Source: Myxococcus xanthus (GTDB lineage: Bacteria; Myxococcota; Myxococcia; Myxococcales; Myxococcaceae). Taken from it: a stretch of 64,000 bases of DNA. The notes below the pieces were generated by a model. The model did not search any database. It saw only the letters and a list, made by a program, of their open reading frames with translations, and was not told the DNA's origin. This document shows, piece by piece, positions 1 to 64,000 of this stretch. Made by a program: the position numbers and the translations under genes. The DNA is taken from NCBI RefSeq assembly GCF_006402735.1, contig NZ_CP017174.1:2297001-2361000 (forward strand), given 5' to 3'. Numbering within the stretch: position 1 is the stretch's first letter; every line of letters starts with the position of its first letter.

Positions 1-1
1 G

Positions 2-175
2 AACGCGCCCGGAAACCCGGCGACGACGCTGCTGCGCATCGAGGCCAACGCGGGTCACGGCGGCGCGGATCAGGTGGCCAAGGCCATTGAGTCCAGCGTG
101 GACCTGTATTCGTTCCTGTTCCATGCCCTGGAGGTCCAGGGGGCACAGGGTGGGGTGGCGGCGCAGGGCCGCTGA
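2..175 (+). CDS. Prolyl oligopeptidase family (S9A), C-terminal fragment
   Basis: The window opens inside this gene; 57 codons and a TGA stop are visible. The fragment contains an ANAGHGG segment followed by an amphipathic helix rich in Val, Ala, Ser and Phe. In prolyl oligopeptidases the same place carries the catalytic His (AGHG motif) followed by a C-terminal helix, so the His in GHGG is the likely third member of the Ser-Asp-His triad. The rest of the catalytic domain and the beta-propeller lie outside the window. A strong hairpin follows the stop. The family call rests on this short motif, so the exact substrate class is uncertain. Confidence 0.72.
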   Translation, partial: NAPGNPATTLLRIEANAGHGGADQVAKAIESSVDLYSFLFHALEVQGAQGGVAAQGR

Positions 176-185
176 CACCCCAAGC

Positions 186-212
186 GGACACCCGAGGGAG
201 TCTCGGGTGTTC
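186..212 (+). terminator. Hairpin terminator after the prolyl oligopeptidase gene
   Basis: A perfect 9-bp stem (188-196 with 202-210), extendable by two weaker pairs, closes a 5-base loop 13 bases after the TGA stop. A short T/C run follows. This is a plausible rho-independent terminator separating the peptidase from lon. Confidence 0.6.
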
Positions 213-226
213 CCTTGATGGCACGA

Positions 227-259
227 CGCCGTTCCCCAATCTTGAGCCGGGGAACGGCG
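227..259. promoter_or_regulatory. Inverted repeat in the lon upstream region
   Basis: An 11-bp perfect inverted repeat (227-237 with 249-259) around an 11-base spacer lies about 115 bases before the lon start codon. It is not followed by a T run, so it is more likely a regulatory or mRNA leader element than a terminator. It does not match the CIRCE consensus. The rest of 176-373 contains a TTATAG hexamer at 275-280 that could be a -10 element, but no convincing -35 is spaced correctly from it. Confidence 0.35.
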
Positions 260-373
260 CCGCGAATCGCCGTGTTATAGAACTGCTGCATCCCGTACGA
301 ATGCTCGGCGAGCGAGCAGACGGGCAACTCTTCTAGGGGCCTGCAACTCCGAGGGCCCGCAGGTGGCGGATAC

Positions 374-2821
<2,448 letters not shown>

Positions 2822-2878
2822 CGGAGACAGACAGCACCCGGTGGGCCGCCGCGCCTGCCAGGCCGAGCTGAAGGGACG

Positions 2879-2926
2879 CCAGGACGCCGGACGACCAAGG
2901 TCGCCGGGTTCCTGGCTTCTCCTTTT
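2879..2926 (+). terminator. lon terminator hairpin
   Basis: A long imperfect stem (2879-2896 with 2899-2915, two mismatches and one bulge) is followed by a pyrimidine tract containing TTTT at 2923-2926. It lies 58 bases after the lon stop and is a likely intrinsic terminator. Confidence 0.6.
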
Positions 2927-2961
2927 CTGGCGCCTGGACCTTCGGGGTAGAAGGGGCCTTG

Positions 2962-4665
2962 GTGGCTCCGCGCGCTCGACTCCGGTGGTGGTGGTACCTG
3001 CTGGCCGTGTGGGCCGCGTCGTGTGGACCGTGCGGCTTCCAGCCGGAGCCCGGCGTGAAGGTGGTGGTGCCGGCCATGCCCACCACGCTGGATTGGAGTC
3101 ACTCGGACCCGGACAGTTGGGCGAACTACCCGGTGATGCTGGCCACCCAGCGCGGGCTCACGCAGCTGGGGCCGGACCATGCCGTGGAGCCGGGGCTGGC
3201 CGAGCGGTGGGAGCGCGTCACGGATGGGCAGGGGCGGGATGTCTATACGTTCCACCTGCGGCGGGACGTTCGCTGGTCGAATGGCGCACCGCTGGTGGCG
3301 CGTGACTTCGTCGTGGGCTGGCGGCGCGCGCTGCAGGGCCGCGAGCGCGGAGAGATGGCGGACCTGGAGGGGGCCTCCGAGGCGCTGGCGCTCCAGGAGC
3401 AGGGCGCGCCGGAGGCTGAGGTTCGCGCCGCGTTGGAGCGCGTGGGCGTGGAGGCCGTGGACGCGCACACGCTTCGGGTGACGCTGGCGCGGCCGCGCAG
3501 CTACTTCCTGGCGCGCGTGGCCAACGTGTACCTGTTCTATCCGGCGCCCTCGGCGGACCTGGAGGGGAAGTCGGACGAGGAGGTTCGGGACTACTTCGAC
3601 CGTCCGCGCGATGGCCGGCCACTGGCGCTGGGGCCTTACCGCGTCGAGCGGTGGGACCGCGCGGGGGAGCGGGTGCGGCTGGTCCATAACCCGGCTTCGG
3701 CCTTTCCAGCGCCGATGGCAGAAGGGGAGACGCCCGTTCCGGTCATCACGCTGATGAAGTCGGAAATCGGCCCGGCGCTGTACGAGCGGGAGCGGGTGGA
3801 CTTCGTCTTCGTGGACAGCGCCGCGGCGCTGCGCATCCACCGGCCGGACGACTTGCGCCGCGAGCCGTTGCTGTCCACGTACTTCCTGGCCTTCAACACG
3901 GAGAAGGCGCCGCTGGACAGGCCCGAGGTGCGGCGCGCGCTGTCCCGGGCGTTGGACCGCGAGGCGCTACTGGCGGGGTTGCTGCCCGCGGCGCGGCCGT
4001 CTCATGTGTTGCTGCCGCCGGAGCTGCCGGGGGCCGCGACGACGGAGCAGGCCGCGCGGCTGCCGCACGATGCGCCGGAGCAGGCTCGGGCGGAGCTGGC
4101 GGGTGTGGCGGGGCTGGAGCGGCCGTTGCGGCTCGTCTACCGGTCAGGGGATGGATTCGTTCCCGAGGTGGCCATCGCGGAGCGGGTGGCCGCGCAGTTC
4201 GCGCGCGTGGGCGTGCGGGTGGTGCTGGAGGCGCGCTCGGATTTCTCGGCGGAGATTTCCCGGCGCTCTGCGCGGGGGCCTCGCACGTATGACTTGTACC
4301 TGAGGCGCCTGGGGGCGGATTACGCGCACCCGAATACGTTCTTCACGCTGTTCGAGCGTGAGGGCAATCACCAGACGGGGTGGGAGACGCAGTCGGGCGG
4401 CGAGCCCATGGCGCGCTTCGAGCGACTGCTGGAGGCAGGGGACGGCGCGCCGGACGAGGCGAGTGCCCACGCGTCATATGTCCAGGCGCAGGAGGTGTTG
4501 GTGGGGGAACAGGCGGTGATAGCGCCCCTGTACCATCCGGACCGTTACTACCGCGCGCGCGAGCGGCTGCGCGGACTGGACGTGGACCCCTTCAACTTCC
4601 TGGCGCTGCGCGCGCTTCGCTTGGGGCCGACGCTCGATGCCTCCCGTGCGGGGGAGTCGCCGTGA
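2962..4665 (+). CDS. Peptide/nickel-type ABC transporter substrate-binding lipoprotein
   Basis: A 567-residue extracytoplasmic solute receptor of the OppA/DppA family (SBP_bac_5). The GTG at 2962 is preferred because AAGGGG lies five bases upstream; a TTG directly before it is possible. The N-terminus is a lipoprotein signal: a Trp/Leu/Ala core followed by AASC, with Cys21 as the lipidated residue. The mature part has the family hallmarks WERVTDGQGRDVYTFHLRRD, VRWSNGAPLVARDFVVGWRR and later VRRALSRALDREAL. It would capture oligopeptides or a similar ligand and hand it to the two permeases encoded just downstream. The real ligand cannot be read from the sequence. Confidence 0.9.
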   Translation: MAPRARLRWWWYLLAVWAASCGPCGFQPEPGVKVVVPAMPTTLDWSHSDPDSWANYPVMLATQRGLTQLGPDHAVEPGLAERWERVTDGQGRDVYTFHLRRDVRWSNGAPLVARDFVVGWRRALQGRERGEMADLEGASEALALQEQGAPEAEVRAALERVGVEAVDAHTLRVTLARPRSYFLARVANVYLFYPAPSADLEGKSDEEVRDYFDRPRDGRPLALGPYRVERWDRAGERVRLVHNPASAFPAPMAEGETPVPVITLMKSEIGPALYERERVDFVFVDSAAALRIHRPDDLRREPLLSTYFLAFNTEKAPLDRPEVRRALSRALDREALLAGLLPAARPSHVLLPPELPGAATTEQAARLPHDAPEQARAELAGVAGLERPLRLVYRSGDGFVPEVAIAERVAAQFARVGVRVVLEARSDFSAEISRRSARGPRTYDLYLRRLGADYAHPNTFFTLFEREGNHQTGWETQSGGEPMARFERLLEAGDGAPDEASAHASYVQAQEVLVGEQAVIAPLYHPDRYYRARERLRGLDVDPFNFLALRALRLGPTLDASRAGESP

Positions 4666-4816
4666 GCGGCAGCGGAAGGAGTTGCAGGCTGCCTCTCGTA
4701 TGCGCTTCGCGTGGGGCCCATGGCATCGCGCAGCGGCGTCACGCGAAATCGACTCGCGTCTGTCAGCGCATGCGGAGCTGTGTTGCTGGCGCTGGTCGTC
4801 GATGGGGAGGCGGGCC

Positions 4817-5701
4817 ATGAGGGCCATCGCCCAGCGGCTGTTGCGGCAGGTGGTGCTGGTGCCCGTCGTGGCCGTGGCGTCGTACTTCCTCATGGCCTCG
4901 CTTCCGCTGACCATGGAGACGGACGCGAAGCGGCAGGTGTCGCGTGAGCTCGCGGCCTCGTACCGGAGGGATTTGGGCATCGGCGAGCCGCTGGGCTTCC
5001 TGCGCCCGTGGGAGAAGCTCTTTCGCGGCGAGCGTCTGGGCACGAGCGCCCAGGGCATCACCGGCGATGAGCTGCTGACGAAGCTGTCTGGCAGCGTAGG
5101 CGTGGGCTTGATGGCGCTGCCACTCGCGCTGACGTGGGCCCTGGGCTTTGCCTTGCTTCGGACACGGTGGAGGAAAGGCCAGTGGGCCGCGCTCGGTGAC
5201 GTGGTGCCCGCTGTGGCCTTCGGAACACCCGTCTTCATCCCCGCGCTACTGCTCGCGCCTGGCGTGGTGGAGCGTGGGCATCTGCTGCCGGAATTGTGCG
5301 CGGCGCTGGTGACGTCCATCTGGCCCGGCATCTTCCTGGGCACGCTCGTGGGCGACTCGCTGGAAGCGGAGCTGTCGCGCGACTACGTGCGCACCGCGTT
5401 GGGCAAGGGCCTGTCGCGCGCCGCGGTGCTGCGCCGTCACGTTCTGCCCAACGTGTGGCCCGCGATGCTGGACGCCGTGGGGCCAGTGGCCACGTCGCTG
5501 CTTGCCGGTTCTTTCGCCGCGGAGCGCGTCCTGGGCCTGCCGTACTTCGGCCAGCTCTACGTCCTGGCCGTGCTCAACAAGCAGGTGGCCGTCGTCGTCG
5601 TCGCCACCACCACCTTCGCGACCCTCCTCGTCGTCGTGAGTCTCGCGGTGGAGGTGCTGCGCTACGCCGTGGACCCGCGCTCCCGGGAGGCCTCGGCATG
5701 A
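4817..5701 (+). CDS. ABC transporter permease, DppB/OppB-like
   Basis: A 294-residue inner-membrane permease. I chose the ATG at 4817 because GGGGAGG sits six bases before it and the protein then begins with a short basic segment and the first membrane helix, as in DppB/OppB. Several hydrophobic segments follow, and the C-terminal half has the cytoplasmic EAA-type loop (DYVRTALGKGLSRAAVLRRHVLPN region) that docks onto the ATPase. The final codons overlap the next permease gene by three bases. Together with the lipoprotein upstream it forms a dipeptide-type importer, but no ATPase gene is present before or after the set. Confidence 0.88.
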   Translation: MRAIAQRLLRQVVLVPVVAVASYFLMASLPLTMETDAKRQVSRELAASYRRDLGIGEPLGFLRPWEKLFRGERLGTSAQGITGDELLTKLSGSVGVGLMALPLALTWALGFALLRTRWRKGQWAALGDVVPAVAFGTPVFIPALLLAPGVVERGHLLPELCAALVTSIWPGIFLGTLVGDSLEAELSRDYVRTALGKGLSRAAVLRRHVLPNVWPAMLDAVGPVATSLLAGSFAAERVLGLPYFGQLYVLAVLNKQVAVVVVATTTFATLLVVVSLAVEVLRYAVDPRSREASA

Positions 5702-6510
5702 GCCGCGTTCCCGTGCGCGCCCGCGTTGGCCTGGCGCTCCTCGTGGGCCTGGGCCTGCTCAGCCTCGTGGCGGGGCGGCTCTTCCCCGAGGCCCTGGCCA
5801 GCACCTGTCCGCTGGGCATGGACCCCACGCGCCCGGACCGCACCGTCTGCGAGCTCGCCTTCGGCGGACTCTGGGTCTCCCTCGCCGTGGGGCTCGCGGC
5901 GGGCGCGCTCTCCACCGCGATTGGCCTCACCGTGGCCGCCGTGGCGCGGCTGTCCGGCGGCGCGGTGGAGCAGACGTTGCTGCGCGCCGTGGACGCCGTC
6001 TTCGCCTTGCCGGACGTGCTGGTGGTGATGGTGCTCCAGCTCGCGGGGCAGTCGCTCTCCGACGCGGGAGCGGGCGGCGGCCTGGGCCCCTTCGGATTGA
6101 TGGTCGTCTCGCTGGCCCTGGTGGGCTGGGCGGGGCCCGCGCGCATGTTCCGCAACCGACTGGCGACGCTCGAGTCCCAGGAGTACGTGGCCGCGTCCCG
6201 GGCGCTCGGCGGAGGCGGACTGCACTTGCTGCGCGTCCACCTGTGGCCCGCGCTGCGGCCCTTCGCGCTCGCGGTGTTCCTGTCGCGGCTCCCCGCCGCC
6301 ATCCTCACCGAGTCCACCGTGAGCTTCTTCGGCATCGCCCGGATGGAGCCCATGTCCCTGGGCCGCTACCTGGGCACCAGCTACGCGGCCCTCATCTACG
6401 AGGGCGGCGGCCGGGTCGTGCTGCCCGCCTGGGCGCTGCTCGTGCTGCTGGTGCTCGGCGCCTCGCTCGCCTCCCAGGCGCTCTCCGGGGCACCTCGCAG
6501 GGCGTCCTGA
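5698..6510 (+). CDS. ABC transporter permease, DppC/OppC-like
   Basis: A 270-residue second permease subunit, starting at an ATG that overlaps the stop of the DppB-like gene, which implies translational coupling. It has an N-terminal membrane helix, a short periplasmic segment with two Cys residues, then a core of about five helices. The EAA loop reads QEYVAASRALGGGGLHLLRVHLWP, where the ALG core matches the consensus. It would pair with the preceding permease as a heterodimer. The two nucleotide-binding subunits (DppD/DppF type) normally following this gene are missing here; a receiver protein follows instead, so the ATPases must be encoded elsewhere if the importer works. Confidence 0.88.
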   Translation: MSRVPVRARVGLALLVGLGLLSLVAGRLFPEALASTCPLGMDPTRPDRTVCELAFGGLWVSLAVGLAAGALSTAIGLTVAAVARLSGGAVEQTLLRAVDAVFALPDVLVVMVLQLAGQSLSDAGAGGGLGPFGLMVVSLALVGWAGPARMFRNRLATLESQEYVAASRALGGGGLHLLRVHLWPALRPFALAVFLSRLPAAILTESTVSFFGIARMEPMSLGRYLGTSYAALIYEGGGRVVLPAWALLVLLVLGASLASQALSGAPRRAS

Positions 6511-6554
6511 CGGGCACGGGACACGGGCGCCCGCCCTGGCGCGACGTGGAATTC

Positions 6555-6564
6555 CCAACGTTGG
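6555..6564. promoter_or_regulatory. 10-bp palindrome upstream of the receiver gene
   Basis: CCAACGTTGG is a perfect 10-bp palindrome 50 bases before the receiver-domain start codon in a 103-base intergenic stretch. It could be a small operator. Nothing else marks it, and a palindrome of this length can occur by chance. Confidence 0.2.
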
Positions 6565-6613
6565 TGGAGGGGTTCTCCTCACACGGAAACCTTTTGCCCA
6601 CATTGGTGCCATC

Positions 6614-7075
6614 ATGTCCCTGACGCCCAGCGAAGAGCTTGCCACCTCCACCGAACTCGACACCCGCGAGCGCGAGGAGCGCACGGACTTGCTCAAGCTG
6701 GAGCCCGTGCGCGGCGCGGTGCTCGTCGTCGAGGATGACCCGTCCCACCGTGAAATCCTGGTGGAGCTGCTGGCGGGCTGGGGCTACGAGCCCCTGCCCG
6801 TGGGCAGCGCCGAGGAGGCCGAGTTCGCCGTGCGCAACAAGCGCATGGACGCCGCCGTCGTCGACGTCTTCCTGCCCGGCCGCAGCGGCGCCACGTTGAT
6901 GTCGCGGCTGCGCGAGCGCTTCCCCCAGTCCGTCCTCATCGGCGTCAGCGCCATGAGCGACGCGGCCATGGCGCGCAAGTGCAAGGGCCTGGGCGCGGAC
7001 CTCTTCATCGGCAAGCCCCTGGACCCGGAGCGGCTTGCCGAGGCCCTCCAGTCCAGGCACACGAGTTGGCATTGA
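6614..7075 (+). CDS. Stand-alone response regulator receiver protein
   Basis: A 153-residue protein consisting of a 33-residue charged N-terminal tail and one CheY-like receiver domain with no output domain. The phospho-acceptor is Asp84 in AVVDVFLPGRSG, the acidic pocket is Asp41/Asp42 in VVEDDPSHRE, the switch residue is Ser112 and the conserved Lys is Lys134 in FIGKPLDP. All key residues are present, so phosphorylation is expected. Single-domain receivers relay phosphate or bind a partner protein. No histidine kinase lies nearby, so the partner is unknown and probably encoded elsewhere. Confidence 0.92.
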   Translation: MSLTPSEELATSTELDTREREERTDLLKLEPVRGAVLVVEDDPSHREILVELLAGWGYEPLPVGSAEEAEFAVRNKRMDAAVVDVFLPGRSGATLMSRLRERFPQSVLIGVSAMSDAAMARKCKGLGADLFIGKPLDPERLAEALQSRHTSWH

Positions 7076-7076
7076 G

Positions 7077-7095
7077 GCCCCCTCTGGCCGGGGGC
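7077..7095 (+). terminator. Hairpin after the receiver gene
   Basis: A six-base GC stem (7077-7082 with 7090-7095) directly follows the TGA stop. There is no T run, so it may act as an mRNA-stabilising hairpin or a weak terminator before the AlgH-like gene. Confidence 0.35.
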
Positions 7096-7147
7096 GCCGG
7101 GGCGGGTTCCGGTTGCGCCATCCGCGTGAACGGTTGATGCTCCTGGC

Positions 7148-7693
7148 GTGAAGAACCTCGCTCCCGGCTTGCTGCTGGCCATGCCCCAGCTCGGCGACCC
7201 GAATTTCTACCGCTCGGTCGTCTTGATGCTGGAGCACTCGGAGACGGGCTCCATGGGGCTCGTCATCAACCGGGGAGCGCCCCTGACGCTCGGTGAGCTG
7301 GCGCGCGGGCAGAGCCTGGGCATCGCCGCCGGGCGGAAGGAACATTCCGTCTACCTGGGCGGCCCGGTGGAGCCCCAGCGGGGCTTCGTCCTCCACGACG
7401 ACACGGAGCAGCGGGAGAAGCATTCGGTGCTGCCCGGCCTGTTCCTGAGCGTGACGCTGGACGCGTTGGGCCCGCTGCTGACCAACCCGAACCCGCGCCT
7501 GCGCTTCTGCCTGGGGTATGCGGGCTGGGGGCCGCGCCAGTTGGAGAGCGAGATTGCCGCCGGCTCCTGGCTCTTCACCGAGGCCTCCGCGGAGGCGGTG
7601 CTCGGGCAGGAGCCGTCGAAGCTGTGGGACACGACGCTGCGAGGCATGGGGGTGGACCCCGCCATGCTGGTGATGGGAAGGGGAATGAACTGA
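7148..7693 (+). CDS. YqgE/AlgH family protein (UPF0301)
   Basis: A 181-residue protein beginning at a GTG with the family signature APGLLLAMPQLGDPNFYRSVVLMLEHSE, and containing the YLGGPV segment and the G(Y/W)AGWGPRQLESEI motif near residues 120-135. These are the standard AlgH/YqgE markers. The molecular role of the family is unsettled; it was named from a Pseudomonas alginate regulator but is widely conserved. The stop codon overlaps the start of the BolA-like gene by one base, so the AlgH, BolA and glutaredoxin genes probably form one transcript. Confidence 0.93.
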   Translation: MKNLAPGLLLAMPQLGDPNFYRSVVLMLEHSETGSMGLVINRGAPLTLGELARGQSLGIAAGRKEHSVYLGGPVEPQRGFVLHDDTEQREKHSVLPGLFLSVTLDALGPLLTNPNPRLRFCLGYAGWGPRQLESEIAAGSWLFTEASAEAVLGQEPSKLWDTTLRGMGVDPAMLVMGRGMN

Positions 7694-7950
7694 TGCTCGA
7701 CGCCGAATTCATCCGGGCCCGCATCCTGGAGGCCCTGCCGGGCTCCGAGGTGGAGGTACGGGATTACACTGGGACGGGAGACCACTACGAGGCCCGGGTG
7801 GTGAGCCCTGACTTCGCTGGGAAAGCGATGGTGCAGCAGCACCAGCTCGTGTACGCGCCTCTCCAGCAGTGGCTGAAGAGCGGCGAGCTCCATGCGCTCG
7901 CGCTAAAGACCTATTCACCCGAGCAGTGGAAGAAGCTCGGGACTCGCTAG
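7693..7950 (+). CDS. BolA/IbaG family protein
   Basis: An 85-residue BolA-fold protein. The ATG at 7693 overlaps the previous stop and gives the expected short N-terminus (MLDAEFIRARILEALPGSEVEV). The core has DHYEARVVSPDFAGKAMVQQHQLVY, in which the conserved HY and the histidine in QQHQ correspond to residues that help BolA proteins share an iron-sulfur cluster with a CGFS glutaredoxin. Such a glutaredoxin is encoded immediately downstream. The two are therefore likely to work as a pair in cluster trafficking or iron sensing. Confidence 0.92.
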   Translation: MLDAEFIRARILEALPGSEVEVRDYTGTGDHYEARVVSPDFAGKAMVQQHQLVYAPLQQWLKSGELHALALKTYSPEQWKKLGTR

Positions 7951-7964
7951 AAGGAGCGGTACCC

Positions 7965-8285
7965 ATGACGCCCGAACTCAAGGCCCGGTTGGAGCAGGAG
8001 ACCCGGTCGCACAAGATTGTGCTCTTCATGAAGGGCAATGCCCTCTTCCCCCAGTGCGGCTTCTCCGCGCGGGCGCTGCAGCTGCTGCAGCCCCTGGGTG
8101 AGGTCCACACGGTGGACGTGCTCGCGGATCCGGAGATTCGCCAGGGCATCAAGGACTTCACCAACTGGCCCACCATCCCCCAGATTTTCATCAACGGGCA
8201 GTTCGTCGGCGGCTCCGACATCCTCATGGAGCTGGCCGAGCGCGGTGAGCTGGCCGACCTGGTCGCGGGCAAGAGCCCGGCCTAG
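7965..8285 (+). CDS. grxD: Monothiol CGFS glutaredoxin (Grx4/GrxD type)
   Basis: A 106-residue monothiol glutaredoxin. AAGGAG at 7951-7956 fixes the ATG at 7965. The active site is CGFS within FPQCGFSARALQLL, preceded by the KIVLFMKG strand, and the glutathione-binding TIPQIFINGQFVGGSD segment follows; all match the Grx4 family. These proteins bind a [2Fe-2S] cluster with glutathione and hand it on, often as heterodimers with BolA. Residue ALF replaces the usual GTPxxP lead-in before the active site, which is a small deviation. It follows the BolA gene by 14 bases. Confidence 0.95.
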   Translation: MTPELKARLEQETRSHKIVLFMKGNALFPQCGFSARALQLLQPLGEVHTVDVLADPEIRQGIKDFTNWPTIPQIFINGQFVGGSDILMELAERGELADLVAGKSPA

Positions 8286-8310
8286 CGGAAGGGGCCTCGG
8301 GGCGTGACGG

Positions 8311-8335
8311 GCGAGGGGAGACCGATTCCCCTCGC
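8311..8335 (+). terminator. Terminator of the AlgH-BolA-glutaredoxin operon
   Basis: A perfect 9-bp stem (8311-8319 with 8327-8335) with a 7-base loop, 25 bases after the glutaredoxin stop. No T run follows, but the stem is strong. Confidence 0.55.
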
Positions 8336-8374
8336 TGCGGCTAGGATGGAAGGCCGCTGCCCCGAGGAACCGCC

Positions 8375-9775
8375 GTGGTCACCGCTACCCGTCACAACGC
8401 CCCTGAGAATCCGGACGAAGCCTCCGCCGAGGTGCCCAACGCGGGCCCCGCCGTCGAGGCGAACGTCCCCGTCGCAGAGCCCCCTGCCGCCGTCGCCCTG
8501 ACGGACACCGTGTTGCCGGCCCAGGCGCCGGGCGTGGCGGTGGACCCGGACGACCTGGTCGACACGACGAAGACGCCCACCCTCATGGACAAGGTGCAGC
8601 AGTTCCGCGCCCGCCATGAGAAGTGGGAGATGGCCGCCTTCTTCTTCGGCGGCTTCATCTACGACGTCCTCACCATCAGCCGCATCGATGACACGCTGAC
8701 GCTGGCGCAGAACTTCGGCTACCTGCTGGTCCTCACGGGGCTGCTGCTGCTGGAGCAGCGCTACCCGGACGGCGTGGAGCCGCCGAAGTTCCTGCAGAAG
8801 GTCTGGCGCTGGCGCGAGGACGGCATCCACTTCCTCTTGGGGAGTCTGCTCAGCGCGTTCATGCTGCTGCTCTTCAAGAGCACGTCGGGCGCGCTGCCCT
8901 ACCTGTTCGTGGTGGGCCTCTTCGCCCTGCTGGCGGCCAACGAGTTGCCCCTGTTCCGCAAGTTGGGCCCCGTCATGCGCATGGTGCTGCTCAGCCTGTG
9001 CGTGACGATGTACTTCGTCTGCCTGCTCCCGGTGGTGCTGGGGCGCATGGGCTTCTGGGTCTTCCTGCTGGCCGTCGCCGTGGGCTGCGCGAGCATCTAC
9101 GGGGTGATGCGCCTCATCCGGCGCTGGCGGCCGGACAACCGGTACCTGCTTCGCAACGTGGCCATCCCCGGCTTCGGCGTGCAGGCCGCGCTGCTGGGGC
9201 TGTACCTGGTGGGCGTGATTCCGCCGCTTCCGGTGGCCGTGCAGTTCGCGGGCATCTACCACCAGGTGGAGCGGGTGAGCCCGGGCGTCTACCACCTGTC
9301 CTCGGTGGACTCCGGCGCCTGGTACAAGCCGTGGACGTGGGGCGGGCCGGACTTCCTGATGCAGCCGGGAGACAAGCCCTACTACTTCTTCCGCATCTTC
9401 GCGCCGAAGCACTTCCAGTCGTACAAGGTCCGCGTGCGCTGGTACTTCGACGACCCGCAGAAGGGCTGGACGACGTACGGCAACGGCTTCATGGCCACCG
9501 TCAGCAGCAACGGCACGGACGGCGGCTACCGTTTCTACGCGACGACGTCCAACCTGAAGCCCGGCAAGTGGCGCGTGGTGCTGGAGACGGAGGACGGGCA
9601 CGAAATCCACCGTCTCAACTTCACCGCCGGCCCGGACGCGAACCCGCAGCCCCGCGTCTTCGACGTCGCCGTATCCACGCTCAAGGACGTGAAGCCCCTG
9701 GCGCTGTCGGAGTGGCAGGAGCGGGCCGCGGCCGCGGCGGCGAAACCCGCCACCGCCGCGCCGAAGCCGAAGTAG
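8375..9775 (+). CDS. DUF2914 membrane protein
   Basis: A 466-residue protein of unknown function. GTG at 8375 is the start, with GAGGA about nine bases upstream. Residues 1-80 are a hydrophilic Pro/Ala/Asp-rich tail. About six hydrophobic helices follow between roughly residues 90 and 295. The C-terminal 110 residues (from about DKPYYFFRIFAPKHF to HRLNFTAG) match the DUF2914 pattern, a beta-rich domain with a WYFDDPQKGW loop and a KPGKWRVVLET strand, predicted outside the membrane. The tail is Ala/Lys-rich. No neighbouring gene suggests a role; it converges on the aminopeptidase gene with ten bases between. Confidence 0.8.
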   Translation: MVTATRHNAPENPDEASAEVPNAGPAVEANVPVAEPPAAVALTDTVLPAQAPGVAVDPDDLVDTTKTPTLMDKVQQFRARHEKWEMAAFFFGGFIYDVLTISRIDDTLTLAQNFGYLLVLTGLLLLEQRYPDGVEPPKFLQKVWRWREDGIHFLLGSLLSAFMLLLFKSTSGALPYLFVVGLFALLAANELPLFRKLGPVMRMVLLSLCVTMYFVCLLPVVLGRMGFWVFLLAVAVGCASIYGVMRLIRRWRPDNRYLLRNVAIPGFGVQAALLGLYLVGVIPPLPVAVQFAGIYHQVERVSPGVYHLSSVDSGAWYKPWTWGGPDFLMQPGDKPYYFFRIFAPKHFQSYKVRVRWYFDDPQKGWTTYGNGFMATVSSNGTDGGYRFYATTSNLKPGKWRVVLETEDGHEIHRLNFTAGPDANPQPRVFDVAVSTLKDVKPLALSEWQERAAAAAAKPATAAPKPK

Positions 9776-9785
9776 CGCGCCTGGC

Positions 9786-11336
9786 CTACTTCTTCTTGCC
9801 CTTCCGGGCGGCCTTGTCCGCCGCCCAGAGGGACTTCATCCACGCTTCCACATCCTTCGCCTTGCGGGGGATGTCGGCGGAGAGGACCTTGCAGCCGCGC
9901 GCGGTGACGACGACGTCGTCCTCGATGCGCACGCCGATGCCGCGGTAGCGCTTGGGCACGGTGAGGTCGTCCATCTGGAAGTAGAGACCGGGCTCCACCG
10001 TCAGCACCATGCCGGCCTGGAGCTTCCCGTACTTGTAGGTCTCCTGCCGCGCCTGGGCGCAGTCGTGCACGTCCAGGCCCAGCATGTGGCTGACGTTGTG
10101 GAGCGAGTAGCGCTTGTAGAACTGGTGCTCGTCCTTGAGCGCCTCCTCGGCGTCCTCGAGGATGCCCAGGTGCTCCAGGCCATCCGCCAGCACGCGCATG
10201 GCCGCGCGGTTGGGCTCCATGAAGTCGTTGCCCGGCTTCACCTCGGCGAAGGCCGCGTCCTGGGCCTCCAGCACCAGTTCGTAGATTTCGCGCTGCTCCT
10301 TGGAGAACTTCCCGGAGATGGGCAGGGTGCGGGTGATGTCCGCGGTGTAGAGCGTCTGGCCCTCCACGCCCGCGTCCAGCAGCAGCAGGTCGCCAGGGAC
10401 GAGCGGCCCGTCATTGTGGTGCCAGTGCAGGATGCACGCATGGGCGCCGGAGGCGGCGATGGTGCGGTAGCCCACGTCGTTGCCTTCCACGCGGGCTCGG
10501 AGGTTGAAGATGCCCTCCACGTAGCGCTCCGTCTTCGCCGTCTTCAGGCCGCGGATGACGTCCTCGAAGCCGCGCTGCGTGGAGTCGATGGACGTCTGGA
10601 GCTCGCGCAGCTCCTGCGCGTCCTTGAGCAGCCGCATCTCCGACAGCGCCTGGGCCAGCCCCTTGTCCTTGTCCTTCTCACCCGGCTCCGGCACGGCGCC
10701 GTCCACCTTGGGCGACAGGCCGCGCAGCAAGCGCGTAGGGCGGCTCGCCGCGCCGCTGAGGCCGGAGAGGAAGTCCGGCAGCTCGTTGAGGCCCCGGGCC
10801 TGGTCCACGCCGTAGCGGGCATGGCTCTCCTTCACGCCCAGGCGTGGGCCTTCCCACAGCTCACCCTTCACGCGGTCGGTGAAGAACGTGGCGTCGGTGC
10901 GGCCCGGGTTGGGCTCCACGAAGAGCACGTCGGTGTGGCCGCCCTTCTCCTTGGGCTGGAGGACGAGGACGCAGTCCGGCTCCAGGTTGCCGGTGAGGTA
11001 GTAGAAGTCGCTGCCCGGCCGGAAACGGAAGTTGGTGTCGTTGGCGCGCACCTTCTCGTGGCCGGTGGGGATGATGAGCGTCTCACCGGGGAACAGCTTG
11101 GAGAGCGCGCGGCGGCGGGCCTTGAAGGCGTCCGCCTGCTTGATTTTCGGGGGCAGCTTCTTCGAGCGCGGCTTCCACGACTTCATCATGAAGTCGAGCA
11201 GGGCCGGCGGCGGCACCGTGTCGTGCGTGGCGGGCTTCGCGGGCGCTGCCGCGGGAGCCTGCTCCTCGGAGGTGACAATCGGCTGTTGCTCGCCCAGGGC
11301 GGGCTGAGCGGCGGCGGAAGAACGGGTCGTGGCCAT
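9786..11336 (-). CDS. pepP: Xaa-Pro aminopeptidase (aminopeptidase P, M24B)
   Basis: A 516-residue metallopeptidase that removes N-terminal residues preceding proline. The ATG at 11336 is preferred over an upstream TTG at 11342. An extra 50-residue Ala/Pro-rich N-terminus precedes the creatinase-like N domain. The pita-bread catalytic domain shows all five di-metal ligands: Asp in LLDAGVE, Asp in ADITRT, His in HNVSHMLGLDVHD, Glu in TVEPGLYF and Glu in GVRIEDDVV. The spacing and the LGLDVHD motif are typical of PepP. The protein ends in a Lys-rich tail. It precedes no obvious operon partner; rsmE lies 31 bases upstream on the same strand. Confidence 0.93.
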   Translation of the reverse strand: MATTRSSAAAQPALGEQQPIVTSEEQAPAAAPAKPATHDTVPPPALLDFMMKSWKPRSKKLPPKIKQADAFKARRRALSKLFPGETLIIPTGHEKVRANDTNFRFRPGSDFYYLTGNLEPDCVLVLQPKEKGGHTDVLFVEPNPGRTDATFFTDRVKGELWEGPRLGVKESHARYGVDQARGLNELPDFLSGLSGAASRPTRLLRGLSPKVDGAVPEPGEKDKDKGLAQALSEMRLLKDAQELRELQTSIDSTQRGFEDVIRGLKTAKTERYVEGIFNLRARVEGNDVGYRTIAASGAHACILHWHHNDGPLVPGDLLLLDAGVEGQTLYTADITRTLPISGKFSKEQREIYELVLEAQDAAFAEVKPGNDFMEPNRAAMRVLADGLEHLGILEDAEEALKDEHQFYKRYSLHNVSHMLGLDVHDCAQARQETYKYGKLQAGMVLTVEPGLYFQMDDLTVPKRYRGIGVRIEDDVVVTARGCKVLSADIPRKAKDVEAWMKSLWAADKAARKGKKK

Positions 11337-11367
11337 GGACAACTCTTCACCCGGCCACGGCGCGCCT

Positions 11368-12132
11368 TCAAGTCAGAGTTGTCGCGGGCGGTGCCGCAAT
11401 GTCCTCCCGGAGAAGCGCCACCTGCCCCAGGAGGACGGGCACGGCCGTCTCCACGCGGAGAATGCGGGGCCCCAACGAAAACGGGTGGAAACCATGGGCT
11501 TCCAGGAGGTCGGCCTCGAAGGGCACCCAGCCGCCGTCCGGTCCAATGGCCAGTACGACGCGCTGGGCCAGACCCACGCCCAGCGCTCGGAGCGGCTGCC
11601 TCGCGGGAGGGTGGGGGAGCAGGCGGAGCGTCCGGGGGCCGAAGAAGGAGTCGAGCTCGTCTTCGACGAAGGGGCGGAAGCGCTCGCGGACCAGAACCTC
11701 TGGGATGCGCGTGTCCCGGGCCTGCTCCAGTCCCTGGATGAGCAACTCGTGGACGAAGGCGGGGTCCAGCACCTTGGAGTCGAAGTAGCTCTTCTCCACG
11801 CGCGCCGCGTTGACCAGGACGATGCGGTCCACGCCCAGCGAGGCCACGGCGGGCAGCACCTTCTTCAGCGCCTTGGGGCGGGGGATGGCCAGCAGCAGGT
11901 CGACGCCCGCGCGCGGGGGCGGAGGCTCGGTGAGGGCGACGCGCAGGTGCAGCACGCCCGCGCTGTTCTCCAGCACCTCGCCGGTGCCGGTGAGGCCTCC
12001 CAGGTGTCCCACGCGGAGGGACTCGCCGGGCTCGGCGCGCAGCACCTCGCGGGCGTGCTGGGCCCGCCGTCCGGTGAGGCGCGCGGTGCCGTCGGGCAGG
12101 AAGTCTTCGTCCAGGAGGAGCAGCAGATTCAC
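11368..12132 (-). CDS. rsmE: 16S rRNA (uracil-1498-N3)-methyltransferase RsmE
   Basis: A 254-residue SPOUT-class enzyme that methylates U1498 of 16S rRNA using S-adenosylmethionine. It has the N-terminal PUA-like part (HAREVLRAEPGESLRVG) and the C-terminal knot with IGPDGGW and LGPRILRVETA, the diagnostic RsmE motifs that bind the cofactor. Length is standard. Its gene reads toward the aminopeptidase gene with a 31-base gap and diverges from the DTW-domain gene; the 137-base divergent region presumably holds promoters for both. Confidence 0.95.
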   Translation of the reverse strand: MNLLLLLDEDFLPDGTARLTGRRAQHAREVLRAEPGESLRVGHLGGLTGTGEVLENSAGVLHLRVALTEPPPPRAGVDLLLAIPRPKALKKVLPAVASLGVDRIVLVNAARVEKSYFDSKVLDPAFVHELLIQGLEQARDTRIPEVLVRERFRPFVEDELDSFFGPRTLRLLPHPPARQPLRALGVGLAQRVVLAIGPDGGWVPFEADLLEAHGFHPFSLGPRILRVETAVPVLLGQVALLREDIAAPPATTLT

Positions 12133-12269
12133 CGGGCCTCTGTACTCCGTCGCCTGGAGGCTTGGGGAATCTTCAGCCCCGGGGAAGCCGGTCCCCGGGC
12201 ACCCAGCCTGCCCGGCCCTCCCGTGGTGGGACTTGCCCCTGCTCGGAGCGTGCCGTAAAGGCGGTGGCC

Positions 12270-13454
12270 GTGCGTAACCTCTGCCTGCGTTGCCGCCGTC
12301 CCGAGAGCGCGTGTTATTGCGCGCAACTGCCGCCCCGGTTGGAGACTCGCACGCGCGTCGTGTTCCTCCAGCACCCGCGCGAGAGCCGCGTGGCCATTGG
12401 CACCGCGCGCATGGCCCACCTGTCGCTGAGCAACTCCGAGCTGCATGAGGGCGTGGACTTCACCGGCCACCGGCGAATCGAGGAGCTGGCCGCGCAGCGG
12501 GACTCGGTCGCGGTGCTCTTCCCGGGCGAGGACGCCATCACGGTGGAGGAGGCGAGGCTGAATCCTCCCAAGACGCTCATCGTCGTGGACGGCACCTGGC
12601 CGCAGGCGAAGAAGGTCGTGTCGCGCAACCCGGTGCTGGCCGGGCTGCCGCGCATCGGCTTCGTGCCACGCCGGCCCAGCAACTACCGCATTCGCGCGGA
12701 GCCCGCGGACCACTGCGTGTCCACCATCGAGGCGGTGGTGGAGATGCTGGGCATCCTGGAGGGGGACGCGGCGCGCTTCGACACGATGCTGCGGGCCTTC
12801 GAGTACATGGTGGATACGCAGTTGGAACGGCAGTCGGCGCGCACCTCGCCCAACCGGCGCCGCATCTACTTCGGGCCGTGGCGTCCACCGCTGGAGCTGC
12901 GCGCGCTGGCGGAGCGCTTCGAGAAGCTCGTCGTCTTCTACGGCGAGGCGAATGCGCACCCCGCGGGCGACGAGGAGATTCCCACCGAGCTGGTGCACGC
13001 GGTGGCGTGCCGTCCGGCCACGGGCGAGCGCTTCGAGGCCATCATCGCGCCGGAGCAGCCCCTGGCCTACAGCACGCCGCTGCATGTGGAGTTGTCGGAG
13101 GACATCCTCCGCGCGGGCGAGCCCCGGGCCGAGGCGATGAAGCGCTTCGAGGCCTTCCTCCGTCCCGATGACGAGCTGGCGGTGTGGACCACGTTCGCGT
13201 TGGAGCTGCTGTGGGCGGGCGGCATCACCCGGCGTCCGGCGAGCAGCGTGCGCCTGGCCACCGCGCGCGCGCTGAAGGGCAAGGCGGGCGGCGTGGAGCA
13301 GGCGATGACGCTGCTGCAGGGGCCGGAGGTGCCGCAGTGGGCTCCGGGCCGCGCGGGCCGGCGCATCCGCGCGCTGGAGTCCGTGGTGCGCGAGCTGGTG
13401 GCTCGAGGTAACGCCACCGAGCCGCCTCAGAAGCTGCCTCGCACGGGTAGCTGA
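12270..13454 (+). CDS. DTW-domain tRNA aminocarboxypropyltransferase with exonuclease-like C-terminus
   Basis: A 394-residue two-part protein. The GTG at 12270 is chosen because AAAGG lies eight bases upstream and the product then begins at the conserved zinc motif (CLRC...CYC). Residues 1-190 form a DTW domain (TDD superfamily, SPOUT fold) with DGTWPQAKK and RPSNYRIR, the signature of enzymes that add an acp group to uridine in tRNA (TapT type). Residues about 205-390 resemble a DnaQ/DEDD exonuclease: a KLVVFYGEAN strand where DxE is expected, GERFEAIIAPEQPL, then a helix like the usual F..FL segment. The catalytic acidic residues look substituted, so this half is probably non-catalytic. The DTW call is firm; the second is by eye. 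Confidence 0.85.
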   Translation: MRNLCLRCRRPESACYCAQLPPRLETRTRVVFLQHPRESRVAIGTARMAHLSLSNSELHEGVDFTGHRRIEELAAQRDSVAVLFPGEDAITVEEARLNPPKTLIVVDGTWPQAKKVVSRNPVLAGLPRIGFVPRRPSNYRIRAEPADHCVSTIEAVVEMLGILEGDAARFDTMLRAFEYMVDTQLERQSARTSPNRRRIYFGPWRPPLELRALAERFEKLVVFYGEANAHPAGDEEIPTELVHAVACRPATGERFEAIIAPEQPLAYSTPLHVELSEDILRAGEPRAEAMKRFEAFLRPDDELAVWTTFALELLWAGGITRRPASSVRLATARALKGKAGGVEQAMTLLQGPEVPQWAPGRAGRRIRALESVVRELVARGNATEPPQKLPRTGS

Positions 13455-13524
13455 GTCCGAGGCCCGTAACCGTCCGCGCTGTGCGTCGCGCGCGGGCACA
13501 TGGGGCCGTCATCTCCCGCCCGCA

Positions 13525-15204
13525 TCAGGGCAGCAGTCCCGTCTTGGCCTCCTTGGCGTAGCGCCCTCGCGGGAAGTCGTTGAGGTACCGGCGGTATTCG
13601 TCCTTGGCCCGGTGCGATTCGAGCTTCTCCTCGAAGCACCGCGCGCGAAGGTAGCGCGCCTGCTCGCGGTGGGCCGCCCTTGGGCTGCGCTGGGCAATCT
13701 CGTCCAGGCCAACCAGGAAGCTCTCGCACTTGCGCGAGTTCACCTTGAGCCGGGCGTAGCCCAGGAATCGCTCGTCGGCGTCCTTGGACACCAGCGCCAT
13801 GGGAATCAACGGCTCGCGCTTCTCCGGTGATTGCTTCGCCACGGCCCCCGGAGGCGGCTGGGGCTCCGGCGTGGGCGACATGGGGACGTTCACCGACGGC
13901 ACAGGGTAGGGCGCGAACTCGTGGTTCGGGTCCACGGGGGCCGGGGGCGCGGTCGGGGTACTTCCCGCGGCGGCCACGGGGGCCAGGGCATTCGCCGGTG
14001 GCGGCGCGGGCTCGGGCGCCGGGGCTTCCCCGATGGGCTCCTGCGGCGTGGGCGTCACCGCCGCCACCGCGCCCGGCGTCATGGGGGCGGGCGCGTCGGT
14101 CGGCTCGGGTTTCTGACGGGGGGCGGGCCGAGCACTGATGGGGCGGGGCGGGCTCACGGGGACTTCGTCCACCGGGTCCCGGAGCTCCGCGATGGCCCGC
14201 AGGTCCGGCTTCGACATCTTCCGCGGGTTCAGCGTGTGCTTCGCCGCGTGCAGTTCCACCCGCTCGCCAGGACCGACCAGCCGCGGCGGCTGGCCTGCCG
14301 CCTCGACGCGGACCTGCCCTTCCGCGACGGCCACGGCGGCGCCGTCCTTCGTGCGCTCCACCGTGAAGACAGTGCCCACCACGGAGACGCGCAGGCCCGC
14401 CACTTCCACCATGAAGCCTTGGCGCGCCGTGTGTGAGGCCTCGACGGACAGGCGTCCCTTGTTCACGGTGAGGTGCACCTCGCGCGACTCCGCGCGGGAC
14501 AGCTCCACCTCCGAGCCCGCCGACAGCCGAACGCGGCTCTCATCCGGCAGCCGAAGCAACGCACTGGAGCGCGCGGGCGTCCGCACCGCCACGCCTGAAC
14601 GCAGCCGCATGCCGGGCTTGAGCGCGCGCTCCGTGCCTCCCGCCTCGCGCAGGATGGCCCCCGCGACGGCGACCCGTTCTGTCTCCGTGGTGGCGTCGAG
14701 CTTCTCCGCTGCATTCGAGGGTACAGCCGGCTCGCTGCCGGCCGCGGCGTGAGCAGCGGTCTCCGGAGCCGGGGGCACCGTGGGAACCGCGTCACCGCCG
14801 TTCGACGGAACGGAGACGCCGGACGCAGGCTCAGAGGGCGCATCCCCCCGAGCCACGAGCGCTCCGCCCTCATCCGTTGCCCGGGGAGCGCGGACCATCC
14901 AGAACGCCAGCATCGCCGCGCAGACACCCGCGAGCGCCACGGCCCACGGCCAGCGGGCCCTGGGCGCGCTGCGCACCATGCGCCGAGCCGCTTCCGCGCG
15001 AAGTCCTTCGCCCATGGCGTCCGTGCGCGGCGCGGGCATGGTGCCGCGGCCCTCGTGGAGGACGGCGCGGGACTGCCGCACCTGCTCCAGCGCCTGGGCA
15101 CATTCGGAGCAGGTGGCGACGTGCGCCTCCACCCGGCCGCGCGCATCTGCGTCCAACTCGCCCGCGGCCAGGGCCCACAGGGAGAGGTGCTCATGGCGCG
15201 CCAT
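13525..15204 (-). CDS. Anti-sigma factor with FecR domain
   Basis: A 559-residue membrane protein. The ATG at 15204 gives an N-terminal zinc anti-sigma domain: His28, Cys32 and Cys35 form the H-x3-C-x2-C motif. A single membrane helix follows at about residues 83-103. After a Pro/Ala-rich spacer comes a FecR-type beta domain (about 180-315, GMRLRSGVAVRTPARSSALLRLP and a GTVFTVER strand). A long Pro/Ala-rich linker leads to a C-terminal helical region resembling TPR units (residues 465-555). Its start overlaps the end of the sigma gene by 14 bases, so the pair is co-translated. It should hold the sigma factor at the membrane and sense a cell-envelope signal outside. Confidence 0.85.
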   Translation of the reverse strand: MARHEHLSLWALAAGELDADARGRVEAHVATCSECAQALEQVRQSRAVLHEGRGTMPAPRTDAMGEGLRAEAARRMVRSAPRARWPWAVALAGVCAAMLAFWMVRAPRATDEGGALVARGDAPSEPASGVSVPSNGGDAVPTVPPAPETAAHAAAGSEPAVPSNAAEKLDATTETERVAVAGAILREAGGTERALKPGMRLRSGVAVRTPARSSALLRLPDESRVRLSAGSEVELSRAESREVHLTVNKGRLSVEASHTARQGFMVEVAGLRVSVVGTVFTVERTKDGAAVAVAEGQVRVEAAGQPPRLVGPGERVELHAAKHTLNPRKMSKPDLRAIAELRDPVDEVPVSPPRPISARPAPRQKPEPTDAPAPMTPGAVAAVTPTPQEPIGEAPAPEPAPPPANALAPVAAAGSTPTAPPAPVDPNHEFAPYPVPSVNVPMSPTPEPQPPPGAVAKQSPEKREPLIPMALVSKDADERFLGYARLKVNSRKCESFLVGLDEIAQRSPRAAHREQARYLRARCFEEKLESHRAKDEYRRYLNDFPRGRYAKEAKTGLLP

Positions 15205-15790
15205 GGAAACCTCCGGGGCGGTTGGCGCCGAGCAGCCGCTGCATGGCTTCGTTGAACTCCAGCCGCGCATGGTGGAGGCGGCTGCGGACGGTGTTGGGTG
15301 AGCTGCCCACGGCCTCGGCAATCTCGTCCGGGCTCATTCCACACAGCTCGTAGTACACGAAGACGATGCGCTTCTTTGGCTTCAGCCGCTCCAGGGCCAA
15401 CTCCACCAGCCGGGCCGCCTGACGCCGCGAGGCCACCCGCTCGGGGTCCTCTCCCTCCGCCGCAGCTTCCGGCAGATCCCAGACGGAGTCCTCCGGCCGG
15501 CGTCGCTTCCAGCGCAGGTGAGACAGGGCCACGTTGGAGCACACGCGATAGAAGAAGGTCCGGAACCGGGACTCGCCCCGGTAGCTCTTCACGGCCGTCA
15601 GCAGCCGGAGATAGGCCTCCTGGAGCAGGTCCTCCACGTCCACGCGGTTGCCGACCAGGTGCCACAAGGTGCGCGAGGCATCCGCCTGCGTGAGCGCATA
15701 GAGCTGTTCGAATGCCGTCAGGTCGCCCTCCTGGATGCGCCGGACCAGTGCCTGGAGCCGCACCTCATCCTGGGCGGGAACACCGGACAC
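15191..15790 (-). CDS. ECF-type RNA polymerase sigma factor
   Basis: A 199-residue group-4 sigma factor. The GTG at 15790 is chosen because AAAGGGA lies six bases upstream and the product then has standard ECF length; the open frame runs further but the extra residues look like untranslated DNA. Region 2 is visible in DVEDLLQEAYLRLLTAV followed by FRTFFYRVCSNVALSHLR, and region 4 in LERLKPKKRIVFVYYEL and SPDEIAEAVGSSPNTVRSRLHHAR, a helix-turn-helix. It overlaps the anti-sigma gene. The divergent Cys-rich lipoprotein is a candidate target, and autoregulation is likely. Confidence 0.92.
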   Translation of the reverse strand: MSGVPAQDEVRLQALVRRIQEGDLTAFEQLYALTQADASRTLWHLVGNRVDVEDLLQEAYLRLLTAVKSYRGESRFRTFFYRVCSNVALSHLRWKRRRPEDSVWDLPEAAAEGEDPERVASRRQAARLVELALERLKPKKRIVFVYYELCGMSPDEIAEAVGSSPNTVRSRLHHARLEFNEAMQRLLGANRPGGFHGAP

Positions 15791-16098
15791 GTCGCGTCCC
15801 TTTCGCCCCTCGGGGAGGTGGGTGACGTGCGCGAATGAGCGGGCTCCACGCAGGAACACCAGGGGTTCTCCCTCAAGGGGTGGTCGTCGTGGTCCGGCGC
15901 GATGCGAGCCCGGCCCGGTGACCGACTGAAAGGTCCAGGCCACTACATACCTCCATGGCCATGGGTCTCCGGAAAGACGAAAGCCGATCAAATAAATTTT
16001 TTGATCATCCGTCTGCGCTACGGAGTCCATCGCTGCTGAAACCGGAAAACACCCCCGGTGGCCGGACCGGTACCCCTGAGTTCTCGGAGTCCCCACTC
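15791..16098. promoter_or_regulatory. Divergent regulatory region with AT-rich palindrome
   Basis: This 308-base region separates the sigma operon from the Cys-rich lipoprotein. It holds an AT-rich inverted repeat at 15986-16006 (7-bp arms GATCAAA/TTTGATC around seven A/T bases), a striking island in GC-rich DNA, and a 12-bp palindrome CCATGGCCATGG at 15953-15964. The first part (15791-15950) shows no clear feature. The palindromes could be operator or UP-like elements for one or both genes. No confident -35/-10 pair was found. Confidence 0.4.
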
Positions 16099-17325
16099 AT
16101 GCGGAACACCCCCATACGTAGCCTCATGTGGCTGCCGTTGCTCGCCGTTCTCGCCGTCCTCCCGGGCTGCATCGTCCATGGAGAGGATGACTGGTACGAC
16201 GACTACGACGACGACATCTGCTACTGCTCCTCCGACAGGGATTGCAGCACAGGTGAGAGCTGCCGCAGCGGCGTCTGTCGGACCGTTCCACCTGGCTCGG
16301 GCGAATGTTCCTCCTCCCTGGACTGCCCCGGGTCCCAGATCTGCATCAACAGCGTCTGCTCGCAGTTCTGCTCGCGTGACTCCGACTGCGGTTCGGGCCA
16401 GCGGTGCGACGACCACTACTGCGTTGGGAACGGCGGGACGCGCCCGGACGCGGGTTCCGATGGCGGGACGCGCCCGGATTCGGGGACGGACGGCGGGACG
16501 CGCCCGGATTCAGGTACGGACGGCGGGACACGTCCGGACGCTGGCTCCGACGGCGGGACGCGCCCGGATGCGGGCGTGGACGGGGGTTCTCCTCAGCAGT
16601 GCCGGGTGAACGTGGATTGCGGTGCGGGGAACTACTGCATCAACAACCAGTGCATCCGCGGCTGCTATGACGATTCCTGGTGCGACGCCACGGACACCTG
16701 CGTGAGCGGCCTGTGCCGTCCGCGCCCGGTGGACCCGAACACCTGCTCCACCGCGGCGGACTGCACCGGCGGGAAGGACTGTGTGGATGGCCAGTGCCGC
16801 GCGGCCTGCGACTCCACCACCCAGTGCCCGGACGACTACAGCTGCCAGATTGGCTACTGCATGCCCATCCCGGACGGGGGCCAGTGCCGCGCCAACTGCG
16901 AGTGCCCTGCTGGCCAGGTCTGCTTCAATGGCCAGTGCAAGCCGCCGCAGCCGGACCCGGGCCAGACGTGCGTGGCCAACTGCGACTGCCCCTCGGGTGA
17001 CGTCTGCACCAACGGCTACTGCCGTCCGCCGGCCCCGCCGCCTCCTCCTCCGGACGCGGGCACGGGCCCGGCCTGCCAGGCCAACTGCGACTGCCCGTCG
17101 GGCCAGGTCTGCTCCAATGGCCAGTGCAAGGTGCCTCCTCCTCCGCCGGTGCAGGATGCCGGGACGTCCACCCCGGTGTGCCGCGCCAACTGCGAGTGCC
17201 CGTCCGGTCAGGCCTGCACGGACGGCGTCTGCAAGCCCGTCAACACGGGCAGCGGCAACAGCTGCCAGGCCAACTGCGAGTGCCCCGCCGGCGAGCGCTG
17301 CATCGACAGCGTCTGCTGGCTGTAG
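16099..17325 (+). CDS. Cys-rich repeat lipoprotein
   Basis: A 408-residue secreted lipoprotein of unknown function. The ATG at 16099 gives a basic start, a hydrophobic core and LPGC with Cys24 as the lipid anchor. The mature protein begins with an Asp/Tyr-rich acidic stretch, followed by many short Cys motifs, a five-unit decapeptide repeat (about residues 112-161) and then serial units of the form ANC-x-CPxGQxC-x-NGQC, similar to disulfide-rich adhesive or matrix proteins of myxobacteria. Pro/Asp-rich linkers separate some units. It is probably displayed on the outer membrane. It is transcribed away from the ECF sigma operon and may be controlled by it. Confidence 0.82.
   Translation: MRNTPIRSLMWLPLLAVLAVLPGCIVHGEDDWYDDYDDDICYCSSDRDCSTGESCRSGVCRTVPPGSGECSSSLDCPGSQICINSVCSQFCSRDSDCGSGQRCDDHYCVGNGGTRPDAGSDGGTRPDSGTDGGTRPDSGTDGGTRPDAGSDGGTRPDAGVDGGSPQQCRVNVDCGAGNYCINNQCIRGCYDDSWCDATDTCVSGLCRPRPVDPNTCSTAADCTGGKDCVDGQCRAACDSTTQCPDDYSCQIGYCMPIPDGGQCRANCECPAGQVCFNGQCKPPQPDPGQTCVANCDCPSGDVCTNGYCRPPAPPPPPPDAGTGPACQANCDCPSGQVCSNGQCKVPPPPPVQDAGTSTPVCRANCECPSGQACTDGVCKPVNTGSGNSCQANCECPAGERCIDSVCWL
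16432..16581 (+). repeat. Five tandem 30-bp repeats in the lipoprotein gene
   Basis: Five in-frame units of 30 bp start at 16432, 16462, 16492, 16522 and 16552. Each encodes GGTRPD, then Ala or Ser, Gly, Ser or Thr (Val in the last) and Asp, a flexible linker. Units 2 and 3 are almost identical, suggesting recent expansion. The unit length keeps the frame open. Confidence 0.95.
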
Positions 17326-17343
17326 TCGGGACGGACGCCAGCG

Positions 17344-18330
17344 TCAGGGAGCCACCATGCGCCAGCAGCGGTGGATCTCCTTGCGCTGGAAGTCCTCGGG
17401 GATGGAGCGAGGGGTGATTTCCTCCACCTCCATCCCCCGCGTGGCCTTCGGTTCCAACTGGAATCCCAGGAAGTTGTTGGAGAAGTAGAGGACGCCACCG
17501 GGTGCGAGCAGCGCCCGGATGGCGGCCAGCAGGCGCGGGTGGTCGCGCTGCACGTTGAAGCTGCCCGACATCTTCTTCGACGTGGAGAAGGACGGCGGGT
17601 CGCACACCACCAGGTCATACCGCTCTGGCGCGTCGGCCTGTGCCTCCACCCAGGCCTTGGCATCCGCGCGCACCAGCGTGTGCCGCGCGTTGGCCAGGCC
17701 GTTGAGGTCCAGGTTGTCCTCGGCCCAGTCCAGGTAGGTGTTGGACAGGTCCACCGTCATCGTGCTCGCGGCGCCTCCAGCGGCGGCGTAGACGGTGAAA
17801 GCCCCGGTGTACGCGAAGAGGTTGAGGAAGCGCTTGCCCCGGGCCTCCTCCCGCACGCGCGCGCGGGTGTTGCGGTGGTCCATGAAGAGGCCGGTGTCCA
17901 GGTAGTCGCCCAGGTTCACCCAGAACTTCAGGCCCTGCTCCTCCACGACGATGCGCCCGCTGTCCTGGCCCACCCGGCCGTACTGCGAGCGGCCCCAGGG
18001 CTGGGGCGTGTGCGTCTTCACGAAGATGCGCTCGGGGGGAACGGCCAGCACCTGCGTCACCGCGGCCAGGACTTCCTCCCGCTGCGTGTCCGCGGCACCT
18101 GAGGCGATGGCGCGCCGGCGGGGATATTCCACGACGTGGGCGCAGTCGCCGTAGACGTCGATGGCGTACGGGTACTCGGGGATGTCCCTGTCGTAGACGC
18201 GGAAGGCCGTCAGCCCCTGCGTCCGGGCCCACTTCCGGAAGCGCTTGTCCCCCTTGCGCAGGCGGTTGGCGAACATGCCCTCGGGGCCGGTTGCGTCGTG
18301 AGAGCCATGCGTACCTTGTGTGTCAGCCAT
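17344..18330 (-). CDS. rlmK: Stand-alone RlmK-like 23S rRNA (guanine-N7)-methyltransferase
   Basis: A 328-residue class I methyltransferase. From residue 19 (MFANRLRKGDKRFRKWARTQ) it follows the C-terminal half of E. coli RlmKL, which makes m7G2069 in 23S rRNA: shared marks include WVNLGDYLDTGLFMDHRNTR, FLNLFAYTGAFTVYAA (cofactor loop), TVDLSNTYLDWAEDNL, DPPSFSTSKKM and the ending EIHRCW. There is no RlmL half upstream. The ATG at 18330 has AAGGA nine bases before it; an internal ATG at 18276 would start exactly at the homologous domain but its purine tract is too close. Its start codon overlaps the start of the divergent udgX gene. Confidence 0.85.
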   Translation of the reverse strand: MADTQGTHGSHDATGPEGMFANRLRKGDKRFRKWARTQGLTAFRVYDRDIPEYPYAIDVYGDCAHVVEYPRRRAIASGAADTQREEVLAAVTQVLAVPPERIFVKTHTPQPWGRSQYGRVGQDSGRIVVEEQGLKFWVNLGDYLDTGLFMDHRNTRARVREEARGKRFLNLFAYTGAFTVYAAAGGAASTMTVDLSNTYLDWAEDNLDLNGLANARHTLVRADAKAWVEAQADAPERYDLVVCDPPSFSTSKKMSGSFNVQRDHPRLLAAIRALLAPGGVLYFSNNFLGFQLEPKATRGMEVEEITPRSIPEDFQRKEIHRCWRMVAP

Positions 18331-19015
18331 GCCCAAGCGTCCTTCCGTCCAGACCACCGCGGCTCCCCTCATCCCTGAGTCTCCGACGTACGACAAGCTC
18401 CGAAAGGCGGCCGCGGGATGTCAGGCCTGCCCGCTGTGGCGCACGGGCACCCAGACTGTCTTTGGCGAGCCTGAGGGCCAGCCGCGCCCCGGCCCCCGGG
18501 TGATGCTGGTGGGGGAGCAGCCGGGAGACCAGGAGGACCGGGCCGGCAGGCCCTTCGTGGGTCCCTCCGGGCGGCTGCTGGACGAGTCGCTGGAGGCCGC
18601 CGGCATCGACCGCGCGCAGGTGTACGTCACCAATACGGTGAAGCACTTCAAGTGGACCGGCCAGGGGCCTCGGCGCATCCACGCGAAGCCGACCACGACG
18701 GAGATTCGCGCCTGCCTGCCGTGGCTGGAGGCGGAGATTCGCGTGTTCCGCCCGGATGTCCTCGTCTGCCTGGGGGCCACCGCGGCACAGGCGCTGCTGG
18801 GCAAGGCGTTCCGGGTGACGCAGTCGCGTGGGCAGCCGATGGCGTCGGAATGGGCGCGGGTGGTGGTGGCCACGATGCACCCGTCCTCCATCCTCCGCGC
18901 GCCTGACCCTCGGGCGAGGGAGGCCGCGCTGGAGGCCTTCGTGGACGACTTGCGCCAGGTGGCGCGCATCATCCACGGCCTGTCTGAAGGGGAGGGCGCG
19001 CACGCGCCCATGTGA
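18329..19015 (+). CDS. udgX: UdgX-family uracil-DNA glycosylase/uracil-DNA binding protein
   Basis: A 228-residue member of the family 4-like uracil-DNA glycosylases. Motif A is GEQPGDQEDRAGRPFVGPSG. The loop GPRRIHAKP near residues 113-121 is the UdgX signature (KRRIH in mycobacteria), in which the His, here His118, bonds covalently to the abasic product after uracil removal. Cys31, Cys34, the Cys in EIRACLPWL and the Cys in VLVCLGATAAQ are suited to holding a 4Fe-4S cluster. Motif B is MHPSSILR. The ATG at 18329 lacks a Shine-Dalgarno sequence; GTG at 18320 is an alternative. It probably repairs or flags uracil in DNA. Confidence 0.9.
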   Translation: MPKRPSVQTTAAPLIPESPTYDKLRKAAAGCQACPLWRTGTQTVFGEPEGQPRPGPRVMLVGEQPGDQEDRAGRPFVGPSGRLLDESLEAAGIDRAQVYVTNTVKHFKWTGQGPRRIHAKPTTTEIRACLPWLEAEIRVFRPDVLVCLGATAAQALLGKAFRVTQSRGQPMASEWARVVVATMHPSSILRAPDPRAREAALEAFVDDLRQVARIIHGLSEGEGAHAPM

Positions 19016-19070
19016 GGAAGCACCGCGGCGGGATTGCGGTCCGGACGCGAGGGAAGAAGACTCCGCCGCC

Positions 19071-19832
19071 ATGAGCGTGCGCGTCGAGAAGAACGGCCCC
19101 GTCACCACCGTCATCCTGGACCGCCCGGAGGTACGCAACGCCGTGGATGGCGCCACCGCCCAGGCGCTGGCGGAGGCCTTCCGCGCCTTCGACGCGGACC
19201 CGGACGCGCGGGTGGGCGTGCTCCATGGAGAAGGGGGCACCTTCTGCGCCGGGGCGGACCTGAAGGCCGTCTCCGAGGGCCGGTTGCCCCGCCTGGAGCT
19301 GGACGGAGATGGCCCCATGGGCCCTTCGCGCATGGTGCTGTCGAAGCCCGTCATCGCGTCTATTGGCGGCCATGCCGTGGCGGGCGGACTGGAGCTGGCG
19401 CTGTGGTGTGATTTGCGCGTGGCCGAGGAGGACGCCGTCCTGGGCGTCTTCTGCCGCCGCTGGGGCGTGCCCCTCATCGATGGGGGGACGGTGCGGCTGC
19501 CCCGGCTCATCGGCCTGTCGCGGGCCCTGGACCTCATCCTCACGGGCCGGGCCGTGTCCGCCCAGGAGGCACTGGCCATGGGGCTGGTCAACCGCGTGGT
19601 GCCCCGGGGGCAGGCGCGCGAGGCCGCCGAGGCCCTGGCGCGCGAGGTGGCCGCCTTCCCGCAGGCGTGCATGAACGCGGACCGGCGCTCCGCCTACACC
19701 CAGGCGGGGCTGGGCACCGAGGACGCACTGCGTCAGGAGTTCGCCCGCGGCGTCAAGGTGCTAGAGTCGGAGTCCATTGTCGGCGCCACGCGTTTTGCCC
19801 AGGGGGCAGGGCGTCACGGGAAGTTCGAATAG
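19071..19832 (+). CDS. Enoyl-CoA hydratase/isomerase (crotonase) family protein
   Basis: A 253-residue crotonase-fold protein acting on acyl-CoA thioesters. The two oxyanion-hole segments are clear: FCAGADLKAVSEG and ASIGGHAVAGGLELALWCD. The active-site region reads FCRRWGVPLIDGGTVRLPRLIG, so the position usually held by the first catalytic Glu is not acidic, and the second Glu position (ALDLILTG) carries Asp. Classic water addition is therefore doubtful; isomerase, hydrolase or other chemistry is possible. It follows udgX by 55 bases on the same strand and precedes the cystathionine enzyme, with no obvious pathway link. Substrate cannot be predicted. Confidence 0.85.
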   Translation: MSVRVEKNGPVTTVILDRPEVRNAVDGATAQALAEAFRAFDADPDARVGVLHGEGGTFCAGADLKAVSEGRLPRLELDGDGPMGPSRMVLSKPVIASIGGHAVAGGLELALWCDLRVAEEDAVLGVFCRRWGVPLIDGGTVRLPRLIGLSRALDLILTGRAVSAQEALAMGLVNRVVPRGQAREAAEALAREVAAFPQACMNADRRSAYTQAGLGTEDALRQEFARGVKVLESESIVGATRFAQGAGRHGKFE

Positions 19833-19879
19833 GCGGGTCCTGCTGCGCGGCCGGGAGGGACTGTGTTAGTTCCCCCGGC

Positions 19880-21025
19880 ATGCGCTTCGACACGCTTGCC
19901 ATTCACGCCGGTCAGGAGCCGGACCCCACCACGGGCGCCATCATGACGCCCGTCTACCTGACTTCCACCTACGTCCAGGACGGCCCCGGAGAGCACAAGG
20001 GCTACGAGTACAGCCGGACGCAGAACCCCACCCGCAAGGCGCTCCAGGACTGTCTGGCCGCGCTGGAGGGAGCGAAGTACGGCGCGGCCTTCGCCTCCGG
20101 CCTGGCGGGCACGGACATGCTGATGCACATGCTGGATTCGGGCGACCACGTGGTCGTCTCGGACGATGTGTACGGCGGCACCTTCCGCCTCTTCGACAAG
20201 GTGTTCCGGCGGGCCGGGCTGCACTTCTCCTTCGTGGACCTGTCCAAGCCGGAGAACTTCGAGGCGGCGATTACGCCGAAGACGAAGATGGTGTGGGTGG
20301 AGTCCCCCACCAACCCGATGCTCAAGCTCATCGACCTGGCGCGCATCGCCGAGGTCGCCAAGAAGCGGAACATCCTCTCCGTCGCCGACAACACGTTCAT
20401 GACGCCGTACTTCCAGCGCCCGCTGGACCTCGGCTTCGACGTGGTGGCGCACTCCACCACCAAGTACATCAACGGCCACAGCGACGTGGTGGGCGGCTTC
20501 GTCTGCACCAGCCGCGAGGACGTGGCTGAGCGGATGTACTTCCTCCAGAACGCGGTGGGCGGCGTGTCCGGCGCCTTCGACAGCTTCATGGTGCTGCGCG
20601 GCGTGAAGACGCTGCACGTGCGCATGGACCGCCACGCCTCCAACGCGATGAAGGTGGCGCAGTTCCTGGCGTCCCACCCGAAGGTGAAGAAGGTCACCTA
20701 CCCGGGCCTGGAGTCGCACCCGCAGCACGCGCTCGCCAAGCAGCAGATGACGGGCTTTGGCGGCATGGTGACGTTCGACATCCAGGGCGGCCTGGAGGCG
20801 GCGCGTACCTTCCTGAAGACGGTGAAGGTGTTCGCCTGCGCCGAGTCGCTCGGCGGCGTCGAGTCCCTCATCGAGCACCCGGCCATCATGACCCACGCCT
20901 CCATCCCCAAGGAGACGCGCGAGCAGCTGGGCATCACCGACGGCTTCATCCGCCTGTCGGTGGGCATCGAGGACGCGCGGGACCTGGTGGACGACCTGGC
21001 GCAGGCGCTCGACGCCGCGAAGTAG
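19880..21025 (+). CDS. Cystathionine gamma-synthase/lyase (Cys/Met PLP enzyme)
   Basis: A 381-residue PLP enzyme of the Cys/Met metabolism class, of standard length. The cofactor Lys is Lys195 in HSTTKYINGHSD. Also visible are YSRTQNPTRKALQDCLAALEG, ASGLAGTDM (phosphate and PLP contacts), YGGTFRLFDKV, WVESPTNPMLK and the closing AESLGGVESLIEHPAIMTH. Sequence alone does not separate gamma-synthase from gamma-lyase. Because a cystathionine beta-synthase is encoded 2.8 kb downstream on the other strand, gamma-lyase action in reverse transsulfuration (cystathionine to cysteine) is the better guess. A strong terminator follows. Confidence 0.93.
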   Translation: MRFDTLAIHAGQEPDPTTGAIMTPVYLTSTYVQDGPGEHKGYEYSRTQNPTRKALQDCLAALEGAKYGAAFASGLAGTDMLMHMLDSGDHVVVSDDVYGGTFRLFDKVFRRAGLHFSFVDLSKPENFEAAITPKTKMVWVESPTNPMLKLIDLARIAEVAKKRNILSVADNTFMTPYFQRPLDLGFDVVAHSTTKYINGHSDVVGGFVCTSREDVAERMYFLQNAVGGVSGAFDSFMVLRGVKTLHVRMDRHASNAMKVAQFLASHPKVKKVTYPGLESHPQHALAKQQMTGFGGMVTFDIQGGLEAARTFLKTVKVFACAESLGGVESLIEHPAIMTHASIPKETREQLGITDGFIRLSVGIEDARDLVDDLAQALDAAK

Positions 21026-21052
21026 CCGTCAGGGCCTCGTGCCCGGTTGCCC

Positions 21053-21097
21053 AGGGCCTCCCCGCGCTTCTCCTTTGTGGAAGCGCGCGGAGGCCCT
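21053..21097 (+). terminator. Strong terminator after the cystathionine enzyme gene
   Basis: A long hairpin: 9 perfect pairs at the base (21053-21061 with 21089-21097), a small internal loop, then 7 perfect pairs (21064-21070 with 21080-21086) and a 9-base loop. It lies 28 bases after the stop. Its GGGCCTCC base sequence recurs in the terminator at 23715-23750. Confidence 0.75.
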
Positions 21098-21184
21098 TGT
21101 CATGCCGTCGTCCGGGCTGGAGGCGGCGTGCTGATTTGCTAGGCTGCCCGCTCAGGCAGTGTCCGCCCCTGGAGACCGACCCCC

Positions 21185-21607
21185 ATGACCCGAGAAGAAG
21201 CGCAGATGCTGGCGCAGGCGTTCCTCGCCGCCAACGGCACCCCCAACAGCGTCGGCATCAACCCGCAGGGCTTCGGCGGCGTCGCCCTGGGCGATGCCCA
21301 GCTCTACTTCGAGTGGCACGACAAGGAGCAGGCGCTGGAGTGCAGCGCCCTCATCCACCGGTTCCGGGACACCCCCAAGCCGGGCATCCTGGAGGGCTTC
21401 CAGGACGAGCAGAAGAAGGGCACCGACACCGGCGGCGGCACCGTGGACTTCGAGCCGGAGAACAAGTCCCTGTTCCTCAGCCGCACCTACACCACGGCGC
21501 CACAGATCCCCATCTTCAACGACGACATGAAGCGGCTGATGAAGGCCAGCCTCGAGTGGAGCAGTACCGTCCTGAACCGGGTGGCGGACCGCGTCTTCGG
21601 ACGCTGA
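21185..21607 (+). CDS. Small conserved protein, paralog of the gene at 22717
   Basis: A 140-residue soluble protein I cannot place in a known family. It has no signal peptide or membrane helix. Its body ([45 protein letters not shown]) aligns along nearly its whole length with the protein at 22717-23256; by hand count about 70 of 114 aligned positions are identical. The alternating hydrophobic strands and final amphipathic helix are reminiscent of small dimeric secretion chaperones or immunity proteins, but no motif proves it. It precedes an esterase gene on the same strand, which the second paralog follows, so the three probably act together. Confidence 0.85.
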   Translation: MTREEAQMLAQAFLAANGTPNSVGINPQGFGGVALGDAQLYFEWHDKEQALECSALIHRFRDTPKPGILEGFQDEQKKGTDTGGGTVDFEPENKSLFLSRTYTTAPQIPIFNDDMKRLMKASLEWSSTVLNRVADRVFGR

Positions 21608-21609
21608 TC

Positions 21610-21630
21610 CTTTGCCGCGGTGCGGCAAAG
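21610..21630 (+). terminator. Compact hairpin between the small protein and the esterase gene
   Basis: A 9-bp stem (21610-21618 with 21622-21630) around a 3-base loop starts three bases after the TGA stop. No T run follows. It could reduce read-through into the esterase gene or stabilise the upstream mRNA. The remaining intergenic stretch to 21714 is slightly AT-richer and may contain the esterase promoter. Confidence 0.45.
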
Positions 21631-21714
21631 TGAGGGGCGCCGCAACTTCCAAGACCCTGGGGCGATAATTCCCTCACTAGCAGTCCACTCCTTCCAAACC
21701 GTCTGGAGCCCCCC

Positions 21715-22713
21715 ATGAACCCCATCGAGCGCGGCCGGAAACTCATCAACACGGTCCGTACCGGTGCCGAGAAGGCCATTGACCGCACGCAGGACGCCGT
21801 GGGTAACGCCGTCGACAACGTGAAGGACGCCGCGGTTTCCGGTGGCCGCAAGGTCGGCCAGTTCGTGGACGGCTTCGAGAACGCCGTCTCCGGCACCGCC
21901 CGGGGCGTGGGCAACGTCGTCGGCGGCGCCGCGCGGGGCGTGCAGGAGTTCTTCGGCGGCGGCAACCAGCCGGACCGCGTGCACGACGGCAAGCTGCTGG
22001 GCGCGAACGGCGCGACGTTCCCGCCGGGTACCCCGCTGGCGGACATCCCGGGCGTGACGCCGGCCAACAACCCGAACCCGCAGTCGACGGTCCTCTACGT
22101 CAACGGCATCCTGACGACGAAGGAGGCCCAGTCCGAGAGCCTGCAGGCCATCGCCAACGCGACGGGCTCGCGCGTCGTCGGCATCCACAACGCCACCGAG
22201 GGCATGGGCGCGGACCTGGCCCAGTGCGTGAAGGACAAGCTGGACAAGGGTACCAACCCCGCCGTGGACACCCTGGCGGACGCGCTCTACACCGAAATCA
22301 AGGCCGGCCGTGACGTGCACCTGCTGGCGCACAGCCAGGGTGGCCTCGTCTCCAGCCGCGCGCTGAACGACGTGTACAACCGGCTGCGCATCGAAGATGG
22401 GATGTCCAAGCAGGACGCCAAGGCGCTGATGGGGAAGATCGACGTGGAGACGTTCGGCGCCGCCGCCACCACGTACCCGGACGGCCCGAACTACGTGCAC
22501 TACGTGAACCGTGGCGACCCGGTCCCCAGCATGTTCGGCCTGGGCCCCATCCCGGACAAGTGGAACCCCATCGCGGACGGTGGCAAGGGCTCCAAGGTCC
22601 ACCACTTCAACGAGTTCCACCTGAACCCGTTCGACGGCCACAGTTTCGAGGCCGTCTACCTCAAGAACCGCGTGCCGTTCGACCAGGCCCGCGAAGGCAA
22701 CTTCGACAAGTAA
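21715..22713 (+). CDS. Alpha/beta-hydrolase (lipase/esterase-like) with LEA-like N-terminus
   Basis: A 332-residue protein without a signal peptide. Residues 1-85 are small, charged and Gly/Ala/Val-rich, with repeating AVxxAVDNVKDAA-type segments like LEA or amphipathic helices. The hydrolase domain follows: STVLYVNGILTTKEAQ strand, then the nucleophile elbow HLLAHSQGGLVSS with Ser207, Asp268 in NRGDPVP and His309 in DGHSFEAVY, a complete Ser-Asp-His triad in the right order. The AHSQGG elbow is common in phospholipase-like effectors and in cyclic-lipid hydrolases. Flanking paralogous genes suggest it has dedicated partners. Substrate unknown. Confidence 0.85.
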   Translation: MNPIERGRKLINTVRTGAEKAIDRTQDAVGNAVDNVKDAAVSGGRKVGQFVDGFENAVSGTARGVGNVVGGAARGVQEFFGGGNQPDRVHDGKLLGANGATFPPGTPLADIPGVTPANNPNPQSTVLYVNGILTTKEAQSESLQAIANATGSRVVGIHNATEGMGADLAQCVKDKLDKGTNPAVDTLADALYTEIKAGRDVHLLAHSQGGLVSSRALNDVYNRLRIEDGMSKQDAKALMGKIDVETFGAAATTYPDGPNYVHYVNRGDPVPSMFGLGPIPDKWNPIADGGKGSKVHHFNEFHLNPFDGHSFEAVYLKNRVPFDQAREGNFDK

Positions 22714-22716
22714 CCC

Positions 22717-23256
22717 ATGGCTACCGCTCCCCGCAGTGGCCTCGCTGGCCTGCTCAGGTCCTGGATTTCGGGCCTGGGCCCCGCTGCTCAGGCGGATACG
22801 CCGCTGACGAGGGAGTCTGCCCAGCGACTGGTCCAGGGCTTCCTCCATGAAGAGGGCACGCCGCCCAGCCCGGGCATCAATCCCCAGGGCTTCGGCGGGC
22901 TCTCCGCGGGGGGCGCGTCGCTCTACTTCGAGTGGTTGGAGGACACCCAGGCGCTGAAGTGCAGCGCCTTGGTGTACCGCTTCCGCGAGCCGCCCAAGCC
23001 CGGCGTCATCGAGGGCTTCCAGGCGGAGGAGCAGGAGGGCACGGATGCCGGTGGCGGCACCGTGGACTACGAGCGGGAGAACCGGGGCCTCTACCTGGCC
23101 CGGACGTACACCCGCATGCCGTCCGAGCGCGCCTTCGCCAAGGAGATGCGCCGGCTGATGAAGGTCAGCATCAAGTGGAACTCCGAGGTGTTGGATCGCG
23201 TCGCTTCGCGCGTGTTCCACCCGGAGGAACTGGAATCCAAGGACACGTCGCGTTGA
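22717..23256 (+). CDS. Small conserved protein, paralog of the gene at 21185
   Basis: A 179-residue protein starting at an ATG four bases after the esterase stop, so it is surely co-transcribed with it. A 30-residue extra N-terminus, moderately hydrophobic ([15 protein letters not shown]), precedes the domain shared with the protein at 21185-21607: [61 protein letters not shown] short charged tail follows. It may be a chaperone, adaptor or antitoxin-like partner of the esterase. I do not recognise the family. Confidence 0.85.
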
Positions 23257-23266
23257 AGTAGCGCCC

Positions 23267-23707
23267 ATGCGCTACTTCGAGGACTTCCAGCCCGGGGACG
23301 TGAGCGAACACGGCCCCCACGTGGTGTCGCGCGAGGAAATCATCGCCTTCGCGACGCAGTTCGATCCGCAGCCCTTCCACCTGAGCGATGAAGCCGCCCG
23401 CGACAGCATCTTCGGCGGGCTGGTGGCCAGCGGTTGGCACACCGCCTCCCTGTGTCACCGGCTGTTGGTGGACAGCTTCCTGGGGCAGACGTCCAGCCTG
23501 GGCTCGCCCGGCTTGGATGAGCTGCGCTGGCTCAAGCCCGTGCGTCCGGGGGACACGTTGCACGTGCGCGTGGAGGTCGTCTCCGCCACGCCGTCGCGCA
23601 GCAAACCGGACCGGGGCGCCATCAAGCTCCGCATGGAGGTGCGCAACCAGAAGGACGAGGTGGTGATGACGGAGCTGGCCAACGTGCTCTTCGGCCGGCG
23701 TCCCTGA
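23267..23707 (+). CDS. MaoC-like (R)-specific enoyl-CoA hydratase/dehydratase
   Basis: A 146-residue hot-dog-fold protein. The hydratase 2 motif is complete: Asp33 and His38 in [17 protein letters not shown], followed by [16 protein letters not shown]. Such proteins add water to trans-2-enoyl-CoA or act in fatty acid and polyketide modification. It begins ten bases after the upstream small protein and could be in the same transcript, though a functional link is not evident. It ends at a strong bidirectional terminator shared with the converging cystathionine beta-synthase gene. Confidence 0.92.
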
Positions 23708-23714
23708 ACACGAA

Positions 23715-23750
23715 GGGCCTCCCGTTTCCACTGGGGAAACGTGGAGGCCC
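23715..23750. terminator. Bidirectional terminator between maoC-like and cystathionine beta-synthase genes
   Basis: A 15-bp stem with one bulged base (23715-23729 with 23735-23750) and a 5-base loop lies between two converging genes. It can work on both strands. Confidence 0.75.
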
Positions 23751-23782
23751 TCGGTGCTTCCCGGGCGCGAGTGCGCCGGGGA

Positions 23783-25150
23783 CTACGCCGCCGTGCGGTG
23801 CAGGTAGTCGATGAGGTCGATCTTGGTGACGATGCCGACCACCTTCTCGCCGTCCTTCACCACCGCCACGTTGTCCTGAGCGAAGACTTCGCGCAGACGG
23901 GCGATGCTGGTGTCGAGCGACAGCGCGCCCTGCAGCGGCGCGATGATGCTGTCGATGCTGTCGGAGAACTTCGCCTTGCCGGCGACCAGCGCGTTGAGCA
24001 GGTCGTACTCGTGCACCATGCCCACCGTGCGGCCGTCGTCGCCCACCACCGGCATCTGGCTGATGCCGTGGCCGCGCATCGTCTCGACCACCTGGTCGAC
24101 CTTGTCACCGCGGCGCGCCGTCTTCACGTCCTTGCGCTTGTCGCCCAGGATGTCGCGGATGGTGCCGGCGCCCTTCTCCTCCAGGAAGCCGTTGTCGCGC
24201 ATCCACTCGTCCGAGTGGAACTTGCTGATGTAGCTGCTGCCCGAGTCCGGGAGCACGACGACAATCGTCTTGCCCTTGCCGACTTCCTTGGCCAACTGCA
24301 CCGCGACGTGAATCGCCGCGCCCGAGGAGCCGCCGGCGAAGATGCCTTCCTCACGCGCCAGGCGGCGCGCGGCGATGAAGCACTGGCGGTCATCGACCTG
24401 GCGCACGTCGTCCAGGTTCGTGAAGTCCATGGCGCCGCACAGCATGTCCTCGCCGATGCCTTCCACCTTGTAGACGTGCGGCTCGGTCAGCTTGCCCGTC
24501 TTGAAGTAGCCCTCGTAGACGGAGCCCTCCGGGTCCACGCCCACGTTCTTGAGGCCGGGAATCTTCTCCTTCAGGAACTTGCCGGCGCCGCTCATGGTGC
24601 CGCCGGTGCCCAGGCCTGCGACGAAGTAGTCGAACTTGCCCTCGGTCTGCTCGTAGATCTCAGGACCGGTGGTGTTGTAGTGCGCCTCGATGTTGTCGGG
24701 GTTGTGGTACTGGTTCAGCATGAACGCGCCCGGCGTCTCGCGGTGCAGGCGCTTGGCCGTCTCGTAGTAGCTGCGCGGGTCCTCGGCCGGCACGTTCGTC
24801 GGCGTCACCACCACCTGCGCGCCCAGCGCCTTGAGGCGGTTGATCTTCTCCAGGGACATCTTGTCCGGCATGGTGAAGATGCACTTGTAGCCCTTGACCG
24901 CCGCGGCCAGCGCCACGCCCATGCCGGTGTTGCCGGACGTGTTCTCGACGATGGTGCCGCCGGGCTTGAGCTTCCCCTCCCGCTCGGCCTTCTCGAGGAT
25001 GTAGAGCGCCATGCGGTCCTTGATGGACGCGCCCGGGTTCATGAACTCGCACTTGACCAGCACGGTCGCGTCGTTCGGCCCGACGAGCTTGTTGAGCTTG
25101 ACCAGCGGCGTGTTGCCAATGGCGGTGAGAATGTTCTCGTGGATGTCCAT
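23783..25150 (-). CDS. Cystathionine beta-synthase with paired CBS domains
   Basis: A 455-residue PLP enzyme that joins serine and homocysteine. The cofactor Lys is Lys44 in NPGASIKDR; the phosphate-binding ENTSGNTG and GLGTGGTMSGAGKFLK segments and the SGSSYISK-type C-terminal part of the catalytic domain are all present. Two CBS domains occupy about residues 330-455 (VVETMRGHGISQMPVVGDDGRTVGMV and VFAQDNVAVVKDGEKVVGIVTKIDL); in other enzymes this pair binds adenosyl ligands and controls activity. No haem-binding N-terminus is present. With the gamma-synthase/lyase nearby it fits reverse transsulfuration. A TTATAT in the upstream region is a possible -10. Confidence 0.93.
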   Translation of the reverse strand: MDIHENILTAIGNTPLVKLNKLVGPNDATVLVKCEFMNPGASIKDRMALYILEKAEREGKLKPGGTIVENTSGNTGMGVALAAAVKGYKCIFTMPDKMSLEKINRLKALGAQVVVTPTNVPAEDPRSYYETAKRLHRETPGAFMLNQYHNPDNIEAHYNTTGPEIYEQTEGKFDYFVAGLGTGGTMSGAGKFLKEKIPGLKNVGVDPEGSVYEGYFKTGKLTEPHVYKVEGIGEDMLCGAMDFTNLDDVRQVDDRQCFIAARRLAREEGIFAGGSSGAAIHVAVQLAKEVGKGKTIVVVLPDSGSSYISKFHSDEWMRDNGFLEEKGAGTIRDILGDKRKDVKTARRGDKVDQVVETMRGHGISQMPVVGDDGRTVGMVHEYDLLNALVAGKAKFSDSIDSIIAPLQGALSLDTSIARLREVFAQDNVAVVKDGEKVVGIVTKIDLIDYLHRTAA

Positions 25151-25300
25151 CGCGGCTTCCGTAAGTTAATGAGGGTTCGCGGCGCGTCTTATATGCCGCC
25201 GCACTGGCCCGGTCGACAGCGTGTGGCCTCTTGCGACCCTGGAGAGCGTTGAACCCACCCCGGCGGGCAGGGAGTTCCGACGCACCCGGACGAGGGGGGA

Positions 25301-25354
25301 GGATGGCTGGCCGCCCGTCGGGTTGGCGACAGCCCGGGGGGCGTCCGGCCATCC
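25301..25354. promoter_or_regulatory. Large imperfect inverted repeat upstream of the AmgK-like gene
   Basis: Two arms of about 24 bases (25301-25324 and 25331-25354) are complementary at all but five or so positions, giving a stable stem. It lies in the 290-base divergent region between the cystathionine beta-synthase and AmgK-like genes, about 90 bases before the latter start. It may be an mRNA leader structure or terminator for an unseen transcript. Confidence 0.4.
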
Positions 25355-25440
25355 GCCCGGACAGGCCTTTGACCCGGATGGGCGCGCCTCCGATACTCGT
25401 GTGCGACTTGCGTCAACCCCCTCCGGAGAACCCCGTCGAT

Positions 25441-26481
25441 ATGGAACTCGAGGCCGCCCTGCGCGACCAGGTGGGACAGGCCATTGGCCGTCCCGTTCCC
25501 AACGCCCCCATCACGAAGCTGAAGGGCGAGGCGAGCAGCCGCTCGTACTACCGCGTTGGCGCGCCGCCCGAGAGCTGGGTGGTGATGGTGATGCCGCCCG
25601 ACTCGACGAAGAAGAGCGACGAGGCCACCAAGGGCGAGCCGCCCAAGGAGCTGCCCTTCGTCAACGTGCACCGCTACCTGGAGAAGCTGGGTGTGCGCGT
25701 GCCAGGCATCCTCCGCTACGACGAGCCGGCGGGGATGATGGTGATTGAAGATTTAAGTGACATCACCTTCGAGTCCGCGCTGGAGGGCGGCAAGCACCAC
25801 GAGGCGCTCTACAGCCGCGCCGTGGACCTGCTGGCGCGCCTGCGCGCGGCGGCGGAGAAGGCGGAGGACCCGGACTGCCTGGCCTTCACCCGCGCCTTCG
25901 ACGAGGACCTCTACGACTGGGAGCTGCACCACTTCCGTGAGTGGGGCCTGGAGGCGTGGAGTGGCAAGACGCCCACCGACGCCGAGCGCGCCGAACTGGA
26001 CGCCACCTTCCGCGACATCGCCCGGCAGCTGGCCGCCGCGCCTCGTGGCTTCACCCACCGCGACTACCAGAGCCGCAACATCATGGTGAAGGAGGGCGAG
26101 CTGGTCGTCATCGACTTCCAGGACGCGCTCCAGGGCCCGCGCCAGTACGACCTGGTGGCGCTCTTGCGCGACAGCTACGTGGAGCTGGACCGCGACTTCG
26201 TGGACGCGATGCTGGACCGCTACATCGCCACCTTCCAGGAGGTGAGCGGCGAGCGCATCGACGCGGCGTCCTTCAAGGCCTTCTTCGACTTGCTCACCAT
26301 CCAGCGCAAGCTGAAGGACGCGGGCCGCTTCGAGTTCATCCACCGCGTGAAGGGCAACCCGGGCTTCCTGGTGTCCATCCCCGCGTCGCTGCGCTACGTG
26401 CGTGAGGGCTTCGCGCGGCGGCCGGAGCTGCGCAAGCTGCAGGACCTGGTGGCGAAGTACGTCCCGGAGCTGGCGGCCTGA
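25441..26481 (+). CDS. amgK: AmgK-like sugar kinase (aminoglycoside phosphotransferase fold)
   Basis: A 346-residue kinase of the APH fold. The ATG at 25441 has a weak purine tract about 11 bases upstream. The nucleotide loop is GEASSRSYYRV, the catalytic loop is FTHRDYQSRNIMV and the metal motif is VVIDFQDALQGPRQYD, all typical of AmgK, which phosphorylates N-acetylmuramic acid and N-acetylglucosamine at the anomeric position in peptidoglycan recycling. The next gene, two bases away, encodes a MurU-type nucleotidyltransferase, the usual partner. Both support the call, though other APH kinases are possible. Confidence 0.85.
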   Translation: MELEAALRDQVGQAIGRPVPNAPITKLKGEASSRSYYRVGAPPESWVVMVMPPDSTKKSDEATKGEPPKELPFVNVHRYLEKLGVRVPGILRYDEPAGMMVIEDLSDITFESALEGGKHHEALYSRAVDLLARLRAAAEKAEDPDCLAFTRAFDEDLYDWELHHFREWGLEAWSGKTPTDAERAELDATFRDIARQLAAAPRGFTHRDYQSRNIMVKEGELVVIDFQDALQGPRQYDLVALLRDSYVELDRDFVDAMLDRYIATFQEVSGERIDAASFKAFFDLLTIQRKLKDAGRFEFIHRVKGNPGFLVSIPASLRYVREGFARRPELRKLQDLVAKYVPELAA

Positions 26482-26482
26482 G

Positions 26483-27511
26483 ATGAAGGCCATGGTCCTC
26501 TGCGCGGGCCTGGGCACGCGCCTGCGCCCGCTCACCGAACGCTGGCCCAAGCCGGCGATGCCGTTTCTGGGGCAGCCGCTGCTGCGCTACCACCTGGCGG
26601 TGCTGAAGGCCGCGGGCGTGACGGCGGTGGGCATCAACACCCACCACCTGCCGGACACCATGGAGGCCGTGGCCCGCGCCGAGTGCGCCCGCGCGGGGCT
26701 GCCGCTGCACGTGGTGAATGAGCCCGTCATCCAGGGCACCGGCGGCGGCATTCGCGGCCTGCGGGACTTCCTGTCGGACGGCGACTTCATCGTCTTCAAC
26801 GGCGACATCCTCTACCCGGTGGACCTGCGGCCGGTGGTGGCCGTGCATCAGGCGTCCGGCGCGCTGGCCACCATGGTGCTGCAGCCCATGCCAGCGGGGG
26901 AGACCTACGCGGCGGTGGAGCTGGACGCGGAGGGCCGCGTGCGCCGCATCGCCGCCCACGGCCCCGGCGGTGAAGGCCTGTCGCCGTGGCACTTTACCGG
27001 TGTGCACGTGATGTCGCCGCGCGTCTTCGACTTCATGTCGCCGCAAGGTGAGGAGGACATCAACCGCGGCGTCTATGTCCGCGCCATGGAAGCGGGGCAG
27101 ACGGTGCGCGGCGTGCGGGTGGACGGGTACTGGTCCGACCTGGGCACGCCGTCGCGCTACCTCTCCACCGTGCAGGACGTTCTCGCCGGGCGCGTGCGGC
27201 TGGAGTGGCTGGGCGCGGACTCACCGCTGGCGGGGACCGCGCGCGGCGCGAGTGGCACCTGGGCGCACGCGGAGGCCCGCCTGGACGGCACGGCGGAGGG
27301 CCCGGTGTACCTGGGACGGGGCAGCGCGGTGGCTGCCGGAGCCACCGTGGGGCCGGGCGTGTCGCTGGAGCCGGGCGCGAAGGTGGCTTCGGGGGCGCGG
27401 CTCTCGCGAGCCACCGTCTTCGAGGACACCGAGGTGTCCTCCGGGGAGTCGCTCTCCGAGGTGCTCGCCTGGGGCGCGCACCGGATTGCCGCGCCGCTGA
27501 AGGGGCGCTGA
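26483..27511 (+). CDS. murU: MurU-like sugar-1-phosphate nucleotidyltransferase with C-terminal extension
   Basis: A 342-residue enzyme. It starts with the nucleotidyltransferase signature MKAMVLCAGLGTRLRPLTERWPKP and has the FNGDILYPVDL metal-binding strand and the YWSDLGTPSRYL ending of sugar nucleotidyltransferases. MurU activates N-acetylmuramate-1-phosphate with UTP. The catalytic part ends near residue 235; the last hundred residues carry hexapeptide-like turns (GPVYLGRGSAVAAGATVGPGVSLEPGAKVASGARLS), suggesting a short left-handed beta-helix as in larger NDP-sugar pyrophosphorylases. MurU itself is shorter, so a different sugar cannot be excluded. Confidence 0.82.
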   Translation: MKAMVLCAGLGTRLRPLTERWPKPAMPFLGQPLLRYHLAVLKAAGVTAVGINTHHLPDTMEAVARAECARAGLPLHVVNEPVIQGTGGGIRGLRDFLSDGDFIVFNGDILYPVDLRPVVAVHQASGALATMVLQPMPAGETYAAVELDAEGRVRRIAAHGPGGEGLSPWHFTGVHVMSPRVFDFMSPQGEEDINRGVYVRAMEAGQTVRGVRVDGYWSDLGTPSRYLSTVQDVLAGRVRLEWLGADSPLAGTARGASGTWAHAEARLDGTAEGPVYLGRGSAVAAGATVGPGVSLEPGAKVASGARLSRATVFEDTEVSSGESLSEVLAWGAHRIAAPLKGR

Positions 27512-27521
27512 GCGCCGCCGC

Positions 27522-28286
27522 TCAGGCGGCGTGGTAGCGGGCCAGCACGCAGGTGACGTTGTCGTTGCCGCCCGCGGCGTTGGCCATGTCGATGAGCTGC
27601 GAGCAGGCCTTCTCCAGCTCCGGCGTGCGCTGCAGGATTTCCTGCATCTGCGCGTCCGTCACCATGCCGCTCAGGCCGTCCGAGCAGAGCAGGAAGACGT
27701 CGTCTTCCTGCGGCTCCACGCGGGAGACATCCACCTGGACGTTCTCCTTCATACCCAGCGCGCGGACGATGACGTTCTTGTGGGGGAAGTTCTCGATTTC
27801 CTCCGGCGAGAGCTTCTTCGCCTTGAGGTAGTCGTTGAGCAGGGAGTGGTCCTCCGTCACCTGCTTCAGGGCGCCGCCGCGGAAGTAGTAGACGCGGCTG
27901 TCACCGACGTGGCCCACGTAGACGGCGCTCTGGGAGAAGTGCACCGTGACGATGGTGGTGCCCATGCCCTTGTATTTGGACTCGGAGCAGGCCTTCTCGA
28001 AGATGCGCGCGTTGGCGAGCTTGATGCCGGTGGCGAGCCGGTTCTCGTCATAGTTGCGCGACTTGTCCATCTTGAAGGGCCAGGTGGAGTCCTGGTCCTT
28101 GGACGTGAGCTTGTAGAACTCGCCGAGCTCGTCCACCGCGATGCGGCTGGCGATTTCTCCAGACGAGTGGCCGCCCATGCCATCCGCCACGCAGAAGAGA
28201 AACTCTTCCGGGAGCATCAGGAAGTTGTCCTCGTTGTGATTCCGCTTCATCCCAACGTGGGTGCTGCCAGCTACCTTGATGCGCAT
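27522..28286 (-). CDS. PP2C-type protein Ser/Thr phosphatase
   Basis: A 254-residue cytoplasmic phosphatase of the PPM/PP2C family (Stp/PrpC size). Metal-binding residues are visible: Asp20 in RNHNEDNF, Asp35-Gly36 in VADGMGGHS, Asp in LLCSDGLSGMV and Asp in GGNDNVT. The HVGDSRVYYFRGG strand is typical. It would remove phosphate from proteins modified by Ser/Thr kinases, which are abundant in myxobacteria; it resembles the class of M. xanthus Pph1, but I cannot confirm orthology. It converges with the murU-like gene. Confidence 0.94.
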   Translation of the reverse strand: MRIKVAGSTHVGMKRNHNEDNFLMLPEEFLFCVADGMGGHSSGEIASRIAVDELGEFYKLTSKDQDSTWPFKMDKSRNYDENRLATGIKLANARIFEKACSESKYKGMGTTIVTVHFSQSAVYVGHVGDSRVYYFRGGALKQVTEDHSLLNDYLKAKKLSPEEIENFPHKNVIVRALGMKENVQVDVSRVEPQEDDVFLLCSDGLSGMVTDAQMQEILQRTPELEKACSQLIDMANAAGGNDNVTCVLARYHAA

Positions 28287-28405
28287 GCGCGAGAACTCTT
28301 CTAAAGGGGCGAGAAAACGTGGCGCCGGAGGTTAACAAAGCGCTCGGAAATCGGTCAAAACTCGTGCATCCCGGCCTGACAGGCAGGGGCACTTCGGGCA
28401 GGGCC

Positions 28406-28762
28406 TCAAGGAACCGGCTCGAAGCTCAGCACATCGCCTTCCTGGGTGCCGCTGGCCGCCAGGACACCCGCGGGAAGCTCCAGGACCGAGCGTGACTGGA
28501 AATACACGGATGTCGCACGCCAGGGCGGCAAGGCGGGCATCTGCTTGACGATGCGGCCCTGGGCGTCCAGGAACAGCACGTCAATGGGGATGCGCATGAA
28601 GAAAGTGTGGATGGAGTTGCAAGGGACGATATGGAGCCCCTCGCCCACCTCCAGCGAGCGGCGCCCCATGAGTCCCTTGAACCGTTGGAGGAACGAGGTG
28701 GCCTTGTCGGCCCGGTCCGCCAGCAGCCGTTGCCGCGTCTCGTTGTTCACCTTCCAGCGCAT
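28406..28762 (-). CDS. DUF192 family protein
   Basis: A 118-residue protein with the DUF192 core: a RFKGLMGRRSLEVGEGLHIVPCNSIHTFFMRIPIDVLFLD segment, in which the GLMGR and HTFFMRxPIDVLFLD stretches are diagnostic, followed by SVLELPAG. No signal peptide is seen, unlike many members. Function is unknown. It diverges from trmL with only 17 bases between the start codons, so the two share a very short promoter region or are partly leaderless. Confidence 0.88.
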   Translation of the reverse strand: MRWKVNNETRQRLLADRADKATSFLQRFKGLMGRRSLEVGEGLHIVPCNSIHTFFMRIPIDVLFLDAQGRIVKQMPALPPWRATSVYFQSRSVLELPAGVLAASGTQEGDVLSFEPVP

Positions 28763-28779
28763 GTAGCGCCTTCTACCCC

Positions 28780-29283
28780 ATGCTCGAGCCCCTGGCGCGT
28801 CCTCTCCACCTGGTCCTCGTTTCTCCCCAGATTCCCCCCAACACCGGCAACGTCGCCCGCCTGTGCGCGGTGACCGGTTGCCGGCTCATCCTGGTGGAGC
28901 CCCTGGGCTTCTCCATTGACGACCGGCAGCTCAAGCGGGCGGGGCTGGACTACTGGGACAAGGTATTTCTCCGCCTGTATCCAACCTACGCGGCCTATGT
29001 GGCGGACTACCCGGAGGCCCGGCGGTGGCTGTTCTCGGCCAGGGCTGAGACATCCCTGTATGAGGCCCGGTTCGAGGAGGGGGACCACCTGGTGTTCGGC
29101 TCGGAGGTGTCCGGGCTGGCGCCGGAGGTGATGGAGGGGGGCACGGGGACGGCCGTCACCATTCCCATGATGGAGGACCGCCGGAGCCTGAACCTGTCCA
29201 CGTCGGTGGGAATCGGGACCTATGAGGCTCTGCGACAGGTCCGTTTCACCGGAGCGGGCAGGCAAGCACCCCCGGCAAGTTGA
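28780..29283 (+). CDS. trmL: tRNA (cytidine/uridine-34-2'-O)-methyltransferase TrmL
   Basis: A 167-residue SPOUT methyltransferase that modifies the wobble base of leucine tRNAs. TrmL markers are complete: SPQIPPNTGNVARLCAVTG near the N-terminus, the RAGLDYWDKV helix, FGSEVSGLAPEV and the knot RSLNLSTSVGIGTYEALRQ. Length is standard. The C-terminus is extended slightly. The next gene on the strand encodes a giant repeat protein 34 bases later, probably by chance adjacency. Confidence 0.95.
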   Translation: MLEPLARPLHLVLVSPQIPPNTGNVARLCAVTGCRLILVEPLGFSIDDRQLKRAGLDYWDKVFLRLYPTYAAYVADYPEARRWLFSARAETSLYEARFEEGDHLVFGSEVSGLAPEVMEGGTGTAVTIPMMEDRRSLNLSTSVGIGTYEALRQVRFTGAGRQAPPAS

Positions 29284-29317
29284 GGGGCCGTGTAGAGGGA
29301 TTACACTGCGGCGACGC

Positions 29318-32300
29318 ATGACCCCGTCGCAGGCCGCCGAAGCGCTCTATTCCGCCCACAAGTCCCGAGCCACCGGGAGGCTCACGCTTTCCTCGGGAGG
29401 GCGCGAGTCCCAGCTGTGGCTGCGTGAGGGGAACCTCGTGGGGACGCAGCTGGGCTTTGGGTTCCAGAGCCCGGCGCAGGCCCTGCTCCAGTCGGGGATG
29501 CTGGATGCGGAGGCGCTGGACACGCTGTGGGCGCGGGGTGGGGCGGGGGCTCCGGACGAGGAGACGCTGGAGGAATTCAACCTGGTGCCGGACGTGGTGG
29601 CGGAGCAGCAGGTGCTCGCGCATGTCCGGCGGTTGAGTGCGCTGGCGGAGCAGGCCGCGTTCGAGCCGGGGACGGTGGAGGCGGAGGGGTTTCAGCCCAT
29701 CGCGGGCGTGCGGGTGGTGCGCGCGGCGCTGGAGGGGCCGATTCATGGCGGCGCCGCGGCGCGAGTGTTCCGGTGTGAGGATGTCGAGGCCTGTGGGCCG
29801 TGGCTCGCGGATGCTTCGGAGCGGGCGTTCCTGGAGACGTTGGCGGAGTTCCGTGAGCCGGAGTCGCTGACGCCCGCGCAGGAAGCGCTGCTGCTCGTGC
29901 TGGAGCGCGAGGGCTGGGTGCAGGCGCTCTCCGTGGAGGACTGGGAGGAGCGCGAGCGGGTTCGACAGGAGGAGGAAGAGGCTCGGCAGCGGGCGGAGGA
30001 GGACGCGCGGCTCGAAGAGGAGCGGCGGCGGGCGGAGGAGGCTCGGCTTGAGGCGGAGCGGCTTGCCGAGGAGGCTCGGCTTGCCGAGGAGGCTCGGCTC
30101 GCGGAGGAGGCTCGGCTCGAGGCGGAGCGCCTGGCGGAAGAAGCTCGACTCGCTGAGGCGGCTCGGCTCGAAGAAGCGCGCCTGGCGGAAGAGGCGCGGC
30201 TCGCCGAAGAAGCGCGCCTGGCTGAAGAGGCTCGGCTGGCGGAAGAAGCGCGGCTCGAAGAAGAGCGTCGCGTGGCCGAAGAGGCTCGCCGCGCGGAAGA
30301 GGCCCGTCTCGCAGAGGTAGCTCGGCTTGAGGCGGAGCGCCTTGCTGAAGAGGAACGGCGTCTCGCGGAAGAGGCGCGGCTCGAGGAGGAGCGGCGTCTC
30401 GCGGAGGAGGCGCGGCTCGAGGAGGAGGCGCGTCTTGCCGAAGAGGCTCGGCTTGAGGCGGAGCGCCTGGCCGAAGAGGCGCGGCTCGCCGAAGAAGCTC
30501 GCCTCGCAGAAGAGGCTCGGCTCGAAGAGGAGCGCCGCCTCGCGGAAGAGGCTCGGCTCGCAGAAGAGGCTCGGCTCGCAGAAGAGGCTCGGCTCGCAGA
30601 AGAGGCCCGCGTAGCCGAAGAAGCTCGGCTGGCTGAAGAGGCTCGGCTCGCGGAAGAGGCCCGGTTGGCGGAAGAAGCGCGGCTCCAAGAAGAGCGCCGC
30701 CTGGCGGAAGAGGCGCGGCTTGAAGAAGAACGCCGCCTTGAAGAAGAGCTTCGTCTGGCGGATGAGGCTCGCCGCGCAGAAGAGGCCCGGCTGGCAGAGG
30801 AAGCTCGACTCGCTGAGGCGGCTCGGCTCGAAGAAGCGCGCCTGGCGGAAGAGGCGCGGCTGGCGGAAGAAGCGCGGCTGGCGGAAGAAGCGCGGCTCGA
30901 AGAAGAGCGTCGCGTGGCCGAAGAGGCTCGCCGCGCGGAAGAGGCCCGTCTCGCAGAGGTAGCTCGGCTTGAGGCGGAGCGCCTTGCTGAAGAGGAACGG
31001 CGTCTCGCGGAAGAGGCGCGGCTCGAGGAGGAGCGGCGTCTCGCGGAGGAGGCGCGGCTCGAGGAGGAGGCGCGTCTTGCCGAAGAGGCTCGGCTTGAGG
31101 CGGAGCGCCTGGCCGAAGAGGCGCGGCTCGCCGAAGAAGCCCGCCTCGCGGAAGAGGCTCGGCTCGCAGAAGAGGCTCGGCTCGCAGAAGAGGCCCGCGT
31201 AGCCGAAGAAGCTCGGCTGGCTGAAGAGGCTCGGCTCGCAGAAGAGGCTCGGCTCGCAGAAGAGGCCCGCGTAGCCGAAGAAGCTCGGCTGGCTGAAGAG
31301 GCTCGGCTCGCGGAAGAGGCTCGGCTCGCGGAAGAGGCCCGGCTGGCTGAAGAGGCGCGTCACCTCGCAGAAGAGGCCCGCCTCGCAGAAGAGGCCCGGC
31401 TTGAAGAGGAGCATCGCCTCGCGGAGGAGGCGCGACTTGCTGAGGAGGCGCGGCTCGAAGAAGAGCGTCGTCTGGCGGAAGAGGCCCGGCTAGAGGCGGA
31501 GCGCCTGGCGGAGGAAGCGCGTCTGGCAGAAGCGGCTCTTCTTGAGGCTGCGCGCCTCGTTGAAGAAGCTCGCCTAGCTGAAGAGGCTCGCCTCGCCGAA
31601 GAAGCTCGTCTGGCTGAAGAGGCTCGGCTCGCTGAAGAAGCCCGGCTCGCTGAAGAAGCGCGCTTGGCGGAAGAGGCTCGGCTTGAAGCCGAACGTGTTG
31701 CAGAAGAATCGCGCTTGGCGGAAGAGGCTCGGCTCGAAGAGGAGGCCCGGCTCGCTGAAGAAGCCCGCTTGGCGGAAGAGGCGCGCCTCGAAGAAGAACG
31801 CCGCCTCGCCGAAGAGCGTCGTCTGGCGGAGGAGGCTCGGCTCGCGGAAGAGGTCCGTCTCGCCGAAGAAGCTCGGGCTGAAGAAGAACGCCGCCTCGCC
31901 GAAGAGGCTCGGTTGGCGGAAGAGTCGCGGCTCGCAGAAGCGGCTCGTGTAGCCGAAGAAGCTCGGCTGGCGGAAGAGGCTCGACTCGAAGAAGAGCGTC
32001 GTCTGGCGGAAGAGGCTCGCCTGGCTGACGAGGCGGCGCGTCTCGCTGAAGAGGCTCGGCTCGAAGAAGAGCGTCGCTTGGCTGAAGAGGCCCATCTCGC
32101 TGAAGAGGCTCGGCTGGCTGAAGAGGCTCGGCTGGCTGAAGAGGCCCGGCTCGCTGAAGAAGCCCGTCTCGCCGAGGAAGTTCGGCTCGCGGAGGAGGCC
32201 CGCCTCGAAGAAGAGCGTCGTTTGGCGGAGGAGGCTCGGCTGGCGGAAGAGGCCCGCCTCGAAGAAGAGCGTCGTCTGGCGGAGGAGGCTCGGCTGGCGG

Positions 32301-34807
32301 AAGAGGCCCGCCTCGCCGAAGAGCGTCGTCTGGCGGAAGAGGCTCGTCTCGAAGAGGAGCGCCGCCTCGAAGAAGAGGCCCGTCTCGCCGAAGAAGCGCG
32401 CCTCGAAGAAGAGGCCCGTCTCGCCGAAGAAGCGCGCCTCGAAGAAGAGGCCCGTCTCGCCGAAGAAGCGCGCCTCGAAGAAGAGGCCCGCATCGCGGAA
32501 GAAGCTCGCCTCGAAGAAGAGCGCCGCCTGGCGGAAGAGGCGCAGCGTGTGGAGGCCGCTCGGCTCGAGGCAGAACGCCTGGCGGAAGAGGCGGAGCGGC
32601 TTGCGGAGGAGGCCCGTCTCGCGGAAGAGGCTCGGCTCGAGGCGGAACGCCGTGCCGAAGAAGCCCGCCTCATCGAGGAGCGCCGTCTCGCGGAGTCCGC
32701 CCGCCTTGCGAGAGAGGCCCGCCGCGCGGAGGAGATCTGGGCCGCGGAGGAGGCCCGTCTCGCCGAGGTCGCGCGCGTCGAGGCAGAAGCCCGCCAGGCC
32801 GAAGAAGCCCGCCAGGCCGAAGAACTGCGCCTGGAGGTCGAACGCCGCCGCGCCGATGCCGTCCGTCGCGGCAAGGAAGCTCGCGCCGCCGAGCAGGCCC
32901 GTCAGGCAGACGAACCCCGTCCCACCGAAGACTCCACGCAGTCCGCCTCCATCCCCGAACTCGCGGCCGCGGACGTCGAGGCCCTCACGCTTGATGTGGG
33001 CGACATCCTGCTCACCGAGCTTCCCGCTCAGCCTTCCGAGGCGGATTCCTGGGCCGGCTCCGTCCAGGACGCCGGTGCATCCGACCTGGACCTGGCCGCT
33101 CTGCCCGAAAGCGCGGACGCCCTGCGAGTCGCCCGGCAGAAGGCCCAGGCCGAGCTCCTCCACGACATGGAGGAGGCCCTGCGCCGCTCGAAGTCCCAGC
33201 CGCTCGAGCCCTGGCTCGCGGACGAGCCGCCCCAGCCGACACCGCCCACCCGGACGCACGACCGTGTCCCGGTCCAGGACGAGCAGTGGCACACCGAGGC
33301 CATCTCCCTCAGCGCTGCGTCCGACACCGAGTCGGAACTCCCGCTGCTGGAAGTCGAACCCGAGCCCGAACTCTGGGCCGTGGCCGAGCCACTGCCCGCG
33401 CCCGCGGCCCGCCCCGCCGCCGCGGGCGAACCTCCGGTCCTCACGCCTGTCGCCGAAGACGACGCGGACATCCTGCTGGAGGCGACCCCCGACGAGGAGG
33501 ACGACGCCAGCTGGGCTACCCAACCGTCCGCGCCCGCGCCGCGCCCGGCCGCACCCAAGTCAGGGGACGAGGACCTCTGGCGCATCGTCGCCTTCGACAA
33601 GGACGAGGGCGCCGACACCCTGACAGCGTCGTTCGAGGCCGCGCTCCTCCAGGTCGATACGCACCTGGAGTCGCTCGTCCGCTCGGATGTCAATCAGGCG
33701 AACGTCGATTTCGACGAGCCTCCTGTCGAGGCCATTGTCGAGGCGACCATCGAACCGGTAGCACCGGATTCATCGGGGGCCTTCCCCGGTGACAACTCAT
33801 GGCCAACTGGCCAGACTGACTGGGACGAGCCGTCCGGAGACCTGGACGACTGGGACTTTGACGAGGACGACGTGGCGGCAGATCCCTCCAACCCCGACGA
33901 GGCAGCAAAGCTCCGGCGGCAGCGTCTCTTGCGCCGCGCCATGGAGAACATGGGTGTCCTCGGTGGGCGCCCGACCGCCGCACCGAGCGCCACGCCCGCG
34001 CCCACGAGCGAACCCGCCGCCGCCCCGGCACCCGCGGCCTCCGAGCCTCCCCGGCCCGACGAGGCCCGCCTGGCCCAGAAGCTCGAGCAGCGCTTCGCGG
34101 ACGTCCAGGCCAAGCGAGACCACTTCTACGTGCTCGGCGTTCCGCAGGACGCCACGCGCGACCAGGTGAAGACCGCCTTCCTCAACCTGGCCAAGATCTT
34201 CCATCCGGACCGCCTGCCGCCGTCGCTGCCCCACATGGCGCCGAAGATCACCGCCGTGTTCGAAGCCATCCGAGAGGCCTACGAGGTCCTCTACGACGAC
34301 ACCCGGCGCAAGACGTACCAGCAGAACCTCCAGGCCCAGCAGGCCCTGCCCAAGCCGCCCGCGTCCGCGCCGACCGCCCCGGTACTCCGCCCGCAGGGCC
34401 GTGCCGACAGCAACGCCGACGACCTCTACAAGATGGGCGAGGTCTTCTTCCGCAAGCGCGACTTCACCACGGCCTCCGACCACTACGACCGCGCCCACGC
34501 GCTGGACCCCAAGCCCCTGTACCTGTCCGCTCGGGCCTGGGCCATCTACATGGATCCGGCGCGCAAGGCGGACATGGCCAAGGCCAAGCAGATGATGGCG
34601 GACGCGGTGCGCGCCGATCCGAATTGTGATCGGGCGCACTACCAGCTCGGCGTCATTGCCCGGGTCGAAGGCGACATGGACCGCGCGGAGCGCTGCTTCC
34701 GCGAGGCCGTGCGCGCCAACCCCAAGCACCTGGAGGCCAACCAGGAGCTGCGGCTCATCGACATGCGCAAGAAGAACCCTCCGAAGAAGGGAGGCTTCTT
34801 CCGCTAA
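29318..34807 (+). CDS. Giant PATAN-like/helical-repeat/J-domain/TPR protein
   Basis: A 1829-residue protein I do not recognise as a named gene. The ATG at 29318 is chosen because upstream codons overlap trmL; the nearest purine tract is distant. The N-terminus (about 1-60) looks like a PATAN/DUF4388 domain (ATGRLTLSSGGRESQLWLREGNLVG). Residues about 206-1202 are almost pure EARLAE/RLEEER repeats, predicted as a very long charged single helix or coiled coil. A Pro/Asp/Glu-rich region follows. A J domain spans about 1600-1675 with the HPD tripeptide at 1629-1631, which stimulates Hsp70. TPR units occupy about 1698-1815. No signal peptide. Probably a cytoplasmic scaffold recruiting DnaK. Confidence 0.88.
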   Translation: MTPSQAAEALYSAHKSRATGRLTLSSGGRESQLWLREGNLVGTQLGFGFQSPAQALLQSGMLDAEALDTLWARGGAGAPDEETLEEFNLVPDVVAEQQVLAHVRRLSALAEQAAFEPGTVEAEGFQPIAGVRVVRAALEGPIHGGAAARVFRCEDVEACGPWLADASERAFLETLAEFREPESLTPAQEALLLVLEREGWVQALSVEDWEERERVRQEEEEARQRAEEDARLEEERRRAEEARLEAERLAEEARLAEEARLAEEARLEAERLAEEARLAEAARLEEARLAEEARLAEEARLAEEARLAEEARLEEERRVAEEARRAEEARLAEVARLEAERLAEEERRLAEEARLEEERRLAEEARLEEEARLAEEARLEAERLAEEARLAEEARLAEEARLEEERRLAEEARLAEEARLAEEARLAEEARVAEEARLAEEARLAEEARLAEEARLQEERRLAEEARLEEERRLEEELRLADEARRAEEARLAEEARLAEAARLEEARLAEEARLAEEARLAEEARLEEERRVAEEARRAEEARLAEVARLEAERLAEEERRLAEEARLEEERRLAEEARLEEEARLAEEARLEAERLAEEARLAEEARLAEEARLAEEARLAEEARVAEEARLAEEARLAEEARLAEEARVAEEARLAEEARLAEEARLAEEARLAEEARHLAEEARLAEEARLEEEHRLAEEARLAEEARLEEERRLAEEARLEAERLAEEARLAEAALLEAARLVEEARLAEEARLAEEARLAEEARLAEEARLAEEARLAEEARLEAERVAEESRLAEEARLEEEARLAEEARLAEEARLEEERRLAEERRLAEEARLAEEVRLAEEARAEEERRLAEEARLAEESRLAEAARVAEEARLAEEARLEEERRLAEEARLADEAARLAEEARLEEERRLAEEAHLAEEARLAEEARLAEEARLAEEARLAEEVRLAEEARLEEERRLAEEARLAEEARLEEERRLAEEARLAEEARLAEERRLAEEARLEEERRLEEEARLAEEARLEEEARLAEEARLEEEARLAEEARLEEEARIAEEARLEEERRLAEEAQRVEAARLEAERLAEEAERLAEEARLAEEARLEAERRAEEARLIEERRLAESARLAREARRAEEIWAAEEARLAEVARVEAEARQAEEARQAEELRLEVERRRADAVRRGKEARAAEQARQADEPRPTEDSTQSASIPELAAADVEALTLDVGDILLTELPAQPSEADSWAGSVQDAGASDLDLAALPESADALRVARQKAQAELLHDMEEALRRSKSQPLEPWLADEPPQPTPPTRTHDRVPVQDEQWHTEAISLSAASDTESELPLLEVEPEPELWAVAEPLPAPAARPAAAGEPPVLTPVAEDDADILLEATPDEEDDASWATQPSAPAPRPAAPKSGDEDLWRIVAFDKDEGADTLTASFEAALLQVDTHLESLVRSDVNQANVDFDEPPVEAIVEATIEPVAPDSSGAFPGDNSWPTGQTDWDEPSGDLDDWDFDEDDVAADPSNPDEAAKLRRQRLLRRAMENMGVLGGRPTAAPSATPAPTSEPAAAPAPAASEPPRPDEARLAQKLEQRFADVQAKRDHFYVLGVPQDATRDQVKTAFLNLAKIFHPDRLPPSLPHMAPKITAVFEAIREAYEVLYDDTRRKTYQQNLQAQQALPKPPASAPTAPVLRPQGRADSNADDLYKMGEVFFRKRDFTTASDHYDRAHALDPKPLYLSARAWAIYMDPARKADMAKAKQMMADAVRADPNCDRAHYQLGVIARVEGDMDRAERCFREAVRANPKHLEANQELRLIDMRKKNPPKKGGFFR
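30140..30498 (+). repeat. Large direct repeat, copy 1
   Basis: This 359-bp block recurs at 30800-31140. The two differ by one 18-bp unit and a few bases near the front; the final 260 or so bases are identical including codon choice, indicating a recent segmental duplication inside the gene. Confidence 0.9.
30800..31140 (+). repeat. Large direct repeat, copy 2
   Basis: Second copy (341 bp) of the block at 30140-30498, lacking one 18-bp unit. Its last 260 bases match copy 1 exactly by eye. Confidence 0.9.
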
Positions 34808-34927
34808 CGCGGCAGGCCTCACACTGGGTACGGGTGCTTCAGCCCGGCCCGATTTGACTCTCCCCGCACCTGACTCGAGCCGCCTGTCCAGCAGGAGGCC
34901 AGCCAGGTTACCCACCGGCCCCAGCCA

Positions 34928-34956
34928 TTGACACGCCTGGAAAGCGGGCAGGATGC
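34928..34956 (+). promoter_or_regulatory. Possible sigma-70-type promoter for the receiver/PATAN gene
   Basis: A perfect TTGACA (34928-34933) lies about 70 bases before the GTG start, with a weak -10-like GGATGC 17 bases later. The -35 match is notable in this GC-rich DNA. The rest of 34808-35005 shows nothing distinctive. Confidence 0.35.
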
Positions 34957-34990
34957 TCCCGCGTCAGGCTCCCTGGGCCGTCTGCAGTGA

Positions 34991-37867
<2,877 letters not shown>

Positions 37868-37916
37868 GCGGGGGCGGCCCCACTTCCTTCATTGGCCCCC
37901 TGAGAAGTGAGCCGCC

Positions 37917-38912
37917 TTGCTCGTCCTAGGACTGGAAACCTCGTGTGATGAGACTGCCGCCGCCGTCGTGGAGGACGGCCGCCGCGCGTTGTCGGATGTC
38001 GTCTCCACGCAGGTGGACATCCACCGGCGGTGGGGTGGGGTGGTGCCGGAGCTGGCCAGCCGCAACCACATCGTCCAGGTGCTGCCCGTCGTCCACGAAG
38101 CGCTGACGCGGGCGAACAAGACGCTCGACGACGTGGACCTCATCGCCGTCACGTCCGGCCCCGGCCTCATCGGCGCGCTGCTGGTGGGCGTGCAGGTGGC
38201 CAAGGGCCTGAGCCTGGCGACGGGCAAGCCCTTTGTGGGCGCCAACCACCTGGAGGGCCACCTGCTGGCCATCCGGCTGCTGGAGGTGGCGCCGGAGCCG
38301 CCGTTCCTCGGGCTCGTCGTCTCCGGCGGGCACACCAGCCTCTACGAGGTGCAGGCCTACGGGCAGTACCGGCTGGTGGGCAGCACACGCGACGACGCGG
38401 CCGGCGAGGCATTTGACAAGACCGCTCGCATCCTCGGCCTGCCATATCCGGGCGGGCAGCCCATCGATCAGCTGGCGCAGCAGGGGAATCCGGAGGCCAT
38501 CCGCTTCCCGCGCGCGCTGCCGGGCGACAACTTCGACGTGTCCTTCTCCGGGTTGAAGACGGCGGTGCTGCACCACGTGCAGAAGCACGGCGTGCCGCAG
38601 GGCCAGGCGCTGGCGGACCTGTGCGCGTCCTTCCAGGAGGCCGTGGCGGACGTGCTGTCGAAGAAGCTGGTGGCCGCCGCGCGCCGGTTGGGCCACAAGC
38701 AGCTGGTGCTGTGCGGCGGCGTCGCTGCGAACTCGCGGCTGCGGGCACTGTGTCAGGCGCGGGCCGAGGAGCGGGGGTTGAACATGTTCCTGCCCCCGGT
38801 GCGGCTGTGCACGGACAATGGCGCCATGATTGCGGTGGCAGGGTATGAGGCGTACCGCCGCGGCCTGCGCGGAGATTTCCGCCTCGCCGCCGACCCGGCC
38901 TGGCGCATGTAG
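37917..38912 (+). CDS. tsaD: tRNA N6-threonylcarbamoyladenosine transferase subunit TsaD
   Basis: A 331-residue ASKHA-fold enzyme that transfers the threonylcarbamoyl group to A37 of ANN-decoding tRNAs, working with TsaB, TsaC and TsaE. It starts LVLGLETSCDETAAAVV. The iron-binding HxxxH is His111 and His115 in NHLEGHLLA, the same numbers as in E. coli. SGGHTSLYEV, GEAFDKTARILGLPYPGG and TDNGAMIAVAG follow. The start appears to be TTG at 37917, since an in-frame stop lies just upstream and the family N-terminus begins here. rsmA follows by 14 bases. Confidence 0.96.
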   Translation: MLVLGLETSCDETAAAVVEDGRRALSDVVSTQVDIHRRWGGVVPELASRNHIVQVLPVVHEALTRANKTLDDVDLIAVTSGPGLIGALLVGVQVAKGLSLATGKPFVGANHLEGHLLAIRLLEVAPEPPFLGLVVSGGHTSLYEVQAYGQYRLVGSTRDDAAGEAFDKTARILGLPYPGGQPIDQLAQQGNPEAIRFPRALPGDNFDVSFSGLKTAVLHHVQKHGVPQGQALADLCASFQEAVADVLSKKLVAAARRLGHKQLVLCGGVAANSRLRALCQARAEERGLNMFLPPVRLCTDNGAMIAVAGYEAYRRGLRGDFRLAADPAWRM

Positions 38913-38926
38913 AGGGGAGCAGACGG

Positions 38927-39778
38927 GTGGAATCGCCAAGAGACATCCTCAAGCGGCATGGCCTGCGCGCCAAGTACAGCTGGGGACAGAACTTCCTCGG
39001 AGACGAGGACGCGCTGGAGGCCATCGCCGACGCGCTGAACCTGCGCGCCGATGAGCCGGTGGTGGAGCTGGGCCCGGGCCTGGGCCACCTCACGCGCTTC
39101 CTGGCCGCCACCGGGGCCCGCGTCACCGCCGTGGAGCGGGACCGGGACATGGTGATGGTGCTGGAGAAGGAGGCCATCCCCGGCGTGCGCGTGGTGTCTG
39201 GCAATGCGGCCACGGTGGACTTCGCGCAGGTGGCCAATGCGCCCGACGTCGCGGTGGCGGGAAACCTCCCGTACCACCTCACCAGCCCCATTCTCTTCCG
39301 AGTGCTGGAGCAGCGGGCCCATGTCTCGCGCGCCGTCTTCACGCTCCAGAAGGAAGTCGTGGTGCGGCTCGCCGCGGAGCCCGGCAACCGTGACTACGGG
39401 CTGCTGACGGTGCTGCTGGGCATGCACTACGACGCGGACAACGTCCTCACCCTGGAGGCCTGGCGCTTCCATCCGCCCCCGAAGGTGGACTCCGCGGTGC
39501 TGCGGCTCACCCGCCGCAAGTCGCCGCGCGCGCCCATCATCGACGAGGCCCGCTTCACCCGCGTGGTGAAGGCGTCCTTCGCGCACCGGCGCAAGACGCT
39601 CATCAACTCCATCAAGTCGGACCCGACGCTCGGGACGACGGAGACGCTCATCGCCGCCCTGGAGGCCGCGGGCGTGGATCCGCAGCGCCGCGCGGAGACG
39701 CTGGCTCCCGAGGAGTTCGCCGCCATCGAGCGCGCGCTTGGCCCCGTGAAGGAGGCCCCGCCTACGCCCGCGGAGTAG
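38927..39778 (+). CDS. rsmA: 16S rRNA (A1518/A1519-N6)-dimethyltransferase RsmA
   Basis: A 283-residue KsgA/RsmA enzyme that dimethylates two adjacent adenines in helix 45 of 16S rRNA, a late ribosome assembly step. The GTG at 38927 has AGAGGGG nine bases upstream. Motifs: KYSWGQNFLGDEDAL, VELGPGLGHLT (cofactor loop), VERDRDM and the catalytic NLPYHLTSPIL, then FHPPPKVDSAVLRL. Length is usual. It is probably co-transcribed with tsaD. Confidence 0.96.
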   Translation: MESPRDILKRHGLRAKYSWGQNFLGDEDALEAIADALNLRADEPVVELGPGLGHLTRFLAATGARVTAVERDRDMVMVLEKEAIPGVRVVSGNAATVDFAQVANAPDVAVAGNLPYHLTSPILFRVLEQRAHVSRAVFTLQKEVVVRLAAEPGNRDYGLLTVLLGMHYDADNVLTLEAWRFHPPPKVDSAVLRLTRRKSPRAPIIDEARFTRVVKASFAHRRKTLINSIKSDPTLGTTETLIAALEAAGVDPQRRAETLAPEEFAAIERALGPVKEAPPTPAE

Positions 39779-39785
39779 GGCGCAG

Positions 39786-40064
39786 CTAGCGTCCGCGCAT
39801 GCCCAGCGCCTGGAGCAGGCCGCCCTGCTGCTCCAGGTAGGCGAAGAACTCGGCTTCGGGGATGCGCATCCGGGCGAGCACGCCGCGGAGGATGTCCTCC
39901 ACGGTGCCGTCCTGTCGGCGCTTCAGCTCCATGGCCGTCTTGAGCAGCACCACGCCGTAGAGCGGATCCGGCTCCACGGGAGGTGTGGGCGCTCGCTGGG
40001 TGGGCGTGCTCTGGCGGGCCTCTTCCAGCCGCACCACTGTTTTCGCCCTGTGTCTGCCGCTCAT
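39786..40064 (-). CDS. Small hypothetical protein
   Basis: A 92-residue soluble protein with a basic, disordered N-terminus (SGRHRAKTVVRLEEARQ), a Pro/Thr segment and a helical C-terminal half (LYGVVLLKTAMELKRRQDGTVEDILRGVLARMRIPEAEFFAYLEQ). No known motif. ATG at 40064 is used; GTG at 40088 is possible. It converges on rsmA. The even hydrophobic pattern of the helical half suggests a real small gene, but evidence is modest. Confidence 0.6.
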   Translation of the reverse strand: MSGRHRAKTVVRLEEARQSTPTQRAPTPPVEPDPLYGVVLLKTAMELKRRQDGTVEDILRGVLARMRIPEAEFFAYLEQQGGLLQALGMRGR

Positions 40065-40274
40065 GTCCGGAGACCACCCCGCGCACACGCCAAGAAGTCG
40101 CGCGGACCGTAGGGGATGCGTCTCGGAGCGTCAAGGGACGCGGGCCGCCGTGGAAAATTGCCGGATTCCAGCGGCCGTGTTGTGTTATCCGCCCGCGTGC
40201 GTGGCCGCGCCTTCGCGCGATGTCTCGCGCGCGCGGTCTCAAAGCGCATTCCGCGGGCGGGAGGCCTCGGGCGG

Positions 40275-40919
40275 ATGGACTACCGGTATATCGTGGTGGA
40301 AGGGCCCATTGGCGTGGGCAAGACGAGCCTCTCCAACATCCTCGCGGAGCGTCTGGCGGGGCGGCGCATCCTCGAAGTCGTGGAGGAGAACCCCTTCCTT
40401 TCCAGCTTCTACACGGACCGGCAGAAGTTCGCGTTCCAGACGCAGATCTTCTTCCTGCTGTCGCGCTTCCGGCAGCAGCAGGAGCTGTTCCAGCAGGACC
40501 TCTTCAGCTCGATGACGGTCAGCGACTACCTGTTCGCCAAGGACCGCATCTTCGCGCACCTCAATCTGGACGCGCACGAGCTGGCCCTCTACGAGCGCGT
40601 CTTCGAGGCGCTCGGGCCCCGCGTGGCCAAGCCGGACCTGGTCATCTATCTCCAGGCCCGACTGGACGTGCTCCTGCACCGCATCAAGAAGCGCGGCCGG
40701 GAGTTCGAGCGCAAGTTCGACCCCACGTACCTGGAGGGGCTCGTCCACTCCTACAACAACTTCTTCTTCCACTACACGGACACGCCGCTCCTCGTCGTGG
40801 ATACCTCGGACATCGACTTCGTGAATGTCGAGGCAGACAGGGAAGACCTGCTTGCCACCATCCGGAAAGCGAAGCCGGGGACGCAGCATTACGTTCCGAA
40901 GGCTTCCCGCCGGGGCTGA
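40275..40919 (+). CDS. Deoxynucleoside kinase family protein
   Basis: A 214-residue P-loop kinase of the dNK/dGK/dAK family that phosphorylates deoxynucleosides in salvage. The ATG at 40275 gives a start just before the strand YIVVEGPIGVGKTSLSN (Walker A at about residues 10-17). Typical family pieces follow: VEENPFLSSFYTD, the FQTQIFFLLSRFRQQ helix, the KDRIFAHLNL segment, PDLVIYLQARLDVLLHRIKKRGREFE (lid) and VVDTSDIDF. Base specificity cannot be read. A terminator lies 31 bases downstream. Confidence 0.9.
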   Translation: MDYRYIVVEGPIGVGKTSLSNILAERLAGRRILEVVEENPFLSSFYTDRQKFAFQTQIFFLLSRFRQQQELFQQDLFSSMTVSDYLFAKDRIFAHLNLDAHELALYERVFEALGPRVAKPDLVIYLQARLDVLLHRIKKRGREFERKFDPTYLEGLVHSYNNFFFHYTDTPLLVVDTSDIDFVNVEADREDLLATIRKAKPGTQHYVPKASRRG

Positions 40920-40950
40920 AAGTCAGGCTCCTGGTGGGACGTCCGCCTTC

Positions 40951-40979
40951 AATGCCCCCACGGCAGGCGCGGGGGCGTT
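40951..40979 (+). terminator. Terminator after the deoxynucleoside kinase gene
   Basis: A 12-pair stem with one mismatch (40951-40962 with 40968-40979) and a 5-base loop. No T run, but the stem is strong and correctly placed. Confidence 0.6.
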
Positions 40980-41071
40980 AGAGTGCGGTGGCGGGCCCAG
41001 GGCTCCCGGCGATCCCCTGAGGGGACGGCGAGGCGCGAATGGACCCGTCAGGCCGTTCAACCCGTAGCCAT

Positions 41072-41080
41072 AGGAGGTGA
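41072..41080 (+). promoter_or_regulatory. Full-length Shine-Dalgarno sequence of panB
   Basis: AGGAGGTGA, a complete match to the 16S rRNA 3' end, lies four bases before GTG at 41084 and settles that non-ATG start. It is the strongest ribosome binding site in the window and suggests high expression of panB. Confidence 0.8.
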
Positions 41081-41083
41081 ACC

Positions 41084-42001
41084 GTGAAGGACAAGGTCAC
41101 CATCCACACACTGAAGCGCTTCAAGCAGATCGGTCAGAAGATCTGCATGGTCACCGCTTACGACGCCACGTTCGCCCACATCCTCGAAGAGGCAGGCGCG
41201 GACGTACTGCTGATAGGCGACTCGCTAGGCATGGTCATCCAGGGGCATGACTCCACGCTGCCGGTGACGATGGACCAGATGGTCTACCACACGGCCGCCG
41301 TGGCCCGTGGCGCGCGCCGGGCGCACGTCGTGGCCGACCTGCCCTTCATGAGCTACCAGGTGTCGAACCAGGAAGCGGTCCGCAACGCGGGCCGGCTGGT
41401 GGCGGAAGGCGGCGCGGGCAGCATCAAGATGGAGGGCGGCGCCGAGTTCGCGGACACGGTGCGGGCCATCGTCCGCGCGAGCATCCCCGTCATGGGACAC
41501 CTGGGGCTGACGCCGCAGTCCGTCCACAAGATGGGCGGCTATGTCGTCCAGGGCCGTGGCGATGACCAGGCGCGGCAGATTCTGGACGATGCGCTGGCGC
41601 TGGAGCAGGCCGGGGCCTACGCGCTGGTGCTGGAAGGCGTGCCCATGGACCTGGCGCGCACCGTGACGCAGCGCCTGTCCATCCCCACCATCGGCATTGG
41701 CGCCGGCGTGGACTGTGATGGCCAGGTTCTCGTCTGCTACGACCTGCTGGGCATGAACCCGGACTTCAAGCCGAAGTTCGTGAAGCGCTACGCCAACCTC
41801 CACGGCTCGATTACGGATGCCGCGGGCACGTACTTCGCGGAGGTCCGCAAGGGCGCGTTCCCGGACGAGGAGCACTCCTTCAAGGCGAACAAGAACATCC
41901 GGCTGGCGACGGGGGCTCCGGCTCCGGCGGCCCGGGTGGAGCCATCCGCGCCCACCGAGGATGGCGAGAAGATGGGCCCCGTCTACGGGAGACCCGCCTA
42001 G
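41084..42001 (+). CDS. panB: 3-methyl-2-oxobutanoate hydroxymethyltransferase PanB
   Basis: A 305-residue enzyme that makes ketopantoate from 2-oxoisovalerate and methylene-tetrahydrofolate, the first pantothenate step. Motifs: [64 protein letters not shown] and [16 protein letters not shown]. The TIM-barrel core is complete; a 35-residue Ala/Pro-rich C-terminal tail is extra. panC follows with a two-base gap. Confidence 0.97.
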
Positions 42002-42003
42002 TC

Positions 42004-42882
42004 ATGGCTCCCGCCGTCCTGAAAACCGTTGAGGACGTGAAGGACTGGACGGCGGGGCTGCGCCGGGAGGGGCACCGGCTCGCGCTGGTGCCCACCATGG
42101 GCTTCCTGCACGAGGGTCACCTCTCGCTCATTCGCGAGGGGCGGCGCCGCGCGGACGTGGTGGCCGTGTCCATCTTCGTGAACCCCACGCAGTTCGGGCC
42201 GCGGGAGGACTTGTCCCGCTACCCCCGGGACTACGAGGGTGACGTCGCCAAGTGCATCAGCGCGGGCGCGCAGGCCATCTTCGCGCCCGCGGGCCCGGAG
42301 GTGATGTACCCGCAGGGCTACCAGACGTACGTGGAGGTGACGGACGTCAGCCAGGGCCTGTGCGGGGCCCGGCGTCCGGGGCACTTCCGCGGGGTGGCCA
42401 CCGTCGTCACGAAGCTGCTGACGCTGTTCCGCCCGGAGGTGGCGCTCTTCGGGGAGAAGGACTACCAGCAGCTCCAGGTCATCCGGGCACTCAACCAGGA
42501 CCTGCACCTGGGCGCGGACATCGTCGGCATGCCGACGGTGCGTGAGCCGGACGGCCTGGCGATGAGCAGCCGCAATGCCTACCTATCCCCCGAGGAGCGG
42601 CAGCGGGCGCTGGCCCTGTCCCGGGGGCTCAAGGCCGCCCAGGCGCTGCTGCGCGAGGGCACGCGGGAGTCGGAGCCCCTGGTGGCGGCCGTCCGGCGCG
42701 AATTGGAAGCGGCGGGGCTCCGGGAAGACTACGTGGAACTGGTGGATGCGGAGCGGTTGACGCCGCTGGCTTCGGTGGCGCCCGGGCAGCCTGCCCGGTT
42801 GCTCGTCGCGGCCTTCAGTGGCACGACGCGCCTCATCGACAACATGCAGTTGGGTGGTGAGGAGAACGCGGGACGCGTATGA
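42004..42882 (+). CDS. panC: Pantothenate synthetase PanC
   Basis: A 292-residue ligase joining pantoate and beta-alanine with ATP. Signatures: LVPTMGFLHEGHLSLI (HIGH-like nucleotide site), VSIFVNPTQFGPREDLSRYPR, GARRPGHFRGVATVVTKL, FGEKDYQQLQVIR and the KMSKS-like DGLAMSSRN. Length is standard. Its last codons overlap smpB by four bases, so pantothenate genes and the trans-translation gene share one transcript. Confidence 0.97.
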   Translation: MAPAVLKTVEDVKDWTAGLRREGHRLALVPTMGFLHEGHLSLIREGRRRADVVAVSIFVNPTQFGPREDLSRYPRDYEGDVAKCISAGAQAIFAPAGPEVMYPQGYQTYVEVTDVSQGLCGARRPGHFRGVATVVTKLLTLFRPEVALFGEKDYQQLQVIRALNQDLHLGADIVGMPTVREPDGLAMSSRNAYLSPEERQRALALSRGLKAAQALLREGTRESEPLVAAVRRELEAAGLREDYVELVDAERLTPLASVAPGQPARLLVAAFSGTTRLIDNMQLGGEENAGRV

Positions 42883-43367
42883 CATCCGGAGGGAAGTCAA
42901 AGGGAGTGGGCAGCGAGCCCGGCGTGAGAGTCATCGCGGAAAACCGTCGTGCGCGTTTCGACTACACGGTCGACGAAAAGCTGGAGGCCGGGCTGTCGCT
43001 CACGGGAAGCGAGGTGAAGTCTCTGCGAGACGGAATCGCCAATCTGTCGGACGCCTACGCGCTCCCCAAGGGGGACGAGCTCTTCCTGCTCAACGCGAAC
43101 ATCGGCTCCTACAAGGCGGCGAGCGTCTTCGACCACCTTCCCACTCGGGGGCGCAAGTTGTTGATGCACCGAGGAGAAATCGACCGTTGGACGGCGAAGG
43201 TGCGTGAGCGGGGCTATTCGATCATCCCGCTTGTGCTGTACTTCAGGAAAGGCCGTGCCAAGGTGGAGCTGGGGCTCTGCCGGGGCAAGACGCACGAGGA
43301 CCGGCGCCACGACATCAAGGAGCGGGAGACGAAGCGGGAGATGGACCGGGCGATGCGCCGACGTTGA
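42879..43367 (+). CDS. smpB: SsrA-binding protein SmpB
   Basis: A 162-residue RNA-binding protein that brings tmRNA to stalled ribosomes. Its ATG overlaps the panC stop. The core reads VIAENRRARFDYTVDEKLEAGLSLTGSEVKSLRDGIANLSDAYA and ends with LCRGKTHEDRRHDIKERE, followed by the basic tail that enters the empty decoding channel. A 17-residue extra N-terminus is Gly/Lys-rich. The gene for tmRNA is not in the window. An SspB-type ClpXP adaptor is encoded 33 bases downstream. Confidence 0.97.
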   Translation: MTSGGKSKGVGSEPGVRVIAENRRARFDYTVDEKLEAGLSLTGSEVKSLRDGIANLSDAYALPKGDELFLLNANIGSYKAASVFDHLPTRGRKLLMHRGEIDRWTAKVRERGYSIIPLVLYFRKGRAKVELGLCRGKTHEDRRHDIKERETKREMDRAMRRR

Positions 43368-43400
43368 GAGGGGCGCCCGAAGTTCTTTCGCCGTACACCG

Positions 43401-43922
43401 ATGGACGACAAGAAGGTTCTCGACAAGAAGGAGCGGCTGCTGGCCGCGCTCGACCAGGGCATGGTGATGATTCACCTGGACGCGCGCCGTCCGGGCGTGC
43501 TCGTCCCAGCCTCCGTCAAGACGGAGGCGCACCTGCGCCTCAATCTCTCGTACCGGTTCGACCCACCGGACCTCACGGTGGGCGAGTGGGGCGTGCGCTC
43601 CACGCTGAGCTTCTCTGGCTCGCGCTTCACCATCGCGGTGCCGTGGTCGGCGTTGTTCGCCATCGCCAGCCACGTGACGAAGGAGTTCTGGATGTACCCG
43701 GAGGACATGCCGCCGGAGTTGCTCCAGCAGACGGCTGCGTCACGTCCGGCGCAGCCCCTGCCCGTGGCACCCGTGCCGGTGGCAGCGGAGCGCCCGCGCA
43801 CCTTCCTCCGGGAAGTGCAGGGCGAGCGGCGCGATGATCCGCCCGCCGACGTTCCGCCCACGGACGGACCCCCGGACGAGCCACCTCCGCCGCGTCGTGG
43901 TCATCTCCGCCTGGTGAAATGA
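43401..43922 (+). CDS. sspB: SspB-family ClpXP adaptor
   Basis: A 173-residue protein of the SspB family. The ssrA-binding domain occupies residues 5-110: KERLLAALDQGMVMIHLDARRPGVLVPASV, LRLNLSYRFDPPDL, LSFSGSRFTIAVPWSALFAI and the WMYPEDMP segment. A flexible Pro-rich linker leads to a C-terminal RGHLRLVK, matching the ClpX-binding tail of E. coli SspB (LRVVK type). Such adaptors tether ssrA-tagged proteins to ClpXP. Position directly after smpB fits the same pathway. No clear Shine-Dalgarno precedes the ATG. Confidence 0.9.
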   Translation: MDDKKVLDKKERLLAALDQGMVMIHLDARRPGVLVPASVKTEAHLRLNLSYRFDPPDLTVGEWGVRSTLSFSGSRFTIAVPWSALFAIASHVTKEFWMYPEDMPPELLQQTAASRPAQPLPVAPVPVAAERPRTFLREVQGERRDDPPADVPPTDGPPDEPPPPRRGHLRLVK

Positions 43923-43929
43923 GGCGCGC

Positions 43930-45639
43930 TCAGCGCTTCAGCTTCGCCTCGATGTGGGCGGCCTCGCCGCCGGAGAACGTCCCCTTCCACGTGCGGTGGC
44001 CTTTGAGCCGGACCTGGATGGGGACGCGTCCTGCTGGATGGCGGTTCTCGAGCAGCAGCGGCGTTGTCCCCAGCTCCGCGTCCCGGACCCAGACGGTGGC
44101 TCCGGGCGGGTCGCTGTCGACGCGCAGCATCGGGGCGGACAGGCGAAGCCCCGTCGCTGACATCACCCGGATGAGCAGGGTGGAGCGCTGGGGCCACAGC
44201 CAGATGCCGGTGCCCACCAGCAGCGCCAGGAGCAGCAGCCCCAGTGCCCGTTTCAGGCGCGAACGCCGGAGGAGGGCCGCCTCATCGGGCCAGTCGCTCT
44301 CGGGTGAAGGTGGGCGCTCCGCCAGCTCCAGTGCATCGGCGTCGGTCTGGAGCACGCTCTTCGCGCCCGGCGTGACGTGTGTCTGGGGGACACTCTCCGC
44401 GAGCGTCTGATGCGCGGTGAGCTCGAGGCCCGCGGATGGAGAGAAGGCGCCCGGAGCGGTGGGCGTGCGAGGCGTTGCCGCCGCGCCGTTCGAGGCATCC
44501 GGCCACATCGCGCAGTGTGAGCACCGCGCTTGGGGCGAGGAGAGCACGTGGTTGCATCGAGGGCAGCGATGCACCATCCGCCCACTGACGCTGAGCGCCG
44601 CGCCGCCTGGCATGGAGAGCGGCTCTTCTTCCGGCGCAGCGGCCTCGGCGGGCGACGCCGCATGCACGGCCATCGCCGGCGCCCCCCCGTCAACCTGTGC
44701 CCGCGTCACGGGGCGCCCGGAAGCCGCTGCCTGTTCACTCAGGGACGGCGGCAATCCCAGCCCGCGAAGGAACGCGGCCAGCGTCTGCGACGTCGCGGGC
44801 TCGCCGACTTGGGCCAACCACCGGGCAAAACCTTCGGCCAGTGACTCCGGCGAGTGGAAGCGCTCCTGAGGCGCCCTCGCCAGCATGCGCATGACGGCGC
44901 CCGCCAGTGGCGCGGGAACGCCCTGCGGTGGCTCCACAGGCCGCGTCAGGATGGCGTAGGCCACCGCGCTCGCGTCCTTCTCGGTGTGGAACGGATGCCG
45001 CCCCGTGAGCAGCTCGTAGAACACGATGCCCAGGGAGAACTGGTCGCTCGCGGCGGTGGCGGGAGCGCCTTGCAGCACCTCGGGCGCGGTGTACGCCTCC
45101 TTCCCTCGGAAGACGCCGGGCTCGGTGTGCGCCGCGCCGGCCATTCGCGCGATGCCGAAGTCCGTCAGCTTCACCTCGCCCTCACGAGACACCAGCACAT
45201 TGGAGGGCGACACGTCGCGGTGGGCCACCATCACCGGCCGCCCGTCATGCACTTTCCGGTAGGCATGGCCGAGCCCCGCCAGGGCCTGATGGACGATGAA
45301 GGCGGCCAGGTGCGGAGGGAAGCGCACGCCCTGGCGCGCGGCCGAGCGCAGCAGCACGCCCAAATCCCACCCGTCCACCAGCTCCATCACCAGGAAGAGC
45401 CCTTCGGGGCCCTGGCCCACGTCGAAGACGGTGGCGATGTTCTGGTGTTGCAGCAGCGTGGCCAGCCGAGCCTCGGCCAGGAACATGCGCGCGATGTCCG
45501 GCTCGCGAGCCAGGTGGGGCAGCACCCGCTTGATGGCCACCGGCCTCTCGAATCCCTCCGCGCCGCGCGCGACGCCGAGGAAGAGCTCCGCCATGCCTCC
45601 AGAGGCCAGCGGGCGAACGAGCCGGTAGCGTTCGTTCAC
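43930..45639 (-). CDS. Membrane Ser/Thr protein kinase with zinc ribbon and PEGA domain
   Basis: A 569-residue Hanks-type kinase. The GTG at 45639 starts the protein just before the kinase domain (RYRLVRPLASGGMAELFLG). Catalytic Lys37 (VAIKRVL), HRD in VAHRDVSPSNVLV, DFG in KLTDFGIAR and APE in YTAPEVL are all present, so it should be active. After the kinase (about 270 residues) come a zinc ribbon near 356-376 (HRCPRC...RCSHC), one membrane helix near 466-481 and a C-terminal PEGA domain (VDSDPPGATVWVRDAELGTTPL) outside the membrane. The DUF971 gene lies seven bases upstream. It may sense an envelope ligand through PEGA. Confidence 0.93.
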   Translation of the reverse strand: MNERYRLVRPLASGGMAELFLGVARGAEGFERPVAIKRVLPHLAREPDIARMFLAEARLATLLQHQNIATVFDVGQGPEGLFLVMELVDGWDLGVLLRSAARQGVRFPPHLAAFIVHQALAGLGHAYRKVHDGRPVMVAHRDVSPSNVLVSREGEVKLTDFGIARMAGAAHTEPGVFRGKEAYTAPEVLQGAPATAASDQFSLGIVFYELLTGRHPFHTEKDASAVAYAILTRPVEPPQGVPAPLAGAVMRMLARAPQERFHSPESLAEGFARWLAQVGEPATSQTLAAFLRGLGLPPSLSEQAAASGRPVTRAQVDGGAPAMAVHAASPAEAAAPEEEPLSMPGGAALSVSGRMVHRCPRCNHVLSSPQARCSHCAMWPDASNGAAATPRTPTAPGAFSPSAGLELTAHQTLAESVPQTHVTPGAKSVLQTDADALELAERPPSPESDWPDEAALLRRSRLKRALGLLLLALLVGTGIWLWPQRSTLLIRVMSATGLRLSAPMLRVDSDPPGATVWVRDAELGTTPLLLENRHPAGRVPIQVRLKGHRTWKGTFSGGEAAHIEAKLKR

Positions 45640-45646
45640 AGGGCGC

Positions 45647-45985
45647 TCAGGCGGCGGGCTGGGTGATGTCGCGCAGCAGCTGCCAGGGGTAGATGCCGGT
45701 GGTGTGGCCGTCGCTAAAGCTGAAGGCCAGCGCGTAGTTTCCCACGGGCTGCACCTGCTTGATGCGCAAGTCGGCGGGGACCTTCGACGGGTCCAGCGTC
45801 CGCTTGTTCGTCCATTCATCCACGCACGCGGCGCAGGGGCACTGCTGGCGCAGCACCTGTGCGGTGGCGCTCGTCTTCGCCCCGTCGTCCCACGTCAGGT
45901 CCAGGCGCGCGCCATCCGAGGACAGCTGTGCGTCCGTCGCGGTGACGGCTTGGGGGGCGGGCTTGATGCGGTCCCAGAAGCTCAA
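45647..45985 (-). CDS. DUF971 (GBBH-like N-terminal domain) protein
   Basis: A 112-residue protein with the DUF971 core: a strand-rich domain including LDLTWDDGAKTSATAQVLRQQCPCAACVDEWT, where LRxxCPCAxCVDE is the diagnostic motif, and GNYALAFSFSDGHTTGIYPWQLLRDI at the end. In gamma-butyrobetaine hydroxylase this domain binds zinc; free-standing members are often linked to iron-sulfur assembly. Function here is unknown. It reads into the kinase gene. Confidence 0.9.
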   Translation of the reverse strand: MSFWDRIKPAPQAVTATDAQLSSDGARLDLTWDDGAKTSATAQVLRQQCPCAACVDEWTNKRTLDPSKVPADLRIKQVQPVGNYALAFSFSDGHTTGIYPWQLLRDITQPAA

Positions 45986-46041
45986 CGTTCCACCTTCCAG
46001 AGTCTCAACAGTCTAGCGCCCTCCCTACCATCCTTCGGCCG

Positions 46042-47748
46042 TCAGGAGGCGAGCTTCACGGGCAGCCGGTGGCCCTCCAGCCGCACGCCCTGCTTCGCCA
46101 GCACCTGCTTCAGGGCCTGGACGACCTTCGGGTCCAGCTGGGCGCCGCTGAGGTTGTCGAGGATTTCCATCGCCTTCTCCAGCGGCATGGCCTTCTGGTA
46201 CGGGCGGGTGGAGGTGCAGGCGTCGAAGGTGTCCGCGCACGCGACGATGCGGGCCAGCAGGGGAATGTCCTCGCCCTTGAGCTTGTCCGGGTAGCCGGTG
46301 CCGTCCCAGCGCTCATGGTGGTGGCGGACGCACGCGCGCACCGCGCCCAGGAAGCTCACCGGCCCGATGATGGCGTCACCGATGGCGGGGTGCTCGCGCA
46401 TGATGGCCATCTCCTGGTCCGTCAGCCGCGTCTGCTTGCAGAGGATGGACTCCACGATGCCAATCTTCCCGATGTCGTGGAGGATGCCGCCGTACTGCAG
46501 CTGCCGCAGCTCGCGCTCGGTGAGCGTCATCTCCCGGCCAATCTGCACGGAGACGTCGCCCACGCGCTGGCTGTGGCCGCGGGTGTACGCGTCCTTCGAA
46601 TCGATGGAGTTCGCCAGCGCGACGATGGTCTCCAGGTAGCCCTTCTCCAGGCTCTCGTAGAGGCCGCGGTTCTCCATGTCGTACGCGAGCAGCTGCTTGC
46701 TCATGTAGTTGAACGTCTGAGCCAGCTCGCCCAGCTCGTTCTTCTGCTTGATGTCCACCTCGACGCCGAACTTGCCGTGCGCCAGCTCCAGCGCGCCGCT
46801 GATGAAGCCCTTGAGCGGCCGGGTGAGGTTCCGAGAGAAGAGCGCCGCCAGCACCACCGCCACCAGGATGGCCGCCCCCAGACCCAGGAGGATGCGCTGC
46901 TCCATGGTGTCCACCTGGCGGTAGGCGTGCTCCACGGGCTGCTCGGAGACGATGGCCCAACCCGTCTCGGGGAGTACCGTGTACGCGGCCACCACCGCGT
47001 CCCGGCCCTCGCCGAAGTTGCCGACGTGGAACAGCTCCATGTTCGACTTACCCACCAACTGCTTCAGCAGGTGCGCCACCGGGCCACGCTGCGCCACGTC
47101 CTCGCCCAGGCCGGCGACGCCGCCACCGCCCGCCACGAGGTGCCCGTGCCGGTCCGCCAGATAGGCGAAGCCGGTGCTGCCCACGCGCTCCTGCTCCAGC
47201 ATCTTCCGCAGGTCGGTCAGGGACAGGTCCGCCGCGATGTACCCCCGGACGGGCTCGCCCACGGGGAAGGCCAGCGTCAGCACCGGCTCGCTGCCCTGCG
47301 GGGCCTTCACCACATCCGCGTAGCGCACGCCCTCGATGTTCTCGAGCAGCGCCCGCGCGCGCTCCTCATGTCCGGCCAGCGCGGTGGGCGGCACGTCGTG
47401 CTTGGAGAAGGCCTGGAGTCCCGGCAGCCGCTGGCGGTCGGCGTCGAACACGGTGAGCGCCAGCACATCGCGCCGCTGGTTGAGCACCGAGGCCAGGTGC
47501 GTCTGCTGCGCTTCCAAGGGCAGGCCGAAGAAGCCGGGCACGCGGGCCAGGCCCAGCACCGCGTCGGTGGGCTCGCCCAGGAAGATTTCGGCCTTGAGGC
47601 GCAGCTGCTTCACGCGCTCCTGTGCCAGTTCCTGGGCGTCGCGCACCAGGAGCTCCCGGGTGTGGGAGACGGAGAGCCACCCCACCATCAGCGTGGGGAC
47701 GACGCCCACCACCAGCATCAACAGGAGGATGGCTTTGAACAGGCGCAC
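46042..47748 (-). CDS. Membrane HD-GYP domain protein (Cache-HAMP-HD-GYP)
   Basis: A 568-residue signal protein. Two membrane helices (about 5-28 and 287-306) enclose a periplasmic sensor of dCache type (about 30-285, ending AYTVLPETGWAIVSEQP). A HAMP linker and short coiled coil lead to the HD-GYP domain (about 380-545) with RGHSQRVGD, HDIGKIGI, MREHPAIGDAII and HHERWDGTGYPDKLKGEDIP. All metal-binding residues and the GYP triplet are intact, so c-di-GMP hydrolysis is plausible. It would link an extracellular small molecule to c-di-GMP level. The LysM protein gene lies 19 bases upstream. Confidence 0.94.
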   Translation of the reverse strand: MRLFKAILLLMLVVGVVPTLMVGWLSVSHTRELLVRDAQELAQERVKQLRLKAEIFLGEPTDAVLGLARVPGFFGLPLEAQQTHLASVLNQRRDVLALTVFDADRQRLPGLQAFSKHDVPPTALAGHEERARALLENIEGVRYADVVKAPQGSEPVLTLAFPVGEPVRGYIAADLSLTDLRKMLEQERVGSTGFAYLADRHGHLVAGGGGVAGLGEDVAQRGPVAHLLKQLVGKSNMELFHVGNFGEGRDAVVAAYTVLPETGWAIVSEQPVEHAYRQVDTMEQRILLGLGAAILVAVVLAALFSRNLTRPLKGFISGALELAHGKFGVEVDIKQKNELGELAQTFNYMSKQLLAYDMENRGLYESLEKGYLETIVALANSIDSKDAYTRGHSQRVGDVSVQIGREMTLTERELRQLQYGGILHDIGKIGIVESILCKQTRLTDQEMAIMREHPAIGDAIIGPVSFLGAVRACVRHHHERWDGTGYPDKLKGEDIPLLARIVACADTFDACTSTRPYQKAMPLEKAMEILDNLSGAQLDPKVVQALKQVLAKQGVRLEGHRLPVKLAS

Positions 47749-47767
47749 GGCGTGGCTCCTCCAGGGG

Positions 47768-48664
47768 TTACTGCCACTGGCCCTTCTTCACTTCGAGTTT
47801 GAGGCGCTCGGGCACCAGTTCGAAGTGCCTGGGCGCGCTGGGCTCGGACGGGCCCGCGGGGCCCACCGCGCGCACCGTCCACCGGTAGCTTCCCGCGGGC
47901 AGCACTGGCAGCTTCGCTTCCAGGCTGGTGACTGTCTGGGTGAAGACGGCGCGTTGCTCCTGCGCGCGCGACACCTCCACTTCATAACGTTCCGCGCCCC
48001 GTACCGCCTCCCAGGTCAGCTTCACCGGGCCCAGGTGCCCGTCCCGGTCCGGGCGCCGCTTCAGGCGCGCGGAATCTTCCGGTTGCCCGGGGCTGGGGGC
48101 CACCAGCGGCGGGAGGGGCGCGGGGGGCGGACGGCCCTTCTCCACGCGGATGGACTCGCCCTTGGCGACGGGCTGGGTGACGCCCTCGGCCTCCACGCGG
48201 ACCGGCGGGCCGTGCTTCACGGTGACGGTGGTGCTGTCGCCGTCGCCCACTTCCACGGAGAACGCGGAGGACTGCGGCGAGCGGTCCGCCGCCACCATCT
48301 TCCCCACGGCATTGGCCTCCGAGGCCGCCTGCGTGTAGCGCGCCTCGCGGAAATGGATCTCCGCGTTCTTCAGCCGGGTGGAGACTTCTGGGGGCACGCT
48401 CGCATCCTTCGAGCTGGCCACCAGCGTGCGCGCCGTCTCCAGGGCCTTCTGCGCCAGCACGCGCTCGTGGCCGGGCACCTTCAGCCGGGTCCCCGCCGCC
48501 ACGTCGTCCGAGGAAAGTCCGTTGAATGCGCGCAGCTCCCCCACGGCGCGCGCGTCACCCAGGGTGCGCTGGGCCACCTGGCGCAGGGACTCGTTGGGGC
48601 CCACCACCACGGTGCCCGGGGGCGTCGTGCCCAGCCATGTGATGAGGAGGAGCGCCGCCTTCAT
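47768..48664 (-). CDS. LysM-domain secreted protein
   Basis: A 298-residue protein starting with a short signal-like segment (MKAALLLITWLGTTPPG) and a LysM-type domain (about 20-65, VVVGPNESLRQVAQRTLGDARAVGELRAFNGL...AAGTRLKVP), which binds peptidoglycan. A helical segment and a Pro-rich linker follow, then a fibronectin III-like C-terminal domain (LTWEAVRGAERYEVEVS...GSYRWTVRAVG). Its ATG overlaps the stop of the FecR lipoprotein gene by four bases. The pair is probably a cell-wall-attached complex. Confidence 0.85.
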   Translation of the reverse strand: MKAALLLITWLGTTPPGTVVVGPNESLRQVAQRTLGDARAVGELRAFNGLSSDDVAAGTRLKVPGHERVLAQKALETARTLVASSKDASVPPEVSTRLKNAEIHFREARYTQAASEANAVGKMVAADRSPQSSAFSVEVGDGDSTTVTVKHGPPVRVEAEGVTQPVAKGESIRVEKGRPPPAPLPPLVAPSPGQPEDSARLKRRPDRDGHLGPVKLTWEAVRGAERYEVEVSRAQEQRAVFTQTVTSLEAKLPVLPAGSYRWTVRAVGPAGPSEPSAPRHFELVPERLKLEVKKGQWQ

Positions 48665-49137
48665 TGGAAGACAATCTCCCTTCCCGCCTGGATGGTGGCG
48701 GACGGCGTGGTGACGGACAGGGACTGGGTGGCGGGCTTCTCCAGCTCCGCGTCGATGCGGCCCCGCAGCACGGTGAGGTCCGTGCGCTGCTGGCCAGGAC
48801 GGGTGCGCGTCTCCGCGATGCTGATGAGCGAGTCCCCACCCAGGTGCACCGTGCTGCCGTTGGCGGCGAAGACGATGTCGGTGCCAGCGCCCGCCTCGGT
48901 GCGGACCTTGTCGTTTTCGTAGAGCGGCTGGCCTTCCCGGGCGGGGCTCCACTCGTCGGCCGTGGCGCGCTTGATTTGGACGCCGCCCTTCATGGCTCGC
49001 AGGTGCGCGCGGTGCGTGGCCACCGTGGGCAGCGTTGCCGCGTCGGGCGCGGACGGACGCTCATCGGCGGTGCAGCCGGCGGGGAGGGCCGAAAGCGCGA
49101 GCGCAAGCAGCATGGGTGACCAGCGTCGTCCATTCAC
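48661..49137 (-). CDS. FecR-domain lipoprotein
   Basis: A 158-residue lipoprotein. The signal peptide ends in LPAGC with Cys22. The mature part is a single FecR beta domain (VQIKRATADEWSPAREGQPLYENDKVRTEAGAGTDIVFAANGSTVHLGGDSLISI). No sigma or anti-sigma gene is adjacent, so this is not the classic FecR regulator. It is coupled by overlap to the LysM protein gene, and together with the HD-GYP gene downstream may form one operon with an envelope theme. Confidence 0.85.
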   Translation of the reverse strand: MNGRRWSPMLLALALSALPAGCTADERPSAPDAATLPTVATHRAHLRAMKGGVQIKRATADEWSPAREGQPLYENDKVRTEAGAGTDIVFAANGSTVHLGGDSLISIAETRTRPGQQRTDLTVLRGRIDAELEKPATQSLSVTTPSATIQAGREIVFQ

Positions 49138-49209
49138 GAGAGGAGTTCCGGGGACCCGAAGTCTATCGAAGGTGAACCCGAGAGGGGGGCGGGCCTGGGT
49201 ACGCGCACG

Positions 49210-50013
49210 CTAGTCCAAACGGCGGTGCTCCAGGCAGGGGAGGTTGCGGCGGATGCGTGCTTGCAGCTCCGGGTCCACTGGCGCCAGCGCCAGCCCTTCA
49301 CCCTCGGAGGCCCGCGCTGTCACCAGGCCCCATGGGTCCACCACCAGGGCGTGTCCATAGGTGACGCGGTTGGCTGAGTGCCGTCCCCCCTGAGCGGGCG
49401 CCAGTACGTACGACTGGTTCTCGATGGCGCGGGCCCGCAGGAGCACTTCCCAGTGGTCCTTGCCCGTCATGAGGGTAAAGGCCGCCGGAACCGCCAGCAG
49501 CGTGGCGCCTTCGCGGGACAGCCGCCGGTACAGTTCAGGGAAGCGCAGGTCGTAGCAGACGGACAGCCCCAGCCGGCCGACCTCCGTCTCCGCGGAGACG
49601 ACCTCCGTTCCCGGCGCCACCGCCGCGGACTCCTGATAGGTCGCACCATCCCCCACCTCGACGTCGAAGAGGTGGATTTTCCGGTACACGGCCAGCCGCT
49701 CGCCGCCAGGGCCGAAGAGGACGCTGGTGTTGTAGAGGCGCCCACCCGGCGCGCCCGTCTCCAGCACGCTGCCGGCGAGGAGCGTCACCTTCAGCTCCCG
49801 GGCCAGGCTGGCCATCCGGGACAGCGACGGACCGTCGAGCCCCTCGGCGGCGTCCTGCCGCTCGGGCTCCGGCCCCATCCAGGAGAAGTTCTCGGGGAGG
49901 CCCACCAGCCGGGCTCCCAGCCCGGCGGCGCGCCGGACGAGCCGGGTCGCGGCCTCCAGGTTGAGGGCCTTGTCGGCGGTGGACACCATCTGCGCGGCGG
50001 CGATGAGGTGCAT
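49210..50013 (-). CDS. Carbon-nitrogen hydrolase (nitrilase superfamily, Nit1/Nit2-like)
   Basis: A 267-residue amidase-type enzyme. The ATG at 50013 begins at the first strand (MHLIAAAQMVSTADKALNL). The catalytic Glu-Lys-Cys triad is visible in GLPENFSWMG, YRKIHLFDVEVGDG and SVCYDLRFPELYR. The order and spacing fit the Nit1/deaminated glutathione amidase branch, which repairs a side product of transaminases. Omega-amidase activity is an alternative. It diverges from the rimP operon. Confidence 0.93.
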   Translation of the reverse strand: MHLIAAAQMVSTADKALNLEAATRLVRRAAGLGARLVGLPENFSWMGPEPERQDAAEGLDGPSLSRMASLARELKVTLLAGSVLETGAPGGRLYNTSVLFGPGGERLAVYRKIHLFDVEVGDGATYQESAAVAPGTEVVSAETEVGRLGLSVCYDLRFPELYRRLSREGATLLAVPAAFTLMTGKDHWEVLLRARAIENQSYVLAPAQGGRHSANRVTYGHALVVDPWGLVTARASEGEGLALAPVDPELQARIRRNLPCLEHRRLD

Positions 50014-50120
50014 GGGCGCGTTATAACCCCCGTCGGGCCTCGGAACCCCTGGGAATTCCTCGCTCTGCCGGGCGCGTTTCACCCGGAGCAGGAGGGTGCG
50101 TCCTTCCTTTACACCCCGAC

Positions 50121-50202
50121 GGGGCGTGTGCTACGGACGCCCCCGACATTTTTCGATGAAGCACTTCGAAAAGTGGGCCGCGTGCCCGCTTTTCGTGTTT
50201 TT
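50121..50202 (+). promoter_or_regulatory. Candidate transcription attenuator in the rimP-nusA leader
   Basis: Two hairpins precede rimP. The first is a 7-bp stem (50121-50127 with 50137-50143) with a T run at 50149-50153. The second is a 10-bp stem (50169-50178 with 50184-50193) with a 5-base loop, followed closely by TTTTT at 50198-50202, an intrinsic terminator shape. The segment 50162-50166 can pair with 50171-50175 instead, which would break the second stem. Competing forms suggest attenuation, fitting control of the termination factor gene nusA. The frame to rimP is open through this segment, so an N-terminal extension of RimP is an alternative reading. Confidence 0.45.
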
Positions 50203-50221
50203 GGAGACTGGTTTCCCGCTT

Positions 50222-50707
50222 ATGTCGGAGAAGAACCTCAAGCAGACGGTGGAGGAGCGGGCCTTGGCCCTGCTCGAACCCATTGTCGCGGGTGAAGGCC
50301 TGGAGCTCGTGGACCTGGAGTTCCTCCGGGAGCGCGAGGGCTGGGTGCTCCGGTTGTTCATCGACAAGCCGGGTGGCCGCGTAGGGCTGGACGAGTGCAC
50401 CCAGGTGTCGCGCGCGGTGGATCCGTCGCTCGACGTGGAGGACTTCATCCCCCACGAGTACAGCCTGGAGGTTTCCAGCCCCGGAGTGGACCGTCCGCTG
50501 AGGAAGCCGACGCACTTCGAGCGGGTGAAGGGACAGAAGGTGAAGGTGAAGACGTTCGGCCCGGTGGGGGAGCCCCCGCGCAAGAACTTCACCGGCACGC
50601 TGACCGAGGTGGCAGGCGACGGAATCTCGGTGGAGGTGGAAGGGGCCGGAACCTTCCACATCCTCTTCAAGGACATCGCCAAGGCGAACCTGGAGTTCCA
50701 GTTCTAG
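50222..50707 (+). CDS. rimP: Ribosome maturation factor RimP
   Basis: A 161-residue protein needed for 30S subunit maturation. The ATG at 50222 corresponds to the usual RimP start (MSEKNLKQTVEERALALLEPIVAGEGLELVDLEF). The N domain has LRLFIDKPGGRVGLDECTQVSRAVDPSLDVEDFI and the hallmark YSLEVSSPGVDRPLRKPTHFER; the C domain is an SH3-like barrel. GGAG lies 15 bases upstream, rather far; in-frame ATG at 50155 could give a longer form. It leads the nusA operon as in most bacteria. Confidence 0.95.
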   Translation: MSEKNLKQTVEERALALLEPIVAGEGLELVDLEFLREREGWVLRLFIDKPGGRVGLDECTQVSRAVDPSLDVEDFIPHEYSLEVSSPGVDRPLRKPTHFERVKGQKVKVKTFGPVGEPPRKNFTGTLTEVAGDGISVEVEGAGTFHILFKDIAKANLEFQF

Positions 50708-50769
50708 ACGTCGACATACAGGGTGCCCCTCCGCGCGAGGGCGCCCGTGGACCCTTTTAGGAGAAGACC

Positions 50770-52470
50770 ATGCCCACGCAGCAAGCCAACCCGAGTGTCA
50801 ACCTCAACCTCGTCCTGGACCAGGTCGCCAAGGACAAGGGCATCGACCGGGCTGTGCTGATTGCCACGCTCGAAGACGCGATGAAGACCGCGGCCAAGAA
50901 GCACTTTGGCCAGGACCGCGAGCTCGAGGCGAAGTACGACCCGGACAAGGGCGTCGTGGAGCTGTTCCAGGCCATCACCGTGGTCGAGGAGATTGTCGAC
51001 CCGGTCCAGGCGGTGAATCAGATCTCCCTGGTCGAGGCCCACAAGAAGGGCATGGAAGTGGAGCCGGGCGACGAGCTCGTGTTCCAGATCTTCTACCGGG
51101 ACGAGGACGCCGCCGAGGCCAAGGCCCAGGACGACCAGTACGGTGACATCCTCCGCCTGAAGACCTTCCGCCGCGGCTTCGGCCGCATCGCCGCGCAGAC
51201 GGCCAAGCAGGTCATCCTGCAGCGCACGCGTGACGCGGAGCGGGAGAACGTCTTCAACGAATACCGCGACCGGAAGAACGAAATCGTCACCGGCATCGCC
51301 CGCCGGTTCGAGCGCGGCAACATCATCGTGGACCTGGGCCGCGCCGAGGCCGTGCTGCCGGTGCGCGAGCAGGTCCCGCGTGAGACGTACCGCCCCGGCG
51401 ACCGCGTCCAGGCCTACGTGCTGGACGTGCTCCGTGAGTCCAAGGGCCCCCAGATTGTCCTCAGCCGCGCGTCCGTCAACCTGCTCACCAAGCTGTTCGA
51501 GATGGAGGTGCCGGAAATCGCCGAAGGCATCGTCGTCATCGAGGCGGCGGCGCGTGAGCCGGGCGGCCGGGCGAAGATTGCCGTGTCCAGCCGGGACTCC
51601 GACGTGGACCCCGTGGGCGCCTGCGTCGGTATGAAGGGCAGCCGTGTGCAGGCGGTGGTGCAGGAGCTGCGCGGTGAGAAGATCGACATCGTCCCGTTCG
51701 ACGAGGATCCGGCCCGCTTCGTATGCTCGGCGCTGGCCCCGGCGGAGGTCAGCCGCGTCATCATCGACGAGGCCAACCACGCCATGGAGCTCATCGTCCC
51801 GGACGACCAGCTCAGCCTGGCCATTGGCCGCCGCGGTCAGAACGTGCGCCTGGCCGCCCAGCTGACGGGCTGGAAGCTCGACATCAACAGCGAGAGCCGG
51901 GTGCGGGAGCTGCGCGAGTTCGCCAACCGCTCGCTGGGCTCGCTGCCTGGCATCAACGAGATGCTGGTGGAGACGCTCTACGCGCACGGCTTCCGTCAGG
52001 CCCGGGACATCGCCGAGGCCAACGCGGAGCTGCTGGCGCAGCTGCCCGGCATCGACCCGGCCCGCATCCCCTCCATGCAGGAAGCCGCCCGGACCCGGAT
52101 GGTCGAGGATCAGGCGGAACTGTCGCGCATGGATTATGAAAGGGAGCAGGCCCGCATCGCGGAGGCTCGGCGGCATCCGGACGAGCTCAGCCAGCCCGAG
52201 CGCATGGCGCGCGTGCGTGGCGTCGGTGAGAAGACCATCGAGCAGCTCATCCTCGCCGGGTACCGCTCGGTGGAGGACATCGCCAACGAGAAGGACTTGG
52301 CGAAGTTGGGCGATGTTCCGGGTGTAGGTATCAAGAAGGCCCGCCAGCTGAAGAGCGCGGCGGAAAACTATCTGGTGGAGGAAGCCAAGCTGCGCGCGGA
52401 GCTGAATGCCGAGCGCGGCGCCATGACGGCGACACTTGAGGGTGGCGCGGAAGCCACCAAGTCGCCGTAA
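50770..52470 (+). CDS. nusA: Transcription termination/antitermination factor NusA
   Basis: A 566-residue RNA polymerase-bound factor. AGGAG at 50759 sets the ATG. Domains in order: N-terminal polymerase-binding domain (about 1-140, [26 protein letters not shown]), S1 (about 150-215), KH1 and KH2 (about 225-365, [26 protein letters not shown] and [23 protein letters not shown]) and two helix-hairpin-helix acidic-repeat-like units at the C-terminus (about 385-540). The extra C-terminal units resemble those of proteobacterial NusA. Follows rimP by 62 bases. Confidence 0.97.
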
Positions 52471-52493
52471 GCTAAGCGAGCAAGGGAGGGGAC

Positions 52494-52829
52494 GTGCGGC
52501 GCCCGGCTGGCCGGCCCAGGCCGGAAGTTCAGAACGCGGGGTCAGGTCCGGTCCGGACGTGCGTCGGATGCGGGTCGCGGCGACTACAGGCGGAACTTAC
52601 CCGGTTCGTGATAGTGCCCGGAGGCGCCATCGAGGTCGACAGGAAGAGGCGGCTGCCAGGACGGGGCGCCTACCTGTGCGGTGCCGGTTGTCTGACGGCA
52701 GCGCTGAAGCGGAAGGCGTTTGGTAGGGCCTTTCGCGGAAAGGCGGGCCAGGTTGACCCGTCGCAGCTCGGACAGGCATGGGAGCAGGGGGACGGTGAGC
52801 GGAGGGGTGCGGGGGGGAGTGGGTGTTAG
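52494..52829 (+). CDS. rnpM: YlxR/RnpM family RNA-binding protein
   Basis: A 111-residue protein of the DUF448 family. GTG at 52494 has GGAGGG nearby. The core is RTCVGCGSRRLQAELTRFV...DRKRRLPGRGAYLCGAGC, including the GRGAYLC motif. The family, recently linked to RNase P control in Bacillus, is usually encoded between nusA and infB, as here. The C-terminal tail is Gly/Arg-rich. The L7Ae-like ylxQ gene often found next is absent. Confidence 0.92.
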   Translation: MRRPAGRPRPEVQNAGSGPVRTCVGCGSRRLQAELTRFVIVPGGAIEVDRKRRLPGRGAYLCGAGCLTAALKRKAFGRAFRGKAGQVDPSQLGQAWEQGDGERRGAGGSGC

Positions 52830-52910
52830 TCACCACTCGCACACATTTTCGGGTTTGGACTAGGGTGCTGCGCCCCGGAGTCGGCGGAGCAGAAGGCCAT
52901 CAAGGGCAAT

Positions 52911-55900
52911 ATGTCGAAGAAGCGCGTCCACGAAATCGCCAAGGAACTCAAGAGCCACGGGATTGAGCTCGACAACAAGGAGGTCGTCACCGAGCTGTCG
53001 AGCCTCGGTTACGACGTCAAGAGCCACTCGTCGTCTCTCGATGACGACCAGGCGACCGCTGCCGTCCAGAAGATTCTGGACAAGCGCAAGCCGAAGCAGG
53101 CCACGCCGCCCGTGACGGCGAAGGGCTTCGTCGTGCGCCGCAAGGTGGGTCCGCCCGCCGGTGCGACCGCGGACAGCGGGGCCGAGGCTTCACAGGCCGC
53201 CGAACCCGCCTATGAGCCGCCGTCGGCGCCCGAGCCCGCTACGTTCGCCGCCGAGGAGCCGGTGCATACGGCTCCGCCCGTCGAAGCGCCCCGTGCGCCC
53301 GTCGAGGCGCCGAGCGCACCGGAGCCCCAGCGTGTCGAGGCCCCGGTCGCCGCCGCGGCGGAGCCGTCGGCTCCCACTGCTGTCACGTCTACGCCCCCCG
53401 CGCAGGTTGCCGAGGCCCCCAAGGCCCCTGCCGCCGCCGAGGTGGCTTCACCCCCGCCCGCCGCCGAGGCCCCTCAGGCCCCGGTGGAGGCTCCCCGCGC
53501 TGCCGTGCAGGCTCCCGCCGCCGCGCAGCCTCGTCCCTCTGTTCAGGAGAGCACCACCTTGCCCCAACCCCCCCCACGCTCACCGGTACCGCCGGCAGTC
53601 CGGACGTCTTCGAGCACTCCTTCGTCCGCGACCGTCGTCTCCCGGGGCCCCGCGCCTGGCTACCAGCAGCGTGGTGGGCCCGGTGGTGGTCGTCCGGGTG
53701 GCCCGGGTGGTCCGGGCGGTCGTCCCGGTGGTCCGGGCGGCCGTCCCGGTGGTCCGGGCGGCCCGGGTGGTCGTCCCGGTGGTCCGGGCGGCCCGGGTGG
53801 TCGTCCCGGTGGTCCGGGTGGTCGTCCGTCCTACCAGGGACCGGGCTCCTATCAAGGCGCCGGGCGTCCCGGTCAGGGACCGGTGCGTCCGACCTCGGCG
53901 CCCGGCACGGGGGTGCAGGCCTCGGCCTCGGCCTCTCCGACGCCGCAGGGCCCCACGATCATGGTCGGCGGCGTTCCGCACGCCCAGGTGTCGCCCACGG
54001 GCACAGCCCGTCCCACGGCGACCCAGGCCGTCGTCATCTCGCGCCCGCTCATCCAGGTGCGCCGCGTGACGCCCACGGCCGGTCAGGCCAAGCAGTACCC
54101 CATGGCGCCGGGCCGCACGGGCATCCCCGAGCGGCGTGAGTACAAGGTGGTCCCGGACCACCTGGGCCGTGGCCGCGAGCTGGTGGACGTCTCCAAGAAC
54201 AAGGAGCGTGGCCAGCGCAAGCGCACCAGCGGTGATACGCAGAGCGTGTCCAAGCAGGAACTGACGGACATGGTCTGGGGCCGCGTCACCATCCCCATCC
54301 GTGGCAAGAAGCGCAAGCCCACGAAGAAGGGCGCCAAGACGCAGATCACCCAGATGGCCGAGGAGAAGAAGGTCATCAAGCTGCAGGAGGGCATCTCCGT
54401 GTCCGACCTGGGCCAGCGCATGGGTGTGCGCAGCGCCGAGCTCATCAAGAAGCTGATGGGCCTGGGGAAGATGGCCACCGCGAACCAGCTGGTGGACGCG
54501 GACACGGCGGAGATGATCGCCGGCGACTACGGCTGGAAGATCGACCGCGTGGGCTTCGAGGTGGAGGACTACCTGCCCGAGGTGGAGGCCCGTCCCGAGG
54601 ACGAGCGTCCCCGTCCGCCGGTCGTCGCCATCATGGGCCACGTCGACCACGGCAAGACGAGCCTCCTGGACGCCATCCGGAAGGCCAGCGTTGCCCAGGG
54701 TGAGGCCGGTGGCATCACCCAGCACATCGGCGCTTACAGCATCAGCACCGCGCGCGGTGACGTGACGTTCCTGGACACGCCGGGCCACGAGGCCTTCACG
54801 TCCATGCGTGCCCGTGGCGCCGACGTGACGGACATCGTGGTGCTGGTGGTGGCCTCGGACGACGGCGTGATGCCCCAGACGGTGGAGGCCATCAAGCACG
54901 CGAAGGCGGCGGAGGTGCCCATCGTCGTCGCCATCAACAAGATGGACCTGCCGGCCGCGAACCTGGACCGCGTGAAGAAGGACCTGGCCACCCACGAGCT
55001 CGTGCCGGAAGAGTGGGGCGGGGACACCATCATGGTGCCCGTCTCCGCGAAGACGAAGGAGAACCTGGAGCTCCTGCTGGAGAACCTGGCCCTCCAGGCC
55101 GAGGTGCTCGAGCTGACCTCCAACCCGAGCCGTCCGTCGGTGGGCGCCATCATCGAGGCCAAGCTGGACCGCGGCCGTGGCCCCGTCGCCACGGTGCTGG
55201 TGCAGGAAGGCACGCTGAAGCTGGGTGACGCCGTCGTCACCGGCTCGCACTACGGCCGCGTCCGCGCGATGACGAACAGCCGCGGCGAGCAGGTGAAGGA
55301 AGTGAAGCCGGGCTACTGCGCCGAGGTCGTCGGTCTGTCCGGCGTGCCGGGCGCGGGTGACGCCATCAACGTGGTGGCGGACGAGAAGGCGGCCAAGCAG
55401 ATCGCCGAGCACCGCAACATGAAGGAGCGGCAGACCGAGCTGTCCAAGGTCAGCCGCGAGTCCCTGGAGCAGCTGTTCGCCAAGACGAAGGCGGGCGGTG
55501 GTCCCAAGGAGCTGCGCGTCGTCATCAAGGCGGACGTGCAGGGCTCGGCCGAGGCCGTCAGGCAGGCCGTCCAGAAGCTCTCCACCCACAAGGTCAAGGT
55601 GGAGGTGGTCCACTCCGGTGTGGGCGCCATCACCGAGGGCGACGTGATGCGGGCGGCGGCCTCCAAGGGCGTCGTGCTGGGCTTCAACGTCAACCCGGAG
55701 TCCGGAGCGGAGGCCGCGGCCAAGGCCCAGGAAGTGGTGCTCAAGAGCTACTCCATCATCTACGAGCTCATCGACGGGGTTCGTACGGAGATGGAAGGCC
55801 TGCTGGAGCCCATCCGCACCGAGCGGAAGCTGGGTCGTGCGGAGGTGCGCAACACCTTCAACGTGCCGCGTCTGGGCACCATCGCCGGTGCGGCGGTGCT

Positions 55901-56120
55901 GGATGGCGTCATGAAGCGCGGCGCCTTCGTCCGCCTCATGCGCGAGAACAAGCAGCTGTTCTCCGGGAAGATGGCGTCGCTGCGGCGCTTCAAGGACGAC
56001 GTCAAGGAAGTCGCTCAGGGCTTCGAGTGCGGTATCGGCATCGAGAGCTTCAACGACCTCAAGCCCGGTGACATCATCGAGGCGTACGAGATCGAAGAGA
56101 CTCGGCAGAGCCTCACCTAG
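52911..56120 (+). CDS. infB: Translation initiation factor IF-2 with extra-long N-terminus
   Basis: A 1069-residue GTPase that brings initiator tRNA to the 30S subunit. Residues 1-60 form the N1 domain ([39 protein letters not shown]). Residues 60-250 are Ala/Pro/Val/Glu-rich and 254-306 are Gly/Pro/Arg repeats. The second N domain (about 478-550, [21 protein letters not shown]) precedes the G domain: G1 GHVDHGKT at 576-583, [16 protein letters not shown], and NKMDLP. Domains II-IV follow to the end. M. xanthus IF2 was reported with about the same length and an unusual N-terminus. Confidence 0.98.
53671..53829 (+). repeat. GGPGGRP-coding repeats inside infB
   Basis: Short repeated units of GGTGGTCCGGGCGGTCGTCCC type code for GGPGGRP repeats. 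The tract makes a flexible basic, Gly-rich linker in IF2. Units of 9, 12 and 21 bases keep the frame. Confidence 0.9.
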
Positions 56121-56149
56121 TTGCAGGAGAGCCCCGGCGCCTCCCTGAA

Positions 56150-56178
56150 ACCCTGGGAAGACCCCATCTTCCCAGGGT
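56150..56178 (+). terminator. Terminator-like hairpin after infB
   Basis: A perfect 12-bp stem (56150-56161 with 56167-56178) with a 5-base loop lies 29 bases after the infB stop. No T run follows, so part of the transcription may continue into ylxP-rbfA-truB. Confidence 0.65.
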
Positions 56179-56237
56179 GCTGATGCCCGGGTTGCCACCG
56201 CCTTCGGGCGTGGCCACCCGTGGCAAGGGGGACATTC

Positions 56238-56846
56238 ATGTTCGTAGGTGTCGCACGCCTCACCCTGCAGATTCCGGACAGTGGCTCGCTGAAGTCCAAG
56301 CGACAGGTGCTCCGCCGGGTGACGGAACGACTCAAGGCCCGCTTCAACGTGGCGGTGGCCGAGGTCGAGGACCAGGATCTCTGGCAGAAGGCGTCACTGG
56401 CGCTCGCGGTGGTGGGCAACGAGCGACGCCACGTGGACGAGCAGCTGGAGAAAATCATCCACTCCGTCGAGGAGATGTACGTCGCCCCGCTGTTGTCGCG
56501 GGAGACGGAAATCCTCGGCTTCGGGGACCAGCTCTTCGCGAGCGGCCAGGCGGCCTCGCGAGGTTCCTTCTCGGCGCGGGCTGTGGACGAGGACGCGGAG
56601 GAGTTGGACCTTTCCCCGGAGCAGGCGGCGGCGCATTCGGAGGCCGCCATTGCCCGCTTCCTGCGCGGCGAGCGCGGCTCGCTCGCGGAGGCGGAGGGGT
56701 TGGGAGAGTGGGAAAGCCGCCATGAAGGTGGCATGGATGGCGGCACGGGCCGCCCGTCTCCGTCGAGCGGTGGACGGATGACGTTCGACGAGGCACGGGC
56801 TCGGGCCCGTTCCCTGCGCAACCCGCGAGACTGGGAGAAGAAATGA
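56238..56846 (+). CDS. ylxP: YlxP-like DUF503 protein
   Basis: A 202-residue protein. AAGGGG seven bases before ATG 56238 sets the start. The first 95 residues are a DUF503 domain ([63 protein letters not shown]), found between infB and rbfA in many bacteria. The second half is an acidic, poorly conserved extension. The function is unknown, possibly linked to ribosome assembly by context. Its end overlaps rbfA by four bases. Confidence 0.88.
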
Positions 56847-57202
56847 CGACGCATTCCCGACCGGAGCGCGTGGGGCAGGAAATCCAGGCGGCCATCGGTG
56901 ACTTGCTCACCCGGGGCATGCTGAGGGATCCGCGCATCGGCTACATCACGATTACTGGCGTGAAGGTCTCCCCGGACCTTCGCGTGGCCCGTGTCTTCTA
57001 TTCGATGATGGGCAGCGAGCAGGAGCGGGCGGACACGCAGAAGGGCCTGGAAGCCGCCAAGGGCTTCGTGCGCCGCGAGGTGACGTCCGCCGTCAACCTG
57101 CGCGTGTCGCCGGAAATCTTCTTCTCCTTCGACGAATCGGTTGGCGAAGGTGACAAGATTGACCGGCTGCTGCGCGAAGTCCGCAACAAGGAAGGCTGGT
57201 AG
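56843..57202 (+). CDS. rbfA: Ribosome-binding factor RbfA
   Basis: A 119-residue KH-fold factor that helps 16S rRNA 5' end processing and cold adaptation. ATG overlaps the ylxP stop. Motifs: [49 protein letters not shown] and the [28 protein letters not shown] stretch. Length is standard. truB follows by 32 bases. Confidence 0.96.
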
Positions 57203-57234
57203 GTCCAGCTCCGGGCCTCCACGATTGGCGTGCC

Positions 57235-58104
57235 ATGGACGGCGTCCTCGTCATTGACAAGCCCACCGGCCCCACGTCGTTCGACGTGGTCCGTCAGGTG
57301 CGTTCGCTGCTTCGCCTGAAGAAGGTGGGCCACACGGGGACGCTGGACCCGCTGGCCACTGGAGTGCTGCCGCTCTGTCTGGGGGAAGCCACCAAGGTCG
57401 CGGGCTTCATCACCGAGGGCGACAAGGCCTACGACGCCACGGTGCGTCTGGGCTCGGAGACGGACACCCTGGACGCGGAAGGGCAGGTGACGGCGCAGGC
57501 GCCCGTACCGGCCCTGACGCCCGCGCTGATTGAAGCCGCGTTGGCGCGCTTCCGGGGCACCTTCGACCAGGTCCCACCCATGTATTCGGCCGTCAAGGTG
57601 GGCGGGAAGCGGCTCTACGAACTGGCTCGTGCGGGCGAGGAAGTGGAGCGCGCCGCCCGCCAGGTGACGGTGTACGAGCTGGTGCTGCGGGACTTCTCCG
57701 CCGAGCGCCTGCAGCTGTCGGTGCGCTGCTCCAAGGGCTTCTTCGTGCGCACCCTGGCCCAGGACGTGGGCCGGGCGCTGGGCTGTGGTGCCCACCTGGA
57801 GGCGCTGCGGCGCACCGCCAGTGGCCCCTTCTCCCTGGCGCAGGCGCTGCCGCTGGCGGACGTGCCGGAGCTGCTGAAGGAGGGCGCGCTGGCCAGCCGG
57901 CTGATGACCATGTCGCATGCGCTGGTGGAGCTGCCGGAGGTGCGGGTGGGCGCCGCTGACGCCAAGCGCGTCTCCCACGGTGTCCCGGTGGAGGTCCCCG
58001 CCGGGAAGGTGGGACGGGTGCGCGTCATGGGCCCGGACGACGCGCTGCTGGCGGTGGCCGAAGTGACCGGTGGCCGCCTGCGCTATCTGCGCGTCCTGGT
58101 GTAA
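57235..58104 (+). CDS. truB: tRNA pseudouridine-55 synthase TruB
   Basis: A 289-residue enzyme that makes pseudouridine 55 in the T-loop of tRNAs. Catalytic Asp38 is in GHTGTLDPLATGVLPLCLGEATK; KAYDATVRLGSETDTLDAEG, PPMYSAVKVGGKRLYELAR and KGFFVRTLAQDVGRALGCGAHLEALRRTASGPF are diagnostic. A C-terminal PUA-like domain ends the protein. Typical cluster position after rbfA. Confidence 0.97.
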   Translation: MDGVLVIDKPTGPTSFDVVRQVRSLLRLKKVGHTGTLDPLATGVLPLCLGEATKVAGFITEGDKAYDATVRLGSETDTLDAEGQVTAQAPVPALTPALIEAALARFRGTFDQVPPMYSAVKVGGKRLYELARAGEEVERAARQVTVYELVLRDFSAERLQLSVRCSKGFFVRTLAQDVGRALGCGAHLEALRRTASGPFSLAQALPLADVPELLKEGALASRLMTMSHALVELPEVRVGAADAKRVSHGVPVEVPAGKVGRVRVMGPDDALLAVAEVTGGRLRYLRVLV

Positions 58105-58186
58105 CGCCGGGATTTTTCGCGGGGTTGTGGCTGTACGTCTTCTCACTGTCCCGGACTTTCCGGGGCTGGCGGGCAGGCGTCGAAGG

Positions 58187-58215
58187 TTGACCCCACGGGG
58201 GGTGAAGCTTATAAG
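58187..58215 (+). promoter_or_regulatory. Likely rpsO-pnp promoter
   Basis: TTGACC at 58187-58192 and TATAAG at 58210-58215 are spaced by 17 bases, a good fit to a vegetative promoter in GC-rich DNA. The -10 is inside a palindrome (58207-58216) and between a G6 run and a C6 run that could form a stem in DNA or RNA. It lies 99 bases before the rpsO ATG. Confidence 0.55.
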
Positions 58216-58313
58216 CCCCCCGCTCGTTAGACGGATGCACCCGGTCTGTACCCCTCCGCGGACCGTGGTGACGCGAGCAGCAACCTCCACCGGAGCGGGC
58301 AAGGAAGAGTCTC

Positions 58314-58583
58314 ATGTCGCTGCACCAGGAGCGTAAGTCGGAGCTGGTGTCGAAGTTCCGGACCCACGAGTCGGACACGGGTTCCCCCGAGGTCCAGGTG
58401 GCGCTGCTGTCCGAGCGCATCACCATGCTCACCGAGCACTTCAAGACGCACAAGAAGGACCACCACTCCCGCCGCGGTCTGCTGAAGCTGGTCGGTCAGC
58501 GCCGCCGCCTGCTGGACTACCTGAAGTCCAAGGACGTCGCGCGGTACAAGAAGCTCATCGACGGCCTCGGCATCCGCAAGTAG
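58314..58583 (+). CDS. rpsO: 30S ribosomal protein S15
   Basis: An 89-residue primary 16S rRNA-binding protein. The whole family pattern is visible: [82 protein letters not shown]. It precedes pnp, as in E. coli, separated by a strong hairpin. In other bacteria S15 represses its own translation; the structured leader here may serve this. Confidence 0.98.
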
Positions 58584-58600
58584 GCAGTTGAGCAGGACCC

Positions 58601-58626
58601 GGGGCGCTGGCGGAAACCAGCGCCCC
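58601..58626 (+). terminator. rpsO-pnp intercistronic hairpin
   Basis: A perfect 10-bp GC stem (58601-58610 with 58617-58626) with a 6-base loop, 17 bases after the rpsO stop. It resembles the E. coli rpsO terminator in position, and probably ends part of the rpsO transcripts and protects their 3' ends. Confidence 0.75.
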
Positions 58627-58966
58627 GCGCGTTTAGGACATAGGCAGTAAGGCAGTGACGTGAAGCAGTCGAAGCGCGGTGGGTGGAGGCGGGCAAGGGA
58701 GTGGTGGCTGCGGAGGTTTTGGTTTCCGTTCGGATGGGCTGACCGCGGTCGGCCCCTGCGACCAGGGATCAAAAGTTCCGAGACATCCCTCCGGCGCTCC
58801 GCAAGCGCCCTCCGCAGTACATGCTGGCGGTTGCCTCAACTGGCGCCTGTCCCAGGCCCTGGTGACCGCTCAAACACCCCGAGGGCCCTCCCGGGGTGCC
58901 GGGTCCATTTCTCGGACCGGGTGCGCGCGGTGGGGTCTTCGCCCTGAAGGATCCAGAGGCACGGAC
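58627..58966 (+). promoter_or_regulatory. Structured pnp leader
   Basis: This 340-base stretch between the rpsO hairpin and pnp contains several possible stems: 58736-58744 with 58747-58755, 58765-58769 with 58785-58789, and 58875-58881 with 58892-58898. The frame of pnp is open back to 58679, but family N-termini begin at 58967, so this is read as untranslated leader. In E. coli the pnp leader is cut by RNase III and then by PNPase for autoregulation; a similar role is inferred. No confident separate promoter seen. Confidence 0.45.
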
Positions 58967-61138
58967 ATGTTGAAGAAGAGCGTCAAGATTGGCGAGAGCG
59001 AGCTGAGCATTGAAGTGGGTCGTCTGGCGAAGCAGGCCGACGGTTCAGTGGTGGTTCGCTATGGCGACACCATGCTGCTGGTGACGGCGGTGAGCGCCCG
59101 GGAGAAGAAGGACATCGACTTCCTCCCCCTGACGGTGGAGTACCAGGAGAAGCTGTATTCGGCCGGCCGCATCCCCGGCAGCTACTTCAAGCGCGAGGGC
59201 CGTCTCACGGAGAAGGAGACGCTGGCCAGCCGCCTGGTCGACCGCTCCTGCCGCCCGCTGTTCCCCGAAGGCTACGCGTACGAGACGCAGGTCATCGCCA
59301 GCGTCATCTCCTCCGACCCGGAGAACGAGGGTGACATCCACGGCATCACCGGCGCCTCCGCGGCGCTGTGGGTGTCGGACATCCCGTTCGACGGCCCCAT
59401 CGCCGGCATCCGCGTGGGCCGCGTCGGCGGTCAGCTGGTGGCCAACCCCACCGCGAAGCAGCGTGAGCAGAGCGACCTGGACCTGGTCATGGCGGTGAGC
59501 CGCAAGGCCATCGTCATGGTGGAAGGTGGCGCGGAGGAGGTCTCCGAGGCCGACATGGTCGCGGCGCTCGACTTCGGCTTCACCGCGGCGCAGCCCGCGC
59601 TGGACCTGCAGGACGAGCTGCGGCGCGAGCTGAACAAGCAGGTCCGCTCCTTCGACAAGCCCGCCGCCGTGGACGAGGGCCTGCGCGCCAAGGTGCGTGA
59701 GCTGGCCATGGACGGCATCAAGGCGGGCTACGGCATCAAGGAGAAGGGCGCGCGTTACGAGTCGCTCGGCAAGACGAAGAAGGAGACGCTCGCCAAGCTC
59801 AAGGAGCAGCTGGGCGACGGCTACACCCCGCTGGTGGAGAAGCACGCCAAGTCGGTGGTGGAGGACCTGAAGTACGAGCACATGCGCGAGATGACGGTCA
59901 ACGGCGGCCGCATCGGCGACCGTGGCCACGACGTGGTCCGTCCGATTACGTGCGAGGTGGGCGTGCTCCCGCGCACCCACGGCAGCGCGGTCTTCACGCG
60001 CGGCGAGACGCAGGCGCTCGTGGTCACCACGCTGGGCACCAGCGATGACGAGCAGCGCCTGGAGATGCTGGGCGGCATGGCCTTCAAGCGCTTCATGCTG
60101 CACTACAACTTCCCGCCGTTCAGCGTGAACGAGACGAAGCCGCTGCGTGGCCCGGGCCGCCGTGAAGTCGGCCACGGTGCGCTGGCGGAGCGCGCGCTGC
60201 GCAACATGGTGCCCAAGAGCGAGTCCTTCCCGTACACGGTGCGCCTGGTGTCGGACATCCTGGAGTCCAACGGCTCCTCGTCCATGGCCTCCGTTTGCGG
60301 CGGCACGCTGGCGCTGATGGACGCGGGTGTTCCGCTCAAGGCCCCGGTGGCGGGTATCGCCATGGGGCTGGTGAAGGAGGGCGACAAGATTGCCATCCTC
60401 TCCGACATCCTCGGTGACGAGGACCACCTGGGCGACATGGACTTCAAGGTGTGCGGCACCTCGAAGGGCATCACGTCCATCCAGATGGACATCAAGATCA
60501 CCGGCCTCACGACGGAAATCATGAGCCGCGCGCTGGAGCAGGCGCGTCAGGGCCGCCTCCACATCCTGGGTGAGATGCTCAAGACGCTGGCCGAGTCCCG
60601 CAAGGAGATCAGCCAGTACGCGCCGCGCATCACCACCATCCAGATTCGTCCCGAGTTCATCAAGAACGTCATCGGGCCGGGCGGCAAGGTCATCAAGGAC
60701 ATCATCGCCCGCACGGGTGCCGCGATTAACATCGAGGACTCGGGCCGCGTGGACATCGCCAGCGCGAACGGTGATGCCGTGAAGGCCGCCATCGCGATGA
60801 TTCAGGCGCTGACCCGCGAGGCGGAGATTGGGAAGATCTACACGGGCACGGTGCGCAAGATCGCCGAGTTCGGCGCCTTCGTGGAGCTGTTCCCGGGCAC
60901 CGACGGCCTCATCCACATCTCCGAGCTGTCCGACAAGCGCGTCAAGAGCGTCTCCGACGTGCTGAACGAGGGCGACGAGGTGCTGGTGAAGGTCGTCAGC
61001 ATCGACAAGACGGGCAAGATTCGCCTGTCGCGCAAGGAGGCCATGGCGGAGCGCGCCGCGCAGCAGGGCGCCGCCGCCGCGGGTGAGGCCGCCGCGCAGC
61101 CGGCGCCCGCGCCCACGCAGCCGGACGCCAAGGCCTAG
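58967..61138 (+). CDS. pnp: Polyribonucleotide nucleotidyltransferase (PNPase)
   Basis: A 723-residue phosphorolytic 3'-5' exoribonuclease. The ATG at 58967 with AGAGG upstream gives the family N-terminus [41 protein letters not shown]. Two RNase PH-like core domains are joined by an all-helical linker ([16 protein letters not shown] in the second core). C-terminal KH (about 555-615, [33 protein letters not shown]) and S1 (about 620-690, [34 protein letters not shown]) bind RNA. An Ala/Pro-rich tail ends it. A terminator follows. Confidence 0.98.
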
Positions 61139-61182
61139 TGCCCGAAGGCCCGGGCTCCTTCACTGAGAGCCCGGCGCTCATG

Positions 61183-61223
61183 ACGCCCCCTTCCGCCACC
61201 GCGCGGGAGGGGGTGTTTTCGTT
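61183..61223 (+). terminator. pnp intrinsic terminator
   Basis: A 12-pair stem with two G-T pairs (61183-61194 with 61205-61216), followed by TTTTCGTTT, a classic rho-independent terminator. Another 8-bp hairpin (61150-61157 with 61167-61174) precedes it. Confidence 0.85.
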
Positions 61224-61297
61224 TCGGGCCGGGGTGGCTTAGACACTTCCAGACGGGCCGTGCGTTGAGGTGCGAGCCCCATCCGCACGGAGGCTGT

Positions 61298-62095
61298 TTG
61301 CCACCTCGACCACCGCCCCCGTCATCGTCCACGCCCTTCCTGGCGGATGTCTCCCGTTTCCTGGGGGCCTTCCGTTGGGCGTTCATGCCGCTGGGCCTGG
61401 TCGCGTTGGTGGCGGTGGGGGTGCACTCGGCGGCGGACACGCTGGATGAGCGGTTGCTGGCGCTGGTGGACCGGGTGGACGCTGGCTTCGACGCGCTCGT
61501 GGGCCGCTACGCGCTGACGGCGCCTCTGGTGGAGTGGGTGTCGCTGGAGCAGCGCACTCGGATCGCGCGCTTCCTCGCGCTCGCGTGGGAGCTGGCCGCG
61601 GACGTGGTGCTGGCGTTGCCCGCGCTGGGCTACCGGGAGTCCGCGGCACCGGTTCCAGCGGAGGCGTGGCGCGCGGTGATGGAGCCCCAGAAGGCCGCGC
61701 GTCCGACGTGGCGGCAGCTGTGGTCGCGGTGTCTGCGCAAGCCCACGCCCATGCGGTGGCTACGGCCTCTGGCGACGGCGGCCGTGGTGCTGGCGGGCGC
61801 GTGCGCGGTGGCCAAGCTCATCCAGGGCTCGGTGTACCTCTCCTGGCGTGAGCTCTTCGGGGATGGTGCCGCGGATGTAGCGGCGCGGGCACTGGCGGTG
61901 GCCTCGTTGGTGGGCGTCCTGGTTTCGCTCGGGTGGCGCGCGGTGCTGCGCAACCTGCAACACGCGGACGCGGTGTGTGAGGAAGCCGGGGGCAGGGCGG
62001 CCTTGCGGCGCGGGCTGCTGGGCTGCGCGGTGGTGGTGCCGCTGGCCGTGGCGGCGGTGGTGGATGCGATGCCCTTGCTGTCTTTCTTCCGGTAG
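61298..62095 (+). CDS. Membrane protein of unknown function
   Basis: A protein of about 265 residues. TTG at 61298, with GGAGG four bases upstream, is the best guess for a start; TTG at 61265 or ATG at 61385 are alternatives. It has about four hydrophobic segments (near WAFMPLGLVALVAVGV, LATAAVVLAGACAVAKLI, ALAVASLVGVLVSLGW and LLGCAVVVPLAVAAVV) with Arg-rich loops. No family motif recognised. It abuts the peptidase M23 gene, so the two probably are co-expressed in an envelope role. Confidence 0.7.
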   Translation: MPPRPPPPSSSTPFLADVSRFLGAFRWAFMPLGLVALVAVGVHSAADTLDERLLALVDRVDAGFDALVGRYALTAPLVEWVSLEQRTRIARFLALAWELAADVVLALPALGYRESAAPVPAEAWRAVMEPQKAARPTWRQLWSRCLRKPTPMRWLRPLATAAVVLAGACAVAKLIQGSVYLSWRELFGDGAADVAARALAVASLVGVLVSLGWRAVLRNLQHADAVCEEAGGRAALRRGLLGCAVVVPLAVAAVVDAMPLLSFFR

Positions 62096-62101
62096 GTGCC
62101 C

Positions 62102-63112
62102 ATGTTCCCGCGCCAGGCGAAAGGACTGCTCGACTTCTGCATGGCGACGCTGTGCTTGTGGGCGGCGTACCACCACACGCCCGCGGGCGCGCTGGTGCGC
62201 AAGGCCACGGCATGGGCCACGGGGACGCGCAGCAACGCGCGGCCCTTGCTCGCGTACTACGACGGCGTCAGTGGCACCTCGCTGTCGCCGCCACTGATGG
62301 CTCCCGACGTGCCCCTGTCTCGGGCCCTCACGGACGCGGAGGCCCTGGCCTGGGGAACCCACCTGGCGCTCAAGGGCGCCCAGGTGCGAGCCCGCCAGCC
62401 CGCGCTGGAGCTGGCCGCGGAGCTGGGTGTCCCCGCCGCGTCGCTGTTGGACCCGCAGACGGGGCCGGCGGCCGCGCGCAGCCTGCACACCGCGCTGGCC
62501 AAGGACTTTCCAGGAGAGGAGGTCCGGCTCACGGCGCTCTTCGCGGGCCGTGTCCCCGCGCGCTACGCGCTGGAGCGGGTGGAGGCGGAGGGTGGGGCGC
62601 CCACGCTGGAGCGCCTGTCGGGCCAGCTCCCGCCGGGCTTCGAGGACGCGTCCGTGGGCGCCGCACAGGCCCTGGCGCTGGCCACCGCCTTCGGGCTCGC
62701 GTGGCCTGTTCATGAGAGCGCGCGTGTAACGAGTCCCTTCGGCGAGCGCTTCCACCCAGTGCTGGGGCGCCGGAAGATGCACACCGGTGTGGACCTGGGC
62801 GTGCCGGTGGGGACGCCCGTGGTGGCGGTGGCGGATGGCGTCGTCCGGCGTGCCAGCGAGGACGCCGTGAATGGCCGCGTGCTCGTGGTGGACCACGGGC
62901 GGGGCGTGACGACGGCGTACTGTCACAACTCGGAGCTGCTGGTGAAGGTGGGACAGCGCGTGAGCCGGGGAGAACTCGTGGCGCACTCGGGCAACACGGG
63001 GCGCTCCACCGGTCCCCACCTGCACTACCAGCTGGAGCTGGCGGCGCGGCCCATGGACCCGCTGAAGTTCCGCACCGCCTTGCGGTCCGTGGCGAAGGAC
63101 ACCGCGCCCTGA
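62102..63112 (+). CDS. M23 (LytM-type) metallopeptidase
   Basis: A protein of about 336 residues beginning at ATG 62102 (GTG 62096 possible). A hydrophobic N-terminal segment (LLDFCMATLCLWAAYHH) may be a signal or anchor. Residues 35-205 are Ala-rich and helical. The C-terminal domain is LytM-like: RVTSPFGERFHPVLGRRKMHTGVDLGVPVGTPVVAVADG with zinc ligands His and Asp in HTGVD, and HLHYQLEL with the catalytic and ligand His. All key residues are present, so peptidoglycan cross-link or peptide cleavage is likely. Confidence 0.9.
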   Translation: MFPRQAKGLLDFCMATLCLWAAYHHTPAGALVRKATAWATGTRSNARPLLAYYDGVSGTSLSPPLMAPDVPLSRALTDAEALAWGTHLALKGAQVRARQPALELAAELGVPAASLLDPQTGPAAARSLHTALAKDFPGEEVRLTALFAGRVPARYALERVEAEGGAPTLERLSGQLPPGFEDASVGAAQALALATAFGLAWPVHESARVTSPFGERFHPVLGRRKMHTGVDLGVPVGTPVVAVADGVVRRASEDAVNGRVLVVDHGRGVTTAYCHNSELLVKVGQRVSRGELVAHSGNTGRSTGPHLHYQLELAARPMDPLKFRTALRSVAKDTAP

Positions 63113-63265
63113 GGGGCTTCACTTCACCGTGCGCACAGCGGCGGACGGCCTGACGGCGCGGCTCATCCGCATCGGAGCGTTCGGCCAGGGTTCACGAGGG
63201 GCCGACGCGCGCGGTTGTCACGCCGCCGTGGCACGAAGCGGCGGCAGCTGTGTTAGTCCCAGCGC

Positions 63266-63721
63266 ATGTCTTCCCCCCTCACGGTGAAGGTGCGCCGCGT
63301 GCGCACCCATGCGGAGCCCCTGCCACTTCCCCGCTACGAAACGGCACAGGCCGCGGGCCTGGACCTGCGCGCGGACATCGAAGGGGAGCGGGTGCTGGGG
63401 CCCCTGGAGCGGCTGGCGGTGCCCACCGGGCTCGCGCTCGCGCTACCCGCTGGGTACGAAGGGCAGGTGCGTCCGCGCTCGGGCCTGGCGCTGCGGCATG
63501 GCGTCACCCTCCTCAACTCGCCGGGGACGGTGGACGCGGACTACCGGGGAGAGGTGCAGGTCATCCTCGTCAACCTCTCCAATGAGCCCTTCACCCTGCG
63601 CCGGGGCGACCGCGTGGCCCAGCTGGTGGTGGCCGCCGTGCCGCCGGTCTCCCTCCTGGAGGTGGAGCTACTGGAGGAAACCTCCCGGGGTGGAAATGGC
63701 TTCGGGTCCACGGGACGCTAG
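63266..63721 (+). CDS. dut: Deoxyuridine 5'-triphosphate nucleotidohydrolase
   Basis: A 151-residue trimeric dUTPase that keeps uracil out of DNA. The five motifs are visible: [31 protein letters not shown] (catalytic Asp), GDRVAQLVV and the flexible C-terminal GGNGFGSTG. Length is standard. The 153-base stretch before it shows nothing distinctive. Confidence 0.96.
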
Positions 63722-63830
63722 TTGCTGACTTCCTCGCTCGGCGTTCCTTGATGACAGGGGAGCGTGCAGAATAAGAGGCTGGGCCTTCCCCCGAGGTGGC
63801 CCCCCGACTGCCTCCTGGAGTACGCCAGCT

Positions 63831-64000
63831 TTGCTCTGCTACCGCTGCGGCAGCCTCGTTCCTGCCTCCCAAGACACCTGTCCCACCTGTGGGCTGAAGC
63901 ACGATGCCTCGGCGCGTCCTCCCGCCGGGGCGGCTCGCCGGCGCGGCGCGGACGGCGCACCCTACAAGCCAGGGGACGTCGTCGCCGGCCGCTACGCCAT
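63831..64000 (+). CDS. Ser/Thr protein kinase with N-terminal zinc ribbon, 5' fragment
   Basis: The window ends inside this gene. Starting from TTG 63831 (CTGGAG about ten bases upstream) the product opens with a zinc ribbon, CYRCGSLVP...CPTCGLKH, then a basic linker and YKPGDVVAGRYA, which matches the first strand of myxobacterial Hanks-type kinases just before the Gly-rich loop. No catalytic residue is visible yet. The start codon is uncertain and the kinase call is based on the last 12 residues and the zinc-ribbon context. Confidence 0.7.
   Translation, partial: MLCYRCGSLVPASQDTCPTCGLKHDASARPPAGAARRRGADGAPYKPGDVVAGRYA

Follow-up and report, generated by a model that had tools for sequence, protein, structure and literature searches.

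A predicted single alpha-helix of about 1000 residues between the DUF4388-type and J-TPR ends of a Myxococcus xanthus protein

The stretch of DNA analysed here (the window, 64,000 nucleotides) corresponds to positions 2,297,001-2,361,000 of the finished 9.32 Mb genome of Myxococcus xanthus. The open reading frame at 29318-34807 of its forward strand is a genuine, intact gene. The start codon is the ATG at 29318, as the same beginning is found in all nine sequences of alignment A1; the longest mechanical open reading frame, starting at 29222, was rejected as the gene start because the orthologues share the ATG at 29318. Among named sequences, the locus is closest to those of Myxococcus sp. CA023 and M. 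xanthus AM003, at 97% over the J-TPR part. The features assigned to the gene and its conserved neighbour, with the evidence used, are as follows.

29318-34807, + strand: whole gene, 1829 residues, DUF4388 - predicted single alpha-helix - linker - J - TPR (open reading frame, Pfam, conserved start)
29318-29653, + strand: N-terminal DUF4388/PATAN-type domain, residues 1-112 (weak Pfam DUF4388 match, family N-termini, AlphaFold)
29654-29932, + strand: second N-terminal subdomain, residues 113-205, mostly helices, low-confidence fold (AlphaFold, conservation in alignment A3)
29933-32914, + strand: charged tract, residues 206-1199, RLAEEA hexads, predicted single alpha-helix (composition, charge order, AlphaFold)
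30224-30524, + strand: first copy of a recent internal duplication, second copy at 30866-31166, 642 bases downstream (best 300-base window 98.3% identical)
32915-34105, + strand: acidic, proline-rich linker, residues 1200-1596, mostly predicted disordered (AlphaFold)
33113-33193, + strand: linker helical island 1, residues 1266-1292 (conservation; pLDDT about 79 at its centre)
33611-33691, + strand: linker helical island 2, residues 1432-1458, LTASFEAAL.QVD.HLE.LVRSD (conservation; low pLDDT, 47-52)
33893-33949, + strand: linker helical island 3, residues 1526-1544, motif RRQRLLxxAMxNMG (conservation into Anaeromyxobacter; pLDDT 49-68)
34118-34318, + strand: J domain, residues 1601-1667, HPD at 34202-34210 (Pfam, AlphaFold, solved-chain matches)
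34415-34774, + strand: TPR array, residues 1700-1819 (Pfam; pLDDT 86-95; Foldseek)
35006-37867, + strand: conserved adjacent gene, 953 residues, receiver - DUF4388 - proline-rich - transmembrane - TPR (Pfam, synteny)

The order of genes at the locus is NTP-transferase, PP2C (minus strand), DUF192 (minus strand), TrmL-type methylase, the gene under study, the receiver-DUF4388-transmembrane-TPR gene, TsaD and RsmA-type methylase, and this order is kept across the Myxococcaceae and largely in Anaeromyxobacter. The neighbours are translation and tRNA genes, together with the receiver-DUF4388 protein, and they lend no genomic support to the polar or motility role suggested in the original prediction; no pilus gene was found among the neighbours scanned. 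In 55 of 56 loci the gene under study is followed immediately, on its own strand, by the receiver-DUF4388 gene; only in L104 is this not so, and there a match occurs within the locus on the opposite strand. Over the first 240 residues of the receiver-DUF4388 protein, identity is 95.8-100% among 20 loci of the genus. Five Anaeromyxobacteraceae loci have the adjacent gene, and in these the identity is 63-69% for four and 47% for L105. The receiver aspartate and lysine are present as judged by eye, and hydropathy indicates one transmembrane segment near residue 720. Adjacency by itself suggests this protein as a likely partner of the J protein.

The PP2C gene nearby should be mxan2044; PMC2887360 describes it and one other PP2C locus as sharing local synteny between M. 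xanthus and A. dehalogenans. Trigger factor, listed as MXAN_2013 in PMC11559001, sits 35 kb upstream here, and we infer from gene order that the gene under study is near MXAN_2047. Among the open-licence PMC papers listed by literature searches there was none on this gene, none for Myxococcus with any of mxan2045-2049, and a single unrelated paper on DUF4388.

A query of the 226 N-terminal residues found matches in 116 of the 145 genomes of the order: 86 among the 96 Myxococcaceae and 30 among the 49 from other families. The ten Myxococcaceae without a match are seven drafts with at least 530 contigs and three genomes of 2.1-2.7 Mb. Sixty loci were read in addition to the window. No finished Myxococcaceae genome among the 20 read has a broken copy of the gene, so that breakage in most relatives, which the original prediction had named as an outcome that would count against it, was not observed. 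Ten of the 18 named-contig loci (L003, L005, L006, L008, L010, L011, L013, L015, L017 and L018) are broken inside the gene, and these contig breaks account for the apparent fragmentation in short-read drafts; another draft, L074, carries a frameshift before the HPD. After exclusion from the 61 sequences of three cut by contig ends (L096, L097 and L107) and of the frameshifted L074, the HPD is present in 56 of the 57 full-length, unshifted syntenic homologues. The one lacking it, L108, belongs to a different family of the order and may represent a DUF4388-TPR relative that has no J domain.

At the N-terminus, DUF4388 (PF14332) matches residues 10-71 of the full protein at E=0.003, below the cut-off; a scan of the N-terminus by itself gives 22 bits, the cut-off being 25. 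The assignment is made because the family N-termini match: among 27 scanned (the window and 26 of the 60 fetched loci, hand-picked for diversity), 21 match DUF4388 at E<=0.01, the best at 1.2e-13, per-member cut-offs not being part of the output. AlphaFold, with a 9-row alignment, models residues 1-112 as a helix, four strands and helices at pLDDT 53-76. Foldseek found no PDB match to this model at E<=0.001, low-probability actins being at the top, a result that is uninformative given the low quality of the model.

The C-terminal end is assigned on stronger matches. DnaJ (PF00226) covers residues 1601-1667 with E=3.9e-13 and 49.7 bits against a cut-off of 27.8, and a sequence search with the J region matched 49 distinct solved chains at E<=0.001, DnaJ family members leading. 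In AlphaFold model 2 (the C-terminal 649 residues, 17 rows) the HPD, residues 1629-1631, falls between helices 434-447 and 458-479 of the model, corresponding to J helices II and III, and the J helices have pLDDT 74-87. TPR_1 matches residues 1772-1804 (E=3.2e-10, 39.8 bits against a cut-off of 27.8). With model 2 as the Foldseek query, TPR proteins made up most of the best matches and no J protein was among the best 50. All 26 C-termini scanned (the window and 25 of the 60 loci) match DnaJ at E<=0.01, and also TPR_2. A DnaJ C-terminal domain or zinc finger was not matched by Pfam anywhere in the full protein, which therefore belongs to class C rather than class A or B. Pfam, the family scans and AlphaFold thus bear out the domain order originally predicted, of a PATAN-like domain, a charged helix, a J domain and TPRs; the HPD is intact as claimed, and the region around it is predicted to fold with the usual J helices.

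The original prediction also regarded a J domain near the C-terminus as unusual, a view that does not hold within this genome. Four other proteins combine DUF4388 with a following J or J-like end, namely L114, L119, L122 and L118 (875, 631, 547 and 1839 residues, respectively, as open frames with unrefined starts), and the first three also carry TPRs. L122 has no Pfam DnaJ match and no HPD, while L118 has HPL in place of HPD and a DUF4388 score of 23.8 bits, just under the cut-off; unlike in the 1829-residue protein, the N-terminus of L118 looks receiver-like by eye and its DUF4388 is preceded by a long coiled-coil-like region. The genome also has other J paralogues (L109-L113, L115-L117, L120 and L121). 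The layout is therefore recurrent in myxobacteria, and the helix is the special feature: none of the four has such a charged-helix tract, and a search with the tract as query gave no other match in the genome at E<=1e-6.

The tract spans 994 residues (206-1199) with no proline and a single glycine. In 980 of these residues there are 343 E, 258 A, 193 R and 143 L, and alanine and leucine together make up 41% of the tract, the hexad of which is RLAEEA. Self-identity at a lag of six residues is 0.69, against 0.25 expected. Pairs of opposite charge number 334 at i,i+3 and 214 at i,i+4, compared with 136 +/- 9 and 137 +/- 9, respectively, in 200 shuffles of the same residues; like-charge i,i+3 pairs number only 7, and 196 of 198 arginines and lysines have an acidic partner at +/-3 or 4. 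AlphaFold coverage extends to about 115 N-terminal residues of the tract and to its end, in single chains only. Within this coverage, residues 206-319 are modelled as one helix (9-row alignment) with pLDDT 95-98 over 221-300, and the C-terminal end of the tract in model 2 has pLDDT 56-64. Disorder of the repeat and an HPD region unable to fold as a J domain, the other two outcomes that would have told against the original prediction, are thus not what is predicted.

In being charged, rich in E and R and free of proline, with i,i+3 and i,i+4 opposite-charge order and no LIVMF seam (a seam test that is weak if alanine is counted), the tract agrees with the single alpha-helix (SAH, ER/K) domains, and residues 206-1199 read as the pattern of a single alpha-helix. 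It differs from those domains in its RLAEEA hexad, its alanine and leucine content and its length of about 1000 residues, and it is known here by prediction; the de novo SAH peptides reported in PMC5347031 have 98 residues.

A repeat of period 6 could be read in another way, since that period is the hexapeptide signature of the left-handed beta-helix, and the protein does match LbH_EIF2B (E=1e-8, below cut-off) and YdcK (E=8.6e-38, but 130 bits against a cut-off of 350). We rejected a beta-helix of hexapeptide repeats as scarcely credible: besides the sub-cut-off scores and the confident AlphaFold helix, the hexad register changes 46 times along the tract, orthologues L097 and L098 have 8-residue units, and the mean Chou-Fasman value is 1.32 for helix against 0.78 for strand. 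Matches to Plasmodium HRP and LED repeats, also below cut-off, were set aside as compositional.

Whether the helix is single or part of a coiled coil, which the original prediction had left as alternatives, was assessed from periodicity. The power of LIVMF residues in the tract at periods 3.5 and 3.6 is 0.42 and 0.24, below random, and 0.27 at the hendecad period of 3.67; the long coiled-coil-like paralogue L118, used as a control whose own signal at 3.5 is modest, gives 1.75 and 1.35. As a hexad corresponds to 600 degrees of helix, the leucines are spread over three faces of it, set at 120 degrees to one another. The heptad or hendecad aliphatic periodicity of a coiled coil is therefore absent from the tract, and of the two alternatives the single-helix pattern is the one favoured. 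When alanine is counted as hydrophobic, the power at 3.5 rises to 0.98, near random, as against 1.33 in the control, and reaches 1.35 and 1.62, above random, in orthologues L069 and L100; a weak alanine seam may accordingly exist, and the tract, modelled as single chains, may dimerise. A coiled coil or side-by-side filament, with the protein acting as a cytoskeletal-like oligomeric scaffold, would accommodate these values, the regular leucine, the great length of the tract and its modelling in single chains only, and coiled-coil receiver proteins such as FrzS and AglZ are polar scaffolds in Myxococcus. Such a filament is nonetheless quite unlikely in view of the leucine distribution, and because lineages with units of 8, 19 or 22 residues retain the charge pattern with no common seam.

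As a single helix, the tract would have a contour of about 149 nm (994 residues x 0.15 nm), in line with the original estimate of over 100 nm. The persistence length of a single alpha-helix is about 15 nm, or 15-25 nm, and with this range the mean end-to-end distance computed for 980 residues is about 63-78 nm. Because this falls well short of the contour, the tract reads as a long semiflexible tether rather than a rod or an exact ruler.

The lengths of the tract point the same way. In the 20 finished Myxococcaceae genomes (one to three contigs) it ranges from 466 to 1293 residues (mean 929, CV 0.22), with 873-1122 in the nine that belong to the genus, and it is absent between the domains in the six Anaeromyxobacteraceae orthologues read, which have 551-607 residues. 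A rigid rod of fixed length setting the distance of the J domain, the ruler of the original prediction, would explain why a long helix lies between two folded modules, and the J protein Zuotin, according to PMC8060413, has a long helix that spans the two ribosomal subunits. Such a ruler is very improbable given this spread of lengths, the bending of single helices far below 150 nm and the roughly 400 mostly disordered residues that follow the helix. Taken as a whole, the original prediction is partly supported.

Selection appears to act on the residues of the tract rather than on its length. The 138 hexads, 71 of them exactly RLAEEA, are encoded by 93 distinct 18-mers, and units differ from one another on average by 0.10, 0.20 and 0.57 at codon positions 1, 2 and 3, respectively, a pattern rather than a dN/dS estimate. 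The DNA of the tract has diverged and its amino acids have not, which indicates selection on the amino acids. None of the 20 finished genomes interrupts the reading frame within the tract or has more than one proline there, and 49 of the 53 Myxococcaceae loci read have a tract stretch of 336 residues or more; the remaining four (L093-L096) have 68-203 residues, L096 being truncated by a contig end. The unit itself changes, with 8 residues in L097 and L098, 22 in part of L098, and periods of 19 and 38 beside 6 in L100, yet the charge order is retained in all three, which argues that the helix and its charges, and not the unit or the length, are conserved. From these patterns and the models, selection appears to keep the tract helix-forming and salt-bridged even as its length and repeat unit change.

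The chief alternative is a nearly neutral tract length. In its full form, the tract would be a spacer grown by slippage, with any length tolerated and no role for the helix, the protein working like the short Anaeromyxobacter orthologues. The absence of the tract from those six orthologues indicates that it is dispensable for the core activity and, with the wide range of lengths, speaks for weak constraint on length; the recent duplication spaced by 642 bases implies that slippage is ongoing. A fully neutral spacer is, however, disfavoured by selection on residue type, as seen in the codon-position differences, the open, proline-poor frame and the charge order that survives a switch of unit, and by retention of the tract across the family, and we consider it unlikely.

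Beyond the helix, most of the linker (1200-1596) has pLDDT under 50 in model 2. The motif of island 3, RRQRLLxxAMxNMG, sits 90-134 residues before the HPD, and the pattern fits 45 of 56 proteins, including all six from Anaeromyxobacteraceae; variants are discernible by eye in six more (L084-L087, L099 and L100), and five (L088, L089 and L091-L093) have it in degraded form or not at all. It is the only clear linker element common to tract-bearing and tract-free orthologues. A second copy was not found in the same genome at E<=1 with a 42-residue spanning query. Island 3 could be a docking helix.

Sequence and models together show an old, conserved pair of ends, a DUF4388-type end and a J-TPR module, which in the Myxococcaceae are joined by a charged, predicted single helix. 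We propose, with roughly even confidence, that the protein is a cytosolic class C J-domain co-chaperone serving as a tethered adaptor for Hsp70 recruitment at a DUF4388-bound site. The DUF4388 domain would dock at a partner site, most simply the adjacent receiver-DUF4388 membrane protein; the J domain would activate a DnaK-family chaperone at the docked site, and the TPRs and linker islands might hold clients or further partners. The helix would be a long semiflexible tether of about 150 nm contour and perhaps 60-80 nm mean end-to-end distance, which would widen the volume searched and keep the chaperone end off its anchor.

Zuotin (Zuo1), of the eukaryotic ribosome-associated complex, is not known to have DUF4388 or TPRs, and its helix is far shorter. 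It is ribosome-bound, and common descent of the two helices is not claimed. As a J co-chaperone whose J domain and far-off binding module are kept apart by a long middle-domain helix, it is a precedent for the principle of a helix-tethered J protein.

If the proposal is correct, the Hsp70-recruiting end would gain a reach equal to a sizeable part of the cell width, and selection would hold on to helix formation and charge order but leave length and repeat unit free to drift. We further conjecture, tentatively and with distinctly less than even confidence, that the Myxococcaceae carry the longest selected single-helix tethers noticed in bacteria (contour about 70-190 nm), with a J domain hung off a response-regulator-linked DUF4388 anchor; 'longest' is itself a conjecture. 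The helix would be the novel feature, the DUF4388-J layout being already ordinary in myxobacteria. The locus offers a natural experiment on tethers, as one gene in the same place in dozens of genomes has, between the same ends, either no helix or one of up to about 1300 residues, and the tract gives biophysics a natural candidate for a single helix of great length. The neighbouring receiver-DUF4388 gene, conserved to an extreme degree, points to a so far unstudied myxobacterial signalling module.

Some known systems share parts of this protein. TopJ, the J protein of the Mycoplasma terminal organelle, shows that a J protein can belong to a polar organelle used in gliding; here only the J region matches, at 42 bits against a model cut-off of 300, and so fails the family cut-off by far. 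The DUF4388/PATAN domain also occurs in PATAN proteins that have been tied to the control of type IV pili. Two PATAN proteins, MXAN_3211 and MXAN_4965, co-occur with SgmX in M. xanthus according to PMC11580455; these are other loci. In PMC11019930, 15 J proteins are predicted in M. xanthus, of which six (MXAN_0750, MXAN_3292, MXAN_3114, MXAN_3349, MXAN_2745 and MXAN_3015) bound DnaK1 or DnaK2 in co-immunoprecipitation. The locus number deduced above is not among the six named there, which is weak evidence against the proposed recruitment, as a large, scarce protein could be missed.

Consensus scans predicted no promoter and no terminator before the gene. Antisense open reading frames of 722, 504 and 649 residues in the tract were ascribed to the composition of the repeat and not taken as genes. 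Two terminator-like sites occur at 34777-34794, on the opposite strand within the gene.

Two paralogues of the focal protein, L118 and L122, are encoded in the same genome.

L118, 767-6283: paralogue, open frame of 1839 residues
L122, 2515-4155: paralogue, DUF4388-TPR protein with a J-like middle

The C-terminal J domain of L118, a protein with a long coiled-coil-like region and a DUF4388-like domain, carries HPL in place of the HPD tripeptide, a substitution that may leave this J domain unable to activate Hsp70. The J-like middle of L122 lacks HPD on reading of the sequence and gave no Pfam DnaJ match in a Pfam scan. Inspection of the sequence of L108, a syntenic DUF4388 homologue from another family of the order (genome G143), likewise revealed no HPD, and its domain content is apparently DUF4388-TPR only. 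Pattern searches of the homologues revealed that, within the linker preceding the focal J domain, conservation of a helix motif reaches Anaeromyxobacter, while the remaining linker is not conserved that far.

33893-33949, inside the focal gene: linker helix motif RRQRLLxxAMxNMG
27522-28286, minus strand: PP2C phosphatase gene (family and synteny)
35006-37867, plus strand: receiver-DUF4388-TM-TPR gene (domain order)

Gene-order comparison places the PP2C gene next to the focal locus over much of the order; judged by synteny, it is probably the mxan2044 described in PMC2887360. A search of open-licence PMC papers retrieved no literature on mxan2045-2049. The first 240 residues of the receiver-DUF4388-TM-TPR protein are unusually conserved (95.8-100% identity, 20 loci of the genus compared). 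A Myxococcus-type locus (L014, 93% identity) also occurs in a record titled Comamonas sp. KCTC 72670, a label that appears mistaken.
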